Positions 1 to 64,000 of a stretch of 64,000 nucleotides of DNA are shown here, piece by piece. The position numbers and the translations under genes are program-made. The DNA is from Halobacteriovoraceae bacterium (lineage in GTDB: Bacteria; Bdellovibrionota; Bacteriovoracia; Bacteriovoracales; Bacteriovoracaceae): NCBI GenBank assembly GCA_002712005.1, contig PASP01000004.1, positions 157,302 to 221,301 of the forward strand, in the 5' to 3' direction. Below the pieces are notes generated by a model that was not told the origin of the DNA, made no database searches, and saw only the letters and a program-made list of their open reading frames with translations. Numbering within the stretch: position 1 is the first letter of the stretch; every line of letters starts with the position of its first letter.

Positions 1-752
1 ACGACATAGTCGATGGAGTCTTTAGGAATTCGATCATATACAGAAGCTACCTTTAGCTCATCGCCAATAGATTCCAAAAGTTCAGGATAAAAAGAGAAGG
101 TCTCAGGTGAGCATCTTAAAAACTCTTCTTTTAACACCTTAAGCGTAGAAACAAACATTCCAGCATTCCAGACATATTGCCCAGAGCTTAAGTACTTCTC
201 AGCGGTCTGGCGATCGGGCTTCTCTTTGAATTCTTTCACTTTAAATGAGTCAGTGCCCATGGCCTCACCTTTTTGAATATATCCATATCCCGTATGAGGA
301 AAGTGAGGAGGTATCCCTATGGTGACAATAGACTCATTTTCAGTCGCCAACTTTATAGACTTTTTCATAGTCTCACGAAAACCCTCTTCATTTAAGATCA
401 CATGATCTGAGGGAACAATCGCCAACACATCTTCCTCTTTCGCCCCAAGACTCTCAAGATGGGCCATACTCAACAGGATACAAGGAGCGGTATTTCTTCC
501 ACTAGGTTCGAAAATTAAGCCCTGAGGGTGGATCAGTTCATGAGAAGAAGCTCCAGCGAGTGCCTCTTGCTGTTTAACCGTAACAACGAAACGATTATCT
601 GAATCAATCATTCCATCAAAACGCTTAAGAGTGATCCCCAGCAGAGAGCCCTTTCCCGTCAGATTCAAGTATTGTTTAGGTTTTTGGGAAGTAGATTCTG
701 GCCAAAAGCGAGTCCCCTTTCCACCGGCCATTATAACTGCATAGGATTTCAT
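1..752 (-). CDS. manC: Mannose-1-phosphate guanylyltransferase / sugar-nucleotide pyrophosphorylase, partial (3' end outside window)
   Basis: Enters the window without a stop; the first 250 codons are present. The start (ATG at 752) is followed by MAGGKGTRFWP, the nucleotide-binding signature of the nucleotidyltransferase family, then SQKPKQYL, the VPSDH motif near residue 125 and GYGYI near residue 160, all typical of ManC/GMP enzymes that make GDP-mannose from mannose-1-phosphate and GTP in the cytoplasm. The C-terminal part is outside, so a fused isomerase domain cannot be judged. It lies downstream of, and on the same strand as, the SPOR gene. A related hexose-1-phosphate nucleotidyltransferase is the main alternative. 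Confidence 0.85.
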   Translation of the reverse strand, partial: MKSYAVIMAGGKGTRFWPESTSQKPKQYLNLTGKGSLLGITLKRFDGMIDSDNRFVVTVKQQEALAGASSHELIHPQGLIFEPSGRNTAPCILLSMAHLESLGAKEEDVLAIVPSDHVILNEEGFRETMKKSIKLATENESIVTIGIPPHFPHTGYGYIQKGEAMGTDSFKVKEFKEKPDRQTAEKYLSSGQYVWNAGMFVSTLKVLKEEFLRCSPETFSFYPELLESIGDELKVASVYDRIPKDSIDYV

Positions 753-810
753 CGAATTACCTAGTTAGAATTAAGATATCAAAGAGAATATTATGCATGA
801 GAGGGGCTAT

Positions 811-1545
811 TTATTCAAAACGCACAAAGACATATTCCTGTCCTTGGAATAAAGAATCTTCTTTTTTCACGTATTCTTTAGCTTCAGTGATGCTTTGGAA
901 TGCCCCTAATGAGACGCGATACCAGATTCCACGTCCTGGGATTTCAACTTCATTAACAATCGGATTATAACCCCTAACCCTGAAGCCCTCGGCAAAGTCC
1001 TGGGCTTCTTCAATTGAACGGTGGGATCCTAGTTGGATGGTATATTTTCCAGAGTAATTATCTTTTTGAGACTGAGATTCTGAGCCTGTTACTTGTTCAG
1101 CTTTCGGAGAAGGAATGGTAACGCCTGGGGCAGGTTCAACCATTTGATTAGAAGCACCTTGTTGATCGTTAATCTCTTCTTTAAATGCTTCTTGTCCTTC
1201 AGTTGGAGAAGTTACTCTTTTTTTTTCTCCAGTTGTTTCCTCTTTAATATGTTGCTCTAACTTCTTATTGAGATCTTCCATATCTGGAGCAAGGCCCTGA
1301 GAATCATTCTTAGATCCTTGTTCTTTTTCAACTTCATCAACAACTTCATTTACTGCTTCTTCTTGCCCAGATAAAAGCTCAACTCTTTCACGATCGGCTG
1401 GACTCAGTCCTGCTTGACCATAAGAGTAACTTTTTCCAATCTTCACGCCAAAAACAAATGACGTAAGGGCAATTAGAAACATAAATAAAAAGATTAGGGC
1501 TACTTCTCTTTTTGAAAAGACATAAAGCTTAGTTTTCTCATCCAT
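811..1545 (-). CDS. Inner-membrane SPOR-domain protein
   Basis: Single-pass membrane protein of 244 residues. A transmembrane helix lies at about residues 15-37 after a short charged cytoplasmic start, followed by a long acidic, Glu/Gln-rich low-complexity linker and a C-terminal SPOR domain (about the last 75 residues, beginning GKYTIQLGS). SPOR domains bind denuded septal peptidoglycan, so a role at the division site or in envelope remodelling is inferred. The ATG at 1545 was chosen; an in-frame TTG at 1581 would add 12 residues, and neither has a strong ribosome binding site. The specific FtsN/DedD-type role cannot be assigned from sequence alone. Confidence 0.8.
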   Translation of the reverse strand: MDEKTKLYVFSKREVALIFLFMFLIALTSFVFGVKIGKSYSYGQAGLSPADRERVELLSGQEEAVNEVVDEVEKEQGSKNDSQGLAPDMEDLNKKLEQHIKEETTGEKKRVTSPTEGQEAFKEEINDQQGASNQMVEPAPGVTIPSPKAEQVTGSESQSQKDNYSGKYTIQLGSHRSIEEAQDFAEGFRVRGYNPIVNEVEIPGRGIWYRVSLGAFQSITEAKEYVKKEDSLFQGQEYVFVRFE

Positions 1546-1714
1546 GTACTTAATTTTAAATGGGTTATGGATTTCGTGCAAAACATTTTATGAGGTAATT
1601 TTTGACCCTATCATTTCAAAAACGAAATAACCGACTCCCAGCATCGTCTTTTCTCCCCTCTTTAACTATTTTCCCCTCAGCTCTAGGGAATCTTCCCTCA
1701 TTACAGGAGAAAAT

Positions 1715-1912
1715 ATGAAAAACCTAAGAAGTCTTTTGAACGGCACAAAGAAATCGATTAAAGATCAGAAAGGTCAATCTATGCTCGAGTACGTTATTCT
1801 CACTTCACTCATCGGCATATTCTGCTTAATCGGGGTTAAAACATTCGGAAAGCGAATCAAGACCCGTATCGATCACGTCAACTCTCATATTGAGAAACAC
1901 ATCAAGATTTAA
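1715..1912 (+). CDS. flp: Flp-family type IVb pilin
   Basis: 65-residue prepilin. A basic leader ends in KGQSMLEYVIL, matching the Tad/Flp prepilin cleavage pattern (Gly, four residues, Glu-Tyr), followed by a hydrophobic helix and a basic tail. It should be cut by a prepilin peptidase and assembled into a thin Tad pilus; no peptidase gene is in the window. A clear AGGAGA precedes the ATG by five bases. It is the first gene of a run continuing to the CpaF ATPase at 5523, which supports the assignment. Only one Flp gene is present. Confidence 0.82.
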   Translation: MKNLRSLLNGTKKSIKDQKGQSMLEYVILTSLIGIFCLIGVKTFGKRIKTRIDHVNSHIEKHIKI

Positions 1913-1914
1913 CC

Positions 1915-2199
1915 ATGCTCCACTCTTCAATTGGAGTCCTTTTAATATTCATGAGTCTTTATGCTGCCCAGGCAGATTTGATGAAGAAAGTGGGATGCTC
2001 TACTTACCAAAGGTACGAGAGGTTTAAACTTTTTACTCAATATCTCCATCGTGCTCAAAGACCCCAGTCAAATCTCTTACACACTCTTTCGGCCTGCAGA
2101 GTGAGAACAAAGTTTAAAGTCGGCCATAAATCGATTAGGTATTATGATAAAAGAACCAAGCAAGAATACATTCTTAAAAGACCTACTTGGTGGCGTTAA
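1915..2199 (+). CDS. Small protein of the Tad-like locus, unknown function
   Basis: 94 residues, starting two bases after the pilin stop, so probably translationally coupled to it. An N-terminal hydrophobic segment (about residues 3-20, ending AAQAD) resembles a signal peptide or a TadE-like pseudopilin helix; the rest is basic (many Lys/Arg/Tyr) with two cysteines and ends RPTWWR. No family is recognised. Position suggests an accessory pilus component. The next gene overlaps its last 56 bases. Confidence 0.55.
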   Translation: MLHSSIGVLLIFMSLYAAQADLMKKVGCSTYQRYERFKLFTQYLHRAQRPQSNLLHTLSACRVRTKFKVGHKSIRYYDKRTKQEYILKRPTWWR

Positions 2200-2908
2200 T
2201 TCCAATACTCATTCTATTCAAAGAGGAGACTCTGGGCAATCGGAGCTCCTCTTTATCTTTATGACATTCTGCTTTCTAAGCTTAATGATTCTCTTTAGTC
2301 ATAAAATGATTTTACATTTCAAAATGAGTCAACAAAGACAAAGAACATACCTCTGTATTAAGGAAGGTTTTGAAGATCATATAGAGGCCAAGCGTTGGGT
2401 TCAATATACAAATTACGCTATAACAGCGGCCTATGCCTCACTAGCTTTCGTTTCTCCCGCGGCCACTCCGGTCGTTCATAGAATTATTTCTGTCTTAAAA
2501 AAAGTGCATATCTTCATCCTCTTAAAATCATTCTTTGATATATCTATGAATCGTAATTGCACATGGGAACAGAAACTGCTTATGGTTTCCTACACTCCTA
2601 TGGCAGTCAATTGGAAAAAGCTTCGACTCGAGCGCTTTTTCCTAGGTCATGCAAAATTCAAAAGTGAAAAGAAGACCTTCATCTTCCCCTCTCAAAGCAT
2701 GAATCATTCTGACTTTATAATTAAAGGTAAGGTTCTCTATAAGGACGATTTGATTCTTTCAAAAACGAGAGAATTCAATTTCGATATTCTCGATTCAACT
2801 AATCATGCAGCACTGAAGGCTCATGCAAGAAGTCTCATTATGGATTTCAAAACCTTCTTTAAAAATCCTACTCACTTTTTAAAAGATCTACTGGGGATAA
2901 TGATATGA
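2144..2908 (+). CDS. Putative TadE/TadG-like pseudopilin
   Basis: 254 residues with one predicted helix near residues 34-55 preceded by SGQSELLF, which resembles a class III prepilin cleavage site (Gly-Gln-Ser, acidic residue, hydrophobic run). A second hydrophobic stretch lies around residues 90-130. This layout fits TadE/TadG-type minor pilins anchored in the inner membrane, but similarity is architectural only. The start overlaps the preceding gene by 56 bases; an initiation site further downstream is possible. The stop overlaps the ATG of a 44-codon frame at 2905. Confidence 0.55.
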   Translation: MIKEPSKNTFLKDLLGGVNSNTHSIQRGDSGQSELLFIFMTFCFLSLMILFSHKMILHFKMSQQRQRTYLCIKEGFEDHIEAKRWVQYTNYAITAAYASLAFVSPAATPVVHRIISVLKKVHIFILLKSFFDISMNRNCTWEQKLLMVSYTPMAVNWKKLRLERFFLGHAKFKSEKKTFIFPSQSMNHSDFIIKGKVLYKDDLILSKTREFNFDILDSTNHAALKAHARSLIMDFKTFFKNPTHFLKDLLGIMI

Positions 2909-3039
2909 AAGCCCTTGTGGCCACTCTTTTAATCTATCTATGTTTCATCATTAATTTAAAATTTATAACAGGAGCTCAGCATTACCATGAAGTCCACGCC
3001 CGTAGTACAAAACAGTTTATCCAGTCTTGGAATCGATAA
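2905..3039 (+). CDS. Very small membrane protein in Tad-like locus
   Basis: 44 residues. The ATG overlaps the previous stop in the usual ATATGA arrangement and has GGGGAT six bases upstream. Residues 3-22 form a hydrophobic helix, followed by a short polar tail with two His and several basic residues. It could be a tiny pseudopilin or a membrane anchor. The 62-codon frame at 2987 overlaps its last 53 bases, so either frame, or both, may be translated. No homology is recognised. Confidence 0.4.
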   Translation: MKALVATLLIYLCFIINLKFITGAQHYHEVHARSTKQFIQSWNR

Positions 3040-3175
3040 GAGGGATTCCTTAAACAACCCTCTTAAGAAAAACCACAAGACCACAGAGAGATTCCCCTCT
3101 CACGGACAACTCAATTCCAGTCCACCGCTGAGTCCTAAAGAAATTTGGATCAAGAAAGAAAAGGCGCTTAAATGA
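2987..3175 (+). CDS. Small polar protein in Tad-like locus, doubtful
   Basis: 62 residues, hydrophilic, rich in Ser/Pro/Lys, without a signal peptide or recognisable domain. AGGAG lies 12 bases before the ATG, which is long. In its favour, its TGA overlaps an ATG at 3172 as ATGA, the typical coupled start, and that ATG would begin the next protein if one base were absent (see the frameshift finding). It may alternatively be the continuation of the upstream 44-codon frame through a shift. Low confidence. Confidence 0.35.
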   Translation: MKSTPVVQNSLSSLGIDKRDSLNNPLKKNHKTTERFPSHGQLNSSPPLSPKEIWIKKEKALK

Positions 3176-3205
3176 AAGGGATTAATACTGCTCTTACTTA
3201 CTCAT

Positions 3206-3565
3206 ATGTTTTGGATTCTTCTCTATACAACTCAAGAGACAGACTCTCCTATAAGTAGACCCCAAGCTACAGTCGAAAAAGAACACGAGTTAATAAAACT
3301 TCCGGCAAGAATCTATTCTCAACTGCCAAGAGAGGGAGAAAAAATAGCCGTCACAATATTTATAGATAGAGGAAAGAAGCCTATTCCAGCTTTATTGAGG
3401 GGCTGGGAAGAAGACCCTCTTGGAGAGAGTGGAACGAAGGCCATTTTAGAAGTACCAAAAACAGAGCTCAATACAATTAAAAACTATGATCAAACCTGGC
3501 TTGTGTTTCCACCAATGCAAATCAAAACCACTCAAAAAAGGAGTATTTATGAAATTAATTTCTAA
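3206..3565 (+). CDS. Putative periplasmic Tad assembly protein (CpaB/RcpC-position), start broken
   Basis: 119 residues from the ATG at 3206. The frame is open from 3176 and encodes a hydrophobic run (KGLILLLLTH) before that ATG, so the true N-terminus is probably upstream: ATG AAA at 3172-3177 would read into this frame if one G of GGG (3178-3180) were missing, giving a good signal peptide. The mature part (LPARIYSQLPREGEKIAV, then a predicted beta-rich stretch) occupies the place CpaB/RcpC has in tad operons, just ahead of the secretin, but similarity is too weak to name it. It could be a live gene, a frameshifted gene or a sequencing error. Confidence 0.5.
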   Translation: MFWILLYTTQETDSPISRPQATVEKEHELIKLPARIYSQLPREGEKIAVTIFIDRGKKPIPALLRGWEEDPLGESGTKAILEVPKTELNTIKNYDQTWLVFPPMQIKTTQKRSIYEINF

Positions 3566-3923
3566 ACTTATCCCGGCCATCATTCTTTTCACTTCCTTTA
3601 CTCCAGCTTATGCACAGTACAAAGAAGATAAGAAAATAATGATCCTCTTTTCAGGCAATCCGTCGAAGGACTTTAAAGAAATGCTGAATTCTTCAATGTA
3701 TGCAACTTTGCCTGAATGGCGAGAACTAACTGTATTTGAAAAATCTAATCCCAAGTGCCTATTGCGCAAAGGCTATTTGATTCAATTTTGCATTCAAGGA
3801 GATGAACTCAAAATAGTTCATCAAAATGAAAAGGCCCTAAAGAGGACTTTATCAAAGCTTATGAAGATGAAGAGTAAGGAAGAGTTGATCAATGACCCAG
3901 ATATACAAAAGGCCTTCTTATAG
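3549..3923 (+). CDS. Secreted protein of the Tad-like locus
   Basis: 124 residues. The ATG at 3549 has GGAG five bases upstream and begins a clear Sec signal peptide (hydrophobic core then PAYAQ, predicted cleavage after Ala). The mature part is about 100 residues, Lys-rich, with two cysteines that could form a disulfide. It overlaps the end of the previous gene by 17 bases, so coupling is likely. The last codons lie in a hairpin that serves as a terminator for the opposite strand. Function unknown; the slot corresponds to CpaD-like or accessory proteins in other tad loci. Confidence 0.6.
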   Translation: MKLISKLIPAIILFTSFTPAYAQYKEDKKIMILFSGNPSKDFKEMLNSSMYATLPEWRELTVFEKSNPKCLLRKGYLIQFCIQGDELKIVHQNEKALKRTLSKLMKMKSKEELINDPDIQKAFL

Positions 3924-3929
3924 AAGGCC
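3901..3929 (-). terminator. Intrinsic terminator for the small basic protein gene
   Basis: Eight-base-pair perfect stem (3911-3918 with 3922-3929, loop of three). Read on the minus strand it is followed by TTTTGTAT. It sits 28 bases past the stop of the minus-strand gene at 3957-4094. On the plus strand there is no T-run, so it probably acts on the minus strand only. Confidence 0.65.
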
Positions 3930-3956
3930 CACCTAAATAATCAATTTAGCAATTAA

Positions 3957-4094
3957 TTACTTATCAGCTTTTTCTAAATGAATAGCAAACTTAGGAGTTG
4001 TTCCCTTGTTATTATTTTCAGCTTTTCTTCTTTTACCCATTTTAGTTTTTTTAGCCGATCTCTTATTTCTAGTTACACGAGTTCTTGAAACCAT
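3957..4094 (-). CDS. Small highly basic protein (45 aa), antisense to the secretin 5' region
   Basis: Encodes 45 residues beginning MVSRTRVTRNKR, with 16 Lys/Arg in the first 30 and a C-terminal tail GTTPKFAIHLEKADK. Evidence that it is a real gene: AAGGAG positioned seven bases before ATG, an intrinsic terminator just past the stop, and a codon choice (ACT, GCT, GGT, CGT, CCT, GTT) matching the well-expressed sodB of this window. Its composition is that of a ribosome- or nucleic-acid-binding protein. It recalls the small basic proteins annotated next to ribosomal components in other phyla, but I cannot assign a family. It overlaps the annotated 5' part of the secretin gene on the other strand. 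Confidence 0.75.
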   Translation of the reverse strand: MVSRTRVTRNKRSAKKTKMGKRRKAENNNKGTTPKFAIHLEKADK

Positions 4095-5514
4095 ATCTCC
4101 ACTCCTTCTCAAATTATTTCGCTATATAACGGTCAGTACGGTCACAATAACGGATATCTTAAAATCTTTTTATAGATTCAATTTTTCCAATTGGACGAAT
4201 ATTAGTCCCAAGGTTTTACCTGTTTCGCCCATCTCTGTCAAAGTATTATCGGCCATTTACCTCTTAGGATATGTTTTTTCTTCAGGTCCTGCCCTCGCAT
4301 CTACGAATAATCAAGAGGTTATAAATTTGGCCAAGGGGGAGATTAAAGAAATTATCTGGAGTCCTCTAACTCGCTATAGCATTGGCAATAAAGAAATCGT
4401 CTCCGTTAAGATTATGAAGCAACAGAAAAAGATCCTCATAAAAGGAAAACATTTGGGTCTGAGTGATCTTATTTTATGGGGAAAAGGTAATCAACGACGC
4501 CAAATCCAAATCAATATCATCGATAAGAGATCCCACCAAAAAATCTTTCAGTTAACTGCTAAGCTACAGGCCCTTGGATTAAAAGTTGAGATCATAGACA
4601 AAACCCTTCTTTTACAAGGTGAGATTAAAAATTATGAACACTATCTTTCTCTTTCTCAATTAAATGGTGAAGCCAAGGATCAGAAATTATCTCTTAATTG
4701 GAATGACGTCTATCTCAAACCTTCACTACAAAGAGTTATCTTTTCAAAATTCTTACAAGAAATAATGAGATTGAATTTAACCTTACTCGATTGCAATATT
4801 CGTCAAGTCTATATTGAGTGTTTTGAACTCAATCATCCTCAAGTAAAGAAGAGTAAGAAGTTTCTCGAAGAGCGTTTTCTTATTGATTGGATCCCACAAG
4901 ATGCAAGTTCCATGCTTAAGCAATTTCAAGTTGAACTTATTTTGCAACAGTACGAAAACCAAACGGGACAAAGTTTTTCTTTGGGACTCAATCGTTTAGA
5001 GGGAAATTGGGAACAAATTCTAACAGACTCTCCCCTATCCCTTATTGAAAGAAATAAAGTTCATATTGAAAATAGTGAATTTAAAACTTCCACTTTAGCG
5101 AGACCAAAAATCATAGGACGATTTGGTACTCCTATTAAAGTTCAAGTCGGCCAAGAGATTCTCTTTATGCAGAGCTTAGGGAATAACTTCTCCTCGCAAC
5201 AATGGAAATTTGCCGGTCTAGATGTGGATATCAATTTATCTCCCTTGGCCGAGGGAATATTGGTGGAATTCAAGAACTCTCTCTCTCAGCCAAGTGGTGA
5301 AATCATAACCAAAAGCTTGCAATCAAGTTCCATTATCATTGAAGAGGGTGAATCTAAAATTTTATTCGATATAGGATTTCAGATGAATAAAAGGGATCAG
5401 TCTCGGTTTCCTGGACTATCTTCCATTCCGCTTTTCGGTAGCCTTTTTAAAAATAACTTCACTTCTCAAAGTTATAAGAAGGTCTTGTGTTTAATTAAAA
5501 TTACAGAAATTTAG
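4006..5514 (+). CDS. cpaC: Tad/Flp pilus secretin (CpaC/RcpA-like)
   Basis: Outer-membrane channel subunit for the Tad pilus. After a signal-peptide-like segment (LSAIYLLGYVF then GPALAS near residues 80-100) come a pilus/BON-like N-terminal domain with KGEIKEI and GLSDLILWG, and a C-terminal secretin core ending with FPGLSSIPLFGSLF, the secretin family signature, and a final beta strand. The frame is open to a TTG at 4006 with AGGAG eight bases before it, but residues 1-30 are antisense to a convincing minus-strand gene; no ATG, GTG or TTG occurs in frame between there and the signal peptide. The true start is therefore unresolved. It is followed eight bases later by cpaF. Confidence 0.78.
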   Translation: MLLFSAFLLLPILVFLADLLFLVTRVLETISPLLLKLFRYITVSTVTITDILKSFYRFNFSNWTNISPKVLPVSPISVKVLSAIYLLGYVFSSGPALASTNNQEVINLAKGEIKEIIWSPLTRYSIGNKEIVSVKIMKQQKKILIKGKHLGLSDLILWGKGNQRRQIQINIIDKRSHQKIFQLTAKLQALGLKVEIIDKTLLLQGEIKNYEHYLSLSQLNGEAKDQKLSLNWNDVYLKPSLQRVIFSKFLQEIMRLNLTLLDCNIRQVYIECFELNHPQVKKSKKFLEERFLIDWIPQDASSMLKQFQVELILQQYENQTGQSFSLGLNRLEGNWEQILTDSPLSLIERNKVHIENSEFKTSTLARPKIIGRFGTPIKVQVGQEILFMQSLGNNFSSQQWKFAGLDVDINLSPLAEGILVEFKNSLSQPSGEIITKSLQSSSIIIEEGESKILFDIGFQMNKRDQSRFPGLSSIPLFGSLFKNNFTSQSYKKVLCLIKITEI

Positions 5515-5522
5515 AGGTTATC

Positions 5523-6632
5523 ATGATCAATCAAAGCTTACCCCATTTCTATAAAGAAGATTATCTACCTTTCCATAAGAGAATTAAATTCTTTATTATG
5601 GAAGAGTTTAAAGAGTATCAGCAATGTCCAGATGTTCACTCTTGCTTAGATCACCTCTCCTCTCTTGGGTACGAGTTAGAAGATGAGTTAAAGGATGCCC
5701 TTCAATTATGGCTTCATCATTTATTACATCTTCAATTTATAGAAAAAACAATCAATGCCTTTGGTCCTTTAAATATTGAGGAAGTTATTATTCATGGCCC
5801 TAGCTGGATCCAATATTTTGGCAGAGAGAGAAATGAATTCTACGGTCAATCTCTTAGTCACGAAGATTATCAGTTTGCACTTGAAATCTTTTGCTTAAAG
5901 TCCAAAGTACTATGGAACGAAGCTGCACCATTTCAAAGTTTTCAAGTCTCCCTTTGGGGAGAAACCTGGAGGGCCACATTAATTCATGGAAAACTAACGG
6001 CTTCCCAACCTTCCAAGCTCTTTCTTCGCTCTCAACGTCAGAGTACTTTTGAATTTGAGGATTTTAATGTTACTGAAGGACAAAAAGACTTTCTCCTAAA
6101 TTTAATAAAGCAAAAGAAGAATATCATTGTTTGTGGCCCTACCGGTTCAGGAAAGACAACTTTTCTTAGAACTCTTTTGTCACAAGTAAATAAGAGAGAA
6201 CATATTACTCTTCTTGAAGATACTCATGAAATCCTACTCGACTCTCCTTTTGTTACAAAACTTTTGGCCACACAAAGACCGGGGGAAACATTAAAAGATT
6301 ATTGTAACTACTCGCTTCGCCTTCGACCTGATCGAATTGTATTAGGTGAAATTCGTTCTGCAGAAGTTGTTCCCTTTCTTCTGTCTATAAATACAGGACA
6401 CGGGGGAATGATGGCCTCTCTCCATGCCAACTCCGCCATAGATGCTATTCATCGTCTCTGTCTACTCTTTCAGATTTATGGCGGCGAAATCGGTGTTAAT
6501 TATAATGAAGTTCTCAAACTGGTTTGCCAGGGAGTTGATTATATCATCCATCTCAATCAAAAAGAGGTTACTGAAATTATGGAAGTTAAAGGATGTGAAG
6601 GAACAACTCCCTTCTATCAAACTTGGAATTAA
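5523..6632 (+). CDS. cpaF: CpaF/TadA-type secretion ATPase
   Basis: 369-residue cytoplasmic hexameric ATPase that powers Tad pilus assembly. Visible elements: an N-terminal domain with FGPLNIEEVIIHGP (the CpaF N-terminal motif), Walker A GPTGSGKTTF near residue 203, an aspartate box LLEDTHEI, Walker B region RPDRIVLGEIRS and a His box GHGGMMASLHANS. Length is a little short of the usual 420-480 because the N-terminal coiled region is small. It begins eight bases after the secretin. No CpaE/TadZ localisation ATPase adjoins it. Its stop shares a TTAA with the convergent aspartate kinase gene. Confidence 0.92.
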   Translation: MINQSLPHFYKEDYLPFHKRIKFFIMEEFKEYQQCPDVHSCLDHLSSLGYELEDELKDALQLWLHHLLHLQFIEKTINAFGPLNIEEVIIHGPSWIQYFGRERNEFYGQSLSHEDYQFALEIFCLKSKVLWNEAAPFQSFQVSLWGETWRATLIHGKLTASQPSKLFLRSQRQSTFEFEDFNVTEGQKDFLLNLIKQKKNIIVCGPTGSGKTTFLRTLLSQVNKREHITLLEDTHEILLDSPFVTKLLATQRPGETLKDYCNYSLRLRPDRIVLGEIRSAEVVPFLLSINTGHGGMMASLHANSAIDAIHRLCLLFQIYGGEIGVNYNEVLKLVCQGVDYIIHLNQKEVTEIMEVKGCEGTTPFYQTWN

Positions 6633-7729
6633 TTTAATATTTGATTAATTATAGAAGTAATATCTTTACTTGGTATGTAATAACGGATGACTCCATTTCC
6701 CTTATCTATGATGGGAAAAGGTCTTTCTAACAGATCTGTCCCAAGATGAGTGAGGATAGCCCCATCTTTTCTTTTCTCAATACAGACAGAATATCCACCT
6801 TCCTCGGAACAAGGTTGCTCAGAAATAAGACTTCCTCTTAACTGAGCATCCTTGGTGCACTTTACCCATAGTTTTATTTTCTTATTTCTCAAAGGAGCCA
6901 TGGTCTCAGGATATAAAACTTTAGCGCCATACTTGGCCATTAAGGATGCTTGATCATAACTGAGATGATCTATCACCTTCGCCTTATCTGATAATCTTGG
7001 ATCACAGGAAAAAACACCTGCAACATCAGTCCAAATATAAACCTCTTCGGCGTCAATGGCCTCAGCAAAGAGAGCAGCTGAATAATCAGAGCCCTCTCTT
7101 CCAAGAGTCGTCATCTCATTTCTTTCGTTGCTACCAATATAGCCTTGAGCGACAAAGAGAGTATTCTTTCTCAATTCAGGATCTAAATCATTTAGAGCAT
7201 CCCATCTCTCTGTCTTAAATCGACTTAAACTTCCTTCAATATAGGAAGCATTACCAAAGTCAGAATTTGTTTTTAGATAATCGTAAGACTTAACAAACTC
7301 AACTCTACGATGTTCTAAGTTCTTCCACTGTTTTAAATATTCATAAAAAAGGGTTGTTGAAAATCTTTCTCCGAAAGAAAGAGTATGGTCGCGAAACTTA
7401 GGAGTATCCTCCAAAGTCAGATCATCCCATGTTTGGATAAATTCTTTGAACTCAAAAAAAAGTTCGCTTAAGACTTCATTATTCGACCCCAATAATTCTT
7501 CAGAAAGAGATTGATGGCGTTGAATAATATCTTTGGCCAGATTTTCGACTTCATCGGCCTTTCCCTTTTCTAAAAATGTTGAAAAGAGAAAGTCCAATTC
7601 GTTGGTTGTATTATAAGTTGCAGAGAGGATCACCAATGAGATATTGGGGTTGCGCTCAATAATTTGAGCGCAATTTTTCATATTCTCAGCATCTCTAACG
7701 GAGCTTCCGCCAAACTTTGCTACAATCAC
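6629..7729 (-). CDS. lysC: Aspartate kinase, short form
   Basis: First enzyme of the aspartate pathway (Lys, Thr, Met, diaminopimelate): phosphorylates aspartate in the cytoplasm. The kinase domain is complete, starting VAKFGGSSVRD at residue 3 and containing TTLGREGSDYSA near residue 205 and LYPETMAPLR near 270. It uses a GTG start. At 366 residues it is well under the roughly 400-450 of monofunctional enzymes: only about 70 residues follow the kinase domain, so the usual tandem ACT regulatory domains are lacking or reduced to one degenerate unit. Feedback control is therefore likely weak or absent (inference). It follows ettA by six bases on the same strand. Confidence 0.88.
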   Translation of the reverse strand: MIVAKFGGSSVRDAENMKNCAQIIERNPNISLVILSATYNTTNELDFLFSTFLEKGKADEVENLAKDIIQRHQSLSEELLGSNNEVLSELFFEFKEFIQTWDDLTLEDTPKFRDHTLSFGERFSTTLFYEYLKQWKNLEHRRVEFVKSYDYLKTNSDFGNASYIEGSLSRFKTERWDALNDLDPELRKNTLFVAQGYIGSNERNEMTTLGREGSDYSAALFAEAIDAEEVYIWTDVAGVFSCDPRLSDKAKVIDHLSYDQASLMAKYGAKVLYPETMAPLRNKKIKLWVKCTKDAQLRGSLISEQPCSEEGGYSVCIEKRKDGAILTHLGTDLLERPFPIIDKGNGVIRYYIPSKDITSIINQILN

Positions 7730-7735
7730 AGAAGT

Positions 7736-9433
7736 TTAGTCTCTTTTTAATTTCTTATAAGAGATTCTCTTAGGCTCAAGGGCCTGATCACCAAGACGTT
7801 TTCTCTTATCTTCTTCGTATTCAGAAAAGTTCCCATCAAACCAAGTTACCTGAGAGTCCCCCTCAAAGGCCAAGATATGAGTAGCAATTCTATCTAGGAA
7901 GAAACGATCGTGGGAAATAACAACAGCACAACCCGCAAAATCAACAAGAGCTTTTTCCAAAGCTTGTAGTGTATTGACATCGAGGTCGTTCGTAGGCTCA
8001 TCGAGTAAGAGAACATTTCCCTCTTCTTTTAAGGTACAGGCCAGGTGAACTCGATTTCTCTCTCCACCGGATAATTCAGAAACTTTCTTTTTCTGGTCTT
8101 CACCAGTGAAATTAAATTTTCCGATATAGGCCCTAGCATTAACTTCTTTATTCCCTAATTTAATCAGTTCAGTACCACCAGATACCACATCAACAATGGT
8201 CTTATTGGGATCAAGCTCACGTCCTTGGTCGACATAGGCCAATTTCACCGTATCACCAATTCTAAATGTTCCTTCATCTGGTTGCTCTTTACCCATGATC
8301 ATTTTAAACAAAGTTGTCTTACCAGCACCGTTAGGTCCGATGATTCCAACAATTCCCCCTGGAGGAAGTTTAAAGTTTAAATCTTCATAGAGAACTTTAT
8401 CACCGAATGCTTTTTTGACAGAGTTTGCTTCAATAACGATATCCCCTAGGCGAGGACCCGATGGAATAAATATCTCGTTCGTCTCTGAGTACTTTTCATT
8501 ATTCTCATTTACTCTTTGCTCATAGTCTTTAATACGGGCTTTTGACTTAGATTGACGAGCTTTTGGAGAAGAACGGATCCACTCGAGCTCTTCTTTTAAA
8601 GCCTTTTGTTTCTTTGATTCAGTTTTCTCTTCTTGGGCCAATCTATTTTGTTTCTGTTCAAGCCATGAAGTATAATTTCCTTCAAAAGGAATTCCTTTTC
8701 CACGGTCTAGTTCTAGAATCCAACCGGCAACATTATCTAAGAAGTAACGGTCGTGAGTAACCGCGATCACTGTTCCTTTATAGTTTTGAAGGTGTCTTTC
8801 TAACCAATAAACGGTCTCAGCATCCAAATGGTTAGTAGGTTCATCCAGAAGTAAAATATCGGGTTCTTTTAAAAGAAGTCTACAAAGAGCAACCCTTCTT
8901 TTCTCACCACCAGAGAGGACTCCACATTTTTGATCACTAGGTGGACACCTTAGTGCCTCCATAGCAAGATCAAGTCTACTATCAATATCCCATGCATTAC
9001 TTGCATCTAATCTATCTTGTAGCTTTGCTTGTTTGTCCAGTAAGGCATTCATCTCATCGTCGCTCATGGGCTCAGAGAATTTCATTGAAATATCTTCAAA
9101 CTCCTTAAGGTCATCCATAACTTGTTGAACGCCTTCGGAAACGATATCTCTTACAGTTTTATCAGGATCAAGAGCAGGCTCTTGCTCTAAGAATCCTACA
9201 CTATAGCCTTTTGACTTAGTCGTTTCACCAAGATGATCTTCATCAAGACCGGCCATAATTCTAAGTAAGGTAGACTTACCAGCACCATTTAGACCAAGAA
9301 CACCGATCTTTGCACCATAGAAATAGGATAAGCTAATATCTTTTAGAACATGCTTTTGCTTAAATACTTTCCCAACTCTATTCATTGAGTAAATAATTTG
9401 CTTTTCATTGGCGGGGCTATCATTTTTTTCCAT
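7736..9433 (-). CDS. ettA: ABC-F ATPase EttA (energy-dependent translational throttle)
   Basis: Ribosome-associated ATPase that gates entry into elongation according to ADP/ATP state. 565 residues with two ABC cassettes: Walker A GLNGAGKSTL and GPNGAGKTTL, signatures LSGGEKRRVAL and LSGGERNRVHL, and Walker B LLLDEPTNHLD and LLLDEPTNDLD. Between them lies the charged P-site tRNA interaction motif region (about residues 240-310, LEWIRSSPKARQSKSKARI), typical of EttA rather than Uup or YheS. Length equals that of E. coli EttA within ten residues. No transmembrane segment, as expected for ABC-F. Confidence 0.95.
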   Translation of the reverse strand: MEKNDSPANEKQIIYSMNRVGKVFKQKHVLKDISLSYFYGAKIGVLGLNGAGKSTLLRIMAGLDEDHLGETTKSKGYSVGFLEQEPALDPDKTVRDIVSEGVQQVMDDLKEFEDISMKFSEPMSDDEMNALLDKQAKLQDRLDASNAWDIDSRLDLAMEALRCPPSDQKCGVLSGGEKRRVALCRLLLKEPDILLLDEPTNHLDAETVYWLERHLQNYKGTVIAVTHDRYFLDNVAGWILELDRGKGIPFEGNYTSWLEQKQNRLAQEEKTESKKQKALKEELEWIRSSPKARQSKSKARIKDYEQRVNENNEKYSETNEIFIPSGPRLGDIVIEANSVKKAFGDKVLYEDLNFKLPPGGIVGIIGPNGAGKTTLFKMIMGKEQPDEGTFRIGDTVKLAYVDQGRELDPNKTIVDVVSGGTELIKLGNKEVNARAYIGKFNFTGEDQKKKVSELSGGERNRVHLACTLKEEGNVLLLDEPTNDLDVNTLQALEKALVDFAGCAVVISHDRFFLDRIATHILAFEGDSQVTWFDGNFSEYEEDKRKRLGDQALEPKRISYKKLKRD

Positions 9434-9499
9434 AAGTCACCGAATCCTTTTTATATTTATTTGGCGATCACTATACCCTTGAAAACATTATTTTCCAAT

Positions 9500-10384
9500 T
9501 TAAAGAAAATCCATACTGCTGATTCCCAATAGAGAACTTCCAAATAAAGGAGGTAGGATAAAAAGCGTACACCAAAGGAATATACTCATTTTCAATTTCC
9601 CCATAAAGGCCTCTGCCTTATCTTCGGCCAGGTGCCCAAAATCCTCAAATAACTCATCCACTTGGGATAAATTTCCTTGCCCCCTTCTTCTCCATCCTTC
9701 TAAAGTGCGCTCCATTCGCTCGAAGAGCCGGGCCTCCCTTGCCTTTCCATTAAAGCTTCCTTGTAAAAAGGCATCTGCTAAATTCCCTCTGTAAAAGGCA
9801 AAATGCATTTCCAGTAGAGACCTAAGCAGGTCATCTAGCGGATCAATAAACTTCTTTTTAAAATTCTTGAGCCAAAATATATAGGCGATGGTGCCCAAGA
9901 ACTGCCAGAGAGCGATCATTAGAAAAATATGATCTTTTACTTTTAGTCCAGCGATCCAGTTAAAGGAGAGAAGAAATCCCCAGACGAGAAGAAGCATAAA
10001 AAAGATCTGGGTTAGCGCGGACTGGAGAAGATTCCGCTCTCTGCGTGTTCGCTTTAAGTCTTGCCTTAAGCTCAAACGGATGGCCTTAAGAGGGGCGGCC
10101 AATTCCCCTCCTCTTTTTTGAATACTATTCCATACCCGGTGAATATGCTCTCCAAAGTCTTTATAGATTCCTCTTGCCGGTAATTTCTCACCTAAATCAT
10201 GACCATATGAGCCAATACCGAAGTTATCAAGCCACTCTAGTAATTGTTCTCCTCTGTAAGTGATCGATAATTCCCTCCATTTCTTATGGATCCGGCCTAG
10301 TCCCTCATATAAAGTCGAAGAAGGCAGGAGAAAAAGAACGCAGAAGAAGCAGAGAATCGTAGTGACGACTAGTGTATAAAGCAT
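9500..10384 (-). CDS. Tad/type II secretion platform protein (TadB/TadC-like, T2SSF)
   Basis: 294 residues with an N-terminal membrane helix, a cytoplasmic helical domain (about residues 40-125, including KRGGELAAPLKAI, a T2SSF hallmark), two helices near 128-175 and a last helix at the C-terminus. This is the layout of TadB/TadC, the inner-membrane platform that CpaF drives. Only one such gene is seen, 3 kb away from cpaF and on the opposite strand. ATG with AAAGGAT upstream. A second platform partner would have to be encoded elsewhere, or the protein may work as a homomer. Confidence 0.72.
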   Translation of the reverse strand: MLYTLVVTTILCFFCVLFLLPSSTLYEGLGRIHKKWRELSITYRGEQLLEWLDNFGIGSYGHDLGEKLPARGIYKDFGEHIHRVWNSIQKRGGELAAPLKAIRLSLRQDLKRTRRERNLLQSALTQIFFMLLLVWGFLLSFNWIAGLKVKDHIFLMIALWQFLGTIAYIFWLKNFKKKFIDPLDDLLRSLLEMHFAFYRGNLADAFLQGSFNGKAREARLFERMERTLEGWRRRGQGNLSQVDELFEDFGHLAEDKAEAFMGKLKMSIFLWCTLFILPPLFGSSLLGISSMDFL

Positions 10385-10441
10385 GAAAATCCTTTGGTCA
10401 TTTAAATTGACGTGCCGTGCTCAATAAGAGAGTATAAGTCC

Positions 10442-10702
10442 ATGCAACAGTACAACACACTGAATCAACTTAATATTTCACAATTGAAATCAAGGGCACA
10501 GACTTTGCGCCGTCTCTGTGAAGACCTCGACCCCTACTCTCCCTTATCTAAAGAAGAGCAGGACCTTCTCGAATCTCTTGGGGTCTATAGCTACAATGAC
10601 CCCTTCCAACTTACGAATGAATTGATTATGAAGATGGAAGACACATTGGAAGAAATATTAAAACGAGAAGAAAAATCTCGTTCAACTCCAAATATCCATT
10701 AA
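10442..10702 (+). CDS. Small cytoplasmic helical protein, unknown
   Basis: 86 residues from ATG 10442; a GTG at 10412 in frame would add ten. Mostly helical and acidic, with SKEEQDLLESLGVYSYNDPF in the middle and a C-terminal charged helix. No membrane segment, no signal peptide and no family recognised. It precedes the methyltransferase gene by 38 bases on the same strand, so the two may be co-transcribed. Conserved-looking codon use supports that it is coding, but its role cannot be stated. Confidence 0.5.
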   Translation: MQQYNTLNQLNISQLKSRAQTLRRLCEDLDPYSPLSKEEQDLLESLGVYSYNDPFQLTNELIMKMEDTLEEILKREEKSRSTPNIH

Positions 10703-10740
10703 TCCACTGACATTAAATTAATAGCGAAGAAAGAACTTGT

Positions 10741-11940
10741 ATGAATCCTCCTAACCAAATCTCTGTTGTTGAACTTCACCCCGCATCTTATAAGTATCTC
10801 CTCAAAGGTCATCCTTGGATTATTAAAGATAATTACACAGCAAAATTTAGGGCCAAGGACCGTCTTCTTTGGACAACAGACAAAAAATCGGGAAAGCAAT
10901 TTACCCTTCTCAATGATACTGCTCACCCCAAGATCAAAGCTCGCTTTTGGTCTACTGGACATGTGGATTTAGAGCAATTTCAGATCGACTTAAGAAATCG
11001 CCTTAGAAATGCTTTTAATAAAAGAGTCGACCTCCTATCTCAGAGAGAAGATATTTTTCTCAGTGTTGGAGAGGCTGATCGTCTTTCTGGACTTGTTATT
11101 CTAAAACTTGGGCAAGGAATCTTGATTCAAAGTTATTCTAAACTGTGGAAAAAATTTCAAAAAGATATGGTTCCCTATCTAAGAGATGAATTGGCCGTTG
11201 AACTCCAAATGGAAGTTTCTTGGATAGCGTGGCAGGATCGTGAAACGGAAGCCCAATCCAAACTCACTCCGCTTTGGGGAAAAATGCCTGAAGAATTCAC
11301 GCTGAGAGAATTCAATACAGAATACAAAGTTAAGCTTGCAGGAGGACATGATTTAGGAATTTATCCGGACATGGCCGCCATTCGAAAAAGATTCTCTTAT
11401 GCATTTGAGGGAAAGAGAGTTCTCAACCTCTATAGTTATACGGGAGCCTGGTCACTCTATCCCTATTCCGCCGGAGCTAGTTTTGTAACAAGTGTAGACC
11501 TTTCCCCTAAATATATGGACTGGTTAAAAGAAAATATTCAAATCAATGATTATGATATGAATGACTTTGATTTTAAAGTTGGAGATGTCATCGACTCCAT
11601 GAAGGAACTAGTGGCCTCGGGTGAGAAGTTTGACTTTATCATTTGTGATCCTCCAAGTTTTAGTAGTGATGGGAAGAAGACAACGACTGCGCTAAAAAAC
11701 TATGAAAATATTTTTCCCTTTCTTCAAAAGCTTATTTCCGATGAAGGACAAGCACTCTTATTCATTAATACCCATGGCCTTAGCAAGGAGAAGTTTGAAG
11801 TTACCATGAATGGTTTCTCCCAGAAGGCCCGACTTAGAAAAGTAAAAAGTATTACTCCGAGTGAAGATATTCGCTCTCTTGAAGGATTCCCAGAGGGAGA
11901 CTATTTAAAAGGGATTCTATACCAAAAAGGAAAATCTTAA
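10741..11940 (+). CDS. Class I SAM-dependent rRNA methyltransferase (RlmI/RlmK-like)
   Basis: 399 residues. The N-terminal ~75 residues (VELHPASYKYLLKGHPWI) match the PUA-type RNA-binding start of RlmI enzymes; a linker domain follows; the C-terminal Rossmann domain has VLNLYSYTGAWSLYPYSAGA (SAM-binding motif I), an acidic motif II (TSVDLSPKY) and the catalytic DPPSFS motif of base methyltransferases. The RlmI family makes m5C in 23S rRNA; the exact position modified cannot be told from sequence. The stop overlaps the next ATG (TAATGA), showing coupling with the transporter. Confidence 0.85.
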   Translation: MNPPNQISVVELHPASYKYLLKGHPWIIKDNYTAKFRAKDRLLWTTDKKSGKQFTLLNDTAHPKIKARFWSTGHVDLEQFQIDLRNRLRNAFNKRVDLLSQREDIFLSVGEADRLSGLVILKLGQGILIQSYSKLWKKFQKDMVPYLRDELAVELQMEVSWIAWQDRETEAQSKLTPLWGKMPEEFTLREFNTEYKVKLAGGHDLGIYPDMAAIRKRFSYAFEGKRVLNLYSYTGAWSLYPYSAGASFVTSVDLSPKYMDWLKENIQINDYDMNDFDFKVGDVIDSMKELVASGEKFDFIICDPPSFSSDGKKTTTALKNYENIFPFLQKLISDEGQALLFINTHGLSKEKFEVTMNGFSQKARLRKVKSITPSEDIRSLEGFPEGDYLKGILYQKGKS

Positions 11941-12383
11941 TGAACTGGACTTTTATTGTACCATTAGCTGTGGGAGCAGCTGGAATTATTCAAGGTGGAC
12001 TAAATAAGAATATGTCTCAAAATATGGGACTCACCATGGCCCTCTTTATTGGAAACTGCCTGGTTGTTGTTTACTCGATATTCCTCTATTTCTTAGCGGC
12101 CAAATCCCCAGAGAGCGTAAGTGAACTATTTAAGTTAAAGGCCAACACTGTAGGATTTAAATGGTGGTATGTCATTCCTTCTGTATGTGGATTTATTATC
12201 ATAACAGGTATTCCTTTTGGGATTTCAAAAATTGGTGCCGTAAAGGTTACTGTGCTTATTGTTGTTGGCCAAATGCTTACTTCAATCTTCTGGGATATGC
12301 TCGTTGAAAAAATACCGATGAACTCTATGAAGGCCTTAGGAATTTTCTTCTCTATGCTCTCTATCTTTTTTACTCTTAAATAA
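11940..12383 (+). CDS. YdcZ/DMT-family small membrane transporter
   Basis: 147 residues with five predicted hydrophobic helices beginning at residue 4 and conserved features of the DUF606/YdcZ branch of the drug-metabolite transporter superfamily (GGLNKNMSQNMG near residue 20, ITGIPFGISKIGAVKVT near 97). This branch has half the helices of EamA proteins and probably functions as a dimer; substrates are not known. Start overlaps the methyltransferase stop. An intrinsic terminator follows at 12428. Confidence 0.75.
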   Translation: MNWTFIVPLAVGAAGIIQGGLNKNMSQNMGLTMALFIGNCLVVVYSIFLYFLAAKSPESVSELFKLKANTVGFKWWYVIPSVCGFIIITGIPFGISKIGAVKVTVLIVVGQMLTSIFWDMLVEKIPMNSMKALGIFFSMLSIFFTLK

Positions 12384-12427
12384 TAGGTAGAGTTCCCTCT
12401 TTTCTTTCTCGAAGTGAAAACTTCATC

Positions 12428-12470
12428 ATCCCTTAAATCATAATCTATGATCTAAGGGATTTTTTAATTT
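12428..12470 (+). terminator. Intrinsic terminator after the YdcZ-like gene
   Basis: Long near-perfect stem (TCCCTTA...ATCATA pairing with TATGAT...TAAGGGA, one mismatch) followed by ATTTTTTAATTTT on the plus strand. It separates the convergent YdcZ-like and OmpW genes, and ends plus-strand transcription. Confidence 0.85.
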
Positions 12471-12477
12471 TAAGAAT

Positions 12478-13116
12478 TTAAAATTGGTAACCAACCCCAA
12501 GTCCGGCTACAACGGGATTGATATCTAAATCAGAAGTTACTGTTCCTAGACTTGTATGAACAGAGACATCTGTAGAAAGAGCTATTCTTTTTAAGTCGAA
12601 ATTGAGAAAAACTCTATCTCCAATTTGATAATCAGCACCTACTTGAGCTGCCCAACCCCAACCATTCTTGTAACTAATTCCTCGAACAGCATCATCCGTT
12701 CCAGAATTCTCTCCATAGAAGAATGTGTAGTTGACACCAATTCCTACATAGGGACGAAAGTTACCCATTTCACAGTGATATTGGACAAGTAAAGTAGGAG
12801 GAAGAAGGGAAACCTCTCCAAGATCGAGATGATTGACTGTATCGGCATTATAAAGAGTTGCACTATGAGTTGCTGTCGCTGCAATTAATTCAAGCGCAAT
12901 GGAATCAGTTAGAAAGTAGGTGAAATCAATTTCTGGAACAGACTCACTTTGAAGGCGAACCGTTCCTTTAACTGAAGTCGTACCGCTTTCAACCGGCATG
13001 ATATTAATCGCCCTCATACGAACGATCTTATCGCCAGATTTTGCAAATGTAGCACAAACAGAACTCGATGCCGTTACGACGATTAAAAGAATCTTTAATT
13101 TTTTTAAAATATTCAT
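12478..13116 (-). CDS. ompW: OmpW-family outer-membrane beta-barrel
   Basis: 212 residues from ATG 13116, chosen because AAGGAG lies six bases upstream and a signal peptide starts there. The mature protein shows OmpW features: VRMRAINIMP near the N-terminus, DFTYFLTDSIALELIAATA, LLPPTLLVQYH and the closing strands ending VAGLGVGYQF with a terminal Phe. OmpW is an eight-stranded barrel for small hydrophobic compounds. Single gene, with a terminator between it and its convergent neighbour. Confidence 0.88.
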   Translation of the reverse strand: MNILKKLKILLIVVTASSSVCATFAKSGDKIVRMRAINIMPVESGTTSVKGTVRLQSESVPEIDFTYFLTDSIALELIAATATHSATLYNADTVNHLDLGEVSLLPPTLLVQYHCEMGNFRPYVGIGVNYTFFYGENSGTDDAVRGISYKNGWGWAAQVGADYQIGDRVFLNFDLKRIALSTDVSVHTSLGTVTSDLDINPVVAGLGVGYQF

Positions 13117-13216
13117 GACATTCTCCTTATTCTTGTCATTACCTAACAAAAATAAAGTAAGCCTAAAAAACTCTATCAACACTCTTATGTCTCACATAAG
13201 AAGTTGATTAATGTCA

Positions 13217-14668
13217 TTAAATAAAGAGATCTCTTTTCTTTTTCATAAGGATGATCCAACTCCCCCAAAACAATAGAGAGAAGCACATTCCCTTAAAGAG
13301 AAAGGAAAAAGGCAAAGGTATAGTATTTGCTCCTACCTTCAATAGACCTAAAGAAATAAACGAAAATAAAGTATAAAGAAAGAGATCTTTAAGAGGAATC
13401 ACTTGAAAAAGAGATCGCTCTATACTTTTCAATCCCAAACGAAATGCATTGAAGCGACCAATGGCCTTAAATAGAATTCCTATCTTTATAAAAATCAGTG
13501 CCGTCATTATAGAAGTCGTTTTAGTCAACAAAAGCAGAGTTACACCATAAGAGAAAAAGATGATCAAATTTGATTTTAAAACCTCAGTATTTTTAGAAAT
13601 TGATTTTTGAATAAAGTCATTTGGGATAAGAAAAATAAGATAAGTCACAACAAAGGTATGAAAGTAATAGGCTGAATCAGTGAATCGATCTCCAAAAAGA
13701 AATCCCATGATTTCATAACTATGAAAAAAGGAGAATATAAAAACAGGTATGACGAGTACACCTAAACGACTTATATACCATTTTAATTTTTTTTCGATTT
13801 CATCAAATCGTTTATGATCATAATCATAGCTCATCAAGGGAATGAGTCTCTTTTGAAGAGACTGCTCAAGTATCAAGATAGGAGGAAAGAGAAAACATCC
13901 TAAAGATATGAGAGCAAAGCGATCTAGTGTCGTTATATCTAGAATGAGTATCTGATCGATCTTTTCAATCCCAAAGAAAACTAAACTCGATAAGGACAGA
14001 GGAAAAGAATAGATAAAGATTTCTTGAAAATACTTCTTTTCTAATTTTATTCCTTTGAAATAGTACTTCCATGAGAAAAAGCACGAAAAGAGAAAACTCA
14101 ATAAACAGAGAATAAAGAAATATTTTAAGGCCTGATTCATCCCATATAAGTAAGAGCCTATAATCAGAACCAGTACTTTTAACATTTCAAAAAACGCATA
14201 AAGTAGACATCCTCTTAGAGTATTTCCTTTAATAATACTGACTTCACTAAAGAAACAGCTTGGAATACTCATGATCCCTATAAGAATAATTAACCATTCA
14301 TTTTGCTCGGATAATTGTGAGAAACTTCCTCCTCCCCCCTTAAAAATTAGAAATCCCATGAAGAGTAGAAAAGCTTGAAATATTAAGAGATAAAAAGTTC
14401 CCTTTAGCCTCGAGTGAAAGTTCTCCTTATCCCTATCGCGAGCAAAATAGAGATACCCCAAATGACCGCCTGAAAAGCTCAGAAATGGTATGACTAAAAC
14501 ATATGTAAAGAAGGCCTTATAAAGTCCAAAATCAGAAGGATCAAGAAATCTTGTTAATAAAATAGGTAAAATAAAGTTTAGGGCAGCCGTGAAACAACCG
14601 AATAAAAATAATAGGATATGAGTTTTTTTAAAGTGTTTGAGGACTAAATCTCTGTAGTAAACATACAT
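13217..14668 (-). CDS. Polysaccharide/oligosaccharide flippase (MOP superfamily, Wzx-like)
   Basis: 483 residues with about 12-14 hydrophobic helices; the N-terminus contains LPILLTRFLDPSDFGLYKAF, typical of Wzx/RfbX-type polysaccharide flippases. ATG at 14668 is taken; an in-frame TTG at 14686 would add six residues, and neither has a convincing ribosome site. It stands head to head with the peptide synthetase gene (38 bases between the starts), suggesting joint control and possibly export of the synthetase product or of a lipid-linked glycan. No glycosyltransferase is next to it. The substrate cannot be inferred. Confidence 0.75.
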   Translation of the reverse strand: MYVYYRDLVLKHFKKTHILLFLFGCFTAALNFILPILLTRFLDPSDFGLYKAFFTYVLVIPFLSFSGGHLGYLYFARDRDKENFHSRLKGTFYLLIFQAFLLFMGFLIFKGGGGSFSQLSEQNEWLIILIGIMSIPSCFFSEVSIIKGNTLRGCLLYAFFEMLKVLVLIIGSYLYGMNQALKYFFILCLLSFLFSCFFSWKYYFKGIKLEKKYFQEIFIYSFPLSLSSLVFFGIEKIDQILILDITTLDRFALISLGCFLFPPILILEQSLQKRLIPLMSYDYDHKRFDEIEKKLKWYISRLGVLVIPVFIFSFFHSYEIMGFLFGDRFTDSAYYFHTFVVTYLIFLIPNDFIQKSISKNTEVLKSNLIIFFSYGVTLLLLTKTTSIMTALIFIKIGILFKAIGRFNAFRLGLKSIERSLFQVIPLKDLFLYTLFSFISLGLLKVGANTIPLPFSFLFKGMCFSLLFWGSWIILMKKKRDLFI

Positions 14669-14705
14669 AGATTTATTATCGCTCAATAGGTCTTGAATTT
14701 ATAGA

Positions 14706-17700
14706 ATGAAAAAGAATGAATTTACTGCCTCTTTAATTAGCAAAATTAAAGAGGATCTTAAATTAGAGAAGCTTTCCATTGAAGAAAACTTCTTCGATAT
14801 TGGTGGGGACTCCATTCTTGCCCTGTCTTATTGCGACTACATCTATGATTCAACTGGCTTTACCCTAAATCTTCACACTTTCTTTTCTTTCTCTACTATT
14901 GGTGCCTTAATCGACTTTATCTATTCACCTAAGGAAAAATCTCAATCTGATTTTATCCCCCTCACAACGAAAGACGAAAAACTTAGAGAATCCCTGTATA
15001 GGCTCAATCTTTCTCAAAGATTAACCTTTAACTTCTCCATGGCCAATCCCTTATCTTGTGCGAATAACCTAACTACGGCATTAAAATTAAATTGGAAGTG
15101 GCATCCTAGTGACTTCGAAAGCTCTCTGTTAAAGTTGGCCAAGACTTATGACATTTTAAGAACTCAACTCATCTTTCAGGACTCAGTTCCCTATCTCTTT
15201 GACTCAGGAACACCTCAATATCAAACTCATTATAAAAAGCTAAATTCTCAAGAGGTTCATCAATATATACAAGAAGATATCTTGATTCCTATTGATCTTA
15301 AAAAGAATACCCCCCTCCTTCAATTTAATTTAATAGAAACAGAGGATCACAGTATTCTCTATACAAAATTCCATCATATTTTAATTGATGGTCTGAGTAA
15401 TTTAGAATTATTCAATCAACTCTTTGCCTTCAAAGAGAAATTGGTATTGGACTTCAAAGACTTTATACAATATGAAAGTCGCTATCAAAGTTCTCTAGAT
15501 TACAAAAGAGATGAAGAGTTTTGGAATCACTATACCCAAGTTTCTATACCGGATATTATAAAATTAGACCTAAACCAAAGTTCGGCACTGACCTTAAAGT
15601 TCAAATTAAAAGAAGAACAATTACAAACTATTCAAGCTTTGGCGCAACATTATAAAATTTCCCACTTTCAAATCATTCTAGGACTCCATAGTCTCGTCCT
15701 TTTTGAATTGATGAAAAAAGATAAGCTCTCTATAGGGATACCTACTCATGGGAGAATTAAGGCCAATTTCTTTAATTCTCTAGGTAACTTTATTAATACT
15801 CTGCCTACCCTTTTTCAAATTCACCCCTATCAATCTCTTGATGACTACTTTAACCATATTATTAGCACATTAGAGAAAGTTCTCACCCATCAGAGATTCT
15901 CTACTGCAGAGCTTGTAGAGATGACCTCTAAAAAAGGAATCACTCATCTCTATGAGAGCATTTTTAGTTATCTTGATTTAACTAAGGTTCTAAAAAATAT
16001 TCCAACCTCTCAATTTGAAATTATGGATATTGAAAGAAAGGATACTTTCTCTCCCCTAGATACCTATTTCCAACGAACAGATAAAGGAATTGAGGTCTGT
16101 CTAGAGGTGAGCCAACTCCATCCCTTCAAAACAGAAATCCTGCAATATGAGAACGCACTCACCACTAAAATCCAAATCATAAACGATGCTCTTCAAAATC
16201 AAGGGCTTCATACCCCTTTTGAGAATTCCCCCCAGAAAAATGACCAAACGAAGAATCGAGAATTCTCTAGTCCCTCGATCATAGAGGGAGAAGAGCTTAA
16301 TGAGATCAATCAAGATCTTTTCTACGAAAGAATCATTCATCAACTGAGAAACAATACAGTCGAAGTTGAAGATGAGGATGAAAAGTTAAATTCATCTGAT
16401 TTTGCAGAAGAAATAGGATCTATTCAAAATCAAATACAAGAGTTATCAAGTAAATATGATTTTTCCGATGGAATCATTCTCTTACTTGATCGAAAACTTA
16501 AGAGCACAGCCCTTCAATTAGCCCTTATTTTTGAAGGAATTACCTTTATTCCCGTTGATCCCGATCTGCCAAATAATAGAATCCAGAGAATTATTGAAGT
16601 GTCCCAGGCTAAGTACGCCATCAATCTAACTTCTTGTTCATTCGCCCTTAGCTCCGTTCAATTCATAAATCTTGATTTACAAAGAAATACAACGTCCTCT
16701 TTTCCTAGGGCTAAAGATAGGGATCTTAAGAAGACTTGCTATATTCTCTTTACTTCTGGAAGTACGGGGAGCCCAAAAGGGGTGAAGGTTTCTTATGAAA
16801 ATCTGAATTACTTCTTGCAAGCAATAGATCAGGCCTTATTACCCGACTCTCCTCTTCGATTTCTCGCCCATACCACTTTCTCTTTTGACATTACCTTCTT
16901 AGAGTATCTCTATCCACTATATCGAGGAGGATATTTTTACTTGGCCAATAAGAAAGAAAAACTCAATCTCGGAAAGTTCACCCATTTATTAAATGAGAAA
17001 GATATAACTTATCTCCAAGCTACACCTTCATTTTGGAAAATCATCATTTCCCATGGATGGATGGGAAAGAGTGATCTTGTCGCTCTATCGGGAGGCGAAA
17101 CTTTAGAGCGCAAATTAGCTAATGATATATCTAAGAAAACCAAAGCACTGTTGAATATGTATGGCCCTACTGAAACGACGATTTGGTCTTCTTTTGCCCA
17201 TATAGACTCTCAAGGCCCCATCAACCTAGGAAGTCCCCTACCGGGAACAAGTTTCTATCTACTCAATCAAGAAAGGGAAATATCTCCCTGTGGTGAAACC
17301 GGGGAAATCTATATTTCAAGTAAAGGTATAAGTGAAGGGTATTTAAACGACCCAAAAAGAAGTCTAGAGGCCTTTGTAGAAATCAAGATTAATGATGAAT
17401 CTCTTAAACTCTATAAGACTGGAGACTTTGCTCTCTATGACGGTCAGCACCTCTTTTATAAAGGAAGAAGAGATAATCAATTAAAAATAAATGGACATAG
17501 AGTTGAATTGGATGAAATCAAATATCACGTCAAGGAGTGTTTAAAGAATTATTCTCCCATAACTCAAGACATAGAGCTTATAACTTGGGAGGATCAAAGC
17601 TTAACTAGACTCCTTCTCTTTTTTGAAATAGCTAAAGAAAATCAGTCTGAACTTGACCTCACAGAATTTGATAGAAATCTCAAAAGAGATTTAAGAGCGA

Positions 17701-18791
17701 GACTTCCCTCTTATATGATTCCAAGTGATTTAATTCCTATAAATGACTACCCTCTTAATACCAGTGGAAAGAGGGATCATAGAGAACTTAAAAAGATAGC
17801 CCATAGCTACCTCTCTGGTAAACAGACACCTCACGATATCATCGTAAAAGAAGATGGAAGTCTATCCCGGTTAATCTATGATATCTGTGCAGATGTGCTT
17901 CAACTAAAACAGAAAGTAGAACCTAAGGATCACTTCTTTAGTCTAGGTGGAAATTCTATTACTGCATTAGAATATATATCAAAAATTGAAGATATTTTTT
18001 CTGTTTCTCTCTCTCTAAATGACTTCTATCAACTCCAAAGTCTTGAAGGTCTCAATGATCTCATCCATCTAAAAGTTAAGGCCAACGAGTTTATGAATCA
18101 AAAATTTAAATATCTCGTAAACCTTAATGGATTTGATCCTAATAAAGAATCGATCTTCTTCATTCATGGTGTCGGTGGAGATATCATTAATTACCAGCAC
18201 TTTAAATATCTTGACCCTTCAAAGAATATTTTTGCAATTCGGTCAAATGGAATATCAGAGCCTATCATAAAAGAACTGACTATTGAGAAAATGGCCAATG
18301 ACTACTGGAGTGAAATAGAGTCATTAAACCTAAAAAAGAGAATTTCTATTGTTGGTGGTTCAATGGGTGGAGTTGTAGCATTTGAAATAGCAAGACTTCT
18401 TGAAACGAAGAATATGAAAGTAAAACAGGTCATCATACTTGATACCTATTTCCCTTATCGAAACTCCTTAAAAACATTTTTCCTAATTCAACTTAAATTT
18501 TGTTACTACTACCTGCGTTTAATGCTTTCATTTGAAATAAACCATTATCTAAAATATCAAATTGTTGAGCTTAGAAATCTTCTATCGCTTTTTAATTATT
18601 ATCCAGCACCTCTTCTTCATACCCCCTTACTTCTTATTAAAGGTACCCTAAATCCTGTAGCAGTTAATGCTAATGATTGGAAAAGATATTGCTTAAAAGA
18701 TTTTCAAGTCCATTATATTGAAACGAAACACGAGAATATGGTGGAAAGTTATAGACTATTTGAATATATGAGGACGATTTTAAGGTATTAA
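14706..18791 (+). CDS. Nonribosomal peptide synthetase, PCP-C-A-PCP-TE
   Basis: 1361 residues forming a compact peptide synthetase. Domains in order: carrier protein with DIGGDSIL (phosphopantetheine Ser36); condensation domain about 75-470 with active site HHILIDG near residue 222; adenylation domain about 570-1020 with FTSGSTGSPKGV (near 680), NMYGPTETT (near 816), KTGDF, NGHRVELDEI (near 928) and NTSGKRD; second carrier with SLGGNSIT (near 1080); thioesterase with HGVGGD and GGSMGG (near 1217), Asp in DTYFP and His in KHEN. The Asp that binds the amino group of the substrate is kept (FDITFLE), so an alpha-amino acid is expected. A leading carrier without its own adenylation domain implies loading in trans. 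No phosphopantetheinyl transferase or MbtH gene is in the window. Confidence 0.93.
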   Translation: MKKNEFTASLISKIKEDLKLEKLSIEENFFDIGGDSILALSYCDYIYDSTGFTLNLHTFFSFSTIGALIDFIYSPKEKSQSDFIPLTTKDEKLRESLYRLNLSQRLTFNFSMANPLSCANNLTTALKLNWKWHPSDFESSLLKLAKTYDILRTQLIFQDSVPYLFDSGTPQYQTHYKKLNSQEVHQYIQEDILIPIDLKKNTPLLQFNLIETEDHSILYTKFHHILIDGLSNLELFNQLFAFKEKLVLDFKDFIQYESRYQSSLDYKRDEEFWNHYTQVSIPDIIKLDLNQSSALTLKFKLKEEQLQTIQALAQHYKISHFQIILGLHSLVLFELMKKDKLSIGIPTHGRIKANFFNSLGNFINTLPTLFQIHPYQSLDDYFNHIISTLEKVLTHQRFSTAELVEMTSKKGITHLYESIFSYLDLTKVLKNIPTSQFEIMDIERKDTFSPLDTYFQRTDKGIEVCLEVSQLHPFKTEILQYENALTTKIQIINDALQNQGLHTPFENSPQKNDQTKNREFSSPSIIEGEELNEINQDLFYERIIHQLRNNTVEVEDEDEKLNSSDFAEEIGSIQNQIQELSSKYDFSDGIILLLDRKLKSTALQLALIFEGITFIPVDPDLPNNRIQRIIEVSQAKYAINLTSCSFALSSVQFINLDLQRNTTSSFPRAKDRDLKKTCYILFTSGSTGSPKGVKVSYENLNYFLQAIDQALLPDSPLRFLAHTTFSFDITFLEYLYPLYRGGYFYLANKKEKLNLGKFTHLLNEKDITYLQATPSFWKIIISHGWMGKSDLVALSGGETLERKLANDISKKTKALLNMYGPTETTIWSSFAHIDSQGPINLGSPLPGTSFYLLNQEREISPCGETGEIYISSKGISEGYLNDPKRSLEAFVEIKINDESLKLYKTGDFALYDGQHLFYKGRRDNQLKINGHRVELDEIKYHVKECLKNYSPITQDIELITWEDQSLTRLLLFFEIAKENQSELDLTEFDRNLKRDLRARLPSYMIPSDLIPINDYPLNTSGKRDHRELKKIAHSYLSGKQTPHDIIVKEDGSLSRLIYDICADVLQLKQKVEPKDHFFSLGGNSITALEYISKIEDIFSVSLSLNDFYQLQSLEGLNDLIHLKVKANEFMNQKFKYLVNLNGFDPNKESIFFIHGVGGDIINYQHFKYLDPSKNIFAIRSNGISEPIIKELTIEKMANDYWSEIESLNLKKRISIVGGSMGGVVAFEIARLLETKNMKVKQVIILDTYFPYRNSLKTFFLIQLKFCYYYLRLMLSFEINHYLKYQIVELRNLLSLFNYYPAPLLHTPLLLIKGTLNPVAVNANDWKRYCLKDFQVHYIETKHENMVESYRLFEYMRTILRY

Positions 18792-18792
18792 T

Positions 18793-18829
18793 CCAAAGCC
18801 CTTAGAAGAAGGGCTTTGGAATAAGGTTT
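18793..18829. terminator. Bidirectional terminator between NRPS and nuoI
   Basis: Eleven-base-pair perfect stem (18793-18803 with 18809-18819, five-base loop). The plus strand continues to GGTTTTATTTT; the minus strand continues into ATTAATACC. It begins right after the synthetase stop, and nuoI ends just beyond it, so it can serve both convergent units, best on the plus strand. Confidence 0.75.
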
Positions 18830-19377
18830 TATTTTACGATTCTATGTTTCCAAGCACGAATATCTTCAGCTAAGTAGTCATACTTCATTTCAGAAAGTGT
18901 GTACTGTGCATACTCGTAGTCAGTTGTGTGAGTTAAACACTGAGTAGGACAAACTGTAGTACAAAGACCACAGTAGCAACAAAGAGCTGTATCAATTGTA
19001 TATTGACGAAGGTCTAGTTTAATAGGCGTTCCATCATCTGTTTTAAGTTTTGGAGCTTCTTTATCTCTTCTTACAGCTGTAATGTAGATACAATCTACAG
19101 GACATGCAGCAGCACACTGAAGACAAGAAATACAGTTATCTACATCATTAAAAAGTCGAGATCTAGAGTTTGTTGGAAGCTCTTCTCTTACTTCTGGATA
19201 CTCAATCGTTACTGGTTTAACAGCTACAATATAACGACCAGTGATCATAAGACCTTTGAAACAAGTCGAAACAGCATCCCAAATATTGCGACACCACTTA
19301 CCAAAGGTAAGTTCTTCCTGATGAATCATTGTATCTTTAGATGCGTAATTTGAAATATCTGGGGTTATTCCGCTCAT
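18829..19377 (-). CDS. nuoI: NADH-quinone oxidoreductase subunit I
   Basis: 182-residue ferredoxin-like subunit of complex I, on the cytoplasmic face of the membrane, carrying clusters N6a and N6b. Both [4Fe-4S] motifs are intact: CISCLQCAAACP (about residue 87) and CCYCGLCTTVCP (about residue 130). An N-terminal amphipathic segment (FKGLMITGRYIV) anchors it to the membrane arm. Its ATG overlaps the nuoD stop by four bases. Last gene of the nuoB-C-D-I set, followed by a hairpin terminator. Confidence 0.95.
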   Translation of the reverse strand: MSGITPDISNYASKDTMIHQEELTFGKWCRNIWDAVSTCFKGLMITGRYIVAVKPVTIEYPEVREELPTNSRSRLFNDVDNCISCLQCAAACPVDCIYITAVRRDKEAPKLKTDDGTPIKLDLRQYTIDTALCCYCGLCTTVCPTQCLTHTTDYEYAQYTLSEMKYDYLAEDIRAWKHRIVK

Positions 19378-20540
19378 CGGTCTACCTCTCCTAGTACAAT
19401 ATCAATTGATCCAATTGTGGCAACAAGGTCGGCCACCATTTGTCCAGGGGCTAAGTCAGGTAGCATCGAAACGTGTGTAAAACAAGACGACTTCACCTTA
19501 AGACGATAAGGAGTCTTCCCTCCATCACTTACTAAGTGATAACCTAGCTCACCTCGAGGACATTCTGTTCTCATATAAATTTCGCCTTCTGGTACTTTAA
19601 GAACTTTTGGAACTTTCCCCATAATAGGTCCTTCCTCAATTCCATCAAGACATTGGCGAATAATCTTAATTGACTCATCAACTTCTTTAATTCTTACGTG
19701 GTAGCGATCCCAACAGTCACCTACAGTTCCTTTAAGGCCTTCACCTACGCAAACATCAAAGTCCAACTCATCATAGATACCATAGGGTCTATCTTTTCTA
19801 AGGTCCCACTTGATTCCAGATCCTCGAAGAACTGGTCCAGTAGCTCCATATTGATAAGCTGTTTCTTCTGTAATCACTCCAACATTAGCAAGTCTTTCAA
19901 TTAAGATTTTATTCTCACCAAATAGAGAGTGATATGTTTTCATATTCTCTTGTAGTTCATCTACGAACTTAGAGATACGCTTGAGTTGGTCATCAGTTAT
20001 GTCGTTCCAAACACCACCGAGCCAAATATAGTTATAAAGCATTCTTGCCCCAGACATTTCTTCGAAAAGTCTGAGGATTTTTTCACGCTCTTCCATAAGA
20101 TAAAGGAAAAGAGAAAAAGCACCGAGGTCAATCCCGTAAGTACCAGCATAAACAAAGTGTGAAGCAATTCTTTGAAGCTCAGCACAGATCGTTCTAATAT
20201 ATTGAGCTCTTCTAGGAATTTCAGTTCCCAGCATTTTTTCAACGGTTAAGCAGTATCCCCACTCCATCGCCATGGCACCTAGGTAGTCCATACGATCAGT
20301 AAAAGGAACAATCCCACGATAATCAAGATTCTCAGCGTGTTTTTCAAAACATCTGTGTAGATAACCTAGATGGGGAATGGCCTCTGCAACAATTTCAGAG
20401 TCCGTTTTAATTTCAACTCTAAGAACCCCGTGGGTTGCCGGGTGTTGAGGACCCATATTTAGAGTTAAGAGGTCTGATTTGATTTTTTCACTCACGGGCT
20501 GTCCAAAATTTCCCGTTTCTTTTCCATCAATTGAGCTCAT
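19374..20540 (-). CDS. nuoD: NADH-quinone oxidoreductase subunit D
   Basis: 388 residues, 49-kDa-type subunit that forms the quinone-binding pocket of complex I with NuoB. Seen: NMGPQHPATHGVLR (the loop with quinone-contacting His), PHLGYLHRCFEK, the inner GSGIKWDLRKDRPY motif, and a canonical C-terminus ending GSIDIVLGEVDR. Not fused to NuoC, unlike in enterobacteria. ATG has GGATAAA upstream. It starts 32 bases after nuoC. Confidence 0.96.
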   Translation of the reverse strand: MSSIDGKETGNFGQPVSEKIKSDLLTLNMGPQHPATHGVLRVEIKTDSEIVAEAIPHLGYLHRCFEKHAENLDYRGIVPFTDRMDYLGAMAMEWGYCLTVEKMLGTEIPRRAQYIRTICAELQRIASHFVYAGTYGIDLGAFSLFLYLMEEREKILRLFEEMSGARMLYNYIWLGGVWNDITDDQLKRISKFVDELQENMKTYHSLFGENKILIERLANVGVITEETAYQYGATGPVLRGSGIKWDLRKDRPYGIYDELDFDVCVGEGLKGTVGDCWDRYHVRIKEVDESIKIIRQCLDGIEEGPIMGKVPKVLKVPEGEIYMRTECPRGELGYHLVSDGGKTPYRLKVKSSCFTHVSMLPDLAPGQMVADLVATIGSIDIVLGEVDR

Positions 20541-20572
20541 ATTTATTTATCCTACGTATTATCGAGATTAAT

Positions 20573-21160
20573 TTATTCTTCGCCTTTCCAACTATAAGCA
20601 ACTTTCTTTTCATCACCTTGCATTTCTTCAACCACTTTCTTGAAGAAATTATGATCAGCAGAGTTAACTTTATGTTCAGGATCAATCTCCATCCCATGCC
20701 ACTCTTTCTGTGTTTTATAGTCTTTCCTTAGAGGATACCCTTCCCAATCATCAGGAGTAAGGATTCTTCTAGGGTCAGGGTGATTTCTAAAGCGAACCCC
20801 GTTCATGTCATAGCATTCTCTTTCAAGAAAATTCGCTGACTTCCAAATAGAAACAACAGAGTCAACTTCTGGAACGGCATCTGCAGATTCTTTAGGTAGT
20901 TTAACTTTTAAGATCAATTCAGATCCCTTAGTAAAACTGGCGATCATATAATTAACTTCAATACGATCTGAGTAATCAACTCCAGATACGACTTCAAGTA
21001 CATTCATGTCAAATTCATCAGACTCTTTTAAGGCCTTACAACAAGCATAGAGAGATTCTGGAGCAACGAGTACGTGTCCTGATCCTACTTCAGCTTCATG
21101 AGCAGCAGCATTAGAGTTAGAAACCTGAGAAGATAGAAAATTTGCAATTTCATTAAGCAT
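20573..21160 (-). CDS. nuoC: NADH-quinone oxidoreductase subunit C
   Basis: 195 residues, 30-kDa-type subunit of the peripheral arm of complex I, structural. Contains the family core near residues 120-145 ([20 protein letters not shown]) and the motif [10 protein letters not shown]. An acidic/Lys tail of about 35 residues follows. Overlaps nuoB by eight bases, consistent with a tight operon. Confidence 0.95.
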
Positions 21161-21635
21161 GCTTCACCCACTTATCTCTAAGAAGTCTTTCATTAGCTAC
21201 TTTCTTTTGAAGAGTCATTAGACCTTCAATAAGAGCTTCTGGTCTTGGAGGACAACCTGGAACGTAAACATCCACAGGAACAATTTCATCCACACCTTTT
21301 AAAACATGGTATCCGTGTTGCCAGTAAGGTCCCCCTTTGTTGGCACAAGATCCCATAGAGATAACGTACTTAGGTTCCGGCATCTGAGCGTAGAGAGTTT
21401 TAATTCTCTCTGCCATTTTCATCGTTACCGTTCCCGCAACAATCATAAGGTCAGCTCGTCTTGGAGTTGCCATGAAAGCACCACAACCAAAACGTTCTAA
21501 GTCATACTTTGCTGCACCTGTTGCCATCATTTCAATCGCACAACAAGCAAGACCAAATGTCATTGGCCACAATGAGTTCTTACGACCCCAGTTAAGGAAG
21601 TCATCAACTTTCATAAGAACAACGCTATCTTGCAT
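21153..21635 (-). CDS. nuoB: NADH-quinone oxidoreductase subunit B
   Basis: 160 residues, PSST-type subunit holding cluster N2, the last Fe-S centre before quinone. All four ligands are visible: the twin cysteines in [10 protein letters not shown], the Cys in [10 protein letters not shown] and the Cys in PGCPPRPE. Residues 40-60 ([20 protein letters not shown]) match the family. AAGGAT precedes the ATG and a sigma70-type promoter lies 40-70 bases upstream. No nuoA gene precedes it, so this operon encodes only part of complex I. Confidence 0.96.
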
Positions 21636-21674
21636 CTTCTATATCCTTAATAAATAGTGAATGATTTTGCTCTA

Positions 21675-21703
21675 AATCTACCTGTGTGGGCCTCGCAAGT
21701 CAA
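21675..21703 (-). promoter_or_regulatory. Predicted sigma70-type promoter of nuoBCDI
   Basis: On the minus strand TTGACT (21703-21698) is followed after 17 bases by TAGATT (21680-21675). Spacing is ideal and the -35 is a near-consensus match. The predicted transcript start is about 30 bases before the nuoB ATG. Sequence-based prediction only. Confidence 0.55.
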
Positions 21704-21818
21704 TGAAACTAAGGGGATGTCTGGCAATTGTTTTAAAAAATCTAGCTTCTCTATTTTACGCATTAGCACTAGCGCCACGCAATAAATAACTCTTCAAAAA
21801 TAACTTATTTAGGGATTT

Positions 21819-22787
21819 TTAAAATTGATTCTGGGCAAGAAACGCCCCACATTTTTGCTCATGTCCGTGTATGAGACTCTGGTATTGTTCTTTTGCAACT
21901 TGAGCCGGAGAACGAGTGAGATTATCTTTGATGATGGCCAACCTCTTCTCATCATTTAAGCAGACCCTCTGCATGATCGATTCATATTCATGCACAGCAG
22001 CTAAGGGATAAGGAAGTCCATACGCTGAAGAAATAAAGTCAGCTTTTTCTCTTCCCATATAAGAAAAATCTTGGCCCGATAAATTATGTTTCTTTAAAGA
22101 ATTTAGAAATATACTGTAGTAGCGGCCCATTTGGTAAAATTTTTCAATCCCAAGCTTCTTACTCACTTCTCCAGTAGCTTCACTTACGACTTGCGAGCAG
22201 TTGGAGTCATTATGAGGAAAGAGCTCAAGATTAACTTGGCACTCTACCAAATAAGCTTCAACTTCCCCTCCCTTGCCCTCAACTGTAGAGACCACAAAGT
22301 CTTTTAAACCAAAGTCATTCTTATAAGGATTAAAGGGTTCTCTTAAAGAGAAGTGAACTAATTCGTGGGCCATATCTAAAATTGCATTCTTAACCGAAAG
22401 CCCCCGATTGATATAAACTTTTGAGCGACTTTCATAAACAATTTCATGAGCGTTTCCTGGTGAAAAACGTCGAATGAGAGTTGTGTCTGTAAGAGATCCC
22501 GATCCTGGATGGATGACATCTTCAAGTTCTAGCCCATAGCTTTTGGCCTTTTTAGCTGCTAAGGCCAAAACCTTTTTACCGGTCTTAGAAGTGGCCAAAA
22601 CTTTTATAAGCTCTTTGAGGGATTCGCTTTCACTCTTGGCAATATAGGCCCAACGATCATTGTAACGAAAGGTTCTTTCCGTATCGATTGTATATTCTTT
22701 GCGAACAAACATTTTAGCTTCCGCATTTTCGGTCTTGAAAAAGGGAGTTAACAATAGAAAAAAGAGTGTAATACGAATCATCATCAT
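21819..22787 (-). CDS. Secreted putative zinc metallopeptidase (HExxH), uncharacterised
   Basis: 322 residues with an N-terminal signal peptide (hydrophobic run then ENAEAK). In the middle, DMAHELVHFSL (residues 138-148) contains a HELVH zinc-binding motif; GGEVEAYLVEC about 30 residues later supplies a candidate third ligand, Glu177, in a gluzincin-like spacing. Five or six cysteines occur in the C-terminal half, consistent with an oxidising extracytoplasmic location. No known peptidase family is recognised, so catalytic function is inferred only from the motif. The gene stands alone, with a 183-base gap towards nuoB. The ATG triplet is repeated three times at the start, so initiation could be at any of them. 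Confidence 0.6.
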   Translation of the reverse strand: MMMIRITLFFLLLTPFFKTENAEAKMFVRKEYTIDTERTFRYNDRWAYIAKSESESLKELIKVLATSKTGKKVLALAAKKAKSYGLELEDVIHPGSGSLTDTTLIRRFSPGNAHEIVYESRSKVYINRGLSVKNAILDMAHELVHFSLREPFNPYKNDFGLKDFVVSTVEGKGGEVEAYLVECQVNLELFPHNDSNCSQVVSEATGEVSKKLGIEKFYQMGRYYSIFLNSLKKHNLSGQDFSYMGREKADFISSAYGLPYPLAAVHEYESIMQRVCLNDEKRLAIIKDNLTRSPAQVAKEQYQSLIHGHEQKCGAFLAQNQF

Positions 22788-22870
22788 GATCCGTATCGGG
22801 TTATTTAGAACGAAGGTTTCAGCTTAAATATTATTTAGCTGGAGGAGGAATTTTTTTCTTAGTAATTTTT

Positions 22871-23509
22871 TTAGTAGTTCATTTTGTAAAAGAGAAGAAA
22901 GCCTTCCCCATCGAAGATATTTTCTACCTTTTCGTTCTTAGGTAAGCGTATTTGTAATTGTTTTATTTTGGATTTCACTTTCCTTTGAAGTGTCTTTACT
23001 TGACTTAAGAACTCAGATTCAGCGACTGATACTCTAATGGCACAAACAGAGCTTTGCTCACCCTCTTCTTCAAAACTAGGATAGAGCCTCTTTTCCCAAT
23101 AGGTATTTTCTAATTGTGCTTTTTGAAAGAAACTCTGCCAATGATCGTAGGCCACATTAAAAACTTCTTCATGCCAGACCTTATCTTCATTACCTTTTAA
23201 GAAGAATAAATTTACAAGTTGGGCCAGATCTTGCTTGATATAGGCTCGGGCCATTGCACAGGCCATAGCTTGAGTGGGTTTAGGATCGATTTCATAACTA
23301 AAGTATAGCCGACCTTTCCCCTCGGAATACTTATGGGGATGACTAATCCATTGAGGTCTCTTTTCTTGAGAGCTTGATAAAACTTTAAAACCGAGCTCTC
23401 CATAGAGTTCTTCATTCCTATTATTAGAGAAAGGATTGATGGAACACGATGTCCAAAGGAGAAGCAACGCAAAAAGAAAGAAAAATTGTCTATAGAAATT
23501 CCGCACCAT
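22871..23509 (-). CDS. Putative lipoprotein, unknown function
   Basis: 212 residues. Residues 8-22 are hydrophobic and end LLLWTSCS, a plausible though imperfect lipobox, so membrane anchoring at Cys22 is likely. The mature part has QWISHPHKYSEGKGRLYFSY, reminiscent of LPP20-type lipoproteins, then a Cys-containing helical region and a Lys-rich C-terminal half. AAGGAG lies upstream of the ATG. Role unknown; the 84 bases between its stop and the previous gene hold no other gene. Confidence 0.55.
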   Translation of the reverse strand: MVRNFYRQFFFLFALLLLWTSCSINPFSNNRNEELYGELGFKVLSSSQEKRPQWISHPHKYSEGKGRLYFSYEIDPKPTQAMACAMARAYIKQDLAQLVNLFFLKGNEDKVWHEEVFNVAYDHWQSFFQKAQLENTYWEKRLYPSFEEEGEQSSVCAIRVSVAESEFLSQVKTLQRKVKSKIKQLQIRLPKNEKVENIFDGEGFLLFYKMNY

Positions 23510-23605
23510 GTTTAGGAATTCTCCTTGATGTTTATTTTACTCGGCTCTATAACCTTATAAGTAGGATTATTGTTAAAAATTATAACTTAAAATAAGGAGC
23601 TAACA

Positions 23606-24184
23606 ATGGAACACAAATTACCTGAATTACCATGGTCAAATGACGCATTGGCACCTCATATCTCTCCAGAGACCATTGAGTATCACTACGGAAAGCATCA
23701 CAATGCCTATGTTACTAAGCTTAACGCTGGTATCAAAGGTACAGAATTCGAAGATATGTCTCTTGAAGATATCATCATGAAGTCAGAAGGGGGTCTTTTC
23801 AATAACGCTGCTCAAGTTTGGAACCATACATTTTACTGGAATTGTCTTGCTCCAAATGCAGGTGGTTCTGCAACTGGTGCTGTAGCTGATGCTATCAATG
23901 CTAAGTGGGGATCTTTTGATAAATTCAAAGAAGAATTCTCTAACTCTGCTGCTGGTAACTTTGGTTCTGGTTGGACTTGGTTAGTAAAAGACGGTTCTGG
24001 AAATCTTGAGATCCTTAACACTGATGATGCTGATACGGCCATGAAGCATGGAAAAACTGCTCTTATGACGATCGACGTTTGGGAACATGCTTACTATGTA
24101 GACTACAGAAATGCTCGTCCTAAGTATATTGAAGCATTCTGGAATCTAGTGAACTGGGATTTCGTAAATAAGAACTTTGCTTAA
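23606..24184 (+). CDS. sodB: Superoxide dismutase, Fe type
   Basis: 192-residue cytoplasmic enzyme converting superoxide to oxygen and peroxide. Metal ligands are visible: His in EYHYGKHH near residue 27, His in WNHTFYW near 73, and the Asp and His in DVWEHAYYVDY near 156-160. The residue pattern NAAQVWNH, with Gln before VWNH, indicates the iron rather than the manganese subtype. AAGGAG precedes the ATG. Codons are strongly biased to U-ending forms, as expected for high expression. A strong terminator follows. Confidence 0.97.
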   Translation: MEHKLPELPWSNDALAPHISPETIEYHYGKHHNAYVTKLNAGIKGTEFEDMSLEDIIMKSEGGLFNNAAQVWNHTFYWNCLAPNAGGSATGAVADAINAKWGSFDKFKEEFSNSAAGNFGSGWTWLVKDGSGNLEILNTDDADTAMKHGKTALMTIDVWEHAYYVDYRNARPKYIEAFWNLVNWDFVNKNFA

Positions 24185-24212
24185 TTCCAATCATTCAAAA
24201 TTCTGATAAAAT

Positions 24213-24239
24213 AAGGTCTGCAATTGCAGGCCTTTTTTT
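24213..24239 (+). terminator. Intrinsic terminator of sodB
   Basis: Stem of seven to eight pairs (GGTCTGC with GCAGGCC, one G-T pair) directly followed by TTTTTTT. It sits 30 bases after the sodB stop. Confidence 0.9.
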
Positions 24240-24285
24240 ATGGGTAAAAGGATTGATATAAGATAAGAGCTGAACCGGAGGATAA

Positions 24286-24750
24286 ATGAGAGATCCCAAA
24301 ACAACTGAAGAGAGAAATTATAATGACCTCATCCTCCTCGCCCGACTCCTTGATAATCAATTCCAAGGTCCCATGGGAATCAAGTTCGGACTTGATGCCC
24401 TCATTGGTTTAATTCCAGGCATAGGAGATTTTATCACGAGTGGGTTATCCTCCTATATTCTTTTGAGAGCGGCACTTCTCAAGCTTCCTCTTCCCCTACT
24501 TATTCAAATGGCCATAAATATACTTATTGACCAGATTATTGGAGTCATTCCCCTTTTAGGTGACCTCTTTGATATTTACTGGAAATCGAATCAAAAGAAT
24601 GTAGAACTTATTAAAAATTATGCTCAATCAGGGGAGAGAGTCCCTTCCTATATTTTCTTAAATATTATCGTTATTCTCTTATTGATTAGCTTAATTCTTT
24701 TCATTCCTCTTTTTCTTCTTTTTCAACTCTTCTTTGTCATTTTCAATTAA
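24286..24750 (+). CDS. DUF4112 membrane protein
   Basis: 154 residues with the DUF4112 layout: a polar start (LARLLDNQF), a first hairpin-like hydrophobic segment containing GLDALIGLIPGIGDFIT, a second with IGVIPLLGDLFDIYWKSN, and a C-terminal membrane helix. Function of the family is unknown. A clear GGAGG ribosome site is six bases before the ATG. It lies nine bases ahead of the zinc exporter and is probably in the same transcript. Confidence 0.8.
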   Translation: MRDPKTTEERNYNDLILLARLLDNQFQGPMGIKFGLDALIGLIPGIGDFITSGLSSYILLRAALLKLPLPLLIQMAINILIDQIIGVIPLLGDLFDIYWKSNQKNVELIKNYAQSGERVPSYIFLNIIVILLLISLILFIPLFLLFQLFFVIFN

Positions 24751-24759
24751 GGAATTTCT

Positions 24760-25635
24760 ATGGGCGGTCACCATCACCATCACCACCACCACCATCATCA
24801 CGCTGAAGGAAAGAATATTTTAATCGCTTTATTTCTTAACTTCACTTTCGCCCTTATAGAAATTGTTGGGGGTTACTTTACCAACAGTGTTGCGATCATG
24901 TCTGATGCCATTCATGATTTGGGTGATAGCATGGCGCTTCTCTTTAGTTACTTTGCGGAAAAGCTAAGTGTCAAAGAAGCCGATGATTCCTATACTTTCG
25001 GCTATAGACGCTTTTCTATTCTATCTGCTTTTATAAATGGACTTATACTTCTCGGGGGGAGCTTATTTGTTCTCTATGAAGCTATTCAAAGACTTTTTTC
25101 CCCCCAGGCTGTAGAACCAAAAGGAATGATAGCCTTAGCGATCTTAGGAATTGCAGTGAATGGTTTTGCCGCTTATCGACTTTCGAAGTCTCAAGGAATC
25201 AATTCAAAAATGGTTATGCTCCACCTTCTCGAAGATCTTCTTGGTTGGGTTGCCGTATTACTGGTGAGTATTATTCTTCTTTTTAAACCTTGGTATAGCT
25301 TAGATGCAATTCTTTCTATTTTAATTTCTTTTCTCATTTTGAAAGGTGTTTATAAAAATCTTGTGAAAGTCATTCGCATCTTCTTACAGAAGTTTCCAGA
25401 AGATTTGAGCTTAACTGAAATTAAAAATGAAATTAAATCCCTACCCGAAGTAAAAGATATCCATGAAATAAAAGGCTGGTCAATTGACGATCAGTCTTAC
25501 TATTTAAGATTTCATTTGAAAGTAGCACCAGAAACTCAAATGAAAACAGTCGACAAAATCAAAAGACAAGTTAAAGATATTTTAACTCGTCATCACGTTG
25601 AATACTCTACTATTGAATTTGAATCGAGCTGTTAA
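24760..25635 (+). CDS. Cation diffusion facilitator, Zn2+ exporter (CzcD/ZitB-like)
   Basis: 291 residues, inner-membrane metal/proton antiporter. Starts with a run of eleven His after MGG, a natural metal-binding tail. Then about six helices; metal-site residues appear as AIHDLGDS in helix 2 and HLLEDLLGW in helix 5, i.e. the His/Asp sets typical of zinc-selective CDF proteins. The C-terminal ferredoxin-like cytoplasmic domain contains HEIKGWSIDDQSYYLRFHL. The His codons mix CAC and CAT, so this is a genomic tract, not a cloning tag. The stop shares TTAA with the convergent pilB-like gene. Confidence 0.92.
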   Translation: MGGHHHHHHHHHHHAEGKNILIALFLNFTFALIEIVGGYFTNSVAIMSDAIHDLGDSMALLFSYFAEKLSVKEADDSYTFGYRRFSILSAFINGLILLGGSLFVLYEAIQRLFSPQAVEPKGMIALAILGIAVNGFAAYRLSKSQGINSKMVMLHLLEDLLGWVAVLLVSIILLFKPWYSLDAILSILISFLILKGVYKNLVKVIRIFLQKFPEDLSLTEIKNEIKSLPEVKDIHEIKGWSIDDQSYYLRFHLKVAPETQMKTVDKIKRQVKDILTRHHVEYSTIEFESSC

Positions 25636-27401
25636 ATAATGACTCTTAAAACTTCATCTATCGAAGTGAGTCCTTCTTCTACTTTATCAGCCGCGTGAAG
25701 TCTCATGGGAAGATATTTTCCCTGCGCGGCTTTTTCAAGGACCTGAAGCTCAACGCCTTCTTTTATGGCATTTCTCAAGGCCTCATCAATGGGAATCAGC
25801 TCATAAATACTCATTCTGCCCTTATAGCCCGTTTGTTTACAGTCTTCACAACCTGTCGCCTGATAAACATGCTCTGGCATTTCTCGATTAAAAGGTTTAG
25901 TCATCGAGTCCCACCAATCTTTATCTGTTTTCACTTTCTCTTTACATAGAGGACAAAGAACTCGAACAAGCCTTTGAGCGAGTACACCTTTCAAAGTGGC
26001 ATTCAAAAGATGAGGCGGAACACCTAAATCGAGTAATCGCGTAATAGATGATAAGGCGTCATTAGTGTGTAATGTACTAAAAACCATATGCCCCGTTAGA
26101 GAGGCTTGAATGGCCATAGAACTTGTTTCGGGATCTCTGATCTCTCCTACCATTATGATATCGGGATCCTGTCTCATAAAAGCTTTAATCGCATTTGCAA
26201 AACTAATATCGATTGATTTATTAACTTGCATTTGATTGAAGTCATCGTTGATGACCTCTACAGGGTCTTCAATTGTACAAATATTTACTTCAGGAGTTGC
26301 GAGATGTTTGAGCGTGGCATGAAGAGTTGTTGATTTACCTGAACCTGTTGGACCGGTTACAAGAACAATACCGAATGAACTTTCAGAAAGCTCTTTCCAC
26401 AATTTTAAATCTTCTTCTCCCATCCCCACTTCATCTAAAGTCTTATCGGCCATTTTCGGATCAAAGATCCTCATGACTAACTTTTCTCCATAGTGAGTTG
26501 GAATGGTGCTGGAACGAATTTCAATCATTCGTTGTGGTCCAAGTTCTCTTTTGATTCGACCATCTTGTGGTTTTCTTTTCTCATCGACTTTCATGCCGGA
26601 TAAGATCTTCATCCGACTAACCACTGAGAGCATGATTTCAGGATCAAACTTATAAACAATTCTTAGAGTTCCATCGATTCTAAAGCGAACAATACCTGTG
26701 CCCTCTTTTGGCTCGAGATGGATATCAGATGCCCTTTCTTCCCAAGCATACTGAAAGAGCCAATCTACGATTCCAGATATACCAGTCTCATCCTTACCTC
26801 TTAAGCTAGCATTACCTCGTCCAAGCATTTGTTCCATTTCTTGAACACGGCCTGTGGACTTCTTGCCTAGACCTCTTTCTTTCATGATTTTAGTTACAGC
26901 TTTTCTTACTGTGTAAAAATCTTCTATATTGGTTAGGATGGCCTGTGGATTTGAGACCACAAGCTTCACTTTCTTTTTAGTAATTCTTGAAACTTCATCA
27001 AGCCACTCTGTCATAAAGGGTTCGGCCGTGGCAATAGTGACTTCATCCTCTTCATCAGCAACAGGAAGGATTCCTAAGCGTTTCACATAAGCCTTAGGTA
27101 AGAGCTCAGTAATCTTCTCAATATCCATTTTTAAGGCATCAATATGGTGGTACTCATAGCCAGAATAAGTGGCCAGCCAACGAGTAAGATCCTCAAGACT
27201 TAAGCACCTTCCCTCATTTCTGCGATCAGGTATTTCGCATTCGTAAATGCTAAGTAAAGGATGGTGCTTACTTAATCTCTTTTTTCGAGAAATAAACTGC
27301 GCTTGAGACTTATCTATCATTCCAGACTTATAGAGTCCCTCTAACACTTCTTTTAAAGTGAGTGTGCGATTTGAATTATTGTAATTAAACTTAAGTGCCA
27401 T
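25632..27401 (-). CDS. Type IV pilus / type II secretion assembly ATPase (PilB/GspE)
   Basis: 589 residues. An N-terminal MshEN-like domain (about 1-150) precedes the ATPase core: Walker A GPTGSGKSTTL near 345, Asp box IEDPVE, Walker B DPDIIMVGEIRD, His box GHMVFSTLHTNDA, and the tetracysteine zinc motif CPLCKEK...CEDCKQTGYKGR near 490-540 that separates PilB/GspE from retraction ATPases. It powers pilus extension or T2SS pseudopilus assembly; no other pil or gsp genes are near, so which system it serves is open. It diverges from a PilZ-domain gene, a common partner in motility control. Confidence 0.9.
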   Translation of the reverse strand: MALKFNYNNSNRTLTLKEVLEGLYKSGMIDKSQAQFISRKKRLSKHHPLLSIYECEIPDRRNEGRCLSLEDLTRWLATYSGYEYHHIDALKMDIEKITELLPKAYVKRLGILPVADEEDEVTIATAEPFMTEWLDEVSRITKKKVKLVVSNPQAILTNIEDFYTVRKAVTKIMKERGLGKKSTGRVQEMEQMLGRGNASLRGKDETGISGIVDWLFQYAWEERASDIHLEPKEGTGIVRFRIDGTLRIVYKFDPEIMLSVVSRMKILSGMKVDEKRKPQDGRIKRELGPQRMIEIRSSTIPTHYGEKLVMRIFDPKMADKTLDEVGMGEEDLKLWKELSESSFGIVLVTGPTGSGKSTTLHATLKHLATPEVNICTIEDPVEVINDDFNQMQVNKSIDISFANAIKAFMRQDPDIIMVGEIRDPETSSMAIQASLTGHMVFSTLHTNDALSSITRLLDLGVPPHLLNATLKGVLAQRLVRVLCPLCKEKVKTDKDWWDSMTKPFNREMPEHVYQATGCEDCKQTGYKGRMSIYELIPIDEALRNAIKEGVELQVLEKAAQGKYLPMRLHAADKVEEGLTSIDEVLRVII

Positions 27402-27492
27402 AATTTACCTACTCATCTTATTTATCGGAAAATAGCACTAGAATATAAGGGTAAATTTAAAGTTTATAACCAAGCATACAACTCGGATAATC

Positions 27493-28209
27493 ATGAGCTC
27501 AGACAAAAGAGAATCTACAGAATTTTTAAAAGAATCCGTTACGGATGAACTTGAAATCATCGATATATTCAGAACTCTTCATCGTAAGAAAGAGAAGCTT
27601 TGGCTGTGGCAAGAAAATAAAGAAAATCCCAATCAGCGCTCTATCCACCTTTGTACCATACGTAAAGTCGATGTCTTGGCCAAGCTTATCTGGCTGAATC
27701 CACTGAACCAAAGTAAGTTCCACTTTAATCTCGACGAGCAAAGAAAGGATTCAGACTTTTTCCTCTATTCTAAAGCTAAGAATATGGCAGTCCGCTTTCA
27801 GGCCCGCGAAAGAGATAGTGAGTATATGTCCTTTTCAACTCCTAAAAAAATAAATGCATTAAGCGATGATTTTTCACAGAAGCTCAATCTTATTGAAAAA
27901 GAAAATGAGAGAGAACATATTCACGAGCGACAACTTCCCCGAAAGCAGGCCAAGGGAAAGCAAACGATTCAAGCTCTACTGGCAAATGAGCTTCAACCAA
28001 AGGCCTATGAGTTATATGACATTTCAGCCGGTGGACTCGCTATAAAATGGCAAGACCCGGGTTATTTCAAAAAAGGTGATCAGATTAAAATTCTCTCCAT
28101 CAATGGAGCGGCACTTAAGCAACCTATCCAAGGTGAAGTTGTCTCCATTAGAGAAATGAACGATGAAATCTTTAAAATTGGAGTCCAATTTATTAAAGGC
28201 GAATCTTAA
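27493..28209 (+). CDS. PilZ-domain protein, predicted c-di-GMP binding
   Basis: 238 residues, no membrane segment. The C-terminal PilZ domain (about residues 140-236) has both nucleotide-binding elements: an RxxxR motif (RQLPR) and DISAGGLAI, the D/NxSxxG motif. The N-terminal 130 residues form an uncharacterised domain (LEIIDIFRTLHRKKEKLWLW at its start). It is divergent from the PilB/GspE ATPase gene, 91 bases away, so a role as a c-di-GMP-dependent regulator of pilus function is a reasonable inference. Its stop shares TTAA with the next convergent gene. Confidence 0.82.
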   Translation: MSSDKRESTEFLKESVTDELEIIDIFRTLHRKKEKLWLWQENKENPNQRSIHLCTIRKVDVLAKLIWLNPLNQSKFHFNLDEQRKDSDFFLYSKAKNMAVRFQARERDSEYMSFSTPKKINALSDDFSQKLNLIEKENEREHIHERQLPRKQAKGKQTIQALLANELQPKAYELYDISAGGLAIKWQDPGYFKKGDQIKILSINGAALKQPIQGEVVSIREMNDEIFKIGVQFIKGES

Positions 28210-29099
28210 TTTTGGTCCGCCAATTTCTGCCATCGAATAAGTGGACCAAAGATCGTATCAATTTGATCACCATTATAATGAATTTCTTCTAATGTCCCTG
28301 ATAGAATCTTCAACTGGCTCGTTACAAAAATCGAGTCGCTATATTCATCAAACATGGGATAATCGCGAATGAAGGCCCTCTCTTCTAGATCATTTTCAAG
28401 ATTTAATAGGATTCCTAGAAAGCTGCCAGAACCTCTTCGAATGGGAACTCTAGGGGCCATAAAAGCAAGCTCTTCAATTCTGTCTCTTAAAAAGTTTTCT
28501 TTCTCTTCCTGATCTTCAGGGAGACCTCTCGTTGTAATAAGATAGTAAATGATTTCTATCCCAAATCTCTTTTCATCTTCAGGACGAATGGCCAATAGGG
28601 CCTTTGCATCGTCAGGGTCAGATAAGAGATATTTTTGAGTCACCTCATCAAATTGAGGAGCGAATAAAACTTCCTCAGCATAGAGAAAAGGCTTCATCCC
28701 CTCACCTGCTTCAACATATAGGGGATTCACTTTAACAGTGGTTCCCGCTCCCGCATCTTTAAGTTTTTCTATAAGATGACCAAGCATCATCAATTTTAAA
28801 TTGCGTTGCGGAGCTTGAAGTTTAATTGATCTTTCTTCAACTTCTTCTTTTTTTAATACTCTCTCCAGACGTGTGGCCAGCGTTGGTTCTGTGAAAACCA
28901 AATAAGAGTCTGTATCATTTTCGTTTTGCTTTTCAATAATAGGCTGACCATTCTCACCCACCAGAACATGGACAAGTTGATAGCTATTAAGAGATTGAAA
29001 TTTATTTCTATATTTAGGAAATTCCTTAGATAAAATTTCTCTTCTTAGAATCTTCCAAGCAGGAGCATTCTTAAGTTCCATAATAAATTCTAAGTCCAT
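28206..29099 (-). CDS. Conserved-looking cytoplasmic protein, unknown
   Basis: 297 residues, acidic, soluble, no signal peptide. GGAG six bases before the ATG at 29099 supports the start. Visible features: a helical N-terminal third, RNLKLMMLGHLIEKLKDAG in the middle and a Gly/Arg-rich patch APRVPIRRGSGSFLGILLNL near residue 225. No family recognised. It is followed by, and converges with, the PilZ gene; a link to pilus control is possible but unsupported. Confidence 0.65.
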   Translation of the reverse strand: MDLEFIMELKNAPAWKILRREILSKEFPKYRNKFQSLNSYQLVHVLVGENGQPIIEKQNENDTDSYLVFTEPTLATRLERVLKKEEVEERSIKLQAPQRNLKLMMLGHLIEKLKDAGAGTTVKVNPLYVEAGEGMKPFLYAEEVLFAPQFDEVTQKYLLSDPDDAKALLAIRPEDEKRFGIEIIYYLITTRGLPEDQEEKENFLRDRIEELAFMAPRVPIRRGSGSFLGILLNLENDLEERAFIRDYPMFDEYSDSIFVTSQLKILSGTLEEIHYNGDQIDTIFGPLIRWQKLADQN

Positions 29100-29221
29100 C
29101 GTTTACTCCATAAATGAGAGGTCAAAAGCTACGATATCCTACCTGAATGGTGATGAAAAAGAAATCCACAAGAATGGGGCCAACAAAGAAATAAAGGCCG
29201 TCTAACCCTTCCTTAAATCTT

Positions 29222-29947
29222 TTAAGCCTTATCTTTTTTAGAGTTTAGTCCATAGGGATAATGAGGAAGATGTTCCTGAATTAAAGGCTGAGAAATAGGT
29301 CCAGATGCATTTTCCCATTGCAGAAGAAATTCCCTTAAAATCATGTAACTTAGCCCCCAAATGATGTGGCCCTCATAATTGATACAGGGAAGGGTTTTAT
29401 TTTGATGAGATAATCTAAATTCTCGTTCCATAATGGACTCTTCTCGTAAAAGTCCTTTAAGAGGAAACCAAAAAGCATCATCCACCTCAATGGGACATGG
29501 AGTAAGATCAGGTAGTTGCTCATTCCCACCATCCCCTTCAGAGATAAAGGAAGCGTGAGCAGAAATGGCCAAAGGAGAAGATTTTCCTCCCATGCGAACC
29601 TGAATTTGATAGAATTCACCAAGGTAAGAATCTGCAGGTATTTCGAGTCCTACTTCCTCATAGGTTTCCCTATAGGAAGCTTCTTTTAATCCCTCTCCCG
29701 GCTCAACGCCTCCGCCAGGAAAAGCGTAATGTCCCGACCAAGGATCTTTCTCATTCTTTACTCTTCTAATCATGGCGAGGTAAGGATAGTCATCCTCTTT
29801 AATTTTACAAAAAACCAAATGAACAGAAGCCCAATATTTAATTTGAGAAACTTCTGATAAATGTTTTTTTAACTCTAACTCTCCCTTAAGGGAACTAAGC
29901 TCAGAGTAGTTCTGAATGGGCATAGGATAATTTATCCAATCCCTCAC
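29222..29947 (-). CDS. Nudix hydrolase (NudL/CoA-pyrophosphatase-like)
   Basis: 241 residues. A perfect Nudix box lies at residues 79-101 (GX5EX7REUXEEXGU, with REtyEEvGL), and FPGGGVEPGE precedes the catalytic helix. Flanking regions (YLAMIRR upstream; PIEVDDAFWFPL and HIIWGLSYMIL downstream) resemble the CoA pyrophosphatase branch, which also has a conserved W-G-L segment near its C-terminus. Substrate remains uncertain. The start used is GTG; an ATG nine codons on is an alternative. Upstream lies the small CxxC protein gene, 30 bases away. Confidence 0.88.
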   Translation of the reverse strand: MRDWINYPMPIQNYSELSSLKGELELKKHLSEVSQIKYWASVHLVFCKIKEDDYPYLAMIRRVKNEKDPWSGHYAFPGGGVEPGEGLKEASYRETYEEVGLEIPADSYLGEFYQIQVRMGGKSSPLAISAHASFISEGDGGNEQLPDLTPCPIEVDDAFWFPLKGLLREESIMEREFRLSHQNKTLPCINYEGHIIWGLSYMILREFLLQWENASGPISQPLIQEHLPHYPYGLNSKKDKA

Positions 29948-29977
29948 CTAACGGCAATCATGGGTAGGGAAAAAGGC

Positions 29978-30229
29978 TTAGGCAAAGCTAAAGTCAAAAT
30001 CATCGACTTCACTGGTTTGTCTTTTTGAGAATTCAAGAGCAAGAAGCGGATGCTTTTGCAAGAAGCGGCTCTCACCTTTATGGAAGAGCTCAACAGAACA
30101 TATCAAACAGAGATGGACACTTTTAATTTGGCCTTCGTAAACCCTATAGAAAATGCCTTTTGAAAGAGCCGAGTCTGTTCCATTTCGAAACTTCCAATCA
30201 ACACCCTCCAATTTGCATACCTGACACAT
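29978..30229 (-). CDS. Small double-CxxC protein, probable zinc binder
   Basis: 83 residues. CQVCKLEG at the N-terminus and CLICSVEL near residue 42 give two CxxC pairs, a four-cysteine zinc-ribbon-like arrangement. The C-terminal third is acidic (VDDFDFSF). AAGGTAGA precedes the ATG. The likely role is a small adaptor or nucleic-acid binder; nothing more can be said. It is the first gene of a short minus-strand unit with the Nudix hydrolase. Confidence 0.6.
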   Translation of the reverse strand: MCQVCKLEGVDWKFRNGTDSALSKGIFYRVYEGQIKSVHLCLICSVELFHKGESRFLQKHPLLALEFSKRQTSEVDDFDFSFA

Positions 30230-30324
30230 ATTCTACCTTATTTTTTGTAACCTTTCTTTATATTCGGTACGTTTGTGCGAAACATTAGAAATTTTATTTA
30301 GAAAACAGGGATTATTTAACATGC

Positions 30325-30352
30325 GTCATTTTTGTTGTTAAATAAAAATGAC
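30325..30352. repeat. Inverted repeat upstream of the DUF3015 gene
   Basis: Nine-base perfect arms (30325-30333 and 30344-30352) around a ten-base loop. It lies about 95 bases before the DUF3015 start and could be an operator or the end of an unseen transcript. The rest of the 217-base gap 30230-30446 is A/T-rich with no gene seen. Confidence 0.4.
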
Positions 30353-30446
30353 AGAGCTCAGCATTTAACGACCAAGTTTTTTTCTTTACAATCTTTCAGA
30401 ATCCACGACAATTGAAGTTTCAAAATATAACTTTCATGGAGGAAGA

Positions 30447-30872
30447 ATGAAGAAACTTTTAGTTACTCTTGTATCAATGCTTTTCGTTGGAAACCTTTAC
30501 GCGGCTCACGGACCTGCTGGTTGTGGACTTGGTTCAGTAATTTTCGAAGGGAAAACTGGACTTGTATTCAACGTACTTGCTGCAACTTTTAACGGAACAT
30601 CTGGTAACCAAACATTTGCTATGTCTACAGGGACACTAGGATGTGAAGATGCAAAGTCTGCAAAAGTAACTGGACCGGTATTTATCCAAAATAACCGTGA
30701 GAAACTTGCTAATGATATTTCTCGTGGTCAAGGTGAAACTCTTTCAGCTTACCTAAAGCTTATTGGTCAAGAGAATGCTAACACTTCTGTTCTTAAGCAA
30801 AACTTTGCAAATCTTTTTGCTGCTGATCAAGATGCTGATAGCATCCACAATGGTATTGTTGAACTTATCTAA
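30447..30872 (+). CDS. DUF3015 secreted protein
   Basis: 141 residues with a signal peptide cut near LYAAHG. The mature start GPAGCGLGSVIFEG and the segment ATFNGTSGNQTFAMSTGTLGC are diagnostic of DUF3015, a family of periplasmic or outer-membrane proteins of unknown role found mainly in Proteobacteria and Bdellovibrionota. GGAGGAAGA precedes the ATG. Strong bias to U-ending codons suggests high expression. A perfect terminator follows, lying inside the leader of the next gene. Confidence 0.88.
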   Translation: MKKLLVTLVSMLFVGNLYAAHGPAGCGLGSVIFEGKTGLVFNVLAATFNGTSGNQTFAMSTGTLGCEDAKSAKVTGPVFIQNNREKLANDISRGQGETLSAYLKLIGQENANTSVLKQNFANLFAADQDADSIHNGIVELI

Positions 30873-32751
30873 TAGAAGATATATTCATATCCTGAAAGGG
30901 CCCTTTATTTGGGCCCTTTTATTTTTAGGGTGCCCAAACTTCTCAATGGCCAAAACACCATCAATTGAGAAATTATCCCGTGATCCCCAATGGCTAAAAC
31001 TCTATCGTTACCACTCAGTAGGAAGCTCCAATGATTCAACTGTCACAAATGAAAGTTGGTTCTTTCACAGTGATGGCCGTCAAGATCCCTTAAAAGAGTT
31101 AGAAGAAGCGATAAACGTTCTTTCTCATAGTCAGGATAAGAGATGCTTATTTCCTGCACGAACTCTTTTCTTAAAGAGAAAAGGTCTTTTAAAAGAAGGA
31201 TCTGACACTTGTCCAAAGTATGAATACTTTGCAAGAAAATTACAGCTTGAAAATATTTGGATCGTATTTGCTAGCTATTATGTGAATAATCCCAGTAGTG
31301 CCTTTGGCCATACTCTCTTTAAAATTGAGGGAAAAGGTAATCAACAAAATGATTATCTCGAGTATGGAGCTAATTTTGCCGCGCAGACAACGACTTCAAA
31401 TCCCTTAATCTATGCTATTTTAGGGCTTACAGGGGGATTTAAAGGTAACTATGGATTGCTGCCCTACTTTGTCAAAATACAAGAATATAACGACAGTGAA
31501 ACAAGAGACTTATGGGAATACAAACTCAATTTTAATGAAGAAGAAAAAGAATTATTCTTGGCCCACTTATGGGAAATGGATCAAGCTCAATTTGATTACT
31601 ATTATCTGACGGAAAATTGCTCCTATCACTTATTGGCCTTTCTTGAGGCGATAAGGCCCGAGCTTAAGTTCACTCAAAAAATGCCCTATTTTGTTCTTCC
31701 TTCAGAAACTCTATCTATTCTCAATAAAGAAAAAGGTTTTGTGGCCCAAATAAAAAAAAGGCCCTCCCAATTCAATATTGTAAAACGAAGATTTGAGAAC
31801 TTATCTCCCGCTGCTCAAGACTATTGGACAAGAACAAAAGATTATCACCCTGCCCCCTCTCTCTCTTCGACAGAGAAGGCAAATTACCTCGATTACACTA
31901 TTGATTATATCGACCTCAAGTTTCAAAAAGATCTCTACAAAGAAGCTCAAGCAGGATCAAAGAATGCTAAAATCACTCAGATAAAACGAGAGGTTAAACT
32001 TGAGAGATCGCGCTATAATGAGCCTTCAATAAAGATCACTCCCCGCTTAAAACAATCTCCTGAGAGAATTCATCCCCCCAGAACTCTAAGTTTAGGATAC
32101 CAGTGGCGTCAATATAGTAAGCAAGGACTTCAGGCCAAAACTCTTCATAAGAATACTCTCTTTGGATATCGATTCTCTTTTCATGAAATGCTAGATAATC
32201 CTGAAGGAGCTCCAACTTGGTCAGAGTTAATCATGGGCAAAATCTTAGCTCGCTACGATGAAGAAGTTAAAAAAGTTTATCTTGATCAGTTTACGCTCTT
32301 TAGAACTCACGCAAATCAACAAACTCTCATGGCCCCTCATGACTTATCTTGGCTGGTAGAAATGGGAGCGAGGGACCACCTCTTCAGCGAACATCATGAT
32401 TTTGGCCCCTATGTGAAGACCCATATTGGATATAATTGGCAAAATTCTAAAGAACTCTTTAGGATCGTACTTCCCTTCGAGTTAGATTACTCTTCACGAA
32501 ACTCCTATATAAAAAGTAATTGGAAACTCCTAGCTTCTCCACGTCTAAGTTATTATCGATATCTTACAAAGAAACTAAGAGGACATATTGATGTAGGGGC
32601 TATGTGGAGAAGTTATCAAAAGAACAAGACTTCAGGATTTCTAGAAAGTGCGTTTCAATATGACCTAAATTCTTACTTTTCTTTGGAAGCAAATTCTTTT
32701 CTACAAAAGAAATTACATCGTTCAACTTTTCTAATGAAATACTATTTCTAG
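30850..32751 (+). CDS. DUF4105 (Lnb N-terminal periplasmic domain) protein, first copy
   Basis: 633 residues from ATG 30850, chosen because it starts a signal peptide (basic NRRYIHILK, then a hydrophobic segment, then cleavage near FSMAK); starting at 30945 would leave no export signal. DUF4105 hallmarks: NPSSAFGHTLFKIEG near residue 152, and YYLTENCSYHLLAFLEA near 254, a His/Cys pair resembling a papain-like (NlpC/LRAT-type) centre. The C-terminal half is beta-rich and ends in Phe, suggesting an outer-membrane barrel. A terminator hairpin of the preceding gene lies within the signal-peptide codons. Stop shares CTAG with the convergent gene. Confidence 0.8.
   Translation: MVLLNLSNRRYIHILKGPFIWALLFLGCPNFSMAKTPSIEKLSRDPQWLKLYRYHSVGSSNDSTVTNESWFFHSDGRQDPLKELEEAINVLSHSQDKRCLFPARTLFLKRKGLLKEGSDTCPKYEYFARKLQLENIWIVFASYYVNNPSSAFGHTLFKIEGKGNQQNDYLEYGANFAAQTTTSNPLIYAILGLTGGFKGNYGLLPYFVKIQEYNDSETRDLWEYKLNFNEEEKELFLAHLWEMDQAQFDYYYLTENCSYHLLAFLEAIRPELKFTQKMPYFVLPSETLSILNKEKGFVAQIKKRPSQFNIVKRRFENLSPAAQDYWTRTKDYHPAPSLSSTEKANYLDYTIDYIDLKFQKDLYKEAQAGSKNAKITQIKREVKLERSRYNEPSIKITPRLKQSPERIHPPRTLSLGYQWRQYSKQGLQAKTLHKNTLFGYRFSFHEMLDNPEGAPTWSELIMGKILARYDEEVKKVYLDQFTLFRTHANQQTLMAPHDLSWLVEMGARDHLFSEHHDFGPYVKTHIGYNWQNSKELFRIVLPFELDYSSRNSYIKSNWKLLASPRLSYYRYLTKKLRGHIDVGAMWRSYQKNKTSGFLESAFQYDLNSYFSLEANSFLQKKLHRSTFLMKYYF
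30895..30927 (+). terminator. Intrinsic terminator of DUF3015 gene, embedded in DUF4105 leader
   Basis: Perfect nine-base stem (30895-30903 with 30911-30919), seven-base loop, then TATTTTT. It starts 22 bases past the DUF3015 stop, yet lies inside the reading frame that supplies the signal peptide of the following protein. Confidence 0.85.
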
Positions 32752-33392
32752 CTATTCCACCAAGAAAACTTAATATACATAGATTGTTTCTTGGAGATAA
32801 TGAGGTAATGAGTCGTGAAAAATCCTCCACCGGGGTATAATTCAACACCATCTTCAAACTTTATAATTTGAACAAGTTCACCCATAAAAGTTTTGCGAAT
32901 ATAGTCTTGTGTTCCAGAGCTGGCCTTAAAGAAAAGATCTACAAAGAGCTCATCAAATTCAGAAAAGCTATATTCATCAATAATCTCGGATTGAAGAGAT
33001 AACTCAGTTGCATCAATTTCAACATTTAAGAAAGAAAGGATATGAGAAATATCTGCAAGTTCAATTTCATTACGTTGAATTTCATCTAAAGAAAAATGAA
33101 AAAGAGAAGTAATTCTTTGGTCATAATCGCTCTCATTTTCTAATTCATTAGAGCGCATATGCCCAACTTCAGCTTCCACGTTTCCAGGAAGAGGGAAAAT
33201 GCTTAAGCAAACTCTTTCATTATCTCTTACTAGTGCATCCTTATGAAATCTCTCTTCTGAAGCGCATGAGTTATAAGATACCTCAAAGCGACCGCTTTCC
33301 ACTAAATCTCTTACTACAGGATGATCCTCGTAATAAGCAAGGGCCTGTTTCCATGTCAAAAGAGTTAAGGTGAATAAAATAAGTGATTTCAT
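32748..33392 (-). CDS. Secreted protein of unknown function
   Basis: 214 residues. ATG 33392 is preceded by GGAGGAAAT and starts a signal peptide ending ALAYYED. Mature protein is acidic, alpha/beta, with two cysteines near the N-terminus; a run VGHMRSNELENESDYDQR and a beta-rich end (LYPGGGFFTTHYLIISKKQ). No domain recognised. Its stop shares CTAG with the DUF4105 gene on the other strand. A 17-base A/T palindrome lies 76 bases upstream. Confidence 0.65.
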   Translation of the reverse strand: MKSLILFTLTLLTWKQALAYYEDHPVVRDLVESGRFEVSYNSCASEERFHKDALVRDNERVCLSIFPLPGNVEAEVGHMRSNELENESDYDQRITSLFHFSLDEIQRNEIELADISHILSFLNVEIDATELSLQSEIIDEYSFSEFDELFVDLFFKASSGTQDYIRKTFMGELVQIIKFEDGVELYPGGGFFTTHYLIISKKQSMYIKFSWWNS

Positions 33393-33467
33393 ATTTCCTC
33401 CATCGGAATTCAATGGAGTTCTAACATGGTCCTAACAAACGCATAAGAATAATAGTTCTGTGTTTCT

Positions 33468-33484
33468 TATCTAAAATTTAGATA
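33468..33484. repeat. A/T palindrome upstream of the secreted-protein gene
   Basis: Perfect 17-base palindrome (eight-base arms TATCTAAA / TTTAGATA around one A). It sits between the end of the gene at 33514 and the start at 33392. It may be an operator or a weak terminator. Short and A/T-only, so chance is not excluded. Confidence 0.35.
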
Positions 33485-33513
33485 GTAACATCATAACCAA
33501 CTGAAATTAGGAA

Positions 33514-33942
33514 TTATTTTTTAAGCTGTTTTTCGATTTTTGACATTACATCCTGCATATAATCTTCAGGCTGGCGGTAATCATATAAAACGCACTGCTT
33601 CCATTTATCGTAGGATGGCCTATCTTTCTTTTTGCTAAGTTGATCGTAAAGGTGAAAACAATTTAAGTAGAGTGAGCGTCCCTTATAATTCTCAGGCAAG
33701 AGATGAGGAAAGAGAAACTCAATAAGTTCAACCTCACTAGGGCGCTGAGACATTTGGGATATTTGTACGAGATCTTCCTTCCCTGTTTTTTGAACCCACT
33801 CATACATTCGACTCTCGAGTTTCTTTAATTCCTTAAAGTCCAATTGATCCGGAATAAGATCTAAGGTACTCGTCGCAAAAGTACTCTTGAGAACGAATAA
33901 ACAAAGTAAGCTAAAGATTTTTTTTCCAACTCTTTGATTCAT
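33514..33942 (-). CDS. Secreted protein of unknown function
   Basis: 142 residues from ATG 33942, which overlaps the transglycosylase stop by one base (TGATG), so translation is coupled. Signal peptide ends near STFATS. The mature part is helical and charged, with three cysteines (LYLNCFHLYD, KQCVLYDYR). It could be a periplasmic partner of the transglycosylase. No family recognised. Confidence 0.62.
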   Translation of the reverse strand: MNQRVGKKIFSLLCLFVLKSTFATSTLDLIPDQLDFKELKKLESRMYEWVQKTGKEDLVQISQMSQRPSEVELIEFLFPHLLPENYKGRSLYLNCFHLYDQLSKKKDRPSYDKWKQCVLYDYRQPEDYMQDVMSKIEKQLKK

Positions 33943-35351
33943 CAGCACTCTCCCACACATTTTAATGCTTTTGGATCGGAACAGATCTCAGTTTGATTGA
34001 GTTCCTGACAGTGCGAACTTCTTGTCCCACAAGGTGGATAATTTTTTTCTTTTTGAATACAACGATTGATACTAATAATGTGATTGATGGTTTCGTTGGC
34101 CTGTCCACTTCCCGAGTTCTTGAGATTATTTACCCAAGCGTAGATTCCCCCATTAGAGTTGCGGCTAAGGGCATTTCTTTTAAATCCCCCTACTCCCATA
34201 TTGTAAGCTCCTGCACAGGCAAGGAGTCGCAAGTTAGCATCCATCGACTCTCTTTCATTCTTTAAGCGAAGAGCGCAATCTCTTAGCATCATTGCACTGG
34301 CAGCAATAACCACTTCGTGATTATCATTATCTCCCATATAGGATTTATTAATTTGTGAGCTACTGGGCTTTTCAAAAGGAAGGGCTTCCCAAAAGGCTTT
34401 GATCTCATCTCTTCGACTTCTCATATTCATATTACTCACCCGAGATGCCAAAGCTCTTTGATAGTCTATATTTTCAATCGATCCTTCACGCCACAAGTTT
34501 CCAAGTTCAGAAATTTGATCCAGACTTTCAGAATCTCTTGGACTATGATTAAGCATATTCTTAAGTTCTTTAACGGCAATTCCAGTAAACTGTCCCAAAC
34601 CAACGGCTCCCGAGTGAGAACTTCCTCCTTCAAAATGAGCACTTTCCCTAAAGATAAGACAAGTGAGTAAAGTATTAAAGTCCCCTTCGTCTATTCTTTC
34701 TCCATTTCCTTGCGCCACAGTCGTAGCGGCTTTAGAAACGACAGCTATTGAATTCTTATATTTATTTCTATAATCATCGGTATAACTTCTCTCCCTCTCA
34801 TAACAGGCGAGGTAGGAGTCCTTCTCATTATCGCTTTTAAAAAGTAGAGCTTCTAAATCGGCATCCACTTGCAAAGCCTCAGGTCTAGGCACTGGTCGGG
34901 TACTTCCTAATTCGGCCCTCTGTTCAATATGAGCAGGTCTGGCCACAGGCCTCAGAGAAACCTCAGGACTACATTTTTTCTCAGTAGGATTCATTTGTTC
35001 ATTTTGAACCAATTGAATCTGGGTATCGATACTCTTTGTTAAGTCTTCAAGAACTGCATCTTGAGCCTGTGATTCTTGTTGAATAGGCCCGAAGTACATC
35101 GATGATTTTTTAAACCACTCTTCAGAAACTCTAACAGGCTCTTCTAATCCTGATTCGTTAACAACTTGAAGCTGAACATCCCAACGACCTTCTTCTGGAG
35201 ATCTAAGCATGACCATCGTACCTGCAGAGATCTCCCCTCCTCCAGCAATCTGAAGAGTGCTATTAACGATATAGTAATCCCCTTGGACCAGCTCTAGGGC
35301 CAAGATATTCTTAATGAAGAAAAATAATAGAATTAACGAATAAAATCTCAC
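33942..35351 (-). CDS. Exported lytic-transglycosylase-like protein
   Basis: 469 residues starting at GTG 35351; a signal peptide ends near ILALELV. Residues 20-90 form a beta-rich domain (YYIVNSTLQIAGGG), a Pro-rich linker follows, and a C-terminal catalytic-like domain (about 200-440) shows the SLT fold: LTCLIFRESAHFEGG with the presumptive catalytic Glu, SGAVGLGQFTG (GLxQ-type motif) and ACAGAYNMGVGGF. Four or more C-terminal cysteines likely form disulfides. It should cleave peptidoglycan glycan strands in the periplasm. A hairpin covers its ribosome site. First gene of a pair with the 142-residue protein. Confidence 0.78.
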   Translation of the reverse strand: MRFYSLILLFFFIKNILALELVQGDYYIVNSTLQIAGGGEISAGTMVMLRSPEEGRWDVQLQVVNESGLEEPVRVSEEWFKKSSMYFGPIQQESQAQDAVLEDLTKSIDTQIQLVQNEQMNPTEKKCSPEVSLRPVARPAHIEQRAELGSTRPVPRPEALQVDADLEALLFKSDNEKDSYLACYERERSYTDDYRNKYKNSIAVVSKAATTVAQGNGERIDEGDFNTLLTCLIFRESAHFEGGSSHSGAVGLGQFTGIAVKELKNMLNHSPRDSESLDQISELGNLWREGSIENIDYQRALASRVSNMNMRSRRDEIKAFWEALPFEKPSSSQINKSYMGDNDNHEVVIAASAMMLRDCALRLKNERESMDANLRLLACAGAYNMGVGGFKRNALSRNSNGGIYAWVNNLKNSGSGQANETINHIISINRCIQKEKNYPPCGTRSSHCQELNQTEICSDPKALKCVGEC

Positions 35352-35373
35352 AATTGCCTCTTCGGCAATTTTT
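35352..35373 (-). promoter_or_regulatory. Hairpin over the ribosome binding site of the transglycosylase-like gene
   Basis: AATTGCC (35370-35364 on the minus strand) pairs with GGCAATT (35358-35352), loop GAAGA. The probable Shine-Dalgarno AGAGG spans the loop and the second arm, and the GTG start follows immediately. In the mRNA this would partly hide the ribosome site. Read on the plus strand it resembles a terminator (T-run after the stem) but no plus-strand gene ends here. Confidence 0.4.
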
Positions 35374-35430
35374 CGGAGAATTCAAGAGAAAAATAGTAAA
35401 GAATAATTTAAATATCAGCTATTTATAGCT

Positions 35431-36183
35431 CTAATAAGTAAGCCCTACCTGGATCACCCCACCTTTCTTAGCCGGAATAATAGCAAACTCGTAAGGAAGG
35501 TCTCTATCGTAGAGATATTTTAGCCCCCAGCCGTAAGCGGCTCCAATCCCCATCCCGACTAAGACATCATGGAGGTAGTGCCAGTCATCATTTATACGAC
35601 TCACACTTATGAAAGTTGCCGCTCCATAGGCAATAGAGCCATAGGCCCAACCATGGCGGGCAGCCACTACGGAGGCAAATGCGAAGGACATAGAAGAGTG
35701 GCCGGAAGGAAAGCTCGCCCTATCCTCTGGATAGCCAGGTCTTTTCTCCTGAATAAAAGTCTTTAAAGTGACCGTAGTAATTAAAGTATAAAGAGAAGCC
35801 TTAAACATATGCTCACTCGCTCTCATACTTTCTTTGTCCTCATTCATATATCCATTGTAGAAATGAGATAAGGTATAAATTCCATTGAGAAAGCCCCAAC
35901 CCATGACCTCTCCAACGTCCCCAAGCTCACCAAATGGTCTCGCGCTTTTGAAAGATTCTCTCTTATTATAAGTCCTTCTTCCCTTGTTCAAATAAACCAT
36001 TCCTGCGGCAACTAAGCTTCCCCCTAAGATATACTTAGCATCTGTTGTAAATGGTGCAGAAAATTCTGTTAACAGTCGCCGTCCAAAGCTTAAATCTTTA
36101 ACGTCTGATTCTTTAATATTATTTCCAAAAGTCGTTAAAGAAAAAATAAAGAGAAAAATAAATATAAATATTTTCTTCATCAT
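35431..36183 (-). CDS. PAP2-family phosphatase
   Basis: 250 residues, signal peptide or first helix at residues 3-20, then five or so helices. The three phosphatase motifs are intact: KTFIQEKRP, SFPSGHSSMSF and SRINDDWHYLHD, with catalytic His. Members dephosphorylate lipid phosphates such as undecaprenyl pyrophosphate, phosphatidic acid or lipid A on the periplasmic face. Its start overlaps the stop of the barrel gene by four bases, so the two are coupled. Substrate unknown. Confidence 0.88.
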   Translation of the reverse strand: MMKKIFIFIFLFIFSLTTFGNNIKESDVKDLSFGRRLLTEFSAPFTTDAKYILGGSLVAAGMVYLNKGRRTYNKRESFKSARPFGELGDVGEVMGWGFLNGIYTLSHFYNGYMNEDKESMRASEHMFKASLYTLITTVTLKTFIQEKRPGYPEDRASFPSGHSSMSFAFASVVAARHGWAYGSIAYGAATFISVSRINDDWHYLHDVLVGMGIGAAYGWGLKYLYDRDLPYEFAIIPAKKGGVIQVGLTY

Positions 36184-37169
36184 TTTATAAAACCTTCTAA
36201 CATATTAGTCATATCGAATTGATAAACTAGGGCAAAGAAGAAGCTTTTCTCTTCAATTTCATAATCTATTTCAAGGTTATTACTTCGATCCTCATTAGTT
36301 GCATTATATACTCTTGAACTTCTCCAATGACTAAATTGCAAAAGAGTCTCATTTGTTAAAGCATAATTAATTCTAAATCTTGCACCTATTAAATATCCTT
36401 TATCAGCGGTTTTTGTTAACTCGGGGGTGATAACATCATAATCTGAACTTAGAGCAAATTCGCCCCCCAACTGAAAGCTCCATTTTTTCAAAGGTCTCCA
36501 AATATAACCTAGTTCGAGACCAACTTCCGTATAGGCTTCTTTTACAGACTTTCTAGAGTCCCCAGGCTGATAGAAGTTTTTCTTACCGAAGTAATGTGAG
36601 TATAATCTCCCGTAAAGAGAATCTTCTTCATATTTATGAGAGAAACGATATTCCAAAAATATATCATGTCCTCCTCTGAAAATTTTCTTCGGTTGCTCTT
36701 CAATATCAAAAGGATTCATTTTGAAATATATCTGCTGATTCCAACTTTCTTTTTCACTTTCAAATTCATAAGCAACAACAATTTCAGGATCTAAAAAGCC
36801 ACTAGAGCTTGAATAATAATTAGGTTCGCCAGCTCTATTACTTAAAGGTCCAAATTTAAGTTCATATTCTCTGTCAATGTCATAATGGAGATCAATTCCT
36901 AACATTAATCTCTTCCACGGCACAATAGCTGTAGAGATTCGACATTCATTTGACTTATACTTTTGTTCATCAATCATTCCGAAGTTAGACTCATACTCGA
37001 CTTCTAAATGACCATTTCCACAACCCAATCTCTGGAATCCTTTAAATTCAGCTGGAATAAAGTTTGGATTATCGATCTTTAATTCAAAGGACCATACATT
37101 GCTTACACTTAGGCAAACAAAAATTGGAACAGACAATAAATATATAAAGTTCTTTTTTATTAATTTCAT
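36180..37169 (-). CDS. Predicted outer-membrane beta-barrel protein
   Basis: 329 residues from ATG 37169 (an upstream in-frame TTG at 37184 is less likely); signal peptide ends near SNVWSFEL. The rest is built of alternating aromatic/polar strands: LEVEYESNFG, ELGYIWRPLKKWSFQLGGEF, GARFRINYALTNETLLQFSH, SFFFALVYQFD. Likely an outer-membrane protein, coupled to the PAP2 gene. It is divergent from the DUF4266 gene with only 53 bases between starts. Base composition is more A/T-rich than flanking genes. No family recognised. Confidence 0.62.
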   Translation of the reverse strand: MKLIKKNFIYLLSVPIFVCLSVSNVWSFELKIDNPNFIPAEFKGFQRLGCGNGHLEVEYESNFGMIDEQKYKSNECRISTAIVPWKRLMLGIDLHYDIDREYELKFGPLSNRAGEPNYYSSSSGFLDPEIVVAYEFESEKESWNQQIYFKMNPFDIEEQPKKIFRGGHDIFLEYRFSHKYEEDSLYGRLYSHYFGKKNFYQPGDSRKSVKEAYTEVGLELGYIWRPLKKWSFQLGGEFALSSDYDVITPELTKTADKGYLIGARFRINYALTNETLLQFSHWRSSRVYNATNEDRSNNLEIDYEIEEKSFFFALVYQFDMTNMLEGFIK

Positions 37170-37222
37170 AAATACTAGTATCAAACTTAGATTTAGCTAA
37201 ATTCTACCACAAGGAAGGCATA

Positions 37223-37426
37223 ATGAAATTACTAGGAGTTCTTTTTATCATCTTTATCTCAGGATGTGCCAATGTTCATCAAATTGACCGAGGTGTTTTA
37301 TCAAAAAATATTATGCAACTAGATCCTCACCCTGAAGAGTCTGTATTTAGAAATGAAGTACACTCCTTTAGAGAGTCCTCCATTGGAGGTAACTCTGCGG
37401 TAGGAGGTGGTTGTGGATGTAACTAG
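37223..37426 (+). CDS. DUF4266 lipoprotein with C-terminal Gly-Cys-Gly-Cys-Asn
   Basis: 67 residues. FIISGC-type lipobox (IIFISGCA) places the acylated Cys at residue 15. The short mature chain contains a DPHPEESVFRNEVHSFRESS segment and ends GGNSAVGGGCGCN, the DUF4266 family signature. Two C-terminal cysteines separated by one Gly could bind metal, or be the thiol substrate of the thioredoxin-like protein encoded downstream (inference). AAGGAAGG precedes the ATG. The last codons hold the GGAGG ribosome site of the next gene, so the conserved tail and the next start are physically linked. Confidence 0.85.
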   Translation: MKLLGVLFIIFISGCANVHQIDRGVLSKNIMQLDPHPEESVFRNEVHSFRESSIGGNSAVGGGCGCN

Positions 37427-38588
37427 TTCAAAAAAATGGAGACTACTGTTTTTTACTTCTTTAAGTGCATTTTCCAATATTCAAAATACTTTTGCTGAAA
37501 TGCTTGAAAAAGGGAAAACTAAAATAACATCCGTATTTAATTTCTATCATCAAAATAGTGATAATGGTGGCCAAGTTATAGATAACTCAGGCAGAGAAGA
37601 AACTAATGTATTTGAACCTATGGTTTTCATTGAACATCAAATCACAGAAGACACTGCTTTAACTGGACAAATTACTTTTGATGCATGGACTGCTGCAAGT
37701 GATACTAAATTGGATTCGTACACTGGAGCAAGTAATGGTGATCCAATAAAAGGACAAACAAGAGTATCTGGTAATTTAGGAGCTAAGCAAGAAAAAGGAA
37801 AGTGGAGCTACGGAGCAAAACTTGGCTTTTCTTCTGAATACGATTATCAATCACTAAATGGTTCTTTAAATCTCTCAAGGTCTTTTGCGAATGACAATTT
37901 TGTCTTATCTCTCGGTATACAATACTATTCCGATCAACTTTCAGCTTTTCAAGATTTATCTAGCCCAGAAACAGCAAAAATTAAATCTGGCTTAAATCGA
38001 AATATATTTTCTACAAACCTTACAGCGAGCCAGCTCCTCTCTCCATATGAAATCATTCAGTTTGATTTAACATTTGCTAGATCTTCTGGATTCCTTGAAA
38101 GTACCGCCAACAGTGTAAATGTAAATGGTCAAAGATTTTTCGAAGAGCTTCCAGACTCGAGAAGTCGATATGCCCTTTCAACTAAATATGTAAGAGCTTT
38201 AACTCAAGACTCTGCACTTCATTTAAGTTATAGATATTATTTTGATCAATGGAATATTGACTCACATACTTCGCGAGTTGCTTATCTTAAAGAAATAAAT
38301 GATGATGAAGATTTTATTGAAGTCTCATTACGACATCACTTTCAAGAGAAAGCAAAGTACTATAAAGATAGTTTTACAATCCAAGAAAGTTTCATGACAA
38401 GTGACTCAGATATGAACCAATTTCATTCTTATGAATCTGGTATTTATTACAAAAAAAACTTAGAGGACTCTAGTTATTTTGGGGTCAAACTTGAAAATTT
38501 AACATGGAGCCACGGCTTAGTCTATTATCAAAGAAATACAGGTCTACGTTTAGGTTACTATCAATCTTCAATTAGTTTTGAATTTTAA
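37413..38588 (+). CDS. DUF3570 outer-membrane beta-barrel
   Basis: 391 residues from GTG 37413, chosen because GGAGG (37403-37407) lies five bases upstream; a GTG at 37407 is the alternative. Signal peptide ends near QNTFAEM. The body is a predicted beta-barrel ending YYQSSISFEF with terminal Phe. Near the N-terminus two adjacent segments, DAWTAAS (residues 90-96) and DSYTGAS (101-107), resemble the D-x-x-S/T-G/A-A-T/S consensus recognised by ApbE flavin transferases. DUF3570 genes are often seen beside DUF4266, TlpA and ApbE genes, as here. Biochemical function is not established to my knowledge. Confidence 0.85.
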   Translation: MDVTSSKKWRLLFFTSLSAFSNIQNTFAEMLEKGKTKITSVFNFYHQNSDNGGQVIDNSGREETNVFEPMVFIEHQITEDTALTGQITFDAWTAASDTKLDSYTGASNGDPIKGQTRVSGNLGAKQEKGKWSYGAKLGFSSEYDYQSLNGSLNLSRSFANDNFVLSLGIQYYSDQLSAFQDLSSPETAKIKSGLNRNIFSTNLTASQLLSPYEIIQFDLTFARSSGFLESTANSVNVNGQRFFEELPDSRSRYALSTKYVRALTQDSALHLSYRYYFDQWNIDSHTSRVAYLKEINDDEDFIEVSLRHHFQEKAKYYKDSFTIQESFMTSDSDMNQFHSYESGIYYKKNLEDSSYFGVKLENLTWSHGLVYYQRNTGLRLGYYQSSISFEF

Positions 38589-38596
38589 GGGACTAT

Positions 38597-39010
38597 ATGA
38601 AATTAATAATAATTCTTCTCTATTTATTATTTTCAAATGCAGAAGAAATGCCAACAATAAAAATTGCACAATATAAAAATAATAAGCCATTTATTTTAGA
38701 AAATATTAATAAAAAAATTGTCATTAATTTCTGGGCTACATGGTGCACTTCATGCATAAAAGAAATTGATGAACTTGAACGTTTAAAAAATAATAATCCA
38801 AACGTCGAATTTATTGCGATTAACGCAGGAGACTCTAAGAAGAAAATTAAAAAATTTTTAAAAAAGCATCCTTGGACATATAAGATACTCATGGATGTTG
38901 ATAAGTCCATCTCTAAAAGCTTAGGTGTGCTAAGTTTACCTCAGACATGGGTATTGGATAAGAAAAGAACAATTATATATAAAAACACAAAACCTCCCTC
39001 AAAAATCTAA
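38597..39010 (+). CDS. TlpA/ResA-like thioredoxin, exported
   Basis: 137 residues. A short N-terminal hydrophobic segment (residues 2-14) acts as signal peptide or anchor. The thioredoxin active site is NFWATWCTSCIKEIDEL, with CxxC near residues 50-53, and a cis-Pro in VLSLPQTWVLD. It would reduce or exchange disulfides in the periplasm; the CGC tail of the neighbouring lipoprotein is an obvious candidate partner. The gene is extremely A/T-rich (several 60-base rows have only 22-27 % G+C). It starts eight bases after the barrel gene and ends four bases before apbE. Confidence 0.85.
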   Translation: MKLIIILLYLLFSNAEEMPTIKIAQYKNNKPFILENINKKIVINFWATWCTSCIKEIDELERLKNNNPNVEFIAINAGDSKKKIKKFLKKHPWTYKILMDVDKSISKSLGVLSLPQTWVLDKKRTIIYKNTKPPSKI

Positions 39011-39014
39011 AATA

Positions 39015-39938
39015 GTGAAGATTACGGAACTAAAATTAGAGGCGATGGGCAGTTTTTTTGAATATAAAGCTTATGAAAAAAATTCTTTCTCTGAAGAGTA
39101 TATTTTAAATGCATTTAATGAAGCACATAAAGAAGTAAAACGAATAGAAAATAAGTTTACAGATTTCAAAGAAAGTCCATTTAATCAAATTAATGAAAAT
39201 GCTGGAATAAGAAAAACTATTGTCGATAAAGAGATAATGACACTCGTACTAAGATCTTTTGAAATATCAAAGATAAGCGAAGGAAGGTTTGACATTTCAT
39301 TCGCAAGTGTAGGCCATCGCTGGAGATATTATAAAAAGATAGGAATTCCTTTTCCTGATGATGAAAGGAATGAGCTTCAAAATTACATTAACTACAAAAA
39401 AGTAGAAGTCGATAAAACAAAAATGTCTATATTCCTTCCCCATCAAAAGATGAGAATTGGCTTAGGCGGTATTGGTAAGGGATATGCAGTTGATAGAGCA
39501 TATAATATTTTAAAAAAATTTAAACTTAACAATTTTTATATCAATGGGTCAGGAGATATCAAGGTCAGTTCTAATTTAAACGCACCAAGAAAGTGGAAAA
39601 TTGGTATAAAAAACCCTTTCAATCCTTCAGTCTATGCAGGCCTTATTCAAGTATCAAACCAAGCTGTATCGACATCAGGGAATTATAATCAATATAATCC
39701 TATTAATAAGGCTGACCATCACATTATAAGAATCCATAATCCCCAAAATAATATTATCTCAGCTACCGTAATTCATGAAAACTGTTTAGAGGCAGATTGT
39801 TACGGAACTATTTTGATGACAATGAATGTAAAAGATGCAATTACTTGGTTAAATAAGTATAAGCTATCCGGAACATTAATTGATCAATCAGGAGCTTCAT
39901 ATTTATCTAAATTAGCTCTTTCCCAATTTGGAAAGTAA
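39015..39938 (+). CDS. apbE: ApbE-family FAD:protein FMN transferase
   Basis: 307 residues from a GTG start. ApbE motifs: MGSFFEYKAY near residue 10, GRFDISFASVGHRW near 92, IGLGGIGKGYAVDRAY near 150 (the flavin/Mg-binding Gly-rich loop), FYINGSGDI, QAVSTSGNYNQY near 218 and a C-terminal DCYGTILMTM. The enzyme moves FMN from FAD to a Thr or Ser in target proteins. No signal peptide is visible, although most ApbE proteins are exported, so the true start or the export route is open. Fourth gene of the DUF4266 polycistron; A/T-rich like its neighbours. Confidence 0.87.
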   Translation: MKITELKLEAMGSFFEYKAYEKNSFSEEYILNAFNEAHKEVKRIENKFTDFKESPFNQINENAGIRKTIVDKEIMTLVLRSFEISKISEGRFDISFASVGHRWRYYKKIGIPFPDDERNELQNYINYKKVEVDKTKMSIFLPHQKMRIGLGGIGKGYAVDRAYNILKKFKLNNFYINGSGDIKVSSNLNAPRKWKIGIKNPFNPSVYAGLIQVSNQAVSTSGNYNQYNPINKADHHIIRIHNPQNNIISATVIHENCLEADCYGTILMTMNVKDAITWLNKYKLSGTLIDQSGASYLSKLALSQFGK

Positions 39939-39966
39939 TTCTCCTCGAATCATACAAAAAAATCAT

Positions 39967-41007
39967 ATGAATTTAATAATATATTTTTGCATCTTACTTT
40001 CGTTCTCAAATTCTCTTTTAGCAAAAGATAGTCAACGATTACCTCAAATCCATCGTCCCAAAAAAGATTCAGCATGGCTGCCCCTTACCTACTTGGCCAA
40101 TGGAACTTTTGATGTCATTCAAAACCCCTATTGGTTTTCTCAAAGAAATTACGGCAATAAAGTCGGCGTTTTCTGGGATAGAGTTAAAGATCCTCATCAC
40201 AATATTAAAAAGGATGGAGGATATAGAAAATTAATAGAGGATGAGTTTTTTAGCTCAAGAGTTCTACCCAATATAGGACTTCATGCTATCGGCGGTGCTT
40301 ACGATACTCTTTGGTTGCGCCAATATTTTGAATATTATAATGTTCCTGCTGCCGGATTTTTCTCCTTTCTCTTCACTTACGGAGCTCATGTTGGTAACGA
40401 AGCTCTAGAAACCACAAGTGATGAAATTACTTCTCACGATCACATCGCAGATATTTATATTTTTGATGTCGCCGCTTTCCTCATGTCTTATTCCCCAACA
40501 ATTATGAATTATCTCGTTAAAGATTTAGATATGAAGGCCTGGCATTTTAATCCTGTCTATGACCTCAATCACGATGATTTTTTCAATGCTGGACTTAACT
40601 ATATTTTTCGCCCCAAGGCCCTCAGCTTTGGAAATAATAAATTTAGACCCCTCTACTTCTTAGGAATGCAAACCATGCTTGGACTCTCCTATGACTACAG
40701 TCGAGAGAATACCCTTACCACGGCAGCTGGAATGAGTTTAACGAATCCCCTTAAACAAAAGGGACGATTTGTTGGCGCTTTCTTTCATGAATACCAGGGT
40801 GAATTAGAGGCCTCCCTTTTTCTTAATGGCTCTGAAGACTTTCGTTATCGCCTAAACTTATACGATACCTTTTTCTATCGCTTTATGAATGCCAATCAGT
40901 CTAAATCCTATCAAGTTGGACTTGTTCTTGGAGAGAAGAAAGGTTCTGATTACGCATTCGGAATAAATATTAATCTTCCGATTGGAATAGGCGCTATCTC
41001 CGATTAA
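39967..41007 (+). CDS. Predicted outer-membrane/periplasmic protein, unknown family
   Basis: 346 residues from ATG 39967; a signal peptide ends near SLLAKDS. The N-terminal half contains aromatic-rich and helical segments (NGTFDVIQNPYWFSQRNYG, DHIADIYIFDVAAFLMSY) and the C-terminal half alternates strand-like segments. It follows apbE by 28 bases on the same strand, but its G+C content returns to about 42 %, so it may be the resident gene next to an acquired block rather than part of it. The stop shares TTAA with the convergent kinase. Confidence 0.6.
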   Translation: MNLIIYFCILLSFSNSLLAKDSQRLPQIHRPKKDSAWLPLTYLANGTFDVIQNPYWFSQRNYGNKVGVFWDRVKDPHHNIKKDGGYRKLIEDEFFSSRVLPNIGLHAIGGAYDTLWLRQYFEYYNVPAAGFFSFLFTYGAHVGNEALETTSDEITSHDHIADIYIFDVAAFLMSYSPTIMNYLVKDLDMKAWHFNPVYDLNHDDFFNAGLNYIFRPKALSFGNNKFRPLYFLGMQTMLGLSYDYSRENTLTTAAGMSLTNPLKQKGRFVGAFFHEYQGELEASLFLNGSEDFRYRLNLYDTFFYRFMNANQSKSYQVGLVLGEKKGSDYAFGININLPIGIGAISD

Positions 41008-41621
41008 GGAATGCGAGGAAAGAAGAGATTAACGAGATATCCTTCGTCTTGAGTATTGAGCATAGATGCTGAGCCATTCATCCTATTCATATTTCTTTGA
41101 ACAATTTCTAGACCTTGCCCGTGAGGAATCATCCCACTTGATCGAGATGAACGTTGGCCTTGGCCTTGACCGTTATCGCGAATGACGATGTGAAGTCCCT
41201 CATCTCCTACACTAAGATTATATTCAACCATATCAGCTTGAGCATTTGCTGAATTTGAGACTAAATTATCTAATACTTGAAAGAATAGACTTTTATCAAA
41301 GTCTATATAGAAATCCAGAATGGCTTCAACTTTTTCATAATCATAATTAAAGATGATACGAGGATAGAGAGTATTAAGATCTCGTAAACATTCGAGAAGA
41401 TGTAGGTTTAACTCTCTAATGCCAACTTTTTCAAGAAGGATCGACTCCTCGCCATTGGCCAATAGGTAAACACGATCAAGAAGATAGCTCATTTGCTGCA
41501 AACACTTTTCATAAGAAGCTGTTTCTGAATGGGGAACTTTTCCCTCAAATTGCTCTTGAAAACACTGAAGGAGTGTAATTTTATTACGAATATCGTGGAT
41601 ACATGAATTGATGTCTGACAT
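41004..41621 (-). CDS. Short soluble histidine-kinase-like protein
   Basis: 205 residues. Looks like a bare transmitter: a helix with CIHDIRNKITLLQCF, in which His9 stands where the phospho-accepting H-box would be, and a HATPase_c domain with the N box (QVLDNLVSNSANAQ near 122), the G1 box (IRDNGQGQGQ) and G2 (HGQGLEIVQRNMNRM). There is no sensor, membrane segment or receiver domain. It may work with a response regulator elsewhere or act as a phosphotransfer/anti-sigma type protein. Located downstream of the ars genes but separated by 63 bases; a link to arsenic is not implied. Confidence 0.75.
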   Translation of the reverse strand: MSDINSCIHDIRNKITLLQCFQEQFEGKVPHSETASYEKCLQQMSYLLDRVYLLANGEESILLEKVGIRELNLHLLECLRDLNTLYPRIIFNYDYEKVEAILDFYIDFDKSLFFQVLDNLVSNSANAQADMVEYNLSVGDEGLHIVIRDNGQGQGQRSSRSSGMIPHGQGLEIVQRNMNRMNGSASMLNTQDEGYLVNLFFPRIP

Positions 41622-41684
41622 TCGTCTATCTTATGAAGATTTCTTCAAATATTCTATATTTTTAAGCTTAAGAATTCTTAATCT

Positions 41685-42383
41685 TTATAAACTTTTATTC
41701 TTTTTTGCCTCTTCAAAAGTCTTATTTTTCAGAGACTTACGCTCACTATAGCGATCAACAAGAAAAGAGGCATGGTCTCTTGTAAGATAGGTAAATCGCA
41801 TGAGCTCCTCCATAACATCAACCACACGTTCACGAAAAGAGGAGTCTTTCATCTCTCCACTTTCTTCAAACTCCTGATAAGCTTTGGCCACTGAAGATTG
41901 ATTAGGAATGGTGATCATTCTCATCCATCGCCCGAGAATTCTCATATTATTTACAGCGTTGAAACTTTGGCTTCCTCCGCTCACTTGTAGCAGAGCGAGG
42001 GTTCTTCCTTGGGTTGGTCTCACTGCTCCTATGCTTAGAGGAATCCAGTCAATTTGAGTCTTCATCAATCCAGACATATTCCCATGAAGCTCGGGCGAGC
42101 TCCACACTTGAGCTTCTGACCATAGACTTAAATTTCTTAGCTCTTGAACCTTAGGATGATCTACTGATTTATCATGATCAAAAAGAGGAAGTCCTGTAGG
42201 GTCAAAGAACTTCACTTCAGCACCCATAAACTCAAGGATTCTCCCCGCTTCTTCTGCAAGCAAGCGTGAATAAGATCTCTCTCTTAAAGATCCATAGAGA
42301 ACTAATACTCTTGGAGCATGATCTGAATTCGTTTTTTGACTCTCATCTCTCAAATTGAAAACTTCATTTTCTAAATACTTCAT
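41685..42383 (-). CDS. arsH: ArsH, NADPH-dependent FMN reductase
   Basis: 232 residues from ATG 42383, which overlaps the ACR3 stop (TAATG) and has GGAG six bases upstream. Flavodoxin-like ArsH features: [20 protein letters not shown] near residue 28, the [18 protein letters not shown] motif that binds FMN, and [16 protein letters not shown]. ArsH enzymes oxidise methylarsenite or reduce metals, giving resistance to organoarsenicals. Last gene of the merR-arsC-acr3-arsH operon. Confidence 0.92.
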
Positions 42384-43414
42384 TAATATCTCCAACGATT
42401 GGCCAGTTTAACCAAACTTAACATAATAGGAACTTCAATAAGAACCCCTACCACTGTCGCTAAAGCAGCTCCCGAATTTAACCCAAACAAAGCGATGGCC
42501 ACGGCAACAGCAAGTTCAAAAAAATTACTCGCCCCAATCATTGAGCCAGGAGAAAGAATGCAGTGAGGGAACTTCATTTTCCTTCCGATGGCCCATGTTA
42601 TAAAGAAAATAAAATAGGTCTGTAGGGTAAGAGGAATAGCTATTAGAAGAATATGAAAGGGATTCTGAATAATCGTCTCTCCTTGAAAAGAAAAAAGTAA
42701 AATCAATGTTGAGAGCAACGCCAAAATGGATACAGGTTTTAACTTGGGAAGAAAGACTTCTTCAAACCATAGTCGACCTTTTGCTCCTATAATCAGACGA
42801 TTGACAACAAAGCCCGCAACGAGAGGAAAAATAACAAACACGACGACTGAGGTTAAAAGCGTATTCATGGGAATCGTGATTTGAGTGATACCTAAGAGAA
42901 GTTTTACAATTGGAATAAAGGCTACCAAGAGGATGAGATCATTTACAGATACTTGAACGAGAGTGTACTCGGGATCACCCTTGGTTAAATACGACCAGAC
43001 AAAAACCATGGCCGTACAGGGAGCTGCCCCAAGAAGAATGGCTCCGGCAATATACTGAGAAGCTATTTCAGGGTTGAGAAAGGAAGCAAAAACTTTATCA
43101 AAGAAAATCCAAGCAAAGAACGCCATGGTAAAAGGCTTAATTAACCAATTCACAATAACCGTTAAAACTAATCCTGAAGGATTCTTTCCGACTTTTCCAA
43201 TGGAGGTAAAATCAATCTGAACCATCATGGGAAAAATCATAAACCAAACCAAAATGGCGACAGGAAGATTAACGGTTGCAATAGACATTGTACTTAGAGG
43301 AAGGACACTCTCAGAGAAAAAATGTCCAATGAGAACACCGACCCCAATACAAAGGGCAACCCATAGGGAAAGATATCTTTCAAAAAATCCAATTTGTTCT
43401 TGTTTCTCGTTCAT
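42383..43414 (-). CDS. acr3: Arsenite efflux permease, ACR3 family
   Basis: 343 residues, ten predicted helices. The helix-4 motif [13 protein letters not shown] contains the Cys essential in ACR3 proteins, and [16 protein letters not shown] and [19 protein letters not shown] are family-typical. It exports arsenite produced by ArsC. AGGAT lies upstream of the ATG. Between arsC and arsH in one operon. Confidence 0.94.
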
Positions 43415-43459
43415 TGTGTTATCCTGGTGTTAGCTGATCTTCACTGATCTTCACTAATT

Positions 43460-43879
43460 TTAAGAGAGTTCTTCCCTTTTCAATAAGGTTTCGTGAATTT
43501 CATCTCTTACTCTTCTATATACTTTTATAATTTCTTCTTCGTCCGTAAAATTCTTCGTCAATCGTGGAGGATCATCAAAACCTATATGAATAGTCTTTCC
43601 ACCGGGAAAGAAGGGACAATTCTCATGGGCATCGGAACACACCGTAAAGATATAATCCATGTGAATCCTTTCAGGTAGCTCGTCAGTGGTCTTCGAATAA
43701 TGATCACTCATATCGATTCCTACTTCTTGCATAACTTTAACTGCGTAAGGATTCATTCCATGTTTCATAGTACATGCACTAAATATTTGGTAATTATGTC
43801 CATAGAGTTTCTTTGCCCAAGCTTCGGCCATTTGTGATCGACATGAGTTTCCCGTACAAAGAAAGAGTATTGTTTTCAT
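43460..43879 (-). CDS. arsC: Arsenate reductase, thioredoxin-coupled ArsC
   Basis: 139 residues, low-molecular-weight tyrosine phosphatase fold. The P-loop CTGNSCRSQ (residues 8-16) has the nucleophilic Cys and Arg; the two further redox Cys sit in TVCSDAHENCPFF, as in the Staphylococcus pI258 type that uses thioredoxin. It reduces arsenate to arsenite in the cytoplasm. Start overlaps the regulator stop by four bases. Confidence 0.94.
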   Translation of the reverse strand: MKTILFLCTGNSCRSQMAEAWAKKLYGHNYQIFSACTMKHGMNPYAVKVMQEVGIDMSDHYSKTTDELPERIHMDYIFTVCSDAHENCPFFPGGKTIHIGFDDPPRLTKNFTDEEEIIKVYRRVRDEIHETLLKREELS

Positions 43880-44310
43880 TTTTCACTTACCTTTATTTTT
43901 TCTACATCACATTTTTCTTCAAAGAAGCAATCAAGAATTGGGCATTCAGACAAAGGAATCGTTTTATCTTCACAACAATTTGCAAGGGATGAAAGGGAGT
44001 CTTTCATACGCTTGAGATCCTTCATTTTTTCATCAATTTCTCTTATCTTATGTTCTGTTTTAAGAAGAATATCTTTGCATTGAGAGGTTGATTGAACACT
44101 GAGTTCAAGAAGTTCCTTCGTTTCACTAAGTGTAAACCCAAGTTGCTGAGACCTCTTTATAAACCTAATCTTTGTCACAAGATCTGAGGAATAATAACGA
44201 AATCCTCCAACCTTCTCAGGTTGAATAAGAAGTCCCTTTCTTTCATAAAATCTAATGGTCTCCACCCCTACTTCAGCGGCTTTGGCCAATTTTCCAATAG
44301 TTAGTCTCAT
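43876..44310 (-). CDS. MerR-family regulator of the arsenic operon
   Basis: 144 residues. N-terminal winged helix with TIGKLAKAAEVGVETIRFYE, then a dimerisation coiled coil. Cysteines at SQCKD, at NCCEDK and at SECPIL reproduce the three-Cys spacing pattern of MerR-type metal sensors (first Cys at the end of the coiled coil, then a pair about nine or ten residues apart). An extra CC is present. It is first in the operon with arsC, acr3 and arsH; arsenic operons normally use ArsR. Inducer could be As(III), Hg(II) or another thiophilic ion. Confidence 0.88.
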   Translation of the reverse strand: MRLTIGKLAKAAEVGVETIRFYERKGLLIQPEKVGGFRYYSSDLVTKIRFIKRSQQLGFTLSETKELLELSVQSTSQCKDILLKTEHKIREIDEKMKDLKRMKDSLSSLANCCEDKTIPLSECPILDCFFEEKCDVEKIKVSEK

Positions 44311-44316
44311 AGAAAC

Positions 44317-44348
44317 ATCCTATACTCCGTACTATAGTACATAGTCAA
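44317..44348 (-). promoter_or_regulatory. MerR-type promoter/operator of the ars operon
   Basis: Minus strand: TTGACT (44348-44343), dyad GTAC-TATA-GTAC (44340-44329) followed by GGAG, then TATAGGAT (44324-44317). Spacing between -35 and a -10 (TATAGG or TAGGAT) is 18-20 bases, the overlong arrangement that MerR proteins correct by twisting DNA. It closely resembles the mer operator. The expected RNA start is only 0-3 bases from the regulator ATG at 44310. Confidence 0.78.
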
Positions 44349-44450
44349 TTCTCTTTATTCCTTTTCACCTTCCCTAATTAAATAAAGATTTTCTAAGTAT
44401 ATTTTTCAAAGAAATTGGAGAAATTGATCTCGGTGGGATATGTGCTTTCT

Positions 44451-45197
44451 ATGAAAATTATAAATTTGATTTTATTTACTCTCACTATAGCTAACTTATT
44501 GCAATCAGCTAGTTTTGCAGATCAATTTGACGACCTAGGTGATGCCCTCTTCGATCCCAAGCTCCCTATTTGCAGTGACTCGCTCGTTCGATTATCTAAA
44601 GAACCTCTAGATTGTAACTTCGAAGAGGCTCCAGGAAGTCAGCCAAAATTTGATATCCCTGCTCTTGAATTAGACCATATCGATCTCCAAGAAATTTTCA
44701 ATGGAGCGGAGTCAAGTGGAGGCCGTCTCGTCAATCCAATGGGAAGGGCCTCTCGTCCTCTAACACCATTTTCCTTCTCAGTGAGCTGTAAGGCTTCCCT
44801 AATTTCAGATGGAAAAAAACGAGTTAGCTTTCTCTCAACTCAATCGTTTGAAATGAATCAAGATAAATATGAATTATCTCTTTCCGATAAGAAGTGGCTG
44901 CATTCTCTTATGGAAGGAAATACTTTTGAAGAGAGACGCAGAATTCCGATCTCTTTTAGCCCAAATATTGACCTCTCAAAGTTTTCCATTCAACTCACCT
45001 ATCCTCAAAGATATGTTGGTGATAACCGCCTCAATCTTAGAGTATGTGAACAAACTCGAGACCATGATTTTAGAATATGCTCACAAAAGGAAATGAGTCT
45101 ATCTAAAGAATCCATTTTAGTTGAACTTTACTCTGAAGTTCAAAATCGACAACAAATCATTCTGAAGACTCTTCGAATTAACTGTCAGATTCATTAA
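44451..45197 (+). CDS. Secreted protein of unknown function
   Basis: 248 residues from ATG 44451, chosen because the signal peptide starts there (hydrophobic segment to SASFADQF). Mature protein is acidic at first (DDLGDALFDP), has several cysteines (LPICSDS, LDCNFEE, VSCKAS, LRVCEQT, RICSQK, INCQIH) and a predicted beta-sandwich-like C-terminal half. No family recognised. Its 3' end overlaps the convergent TIGR02147 gene by 20 bases. Confidence 0.6.
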   Translation: MKIINLILFTLTIANLLQSASFADQFDDLGDALFDPKLPICSDSLVRLSKEPLDCNFEEAPGSQPKFDIPALELDHIDLQEIFNGAESSGGRLVNPMGRASRPLTPFSFSVSCKASLISDGKKRVSFLSTQSFEMNQDKYELSLSDKKWLHSLMEGNTFEERRRIPISFSPNIDLSKFSIQLTYPQRYVGDNRLNLRVCEQTRDHDFRICSQKEMSLSKESILVELYSEVQNRQQIILKTLRINCQIH

Positions 45198-46002
45198 TTC
45201 CAAAGAAGTCAATCGTAATGACCTGTAACTTTTCTTCGGGAGATATTTTAATTATCTCCCGTGCATCTTCAATCGCCTTAATCAAAATCTCTTTTACCCT
45301 TGGTACATCTTTGTAAGACATAGATAACACGCTTGAATAATGCAAATCTGATTCGTGATTGCGATCAATGCTTTGAATCGCTTGATTTCTCCAGTTCGTA
45401 TGATGTCTTCTAATTTGCACGCTATCCTTACTTAAATGGATACGCGTTAAACCAATTTTAAATCTTCCCTCACTTTCATGGGCCAACCCAGTTCGCTCTA
45501 AGAAATGAAGAACATCCTGAATTTGAACAAGTGGTAATCTTAGATATTGAGAAATAGATAGAGGTGTCTGGTAGCGTTCTATAGACAGTAAAATATGTAC
45601 AGCGGCATAATACCAAGCTGAATAATAGATATGTTGATTAGTTTCATCTAAACTATCTTTAATATTTAATCTTTCTTTTAAATTGGTTCTCTGCTCTAAA
45701 ATTTCTAAAATTTCATGGCGAAAATGACTTTCTAACTCTTCACTTCCCGCCCTTGCATATTGAACGAGGAGAATGAAAAATTTTGACTCTTCTTTATTAT
45801 GATTCCAAAACTGATTGAGTTTAACTGCTTGCTCTAAAGAAAAGTGAACATGCTGATTTAAAACCTGACTAATGAATGCAGTCTGACAGCCTAAGAAATT
45901 GGCCATCTTAAGCCTAAGACCTCTTCCTCGACCCGGTGAGTTTATAATTTTTTCCTGGATATATTCTTTATAATCTAAGAAATCAAAGATCGTTTTCTTC
46001 AT
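45178..46002 (-). CDS. TIGR02147-family protein (DUF4423)
   Basis: 274 residues. Starts with IFDFLDYKEYIQEKI and continues LRLKMANFLGCQTAFISQVLNQ, a helix-turn-helix-like segment, then the DUF4423 region. This family is expanded in Bdellovibrionota and Fibrobacteres and is thought to act as a transcription regulator or effector partner, often beside secreted proteins, as here. It supports the taxonomic inference. Its stop lies inside the end of the plus-strand secreted-protein gene. Confidence 0.85.
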   Translation of the reverse strand: MKKTIFDFLDYKEYIQEKIINSPGRGRGLRLKMANFLGCQTAFISQVLNQHVHFSLEQAVKLNQFWNHNKEESKFFILLVQYARAGSEELESHFRHEILEILEQRTNLKERLNIKDSLDETNQHIYYSAWYYAAVHILLSIERYQTPLSISQYLRLPLVQIQDVLHFLERTGLAHESEGRFKIGLTRIHLSKDSVQIRRHHTNWRNQAIQSIDRNHESDLHYSSVLSMSYKDVPRVKEILIKAIEDAREIIKISPEEKLQVITIDFFGINESDS

Positions 46003-46081
46003 AAAATCAATACATTACATAGAAAGTTAATAATTTACTTAACTTATTATATATAAATTAATTAAAAAAACCTATATGTAT

Positions 46082-46100
46082 TTCTACCTACGCAGTAGAA
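46082..46100. repeat. Inverted repeat upstream of the gene at 46140
   Basis: Six-base arms TTCTAC / GTAGAA with a seven-base centre, 40 bases before the 46140 start and in a short A/T-rich region (46003-46139). Could be an operator for the divergent TIGR02147 regulator, but short enough to arise by chance. Confidence 0.3.
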
Positions 46101-46139
46101 CCCTCTCAGATTAATAACCGATCTCAAAGGGGATACATC

Positions 46140-46523
46140 ATGAAACTACTTATCGCACTATTTTCCATTCTTACTTTTCTTTCTTCCCACGCAGAAAGAT
46201 GGGACACTACCCAATATCGTCCCTGCCGTTCTGCTGACTATGACCTCCTACAAGCTTCTCTTTCGAAAGATGGACCACTTATCAAAGAACTTATCGAAAC
46301 GGAGGCCCTCGCACATGAAGCCCTATGCTTGGTAAAAAAGAATGAAGTTCAATTGCTTAGACCTACCGTATGCGGAATAATGATTCCAAATATAAGTGAA
46401 TTCAAAATTAGAACTCAAGCTCAAGCGCTCTTTACTATTGTAGTTGATGCAAGCTACCAGTCTTGTGTGAGAATGAGAGTCATTCCTACGATTGAATCTC
46501 TTCAATACCAATCTTCAAAATAA
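46140..46523 (+). CDS. Small secreted protein, unknown
   Basis: 127 residues. Signal peptide to SSHAERWD; four cysteines in the mature part (RPCRS, ALCLV, TVCGIM, QSCVR), probably two disulfides. AAAGGGGAT precedes the ATG. Divergent from the TIGR02147 gene by 137 bases. No family recognised. A 12-base-pair hairpin follows. Confidence 0.6.
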   Translation: MKLLIALFSILTFLSSHAERWDTTQYRPCRSADYDLLQASLSKDGPLIKELIETEALAHEALCLVKKNEVQLLRPTVCGIMIPNISEFKIRTQAQALFTIVVDASYQSCVRMRVIPTIESLQYQSSK

Positions 46524-46534
46524 TATTCTTTCAT

Positions 46535-46568
46535 CATTCTGGCCTCATGACTTTGAGAGGCCAGAATG
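46535..46568 (+). terminator. Probable terminator after the 46140 gene
   Basis: Twelve-base perfect stem (46535-46546 with 46557-46568) and ten-base loop, beginning 11 bases after the stop. The downstream stretch is A/T-rich but has no uninterrupted T-run, so termination may be partial. Confidence 0.6.
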
Positions 46569-46689
46569 AAATTTAAGATTTCTTTACCTTCAAACCATTG
46601 TGACAATTTTGGCGATCATAAAATGCAGCCCCTTGCTCTGCCTGGCTTCCTATCTAAAATGACTCTATAACTTTAACTTGGAGTTTTTT

Positions 46690-47598
46690 TTGAAATTAAA
46701 ACAATGTCTCTTACCTATAATGATTCTCGCGAGCTCTCCCCTATTGGCCAATACCCTTGAATGCCCAACAAGTGAAGGAATAGGCCGCTGTCAAAAAGAG
46801 GCAAAACTCTTTTGTGAAAATTCAAACTATCATTTAAAAAAACAACAAAACCATTATTTAATAACTTGCTCAAAAGCCTCTACTGAATCTTCTGAATTTT
46901 CTGACAAAGAAGAAAAACTTAAAACGCAAGAAGTCGTTGAACAAGAAAGTTCAAGTGACTCTAAAGGCTCTTCTCAACCTAGGAAATATTACGGAGTGAT
47001 TCAAGAGGAGTCTAAACCTGCTAAACTCAGGCTTGCTCTTGGTTTAGGTTATTTGAGTTCAGCAACGGTAAAAGCTGATATTACGGCGTACAATAGAAGT
47101 AACGGCGCGACTGTACTTGGTGATATCGAGATGGAAACCGAATCGGGTATCAGTCTAAATTTAGAAGCTCGGTACTTACGACAAAATGACTGGGGCTTTA
47201 CAGCAGGTATGGATATAGATGCTGCTCGTGATTTAGAGTCAGGAACGATGACAATTAATGGTACAACCATTAATTCTACAGCATCAGATGATCCGGATAC
47301 ATTAACCAGTATCATTCTCTACGGGAATCTCGTTTATAAATTTGATCATTTCTATGTCCCCTTTGGACTCAATATGGCCTTTGTTGATTATGAATCGACT
47401 GGATATGTTATTGATTCAACCCCATCAATTGGTATTCAATTTGGAATAGGTTATGAACTGGATTCAAACTTTGCATTTGAGTTGATGGCCAGAGGAACAT
47501 CTTATGATCTTGAATATACGGATGGCTCAGTTGAGATAAAATTTGAAGATGCCCTCACTACTGATGTCGCCCTTCGAGCAAAGTACATTTTCTTCTAA
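46690..47598 (+). CDS. Outer-membrane beta-barrel protein with Cys-containing N-terminal domain
   Basis: 302 residues from TTG 46690, chosen for GGAG six bases upstream and for the signal peptide that follows (QCLLPIMILASSPLLANT). A small domain with four Cys (LECPTSEG, GRCQKEAKLFCE, ITCSK) precedes a Ser/Lys/Gln linker, then an OmpA/OmpW-like barrel (LALGLGYLSSATVKADITAY, DVALRAKYIFF at the end, terminal Phe). The N-terminal cysteine domain is unusual for a small barrel. Function unknown. Confidence 0.68.
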   Translation: MKLKQCLLPIMILASSPLLANTLECPTSEGIGRCQKEAKLFCENSNYHLKKQQNHYLITCSKASTESSEFSDKEEKLKTQEVVEQESSSDSKGSSQPRKYYGVIQEESKPAKLRLALGLGYLSSATVKADITAYNRSNGATVLGDIEMETESGISLNLEARYLRQNDWGFTAGMDIDAARDLESGTMTINGTTINSTASDDPDTLTSIILYGNLVYKFDHFYVPFGLNMAFVDYESTGYVIDSTPSIGIQFGIGYELDSNFAFELMARGTSYDLEYTDGSVEIKFEDALTTDVALRAKYIFF

Positions 47599-47666
47599 TT
47601 TTTTTTTCTCTTGCACATGAAGTAAATAAAAATATAATTTTATAAAATTAAACAAAAGGGAAAAAA

Positions 47667-48020
47667 ATGAAGAACTTACTATTAGGGCTTACCCTAATAT
47701 CTATCTCAAGTTGTGCCACTATACTAAACGACAAATTGCACAAAATCAATGTCACGGCAACTAAGAAGGAAATTGAAGGGACTATCGATGGAGCTCCTTT
47801 TCATGCTCCTGGTATTGTAGCCGTACCTAGAACAAAGCATGATAAAATCATGAAAGTAAGTACTCCTGGGTGTGAACAAGAAATGCTTCTCAAGCATGAA
47901 GTTGATCCTAAGTTCTTTATCAATATTCTTTCAGGTGGTACATTTGGTTCTACAACTGACTACAGTTCAGAGAAAATGTGGAAATACCAAGATCAAATTA
48001 TTATTACTTGTCCAAACTAG
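47667..48020 (+). CDS. Small PEGA-like lipoprotein
   Basis: 117 residues with lipobox SISSCATIL (Cys16). The mature part resembles the widespread short lipoproteins that start CATI and carry a PEGA-like beta unit (EGTIDGAPFHAPGIVAVPR) and a HDKIMKVSTPGC segment. Two further Cys may form a disulfide. Ends nine bases before the second DUF4105 gene, so they are likely one transcript. Specific role unknown. Confidence 0.72.
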   Translation: MKNLLLGLTLISISSCATILNDKLHKINVTATKKEIEGTIDGAPFHAPGIVAVPRTKHDKIMKVSTPGCEQEMLLKHEVDPKFFINILSGGTFGSTTDYSSEKMWKYQDQIIITCPN

Positions 48021-48028
48021 AATATTTC

Positions 48029-49768
48029 ATGGCAAAGAAGTTTCTCTTCTTTGCCCTTTCTTTTCTATTCTCCCCCACTTTATTTGCTCAAACGGAAGAT
48101 CGTCTTGATGATCATATCGAAGATTGGAGTCAACTCCTTCATCACGGCCGTTATATCTCAGAGAATTCACAATTTTACTTGAGTTCTGAATATGATCCTA
48201 AGAAAGAATGGGAACTCTCTCTAAAAGAGTTGAATCAAAAGAGTTCATGGATTTGTAAGTTTCCAGCTCGAGCCTACCTTATCTCCATGGCCATAAAAAA
48301 GTCCCCTCCCAGCTATTCTCACTGCGAAGACTTCTTGAGTTTTCAAAAAAGAGCTCCTGCTGATCAAGTCTCTATAGTCTACGTTTCAGAAAAAATGCAA
48401 TCTCCAGAAAGTGGATTTGGTCATTCTTTTTTGAAAATAGCGGGTAATGATCTCTCTCATACTTTTTCATTTTGGACGAAAATGAATGACGTAGATCCTT
48501 TAAGTTTAATCTTAAAAACCTTTATTACCGGTAAAAAGGGCTATTTCACCATGGCACCTTTCTCAGAGACTTCCTCCTACTATATCGAAAAAGAGGGTCG
48601 AAACCTTTGGGAGTATCAACTTGAATTAACACAAAGGCAGAAGACTCTTCTCTACTTTCACCTCTATGAATTAAAGAATACAAACTTCCAGTACCTCTTT
48701 CACGGCCATAATTGCTCAACTCTCATTAGAGAAATCTTAAAAGTTGCCTATCCAGACTTTTCACCTGGTCATCTTTGGGCGACTCCAAAAGATGTAATAA
48801 AGGAACTCCACTATAGTAAAAAGATTGATAAGACGATCCAACATATTGGTCACAATAGTTTCATACGTGTACTCAACAAAAATCTACAGACAACAACACA
48901 AGATAGAGAAACGATTAAAGATTTAAAACTTCCCTCTCTTGAAGGTCATTCCGTTGAAAAGACGGCCCTTTACTACCATCTTGCTAAAGAATATACGGCC
49001 TATGAATATAGCTCTGGTCATATCTCCTACGCAAAATACAAATCAGCAGTGAAGGATATAAATAAGAGAGTTTCTGCTGAAGCTAGAGATTTTCAAATCA
49101 CGATTCCTGATGACTCTAATCCTCTGCACTCCCAACAAGACTCTCAGATCAATTTAAGCTATCACCAAATTGATAATCATCATTACTATGGATTAGGCTT
49201 TCTTCCAGTCTCTCATAAACTTCATAACTTAAATCTCAATTACGAAAGTGAGTTTCAACTAGGTGGATTTAATCTTTTGAAGAATGTATCGAATGAAGAG
49301 TACTTACTTCAAGAGTTCAATATTCTTAAAATTAAAGTCTATCAAGATTACGATCCCCTTATTGGTGGAACATCCTTTCAATTTGATTTTGGAGTAAAAC
49401 AAATTTTAAATAGAGATTTTAGATTTACAGAAGGACTAAGAGCTCAATTTGGTCTAGGAAGAACCTACTCCCTCTTTAACGATTTAGATCTCTTTGCCTT
49501 AACTCATTTAGAGTCCTTTAAAGACAATGATCATAGTTTTCTTAGGGAAAAGTTTCAATTCGGTTTAATCATTCGAGAGATCTACAATATGAAGTCTATT
49601 ATTGATTTTCAGATCAATTCCCCCTTTAGTGAGAAGCGAATTTATGATCTCGATTTCATCCAATCCTTTAATTTTAAGAATATTAATCTCAACACTCAAT
49701 TGAATTTCAATTGGCAAAATGGAATACAGAAGAATTCTTACAGTCTCAATACTGCTTTTCTTTTCTAA
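48029..49768 (+). CDS. DUF4105 protein, second copy
   Basis: 579 residues from ATG 48029, start of a signal peptide (MAKKFLFFALSFLFS, cut near LFAQTED). DUF4105 motifs match the first copy: SPESGFGHSFLKIAG near residue 128 and FHGHNCSTLIREIL near 222. The C-terminal part is beta-rich, ends LNTAFLF, and is probably an outer-membrane barrel. Two DUF4105 genes 17 kb apart, each following a small exported protein, suggest a duplicated module. Function of the domain is unknown, with a possible Cys/His hydrolase or acyltransferase centre. Confidence 0.85.
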   Translation: MAKKFLFFALSFLFSPTLFAQTEDRLDDHIEDWSQLLHHGRYISENSQFYLSSEYDPKKEWELSLKELNQKSSWICKFPARAYLISMAIKKSPPSYSHCEDFLSFQKRAPADQVSIVYVSEKMQSPESGFGHSFLKIAGNDLSHTFSFWTKMNDVDPLSLILKTFITGKKGYFTMAPFSETSSYYIEKEGRNLWEYQLELTQRQKTLLYFHLYELKNTNFQYLFHGHNCSTLIREILKVAYPDFSPGHLWATPKDVIKELHYSKKIDKTIQHIGHNSFIRVLNKNLQTTTQDRETIKDLKLPSLEGHSVEKTALYYHLAKEYTAYEYSSGHISYAKYKSAVKDINKRVSAEARDFQITIPDDSNPLHSQQDSQINLSYHQIDNHHYYGLGFLPVSHKLHNLNLNYESEFQLGGFNLLKNVSNEEYLLQEFNILKIKVYQDYDPLIGGTSFQFDFGVKQILNRDFRFTEGLRAQFGLGRTYSLFNDLDLFALTHLESFKDNDHSFLREKFQFGLIIREIYNMKSIIDFQINSPFSEKRIYDLDFIQSFNFKNINLNTQLNFNWQNGIQKNSYSLNTAFLF

Positions 49769-49789
49769 GTAATAGGAAGGAATAAAAAG

Positions 49790-49866
49790 TGGCGGGGCGT
49801 GAGGGATTCGAACCCCCGACCAATTGGTTCGAAGCCAACTACTCTATCCAGCTGAGCTAACACCCC
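49790..49866 (-). tRNA. tRNA-Arg (UCG anticodon), CCA encoded
   Basis: Full cloverleaf on the minus strand: acceptor GGGGTGT pairing ACGCCCC (one G-T), D stem GCTC/GAGT, anticodon stem GTTGG/CCAAT with loop CTTCGAA (anticodon TCG, reads CGA), T arm GGGGG-TTCGAAT-CCCTC. Discriminator G followed by encoded CCA (49792-49790). A T-run follows. It is 20 bases downstream of popT on the same strand. Confidence 0.95.
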
Positions 49867-49886
49867 GTGATCTTTTCTTCAATAGT

Positions 49887-50876
49887 TTACGGCCTGATGG
49901 TTACGGTGTCACGTGATTTCCTAGTTTGTGACTCCATCCATAATACGGCCAAAAAACATAAGATAGAAAGGCCAATGGCCAAGGCAACTTCGCCATTCCA
50001 TTGATCAGGAAGAATATTTGCTTCTCTTAATATCCTCACCTTTCCTCTAATGACTTTAGTTTCTAAGACTTCTTTCCATGGCCAAACTTTCTTCATGGAA
50101 CCGATGAGAATTCCTGTTAAAAAGGCCATGGTTTGTTCTCTATGATGTTTGAGAAACCAGTTTAAAATACGACTAAAACCAGCTACCCCTGTTAAGCTTC
50201 CCGCCACGAAGGTAAGAAGAATAGTGAAATTTCCATCTCCAAAAGGATTCTTTACAGCGCCGGTTATGAACTCATACTTACCAAGAATAAGAAGAAGAAA
50301 AGAACCACTTAATCCCGGTAAAATCATCGCAGTGATACCAATGATGCCACAAAGGTAAATAAACCATGAGGAGGTGGGGGTATCTACTGGGATAAGACTG
50401 ACCATCAGCCAAGCAAAGACAGCCCCAATTATCAGCGCAAGGAGATTACTCATTTTCTTCGGATGCTCTAATTCTCTGAAGATCACAATAATGGAAGCTC
50501 CAATAAGCCCAAAGAAACTGGCCCATGTAGGAATTGGATGTTCGTTAATAAGAAAGTGCATAAGTCTGGCCAAAAGAAAAATAGCCGAAAGCATTCCTAA
50601 AACAAGAGGGATTAGGAATCTAATATGAACAATACTTAGAAAGCTCTTTAAATCTAGACGTAGCAACGCCGAAAGGGATCTCTTATTTACTGAGCCCACA
50701 GCATCTAACATCCCTTCATAAATTCCAGTAATAAAGGCAATCGTTCCCCCAGATACTCCAGGGATCAAATCCGCCACTCCCATGCAGAATGCCTTTAAAT
50801 AGAGAGTGATATAGTCCTTACGAGAATGAGGACCAGGAGAGGCCAAAAAGGCCTCCTTCCAGCTTTTAGGTTGCAT
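49887..50876 (-). CDS. popT: DUF368/PopT-type undecaprenyl phosphate translocase
   Basis: 329 residues with about nine hydrophobic helices. GVADLIPGVSGGTIAFITGIYE near residue 35 and TAMILPGLSGSFLLLILGKYE near 180 are the repeated DUF368 motifs. Family members were recently shown to recycle undecaprenyl phosphate across the inner membrane for cell-wall and glycan synthesis. GGAG lies eight bases before the ATG, which begins three bases after the topA stop, so topA and popT form one unit. Confidence 0.88.
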   Translation of the reverse strand: MQPKSWKEAFLASPGPHSRKDYITLYLKAFCMGVADLIPGVSGGTIAFITGIYEGMLDAVGSVNKRSLSALLRLDLKSFLSIVHIRFLIPLVLGMLSAIFLLARLMHFLINEHPIPTWASFFGLIGASIIVIFRELEHPKKMSNLLALIIGAVFAWLMVSLIPVDTPTSSWFIYLCGIIGITAMILPGLSGSFLLLILGKYEFITGAVKNPFGDGNFTILLTFVAGSLTGVAGFSRILNWFLKHHREQTMAFLTGILIGSMKKVWPWKEVLETKVIRGKVRILREANILPDQWNGEVALAIGLSILCFLAVLWMESQTRKSRDTVTIRP

Positions 50877-50879
50877 GAC

Positions 50880-53462
50880 TTAAGACTCCGCGCTTTCTTG
50901 CAATTGCTTAGCTTCTTCTGCTTCCTTCCTCGCTTCTTCTTTTCCAAAAGGAGTCGCAGACCAATCTTCCTTGTGCTTACACTTTGGACAAATAAGCTCT
51001 TTTCCCCACCTCTTCGTTTCCTTAAAGGTCATAATGGGGTAACCACAACCTGCGCAATCATACTTATAGGGCTTAGACCAAAGAGCATTTTCACAATTTG
51101 GATAATTACTACATCCGTAGAAGAATTTTCCATAGCGAGACTTCTTCTCTGCAAACTTTCCAACTTTACATTCAGGACATGTGATTTGAAGAGTGTAAGG
51201 CAAGGTCGTATCGCAGTGAGGATAATCTTCACAACGAACAAAGCGACCATACTTTCCTGTCTTCACTTCCATTTTTTTGCCACAGGTTGGGCATGGATCA
51301 TGAAACCAATTTTTTGGAAGAATAGTGATCGTTCCATCAAGAGACTTTTTGAAGTCATGAGTTGAATTACAGTCTGGATAATTCGAACAGGCCAAGAACT
51401 GACCATTTCTTCCCCATTTAATTGTATATTCACCGTCATCACATTTTTTACAATTGATCCCTGTAGGAATCGACTGCTTCTTTAAGTTCTTCATTTCTTC
51501 TTTGGCCTTTTCTAGAGTTTTTTCAAACCCTGACCAAAATTCTTTAAGAACTTTTTTCCAAGTGACTCCACCATCTTCAATCTTATCGAGTAATTCTTCA
51601 ACCTGCGCAGTAAAGTCGACATTCATGACATCTGGAAATGATTCAATCAACATTTTACAAACAACCATCCCCAACTCAGTTGGTAGGAAACGGTTTTCTA
51701 TTTTTTCTACATAACCTCTATCTTGAATATTAGAAATAATAGAGGCATAGGTAGATGGTCTTCCGATCCCCTTTTCTTCTAGATCCTTAACAAGAGAGGC
51801 TTCATTATATCTCGGAGGCGGAGAGGTCCAATGTTCCGTTTCCTCTGCATCCTTGATTGGCTTAAGTGCTTCATTTTCAGAGATTTCAGGAAGTAGTCCA
51901 GCTTTTACATCATTTGAATCATCGTCATCATCTCCCCCTTTCTTAGAACGTTTTTCTGCAGCAGCTTCTAAATAAACCGTTCTAAAACCAGGAAATTTTA
52001 TAATCGAACCATTGGCCCTAAAGAAATGATTTTCGCATTCAAGAGTAACTGTAGTTTGATCGATAATTGCTTGAGTCATCTGAGAGGAGATAAACTTATT
52101 CCAAATGAGTTCATAGAGTTTCTGTTGCTCAGGCTCTAAGTCACCACGTACTTCATCAGGCGTGAACATGAGATTCGTTGGCCTAATCGCCTCGTGGGCA
52201 TCTTGAACTTTATTTGAACCTTTCTTCTTATAAATATTTGGTTCACCAGGAAGATAGTCATTACCGTACTTCCCTTTAATATACTCTCTCACTTGTTCAA
52301 GCGCCTCAGGAGCCGTTCTCACAGAGTCCGTTCTCATATAAGTGATAAGACCTTGCATTCCATGATGAGTTAGCTGAATCCCTTCATAGAGTTTCTGAGC
52401 AATCATCATTGTTCTCTTTGCCGTATAGCCCAGCTTATTTGCAGCTTCCTGTTGTAGCTTAGAAGTTGTAAAGGGAGGCGTTGGATTTTGCTTTCGTTCA
52501 CGCTTCTTTACTTCGGTAACTTGAAAGTTCTTTCCTTTAACATCAGAGACAATTTTCTTAACAAGATCTTCATCGACAAGTTCTGTCTTCTTCTTGGGTT
52601 CTTCTCCATAGTATTTAAATTCAAATTTAGTATTTGATTTTTCCATGACTCCAGCGATGGAGAACCATCTCTCTGGAACGAAGGCCTTTATTTCATCTTC
52701 TCTTTCAACAATAATTCTGAGAGCAACTGATTGTACGCGCCCAGCAGAAATTCCTCTTTGTACCTTGTCCCACAGAATAGGTGAGATTTTATATCCCACG
52801 AGTCTATCGAGAACTCTTCTCGTTTTTTGAGAGTCATACATTTCGCGATTGAGTTTTGATGGATTGGCTATAGCATCCTGTACAGCATTCTTTGTAACGG
52901 CGTTAAATACAACACGATGAGTTTTTGAAGGTTTTCTAATTTCTTCTGATAAATGGTGAGCGATCGCCTCACCTTCGCGGCCCATATCTGGGGCCAAGAA
53001 TATATGGTCTGCACCTTTGGCCAGTTCTTGAATTCTTTCGATCTTATCTTTCTTGCCCGTTATGGGAACGAGATCGATTTCGAAATTATTCTTAATGTCT
53101 ACACCTAGTTTAGACTTGGGTAGATCCTTTATGTGCCCGTTGGAGGCAACGACTTGGTAGCCTTTACCAAGGTATTTCTTGATGGTTTTAGCCTTTGAGG
53201 GGGACTCCACGATGACGAGGTCGTAGGGGCCGGTGCTTTTTTTGGAGGCTTTTTTCTTTGCTGTTTTCTTTGCTGTTTTCTTTGTTGTTTTTTTGGCTGC
53301 TTTTTTGGCCGTTTTTTTGGTGGCTTTTTTATTTGCTGTTTTCTTTGCTGTTTTCTTTGTTGTTTTTTTGGCCGCTTTTTTGGCCGTTTTCTTTTTTGTC
53401 TTCTTAGATACTTTCTTAGAGTTCACCTCTTTCGTGGACTCTTCACTAGCTTTTGCTGTCAC
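50880..53462 (-). CDS. topA: DNA topoisomerase I with histone-like N-terminal tail
   Basis: 860 residues from a GTG start. A Lys/Ala/Thr-rich tail (residues 1-76, two 25-residue repeats) precedes the TOPRIM domain (VIVESPSKAKTIKKYL near 84). The active-site Tyr is Tyr375 in LITYMRTDSVR. Four C-terminal zinc-ribbon-like modules follow (CKKCDDG..., CPTCGKKM..., CPECKVGK..., CAGCGYPI...CPKCKHKE). Relaxes negative supercoils. The TOPRIM acidic triad is altered: the usual DxDREGE reads D159-M-G161-R-E163, i.e. the second Asp is Gly. Downstream is popT. Confidence 0.95.
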   Translation of the reverse strand: MTAKASEESTKEVNSKKVSKKTKKKTAKKAAKKTTKKTAKKTANKKATKKTAKKAAKKTTKKTAKKTAKKKASKKSTGPYDLVIVESPSKAKTIKKYLGKGYQVVASNGHIKDLPKSKLGVDIKNNFEIDLVPITGKKDKIERIQELAKGADHIFLAPDMGREGEAIAHHLSEEIRKPSKTHRVVFNAVTKNAVQDAIANPSKLNREMYDSQKTRRVLDRLVGYKISPILWDKVQRGISAGRVQSVALRIIVEREDEIKAFVPERWFSIAGVMEKSNTKFEFKYYGEEPKKKTELVDEDLVKKIVSDVKGKNFQVTEVKKRERKQNPTPPFTTSKLQQEAANKLGYTAKRTMMIAQKLYEGIQLTHHGMQGLITYMRTDSVRTAPEALEQVREYIKGKYGNDYLPGEPNIYKKKGSNKVQDAHEAIRPTNLMFTPDEVRGDLEPEQQKLYELIWNKFISSQMTQAIIDQTTVTLECENHFFRANGSIIKFPGFRTVYLEAAAEKRSKKGGDDDDDSNDVKAGLLPEISENEALKPIKDAEETEHWTSPPPRYNEASLVKDLEEKGIGRPSTYASIISNIQDRGYVEKIENRFLPTELGMVVCKMLIESFPDVMNVDFTAQVEELLDKIEDGGVTWKKVLKEFWSGFEKTLEKAKEEMKNLKKQSIPTGINCKKCDDGEYTIKWGRNGQFLACSNYPDCNSTHDFKKSLDGTITILPKNWFHDPCPTCGKKMEVKTGKYGRFVRCEDYPHCDTTLPYTLQITCPECKVGKFAEKKSRYGKFFYGCSNYPNCENALWSKPYKYDCAGCGYPIMTFKETKRWGKELICPKCKHKEDWSATPFGKEEARKEAEEAKQLQESAES
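53244..53393 (-). repeat. Two-copy 75-base direct repeat encoding the TopA basic tail
   Basis: Residues 24-48 and 49-73 of TopA are nearly identical (KKTAKKAAKKTTKKTAKKTA followed by NKKAT or KKKAS), so the DNA is a tandem 2 x 75-base repeat with further internal six-base periodicity. Such repeats may expand or contract by slippage. The antisense strand is Phe/Val/Ala-rich and not a gene. Confidence 0.9.
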
Positions 53463-53548
53463 TTCATCACCTTGGCTTTAAGGGGGCTCATTTTGCATAG
53501 CCCCGTGTTTACATATGAATAAGGTTCGGACAAATGATAATAAATGTC

Positions 53549-55705
53549 TTACAGTTCGTCGGTATTCAACAACTCATCGATTTCTTCAAGATCAAATTCA
53601 GTTAAACCATAAGGATTTTCTTTCGAGTTTAGATCCTCGTCTAAGAATTTCAGTCCAACTTCATCTTCGATGTCGTTCAATGACTCGAATGCGTTAGGAT
53701 CAGTTCCCTTCACATTACGCTCTATATTATTTAAGTTCTGAGCTTCTAGGAACTTGTCTTCATCGACCTTTGCTTCATTTAGCGCTTCTTCTGCTTCTAA
53801 AATTTCTGCTTCGAGTCTTTCAAGTTCTTTGAGATCTCTTTCGTGATCTTTGATAATTGACTTCTCGCGTTCTTGACGCTCAAGCTCTTCAAGCTCATCC
53901 TCTGTTAGCTGCACTTGGTCAGCTTTTTCGAGAAGATCTTTTGAAATATCATCCAGACTCAACTCAATATCGAGTTCATCCAATGCCTTATTTTCGATAT
54001 CTTTAACCGCACCGAGAACACTGCGATTTCGATTAGCCGCGGCCAAAGCCGCTTGCTCTTCTGTTTTTGTTAGAGCAATGGTTCCAATTGGGATATCAGT
54101 TCTTGAACTTGTAATGAGAGCAGTAGCAAAGTTATCCGTTAAACTTATAACCGTTACTTCTCCAATCTTATAGGTAGGATCAGCCGTTAATCTCTTATCT
54201 CTTCCTCGATCCATGAATGAATAGAGTTCAAAGACAGTTCCCATTTCAACACCATCGGCGCGACCACGATCGAGATAAACAACTCCACCGTAGGCAACAC
54301 CACCAGCAGCCTCTTGATAGGAAGAGATAATAGCAGCTTCAATATTTCTCTTATTAAAGGTTCTAATAATCTTACCAGTTTTAGGCGTATATACAGTAAC
54401 TCGGTCCCCTCTTTGAACGAGACCACTTACCTCGGTGAGCTCACACTCCCAAAGGTTGTTGATTTTTCTTAAGGCCTTGGCCTGTGCTCCAATCGTGTAC
54501 TTATATCCGGAGCGATCAGAAACTTTATGCTTTACTTGACCACCGGCTACATAAACCGAGAAAAGATCTCCTGGTTTAACTTTTACAGATTTATCAAAGT
54601 TTACAAAGACATGATCAAATCGAGAAAGAAAGATATTCTCTTTTCCCATACCTTCAATTGCACCTAAATCCTGAACAATATTTGATGTGACAAAGGTATT
54701 GAGAAAGAAGCCCTCTTTTACATTGAAGACAATTTTTGAATCCTTATCAAATCCAGAGTTATCATATTGCTCTCCTGGCTCTTGAATCACAATATCAGGA
54801 ACCGGAGGCTCGTATTCAGAATATTGGGTAATCAGATTGTCATTGGCAATAGATTTTAAATCATCATAAGTCTCTTGAGAGGCAAATTGAAAGTAAACCC
54901 CTTCATTAATAAGACGTTTACGCTCTTCAATCCAATCCGGCTTTACATCATCACCAAACTCTTTGAAATTTACAAAATCGCTTTGAGAGGCTTTCTTTCC
55001 TGCATCTTTATCTGCGTAACCTTCTCCAAAAGATCCCAGACTCACTTCAGGCATGGTCTCCGTATCTCCTGTCGAAAAGATAAGAGTCATCCCAGGCTCA
55101 ATTTCATGAGGGTTCGTGATCTGAGGGTTTAAAGACCAAATTTTAGAATAATAGAAACCAGATCCAAAAAGCTTTTGAGAAATTTTCCACAGCCAATCCC
55201 CTTTTTGAATAACATATTTATCCAACTGTGCAGCAGCAGATATTTCATCCCACTCTTTAGCTGGAATTTTTCCCTCTACAAATTTAGAGAGCTCCAAAAG
55301 CTCTTTTTCTTCTGCACCTACATCGAAGATAACTGCTGGTGTATTGCGATCGCTTTTTAAATTATCGGCCATATTTTCAGGTTCATTAATTGTCTTTCCA
55401 CTTTCATCAATTAAAACCTGAATTGATTCTTCTTGTTCCTCGGCAAGAGTGGAGGTCGCTTCTTTATTGCCCTCCCCTTTTTGCGTTTCAAAAACCATAT
55501 CGCCAATATCTTCTTTCAAAGACTCGAGATCATCAATTTCTTCAAGAGCATCCGTTGTCGCAGCATTGGGTTGATCCGCAGCTCCTTCATTCATTATCTC
55601 AATATCACTGGGATCAAGAAGCTCTAAATCATCAATATCCTGAGCTAAGGAAAAGCTCCCCATTAAATAATCTAAAAATAGGATAGAGATGAATAATTTA
55701 TTCAT
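53549..55705 (-). CDS. Exported LysM-domain envelope protein
   Basis: 718 residues. Signal peptide to FSLAQDID, then a very acidic N-terminal stretch, a LysM domain at about 164-210 (YVIQKGDWLWKISQKLFG), a large unclassified central region with several beta-rich segments (YTIGAQAKALRKI, GGVVYLDRGRADGVEMGTVF, which resembles the FlgT-like/CHAP-adjacent beta fold), and an acidic C-terminal coiled coil (ELEELERQEREKS). LysM binds peptidoglycan. It starts eight bases after the TPR lipoprotein gene, so the two likely work together at the envelope. Confidence 0.82.
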   Translation of the reverse strand: MNKLFISILFLDYLMGSFSLAQDIDDLELLDPSDIEIMNEGAADQPNAATTDALEEIDDLESLKEDIGDMVFETQKGEGNKEATSTLAEEQEESIQVLIDESGKTINEPENMADNLKSDRNTPAVIFDVGAEEKELLELSKFVEGKIPAKEWDEISAAAQLDKYVIQKGDWLWKISQKLFGSGFYYSKIWSLNPQITNPHEIEPGMTLIFSTGDTETMPEVSLGSFGEGYADKDAGKKASQSDFVNFKEFGDDVKPDWIEERKRLINEGVYFQFASQETYDDLKSIANDNLITQYSEYEPPVPDIVIQEPGEQYDNSGFDKDSKIVFNVKEGFFLNTFVTSNIVQDLGAIEGMGKENIFLSRFDHVFVNFDKSVKVKPGDLFSVYVAGGQVKHKVSDRSGYKYTIGAQAKALRKINNLWECELTEVSGLVQRGDRVTVYTPKTGKIIRTFNKRNIEAAIISSYQEAAGGVAYGGVVYLDRGRADGVEMGTVFELYSFMDRGRDKRLTADPTYKIGEVTVISLTDNFATALITSSRTDIPIGTIALTKTEEQAALAAANRNRSVLGAVKDIENKALDELDIELSLDDISKDLLEKADQVQLTEDELEELERQEREKSIIKDHERDLKELERLEAEILEAEEALNEAKVDEDKFLEAQNLNNIERNVKGTDPNAFESLNDIEDEVGLKFLDEDLNSKENPYGLTEFDLEEIDELLNTDEL

Positions 55706-55713
55706 GAATACTC

Positions 55714-56496
55714 TTATGCCCCTTGCTCAAAGAAGTCGTGAAGTATCGAATAGTACTTCTCTTGCTTAGCTGCTAATTTTAATTTTTCACTACAAACAAT
55801 AAGTCGCCCCAGGGTCTTTATAACCAGCCCAGAAAAAGCATACTGACCGATGACTTCCTCAAAAATTTGCATAGAGAGATCATACTCTCCTTGCTTAAAG
55901 AGTATTTCTCCTAAGAGGAACTTTGCTCTCACAACAATTTGCTTAAGTGAGGATTTCTCCAGTGACTTGATCATGGTTAGAGCTTGATCGAATTTATTTT
56001 GGGCCACAAGAGCTTCGGCCTTTCTAATTTGAGCAATTTCTGCTTCGACAAGATTGGCATCATAGCTAGCACTTGAAGGCAACTGAACACTATTTACAAT
56101 GGGCTTCCCTACTGGTGCAGCCTCTCTTGCTGAACTTTGATCAAATACATCTACCGTTCCTCCTAATTCAGAAGCCGTTTTCACACGACTAATTTCTTGG
56201 GCAACAATATCTGCATCAATCACTTGTTCGCTTTCAATTTGATTCATCAGCTTATTGGCCTTCGCTGTTTCAGACTGCTCAATTCTCTTTTGCTTGAGAA
56301 GAGCTTCATACTTCTTGGCCAATTCATCAAATTGTTCCTTAGGAACCATCTGTTGCTGATCATCTTGCGCCGATGCCATTGGGTCATCACCAAATAGACT
56401 TGAGCGATCTGTATCAATCCAACTACAAGAAGAGAATGTAAGAAGAGACGTTAAGAAAAACGTGTGACAAAACTTTTTTGTGTAGAAATCTTTCAC
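55714..56496 (-). CDS. TPR-containing lipoprotein
   Basis: 260 residues from GTG 56496, with GGAGG seven bases upstream (a neighbouring GTG at 56499 is also possible; an ATG-like frame continues to 56532 but lacks a ribosome site). A lipobox LTFSSCS places Cys near residue 21. A coiled-coil segment (QFDELAKKYEALLKQKR) is followed by helical repeats of TPR type (FDQALTMIKSL, AKFLLGEILFKQGEYDLSMQIFEEVIG). Architecture resembles YbgF/CpoB-type coordinators of cell-wall synthesis. Co-transcribed with the LysM gene. Confidence 0.75.
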   Translation of the reverse strand: MKDFYTKKFCHTFFLTSLLTFSSCSWIDTDRSSLFGDDPMASAQDDQQQMVPKEQFDELAKKYEALLKQKRIEQSETAKANKLMNQIESEQVIDADIVAQEISRVKTASELGGTVDVFDQSSAREAAPVGKPIVNSVQLPSSASYDANLVEAEIAQIRKAEALVAQNKFDQALTMIKSLEKSSLKQIVVRAKFLLGEILFKQGEYDLSMQIFEEVIGQYAFSGLVIKTLGRLIVCSEKLKLAAKQEKYYSILHDFFEQGA

Positions 56497-56752
56497 CACT
56501 TGTCCTCCATGACAAGAAAGCTCGTTATTCAATCCATGAATCCTTTCTTTATACTACAAAAGAATGAGCTCCTTTAATTGTAAGGGAATACTGAATGAAG
56601 TCAATCACTTATCAGGTTTACTTTCGAAAGGAGTTCTCAAGGAAATCAATAAGACAAATAAATAAAGAAATTACAGAAGCAAAACATTCAGGTATAACCC
56701 AATTGGGTCTATAAATCCCTTTTATGAATATACAGAAACAATTGCTATCACT

Positions 56753-57061
56753 ATGAAATTACAACACTACATTATCAAAGTTCCTAAAGATCAGGCCGCT
56801 TTTACTTACTTTCAACTTGAAGCTAATGAAGGCTTATGCTTTTACTCAACTTTAGACTCAAGCCTAACTCTTCCTTATCGAGAGATTGAGCTTTTCTCTC
56901 CCCTATCACTTCACCAAGAAGTTAAGAATTTTCTCGATCATCTGAAAAATGAAGTCCCCTTTGAAATTCTTGTTCATGAAGAGCTGGAAGATTCCAAGGA
57001 CCTTATGAATCTCCATCGTAAAGATGGAAAGAAAACTCTTCATGAAAAAAAGAGCAAGTAA
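56753..57061 (+). CDS. Small cytoplasmic protein, unknown
   Basis: 102 residues with no membrane segment. Alternating beta and helix (QHYIIKVPKDQAAFTYFQLE, LYREIELF), then a basic C-terminal tail (HRKDGKKTLHEKKSK). No strong ribosome site. The preceding 256-base gap 56497-56752 has no convincing gene apart from a 39-codon frame at 56595 that I rejected. Followed 62 bases later by the radical SAM gene. Confidence 0.5.
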   Translation: MKLQHYIIKVPKDQAAFTYFQLEANEGLCFYSTLDSSLTLPYREIELFSPLSLHQEVKNFLDHLKNEVPFEILVHEELEDSKDLMNLHRKDGKKTLHEKKSK

Positions 57062-57123
57062 CTGAATGAGAATGCCCTTCAAAAAATAGAATAACGCAAA
57101 ATAAAATGAGATAATAAGAAGCA

Positions 57124-57939
57124 ATGAGAGATAAAGAGAAGGAAGAAGAAATTTTCAACAACCGAAGCACCGTATATGGTCCAGTGAAGTCCTGGCGACT
57201 AGGTATGTCCTTGGGAATAGATCCTATTTTTGAAACCTCCACATGTTCTTTCAATTGCTTCTATTGCCAACTTGGTCAGATCCAAGAAATCACCGATCAA
57301 ATTAGAGAATATGTTCCCACCCAAAGAGTCTTGGATGACTTTAAAAAAATTCTCGATGAAAGTGATCGTATCGATGTGGCCACTTATTCAGGTTCAGGTG
57401 AACCTACTCTAGCGGCCAATATTCATGAAATGATTGCAGGGATAAAGAAACTTGCTCCGCACATGCCTCAAATGATTTTAACGAATGCAACCGAACTCTA
57501 CCTTCCAGAAGTCAGAGAAAGGCTCAAAGACTTAGATAAGATCATTGTTAAAATCGATGCCGCTAACGAAGAAACCTTTAAAAAGGTTAACCGCCCGGCT
57601 GCAGGTGTAACGTTGGCCAGAGTCCTAAAAGGTATCAAAGAACTTCAAAAAGAGTACTCTGGCCCCATTGAAGTTCAGAGTATGTTCATGCCCCTAAATA
57701 TTAAAGAGGCCAGTGAATATGCTGCTCTTCTAAAAGAGATTCGCCCCGAAGTCGTTCAGCTCAATACTCCTAAAAGGCCCTATCCAAGCGAGTGGCACCG
57801 CGAAAATAGGGGAAATCACGAGAAACTCTTTGACTATAGAACGACTGATCTTAAGACCCTTACTCCTGAGCAAGCTGCTGATTTTGAGAGCTTCTTAAGA
57901 AAAGAAACAGGTCTAGAAATCCTATCTATCTATAAGTAG
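57124..57939 (+). CDS. Radical SAM protein (COG0731-like)
   Basis: 271 residues. The cluster motif is CSFNCFYCQ (CxxxCxxC) near residue 42, followed by YSGSGEPTL, the GEP Gly-rich SAM motif, and ILTNATELY. The protein resembles the COG0731 group of single-domain radical SAM enzymes, some members of which are linked to tRNA wybutosine (archaeal) chemistry, but the substrate in bacteria is unknown. N-terminal NNRSTVYGPVKSWRLG is typical of the group. Independent of neighbours as far as seen. Confidence 0.85.
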   Translation: MRDKEKEEEIFNNRSTVYGPVKSWRLGMSLGIDPIFETSTCSFNCFYCQLGQIQEITDQIREYVPTQRVLDDFKKILDESDRIDVATYSGSGEPTLAANIHEMIAGIKKLAPHMPQMILTNATELYLPEVRERLKDLDKIIVKIDAANEETFKKVNRPAAGVTLARVLKGIKELQKEYSGPIEVQSMFMPLNIKEASEYAALLKEIRPEVVQLNTPKRPYPSEWHRENRGNHEKLFDYRTTDLKTLTPEQAADFESFLRKETGLEILSIYK

Positions 57940-58010
57940 ATAAAAACTTTTACTTTCTAAAATTTTCCGTGCTATAAACTTATTTACTTTTTTTATTCCA
58001 CGGGGAATAT

Positions 58011-58802
58011 ATGAACCAGATTAGTAATTTTGTTTCCGTTTTCGTCGCACGCAGAAGATGGCTCAAAAAGCCTCTTAGACCTATTTTACCTAAGAAGGCC
58101 TACTACAAAATGAAAAATGGCCTAAACTTCTATTTTGATCCTCGCGACCTCAAAGGCCCTTCCTATCAATTCTCCTATAACCTTGAAAGAGGTTTTGAAA
58201 ATTTTGAAAGAGAAAGTAAAGAAGAGCTACTCTCTCGTATTCCTGAAAATGGAGTCTTCTTTGATATTGGTGCAAATATCGGAATGTACAGTTTATTTAT
58301 AGCTCATCAAAGAAAGGATATTTCACTCTTTTGCTTTGAGCCCGAGAGAACCGTCTTTGAATGTTTAAAATCTTCCTTTGATCACCTCAATCGAACCAAT
58401 ATATGCCTCTTCAATTATGCTGTTGGCTCAAGTCATCAAAGAAAGAAAAGAGCTGCGCTTATTAATATTGATGAACTTTACTCACAGGGAAAAATTCTAA
58501 GTCCTGACGCTATCAAAATAAATGTCGAAGGATATGAGTTGGCCGTTTTGGAAAGTATGAGTGAGCTCATTCAGAAAGAAAAGCCTGTCATGCTCATTGA
58601 GTGCAATAATGAAGACCTGAGTGCTAAGGATGAATTTTGGAACTATATCTATTGCAACCTCTCCATTGACTATCAAGTTAAAGTTCCTGGAGAAGAAAAG
58701 CTAATGACAATAGATCAGCTTCCCGACTACGCAAAGTTTAAATTAGATGAATGCGAAATGCTGACAAATTATCTTTTCATTCCTATGGCCAGTCTAATTT
58801 AA
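58011..58802 (+). CDS. FkbM-family SAM methyltransferase
   Basis: 263 residues. Class I fold with FFDIGANIGMYSLFIA (motif I), LFCFEPERTVFECLK and DAIKINVEGYELAVLESM (the FkbM motif). These enzymes O-methylate natural products or surface sugars. No polyketide or glycan cluster adjoins it. GGGGAA precedes the ATG. Ends 20 bases inside the convergent nuclease-like gene. Confidence 0.85.
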   Translation: MNQISNFVSVFVARRRWLKKPLRPILPKKAYYKMKNGLNFYFDPRDLKGPSYQFSYNLERGFENFERESKEELLSRIPENGVFFDIGANIGMYSLFIAHQRKDISLFCFEPERTVFECLKSSFDHLNRTNICLFNYAVGSSHQRKKRAALINIDELYSQGKILSPDAIKINVEGYELAVLESMSELIQKEKPVMLIECNNEDLSAKDEFWNYIYCNLSIDYQVKVPGEEKLMTIDQLPDYAKFKLDECEMLTNYLFIPMASLI

Positions 58803-59847
58803 GAATAACGGGGAAATGATCAGAATACCCTATTTGGGAATTCTTCGCTGTTGGTTTCTTATGGTGATTAAATCTCTTTGGAATACCTACAACTCGACTC
58901 CCGAAGAAGGGAGAATCTTTATAGGTATATTCCATTACACCCGTTAGAAAGGCAGGATTCCATATTTGAAAGTCGACTTTCTTTTCTCCTGCATCTAATT
59001 CTTTTGAAATAAAGAAACGATCTAGTAAGTTCCACGTCATCTGACGACCATAGAAATAACTCCCTACGACAGAATCTTTCTTAAGGTACTTACGAGTGTC
59101 AATGAGAAAACTTCCCTCTCTTAAAGGATCAAATGGAGAAGGAACTTCGGAGTCTAGAGTATTAAAGTCACCTGTAATCACAAATTGAGCTTGAGGCTTC
59201 TCTTTTTTGATTTCAACAAGTCTTTGCTTAAGCTTCTTAGCAACGGCCATTCTCACTTCTGTAGGTGCACCTTGAGAAGGCCAATGATTAACCACAACAT
59301 ATAAGGCCTTCTTCTCAATGAGAAATTCAGCAATGAGAATATTTCGCGTGGGTTTATTCACTCCTTCTTTTATCTCAAGCTCTTCCTCTTTTATGAATTT
59401 TATTTTCTTAGACTCATGAAAGAAAAGCCCAACGTCGATGCCCCTCTCATCTGGAGAATGGGTCGATACGAAGGAGGAGAATCCTAATTTCTTAGAAAGC
59501 TTTTTTAGAATTTGATCATTCTCTACTTCAATTACGGCCAAGAAGTCGATTTCCTTAACTGGTGCGTAAGAATAGACAGCCTCTTGAATCAGCTCTAATT
59601 TCTTATTTACTTTGGCCGCAGTCCAATCAGTTTTCTGACATTGAGAACGATAATAGGTCTTTTTTATGGCCGCACATTTTGACTTACTCTTATGTGACTT
59701 AGGAAGATAGGCTTCATCAGACTTTACAGGATCATCTTGATCATCAAAGAGATTCTCAACATTATAGCTCATAAAAGTCAGAGCATAGACAGACTGTACA
59801 GATAGAAAACTAAATGAAATGAATATAAGATATTTGAAAATTGACAT
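58783..59847 (-). CDS. Exported endonuclease/exonuclease/phosphatase-family protein
   Basis: 354 residues from ATG 59847, with GGAG six bases upstream. A signal peptide ends near SVYALTF. The EEP core is visible: SYNVENLFDD (Asn and Glu ligands near residue 30), DFLAVIEVEND, VVNHWPSQG, VITGDFNTLDS and SDHFPVILKLD with the catalytic His. A secreted DNase or phosphodiesterase of the ExeM/NucH type is likely; the exact substrate is unknown, but such enzymes fit a predatory life in which prey DNA is digested. Three or four Cys in the N-terminal part. Confidence 0.88.
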   Translation of the reverse strand: MSIFKYLIFISFSFLSVQSVYALTFMSYNVENLFDDQDDPVKSDEAYLPKSHKSKSKCAAIKKTYYRSQCQKTDWTAAKVNKKLELIQEAVYSYAPVKEIDFLAVIEVENDQILKKLSKKLGFSSFVSTHSPDERGIDVGLFFHESKKIKFIKEEELEIKEGVNKPTRNILIAEFLIEKKALYVVVNHWPSQGAPTEVRMAVAKKLKQRLVEIKKEKPQAQFVITGDFNTLDSEVPSPFDPLREGSFLIDTRKYLKKDSVVGSYFYGRQMTWNLLDRFFISKELDAGEKKVDFQIWNPAFLTGVMEYTYKDSPFFGSRVVGIPKRFNHHKKPTAKNSQIGYSDHFPVILKLDWP

Positions 59848-59925
59848 AGAGATCTCCAAGGAATAAGAAATCTCTACCCCTATCTTTTAACTTATTCAAG
59901 CTTCAATGCATTTCTTAAACAAATT

Positions 59926-60399
59926 CTAAAGATTATCCTTAATCCAGGCCAAGACATCTTCATGATGGGTCTTTGTTTTCACTTTAGGCATGACGTGCTT
60001 AATTTTGCCATCCTTACCTATGATAAAAGTGGAGCGTAAAATACCATCATATTCTTTCCCCATAAATTTCTTAGGACCCCAAGCTCCATACTTATCTGCA
60101 ATCTTGTGATCGGGATCACTGAGCAGAGTAAAGTTAAGATCTTGCTTATCTTCAAATTTCTTCAGTCTTTCAGGCTCATCTGGACTTACTCCTAGAACAA
60201 CCACTTTATTCGAAGCAAACTTCTTCTTAAAATCTCTTATCCCACAAGCTTGTACTGTACAACCTGGGGTCATGGCCTTCGGGTAGAAATAGAGAACCAC
60301 AACTTTCTCCCCTTTAAAATCTTTAAGGGCTACTTTGTCTCCATTTTGATCTTTTAAGCTAAATGCTGGGGCGGCTTTACCTACTTCTTTAAAACTCAT
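59926..60399 (-). CDS. bcp: Thioredoxin-dependent peroxiredoxin (BCP/PrxQ)
   Basis: 157 residues. The peroxidatic Cys is in YPKAMTPGCTVQACGIRDF, with the second Cys five residues on as in the two-Cys BCP subtype; PrxQ elements AFSLKDQNGDKVALKD and GAWGPKKFMGKEYDG follow. Removes peroxides in the cytoplasm using thioredoxin. AAGGAG precedes the ATG. Directly downstream of the gloB-like gene, 18 bases apart, same strand. Confidence 0.93.
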   Translation of the reverse strand: MSFKEVGKAAPAFSLKDQNGDKVALKDFKGEKVVVLYFYPKAMTPGCTVQACGIRDFKKKFASNKVVVLGVSPDEPERLKKFEDKQDLNFTLLSDPDHKIADKYGAWGPKKFMGKEYDGILRSTFIIGKDGKIKHVMPKVKTKTHHEDVLAWIKDNL

Positions 60400-60417
60400 T
60401 TTAACTCCTTCGCTATA

Positions 60418-61206
60418 TTACCAATGATTTCTTCTTTCTCTTAATTTTAAAAAGGTTTCCTTATCTGTTTGAGGAAGGCCACTGCCTTCATCCAATCCCT
60501 TTCTTATTTCTTCTTTATCTAATCGAAGAAAGGTATTAATTTCAAGTTCATCTGCCATCGTCGTAGTTTGAGGGGCCCTTTCCCAATTAATGTCTTCATA
60601 TTTTTTTAACCAGTTTTGGGCTTCTCTATTACTGGGCTCTCGATCTAAAGTGAACTTCAAGTTATTACCTAAATATTCATGCCCTAGATATACAATCACA
60701 TCCTTTGGAAGAACCTTAAATTTATGAGTAATAGTCTCATAGAGGACGGCCGGATCACCGCCATTATGGCAATTCCCAACCCCTGCATTAAAGAGGGTGT
60801 CTCCAGTAAAAACTCCTACGACCTTTTCCTTCACTATAAGCAAAAGGCATAAATGAGCAAACGTGTGTCCAGGAGTATCTATGGCCTGCAATCGAGTTGT
60901 CTCATCGATACTAATGCTATCTCCTTCTTCTAAGAAGACATTGGCCTCCTCTATTTTTCCTTTACCTAGAGGATGAGCGTAGACGGCACATCTCGTTTTC
61001 TTAACAATCTCTTCATTTCCTCGAGTGTGGTCCCAATGCTCATGAGTATTAATAACCCCTTTAATAAGTCCACCGCGCTTAGCACAAAAGTCCATACACT
61101 CCTGGGCATTCCATGGGTCGATAATAAATTGATGCCCATTGCTCCCCTCAACAATATAAGTGAAGTTTCGAAGTTGAGAACGAGTATAAATTTGATGAAC
61201 TTGCAT
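60418..61206 (-). CDS. gloB: Metallo-beta-lactamase-fold hydrolase, glyoxalase II type
   Basis: 262 residues. THEHWDHTRGN near residue 53 provides THxHxDH metal ligands; DTPGHTFAHLCL supplies the next His, and FTGDTLFNAGVGNCHNG the bridging Asp, then YLGHEYLGNN. The long C-terminal extension (RAPQTTTMADELEINTFLR) matches hydroxyacylglutathione hydrolases. Expected role: hydrolysis of S-lactoylglutathione in methylglyoxal detoxification. GGAG five bases before ATG. Paired with the peroxiredoxin gene. Confidence 0.85.
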   Translation of the reverse strand: MQVHQIYTRSQLRNFTYIVEGSNGHQFIIDPWNAQECMDFCAKRGGLIKGVINTHEHWDHTRGNEEIVKKTRCAVYAHPLGKGKIEEANVFLEEGDSISIDETTRLQAIDTPGHTFAHLCLLLIVKEKVVGVFTGDTLFNAGVGNCHNGGDPAVLYETITHKFKVLPKDVIVYLGHEYLGNNLKFTLDREPSNREAQNWLKKYEDINWERAPQTTTMADELEINTFLRLDKEEIRKGLDEGSGLPQTDKETFLKLRERRNHW

Positions 61207-61330
61207 GAATACTCCATGAAACAGCGGTTAACACTTGTATGAATCTTTATTAGTCCTAGAAATTAGCTATAATAAAGGCTATTCTTTGTTGAATAGCTTT
61301 TCAAGAATCAATTCATTAAATAGGTTGGAT

Positions 61331-62587
61331 ATGACTATAACAGCGACAATGATCACCAAATTTTTCCTAATCTTTCTCGTGGCAAAGAGCCTGATAGAAA
61401 GTTGGCTAGAAAGTAAGAATAAGAACCATATTATCCAAAATAGAAATGAGGTTCCTCCTCGTTTTCAATCGGTCATCTCTTTGGAAGAGCATCAAAAAGC
61501 TGCTGACTACAGTGTCGCCAAAATAAAAGTTGGCCAGTTCTTTTCTATTTTTGATTTTGCTCTCCTTCTTCTCTGGACTCTAGGGGGTGGATTGGCCATG
61601 CTTGATCGCTTTGTCAGCACCTTTGGACTAAGTCCCATTTGGGAAGGTGTAGCCTATGTCGCCGTTTTTGGACTCATCAATACGCTTCTTTCCTTACCTC
61701 AAAGTATTTATTCTACATTTGTTATTGAAGAGCGCTTTGGCTTTAACAAAATGACTCCAGCGCTCTTTGTTAAAGATATGTTTAAAGGATTAATCCTAGG
61801 AGCGATTTTAGGTCTCCATCTTTTTGCAGGTCTTCTCTGGGTCATGCAAAGTCTAGGCTCAAACTGGTGGCTCTATGGCTGGGCCCTTCTTACTGGTTTT
61901 CAATTTCTTCTTCTGTGGGCCTATCCGCGTTTTATAGCTCCTCTGTTCAATAAGTTCTCACCAATGGACGAAGGAGAACATAAAGATAAGGTTGAATCGC
62001 TTCTACAAAGGACAGGCTTCACAAGTAATGGTCTCTTTGTAATGGATGCAAGTATTAGAAGCTCTCACGGTAATGCCTACTTTACCGGATTCGGAAAAAA
62101 TAAAAGAATTGTATTCTTTGATACTTTAATTAAAACACTCTCCCCTGGAGAAGTGGAAGCGGTTCTTGCTCACGAGTTGGGTCACTTTAAAAAGAAACAC
62201 GTTATTAAACAATTAATCAAAGGAGTGACTTTCTCCTTTCTCGCTTTCTTTATTCTTGGGAAGCTTCTGACATGGCCAGAATTCTTTGTTGGTCATGGCG
62301 TTCCTATTTTAAAAACTCACCTTGCTCTTCTGCTCTTTGCCCTTGTGAGCGGAGTTTACACTTTTTGGACCACACCTCTTGGCGCCATGGTCAGCAGAAA
62401 ATATGAATTTGAGGCCGATGCCTTTGCTGCCCAATACGCAAATCCAAATGAACTGATTTCTGCTCTGGTTAAGCTTTATAAAGAAAATGCGAGTACTCTC
62501 ACACCAGATCCTACCTATTCAGCTTATTATCACTCCCATCCCCCTGCACTTATCAGGGTGAAGCACCTCGAGACCTTGGCCAACTAG
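61331..62587 (+). CDS. M48-family CAAX prenyl protease (Ste24-like)
   Basis: 418 residues from ATG 61331; an upstream in-frame ATG at 61235 is not favoured because the added 32 residues are not typical. Several membrane helices. Zinc site VLAHELGHFKKKH (HELGH) near residue 279 and YEFEADAFAAQ near 358 (third ligand Glu). Conserved WTTPLGAMVSRKYEFEAD. Homologues cleave membrane proteins from the cytoplasmic or periplasmic face. Ends before a hairpin. Confidence 0.9.
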   Translation: MTITATMITKFFLIFLVAKSLIESWLESKNKNHIIQNRNEVPPRFQSVISLEEHQKAADYSVAKIKVGQFFSIFDFALLLLWTLGGGLAMLDRFVSTFGLSPIWEGVAYVAVFGLINTLLSLPQSIYSTFVIEERFGFNKMTPALFVKDMFKGLILGAILGLHLFAGLLWVMQSLGSNWWLYGWALLTGFQFLLLWAYPRFIAPLFNKFSPMDEGEHKDKVESLLQRTGFTSNGLFVMDASIRSSHGNAYFTGFGKNKRIVFFDTLIKTLSPGEVEAVLAHELGHFKKKHVIKQLIKGVTFSFLAFFILGKLLTWPEFFVGHGVPILKTHLALLLFALVSGVYTFWTTPLGAMVSRKYEFEADAFAAQYANPNELISALVKLYKENASTLTPDPTYSAYYHSHPPALIRVKHLETLAN

Positions 62588-62608
62588 GGCCAATTAGCGT
62601 CTTAAAAC

Positions 62609-62638
62609 TGGTGTAAGAAAATTATTTTTCTTACACCA
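62609..62638. repeat. 13-base-pair perfect hairpin after the M48 gene
   Basis: Arms 62609-62621 and 62626-62638 pair perfectly around a four-base loop. It lies 22 bases past the protease stop and has no T-run on either side beyond the stem, so it is a terminator or an mRNA-end stabiliser. Confidence 0.6.
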
Positions 62639-62753
62639 AAGATCTAACCTATTGAAAATACAATAATCCCCTCATCAACTTTCTCCAAGGCCCTTTGAAT
62701 GCACTTCCTTTTTGTTCTATAAATAAGGTAATGACCATAAACGAGGAAATGTT

Positions 62754-62921
62754 ATGAAAACTTTAGTTGCTCTTATTCTAGTGAGCCTTTCCATGGCATC
62801 ATTTGCTGGAAAAACTTCTCTTTCCCAAGAGATGAGTATTTATGCTAGTGAAGACTCAAAGCCTAAACGTCCACCTATTACTGATGATGGACCCATTTGG
62901 CCTCCCGTACCGTTACGTTAA
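62754..62921 (+). CDS. Very small secreted Pro-rich peptide
   Basis: 55 residues. GAGG precedes the ATG by eight bases. A perfect signal peptide (MKTLVALILVSLSMASFAGK, cleavage after Ala18) leaves a mature peptide of about 37 residues without Cys, ending in a Pro/Trp-rich tail (KPKRPPITDDGPIWPPVP). Position: between the M48 protease and mazG genes. Signal quality and codon use argue that it is real. Possibly a secreted peptide or toxin, or a small envelope protein. No family recognised. Confidence 0.65.
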   Translation: MKTLVALILVSLSMASFAGKTSLSQEMSIYASEDSKPKRPPITDDGPIWPPVPLR

Positions 62922-62972
62922 TAACGAACAAAGATATGCTCCCTTTCTCAAATCTATAGAAAGGGAGATCCC

Positions 62973-63353
62973 ATGAATTCGAAAGAATACATCCAAGACG
63001 CTATCCGCACTGAATCCACAGACTTTAAATCCATGAATCGACGTTTAGAAGAAGACGGCACAAAGAGACTTCTTCATGCTGGAATTGGACTTTCCACAGA
63101 AGCTGGTGAGTTCCTCGATGCTCTTAAAAAGCATATCTTCTACGGCAAAGAACTTGATCGCGTTAATCTTAAAGAAGAGATGGGTGATCTATTTTGGTAT
63201 CTGGCCATTGCCTGTGACGAACTCAATGTAGAATTCGAACCTCTTATGGAAACGAATATCGCTAAGCTTAAGGCCAGATATGGAGATAAGTTCTCTGAAA
63301 AAAGAGCTGAGCATAGAGATTTAGACACTGAGAGAAATATTCTCGAATCTTAG
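62973..63353 (+). CDS. MazG-like nucleotide pyrophosphohydrolase
   Basis: 126 residues. Helical, with MazG-type metal-binding residues: GLSTEAGEFLDALKKH (ExxE near residue 42) and KEEMGDLFWYLAIACDE (EExxD near residue 70). Length fits single-domain MazG proteins rather than E. coli double-domain MazG. These enzymes hydrolyse NTPs to NMP and PPi for house cleaning or stringent response modulation. GGGAGA precedes the ATG. The 215 bases after it contain no gene but a weak hairpin. Confidence 0.85.
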   Translation: MNSKEYIQDAIRTESTDFKSMNRRLEEDGTKRLLHAGIGLSTEAGEFLDALKKHIFYGKELDRVNLKEEMGDLFWYLAIACDELNVEFEPLMETNIAKLKARYGDKFSEKRAEHRDLDTERNILES

Positions 63354-63394
63354 GCAGGAATTAAGTTTAATTTCTTGAGAAAGAGCTTATATTT

Positions 63395-63423
63395 TTTTCA
63401 CAGAACCTTGTTTTTTGTGAAAA
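63395..63423. repeat. Weak inverted repeat after mazG
   Basis: Eight-base arms TTTTCACA / TGTGAAAA around a 13-base loop in an A/T-rich spacer. It could end transcription from either side, but lacks a T-run after the stem. Confidence 0.3.
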
Positions 63424-63568
63424 CCTAGAGTAATTTAGCCTCACTTTAGTCATTAAGCTTTGTGAGACGAAAGTTTCCAATAAGTGACTGTTGTATGTTT
63501 ACCTGGTCTTAACTTTAGTTTAGACCCCCTCGATAGACCCTTTTGTTTTTCTGAGGTTGAGGCCAGGT

Positions 63569-64000
63569 TCACATTCTTTTTCGAAATAGAAATCCTTCAC
63601 AATATTCTTTCAAATCTTTCTCTACGGCTGAAGAAAAAGCCCCAAGCTTATTACAATCTATATCAAGCTCAGCTACCATCTCCCCCTGTTCATTCTTCAA
63701 TGGGATAATCAACTCTGAATTTGTTTTTAAGCTACAAGCAATATGCCTACTATCCTCGTGGACATTGGCGACATTTACCACTCGCTCTTCTCTTAGGGCC
63801 AAGCCACATAATCCCTTCTCTAATGGAATTCGAGTATGAGTTGTAGACTCTCCAAAGTAAGGTCCCAGAACTAGCTCCGTACTCTCTTCATTCAAGTAGT
63901 AATTGCCCTTGTAGTAAATCCCTATCCAATCACAAATATCAGGATAGAGATCTTTGGCCTTCTTAACCCAATTAAAAAGTTCTACGACACTTTCCCATGA
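63569..64000 (-). CDS. GAF-domain protein, free Met-R-sulfoxide reductase-like (5' end outside window)
   Basis: At least 144 residues; the frame is open to the window edge, so the N-terminus is missing. The sequence IPLEKGLCGLALREE and HIACSLKTNSELIIPL followed by VAELDIDC reproduce the GAF-type fRMsr pattern, including two of the cysteines (in LCG and HIAC) used by that enzyme family to reduce free methionine-R-sulfoxide. The third redox Cys of some family members is not seen in the expected place. It could alternatively be a small-molecule sensor GAF domain. Confidence 0.72.
   Translation of the reverse strand, partial: SWESVVELFNWVKKAKDLYPDICDWIGIYYKGNYYLNEESTELVLGPYFGESTTHTRIPLEKGLCGLALREERVVNVANVHEDSRHIACSLKTNSELIIPLKNEQGEMVAELDIDCNKLGAFSSAVEKDLKEYCEGFLFRKRM

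Follow-up and report, generated by a model that had tools for sequence, protein, structure and literature searches.

The covalent attachment of FMN to exported proteins by ApbE is generally taken to occur in the periplasm, after export. DUF3570 proteins were identified as ApbE substrates by Méheust et al. (2021, eLife 10:e66878; PMC8238504), who found that the DUF3570 protein of Chlorobium luteolum, when produced in E. coli together with its cognate ApbE, was flavinylated at two [S/T]GA[S/T] sites and that mutation of both was needed to abolish flavinylation. The same paper lists hundreds of clusters of ApbE, DUF3570, a thioredoxin-like protein and a DUF4266 protein with a C-terminal CxC; DsbD clusters holding DUF3570 number 227, four-gene clusters without DsbD number 316, and the VIT1 iron transporter is present in 25 DUF3570 clusters. 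Beyond this study, our search of the open literature found nothing on DUF3570 or DUF4266. A signal-less ApbE is known from Klebsiella pneumoniae, where it modifies a fumarate reductase that stays in the cytosol.

Here we compare with these systems a four-gene operon in a 64,000-nucleotide stretch of DNA from a Halobacteriovoraceae bacterium (the window; contig PASP01000004.1, positions 157,302 to 221,301). The operon belongs to a system that, together with DUF3570 flavinylation, has been in print since 2021 (PMC8238504), so the earlier note on this DNA, which had put it forward as a candidate undescribed system, does not hold on that point. The operon shares with the published system an ApbE, a DUF3570 protein with two motifs, a thioredoxin-like protein and a DUF4266 protein ending in CxC, and like the 316 published clusters it has no adjacent DsbD. 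It differs in that its first motif reads TAAS, whereas the second (TGAS) fits the published [S/T]GA[S/T] pattern, and in that its ApbE has no signal peptide, a point on which the accessible part of the paper carries no discussion. The barrel and thiol arm of the earlier note's reading stand; the predicted cytosolic location of the ApbE had escaped it. Judged by our search of the open literature, a signal-less ApbE beside DUF3570 is a new point and it is the part worth following, the earlier note's interpretation being largely right but already published (PMC8238504). We propose, with a probability of roughly 0.6, that the barrel encoded by the operon is an outer-membrane protein carrying covalent FMN, attached to it by a cytosolic ApbE. 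Taken alone, the assignment of DUF3570 as a flavinylation target is highly probable.

Gene organisation

The DUF4266, DUF3570, TlpA-like and ApbE genes form a tightly packed unit in the ORF list and Pfam matches (Table 1). The packing was as the earlier note had described it, with each ORF where it had been placed and a Pfam match for each of the four. The DUF4266 and DUF3570 genes overlap by 14 bases, and the later gaps are of 8 bases (DUF3570-TlpA) and 4 bases (TlpA-ApbE). Besides GTG 37413, GTG 37407 is a possible start of the DUF3570 gene; the former is favoured because of the AGGAGG at 37402-37407. Between 37402 and 37426 the lipoprotein codons for GGGCGCN double as the Shine-Dalgarno sequence and translation start of the barrel gene, and this overlap recurs in the window's family, the barrel ORFs beginning MVVDV, MVVVDV or MAVDV.

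Table 1. Features of the operon, in positions of the window
Feature	Position	Strand	Remarks
DUF4266 small lipoprotein	37223..37426	+	PF14086 E 6.6e-16; lipobox ISGC-A; C-terminal GGGCGCN
DUF3570 outer-membrane barrel protein, predicted FMN carrier	37413..38588	+	PF12094 E 1.1e-33, score 117 (cut-off 25 bits)
Flavinylation motif 1, DAWTAAS, predicted FMN acceptor the last Ser	37680..37700	+	residues 90-96 from GTG 37413
Flavinylation motif 2, DSYTGAS, predicted FMN acceptor the last Ser	37713..37733	+	residues 101-107 from GTG 37413
TlpA/ResA-like exported thioredoxin, WCTSC	38597..39010	+	AhpC-TSA/Redoxin PF00578/PF08534 E about 6e-19
ApbE FAD:protein FMN transferase, predicted cytosolic	39015..39938	+	PF02424 E 2.9e-56, 191 bits

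The barrel protein and its flavinylation motifs

Both motifs that had been pointed out in the barrel were present at the residues claimed, and two D..[ST][GA][AS][ST] motifs are improbable in a protein of its composition (P = 0.00015, 20,000 shuffles). Their conservation among DUF3570 homologues had been proposed as a check; in the alignment, D..[TS]..S of motif 1 was kept in 42 of 42 full-length homologues, and its Asp and Ser (D92 and S98, numbered from GTG 37407) are two of the 14 invariant columns in a 27-sequence alignment that takes in Vibrio and Hymenobacter. Motif 2, as D..[ST]G[AEQT]S, was found in 28 of 29 loci of the window's family, and [TS]..S alone is kept in distant DUF3570 types. 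A point against flavinylation of the window barrel is that motif 1 has Ala in place of Gly; in a Klebsiella model, a G-to-A change lowered flavinylation to about half.

The C-terminal residue is Phe in 44 of 45 homologues, and the segment lengths of 42 sequences give a pattern in which short turns alternate with long variable loops. The beta-barrel assignment is supported by this sequence pattern rather than by a confident structure model, and a search of solved structures by sequence found none resembling DUF3570. AlphaFold2 models built from two-sequence alignments reached pLDDT values of 32 and 27, which is too poor to serve as evidence alone, and they were therefore used for rough strand positions only. 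On these rough positions both motifs lie between strands 3 and 4, in a segment whose length ranges from 16 to 40 residues across the 42 sequences and which is flanked by turns of 5-6 and 2-6 residues.

In outer-membrane barrels the long variable loops point outside. Judged by the loop-length pattern, the motif loop would be of the kind that is normally extracellular, and since it is long and variable the acceptor Ser would be expected to face outwards or to reach into the lumen from the outside. After assembly it would then be inaccessible to a periplasmic enzyme, and FMN would have to be attached before export or before folding. Such an outer-side position of the motifs agrees with a cytosolic ApbE.

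Distribution in the phylum and the target of ApbE

Among 369 genomes of the phylum, DUF3570 was found in 43 and DUF4266 in 44, with both in 42 (Fisher 1e-51), and ApbE was present in 43 of the 43 DUF3570 genomes; the co-occurrence that the earlier note had suggested examining was thus borne out. The one DUF3570 genome without DUF4266 (G034) lacks it because the contig ends there; in G056 the DUF4266 gene lies at a contig end and in G314 there is a sub-threshold match with a stop. In the window's family (31 loci) the genes for the barrel, TlpA and ApbE lie side by side, the last two in varying order, and the DUF4266 gene comes before that of the barrel at each locus where the contig is long enough and the gene was called. 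Evidence beyond the phylum comes from Vibrio and Hymenobacter plasmid or chromid records, and a scan of IMG/VR gave no match.

One genus (g4) offers a clean natural system, since its species have either the operon with a sole ApbE or neither. Three of its genomes (G004, G005 and G007) carry the operon, and these encode no ApbE other than that of the operon and no FMN_bind protein. The other 11 genomes have no DUF3570; 10 are without any ApbE and one (G011) has a weak match below the cut-off (E 5e-4). Outside this genus, G039 and G040 likewise have the operon ApbE as their sole ApbE and no FMN_bind protein. No DUF2271 protein was found in any of these five single-ApbE genomes, and no NqrB/RnfD-type protein in four of them, G007 having a weak NqrB/RnfD-like match. 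The barrel is the only evident ApbE substrate in G004, G005, G007, G039 and G040. Where the earlier note had left it between the barrel and another partner, the experiment on the homologue, the invariant motif 1 and the strict co-occurrence mark the barrel as a conserved type of ApbE substrate.

The operon ApbE

His236 and Asp261 of the window ApbE match the catalytic His273 and Asp301 of FmnB; among homologues the His is kept in 35 of 35 and the Asp in 33 of 35. As judged from hydrophobicity, lipobox and inspection by eye, a signal peptide is absent from the operon ApbE at all 31 family loci, in G207 (C462), in G251 and on the Vibrio chromid, and these signal-less proteins start close to a conserved M-G-type start. 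Upstream of the window ApbE there is neither an in-frame start nor a hydrophobic stretch, and no leader lies upstream in frame in the family loci, G207, G251 or Vibrio. The 27 Nqr-type ApbEs sampled from the phylum each carry a hydrophobic leader, which in most of them includes a lipobox. The window's own genome encodes a second ApbE (C19:7757-8602), which is the Nqr one, near NqrC (C19:11302) and NqrB (C19:12050); it belongs to the same FMN transferase family as the operon ApbE but differs in its hydrophobic leader, in falling in another well-supported clade and in lying in an Nqr gene cluster.

Since the operon ApbE is without an export signal, the barrel probably receives its flavin within the cell, ahead of export. 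Exported ApbEs are found in Hymenobacter operons and with a second type of DUF3570 locus in the phylum, where the gene lies mostly about 2-9 kb off on the same contig (the start of the L055 ApbE is cut off by the contig end); therefore cytosolic attachment is not required by the DUF3570 family as a whole. In a maximum-likelihood tree the 31 family ApbEs group together (100/99) next to the exported f8/Hymenobacter set, and those of Vibrio, G251 and G207 form a separate clade (99/92) in which the Vibrio branch is long. ApbEs that are signal-less and encoded beside DUF3570 thus belong to two separate clades.

The lipoprotein, the thioredoxin and DsbD

Across the 43 homologous loci the GGCGCN tail of DUF4266 was found in 43, its lipobox, with no Asp at +2, in 43, and WCxxC of TlpA in 43. 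The proposal that a thiol arm belongs with the barrel is thus upheld by the TlpA CxxC and the invariant CGC tail of the lipoprotein. A DsbD gene was not found beside the operon in the window; one lies elsewhere in the genome (C3:91617). In Vibrio and G251 a full DsbD gene adjoins the operon, the order on the Vibrio chromid (L080) being TlpA-DUF4266-DUF3570-ApbE-DsbD. Since relatives without the operon also have DsbD, it is a general donor and its presence is no test of an electron path. Periplasmic thiol reduction of the DsbD-TlpA/CcmG type likewise combines a TlpA-like CxxC protein with a DsbD in the genome; unlike there, the window TlpA is dedicated to a flavin barrel operon, and the electron transfer to the CGC lipoprotein or to flavin is putative.

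Proposed pathway and alternatives

In the pathway that we propose, the signal-less ApbE would move FMN from cytosolic FAD onto the unfolded DUF3570 precursor, at the Ser of DAWTAAS and/or DSYTGAS. The flavinylated precursor would then be exported and fold into the outer membrane, with the FMN loop on the long-loop side. Judging from gene content, electrons may pass from DsbD to the TlpA-like protein, which would reduce the CGC pair in the lipoprotein (DUF4266), and from there to the barrel FMN and an outer acceptor. If a signal-less ApbE is indeed dedicated to the barrel, it would follow that a flavin bound covalently in the cytosol is able to withstand both export and barrel assembly. This would also account for the supply of cofactor to a site that lies on a barrel's outer side. 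The fuller version, in which FMN is loaded before Sec, crosses SecYEG and BAM while attached and ends in a surface-side loop beyond the reach of periplasmic enzymes, with the arrangement recurrent in two ApbE clades, has in our view a little less than an even chance. The electron path from DsbD through TlpA and the CGC lipoprotein to FMN is more tentative still. A search of the open literature on Sec export of covalently modified proteins found nothing.

The same flavinylated barrel could also be obtained if FMN were attached in the periplasm, either because the operon ApbE is exported non-classically or because an exported Nqr-type ApbE acts on the barrel. ApbE is usually periplasmic (reviewed in PMC12052999), and at the related Hymenobacter and f8-type loci the enzyme is an exported one. 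However, the signal-less ApbE is the sole one in the five genomes named above, and the sequence upstream of ApbE offers no leader-like in-frame stretch; we therefore regard periplasmic attachment as unlikely. Alternatively, the operon ApbE could flavinylate a cytosolic protein, its link to the barrel then reflecting shared regulation only; this has a precedent in the known signal-less ApbEs, which act on cytosolic fumarate reductases (Klebsiella; PMC12052999). The window ApbE differs from these in that the only substrate evident for it is a protein exported to the outer membrane. Against a cytosolic target stand the joint presence or absence of ApbE and DUF3570 in genus g4, the lack of FMN_bind and DUF2271 proteins in its operon-bearing genomes, the invariant barrel motif and the flavinylation of a homologous barrel on coexpression in E. 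coli (PMC8238504), which together make it very improbable.

A further explanation concerns purpose and is compatible with cytosolic flavinylation of the barrel. In it, Cu, Fe or another metal would be bound by the CGC lipoprotein, which TlpA would keep reduced, and at the outer membrane the flavin barrel would reduce this metal or hand it on. The invariant CGC tail and the VIT1 genes of the published clusters (PMC8238504) speak for such a device, but none of the 31 family loci has a metal transporter as a conserved neighbour, and the arsenic genes downstream of the window operon lie outside the unit, on the opposite strand. We consider a metal device distinctly unlikely, though less so than a cytosolic target.

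Other features of the DUF3570 loci

The second DUF3570 type in the phylum has the gene order DUF3570-TlpA-DUF4266 and the motif D[IVL][LV]TS[AS]S. Its loci (L050, L051, L054, L055, L058, L059 and similar ones) hold a conserved block of exported unknown proteins, among them small proteins with GYQNCA-like N-termini, a weak PSD2/DUF1585 match and a Tat-type protein with RRDFLSTG. On the plasmid of Hymenobacter sp. DG25B (L082:4935-6187) the annotation divides DUF3570 between two neighbouring genes, suggesting a split or a frameshift, and the DUF4266 tail of H. volaticus (L081) is without CGC at its end, possibly also through a frameshift.

Two neighbours of the window operon, the upstream gene at 36180-37184 and the downstream gene at 39928/39967-41007, were considered as operon members and rejected, as neither recurs at other loci. 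The latter (39928-41007, +) directly follows apbE on the same strand and encodes an exported protein of about 346 residues with a likely start at ATG 39967; its product has no Pfam or NCBIfam match and is absent from the other 44 DUF3570 loci. Further downstream, at 41685-44310 (-), lies an arsenic resistance cluster with a MerR-like regulator, a thioredoxin-type ArsC, an ACR3 efflux pump and ArsH. A link between arsenic and the operon was rejected, since this is a separate cluster on the opposite strand; its regulator is MerR-like instead of the usual ArsR.
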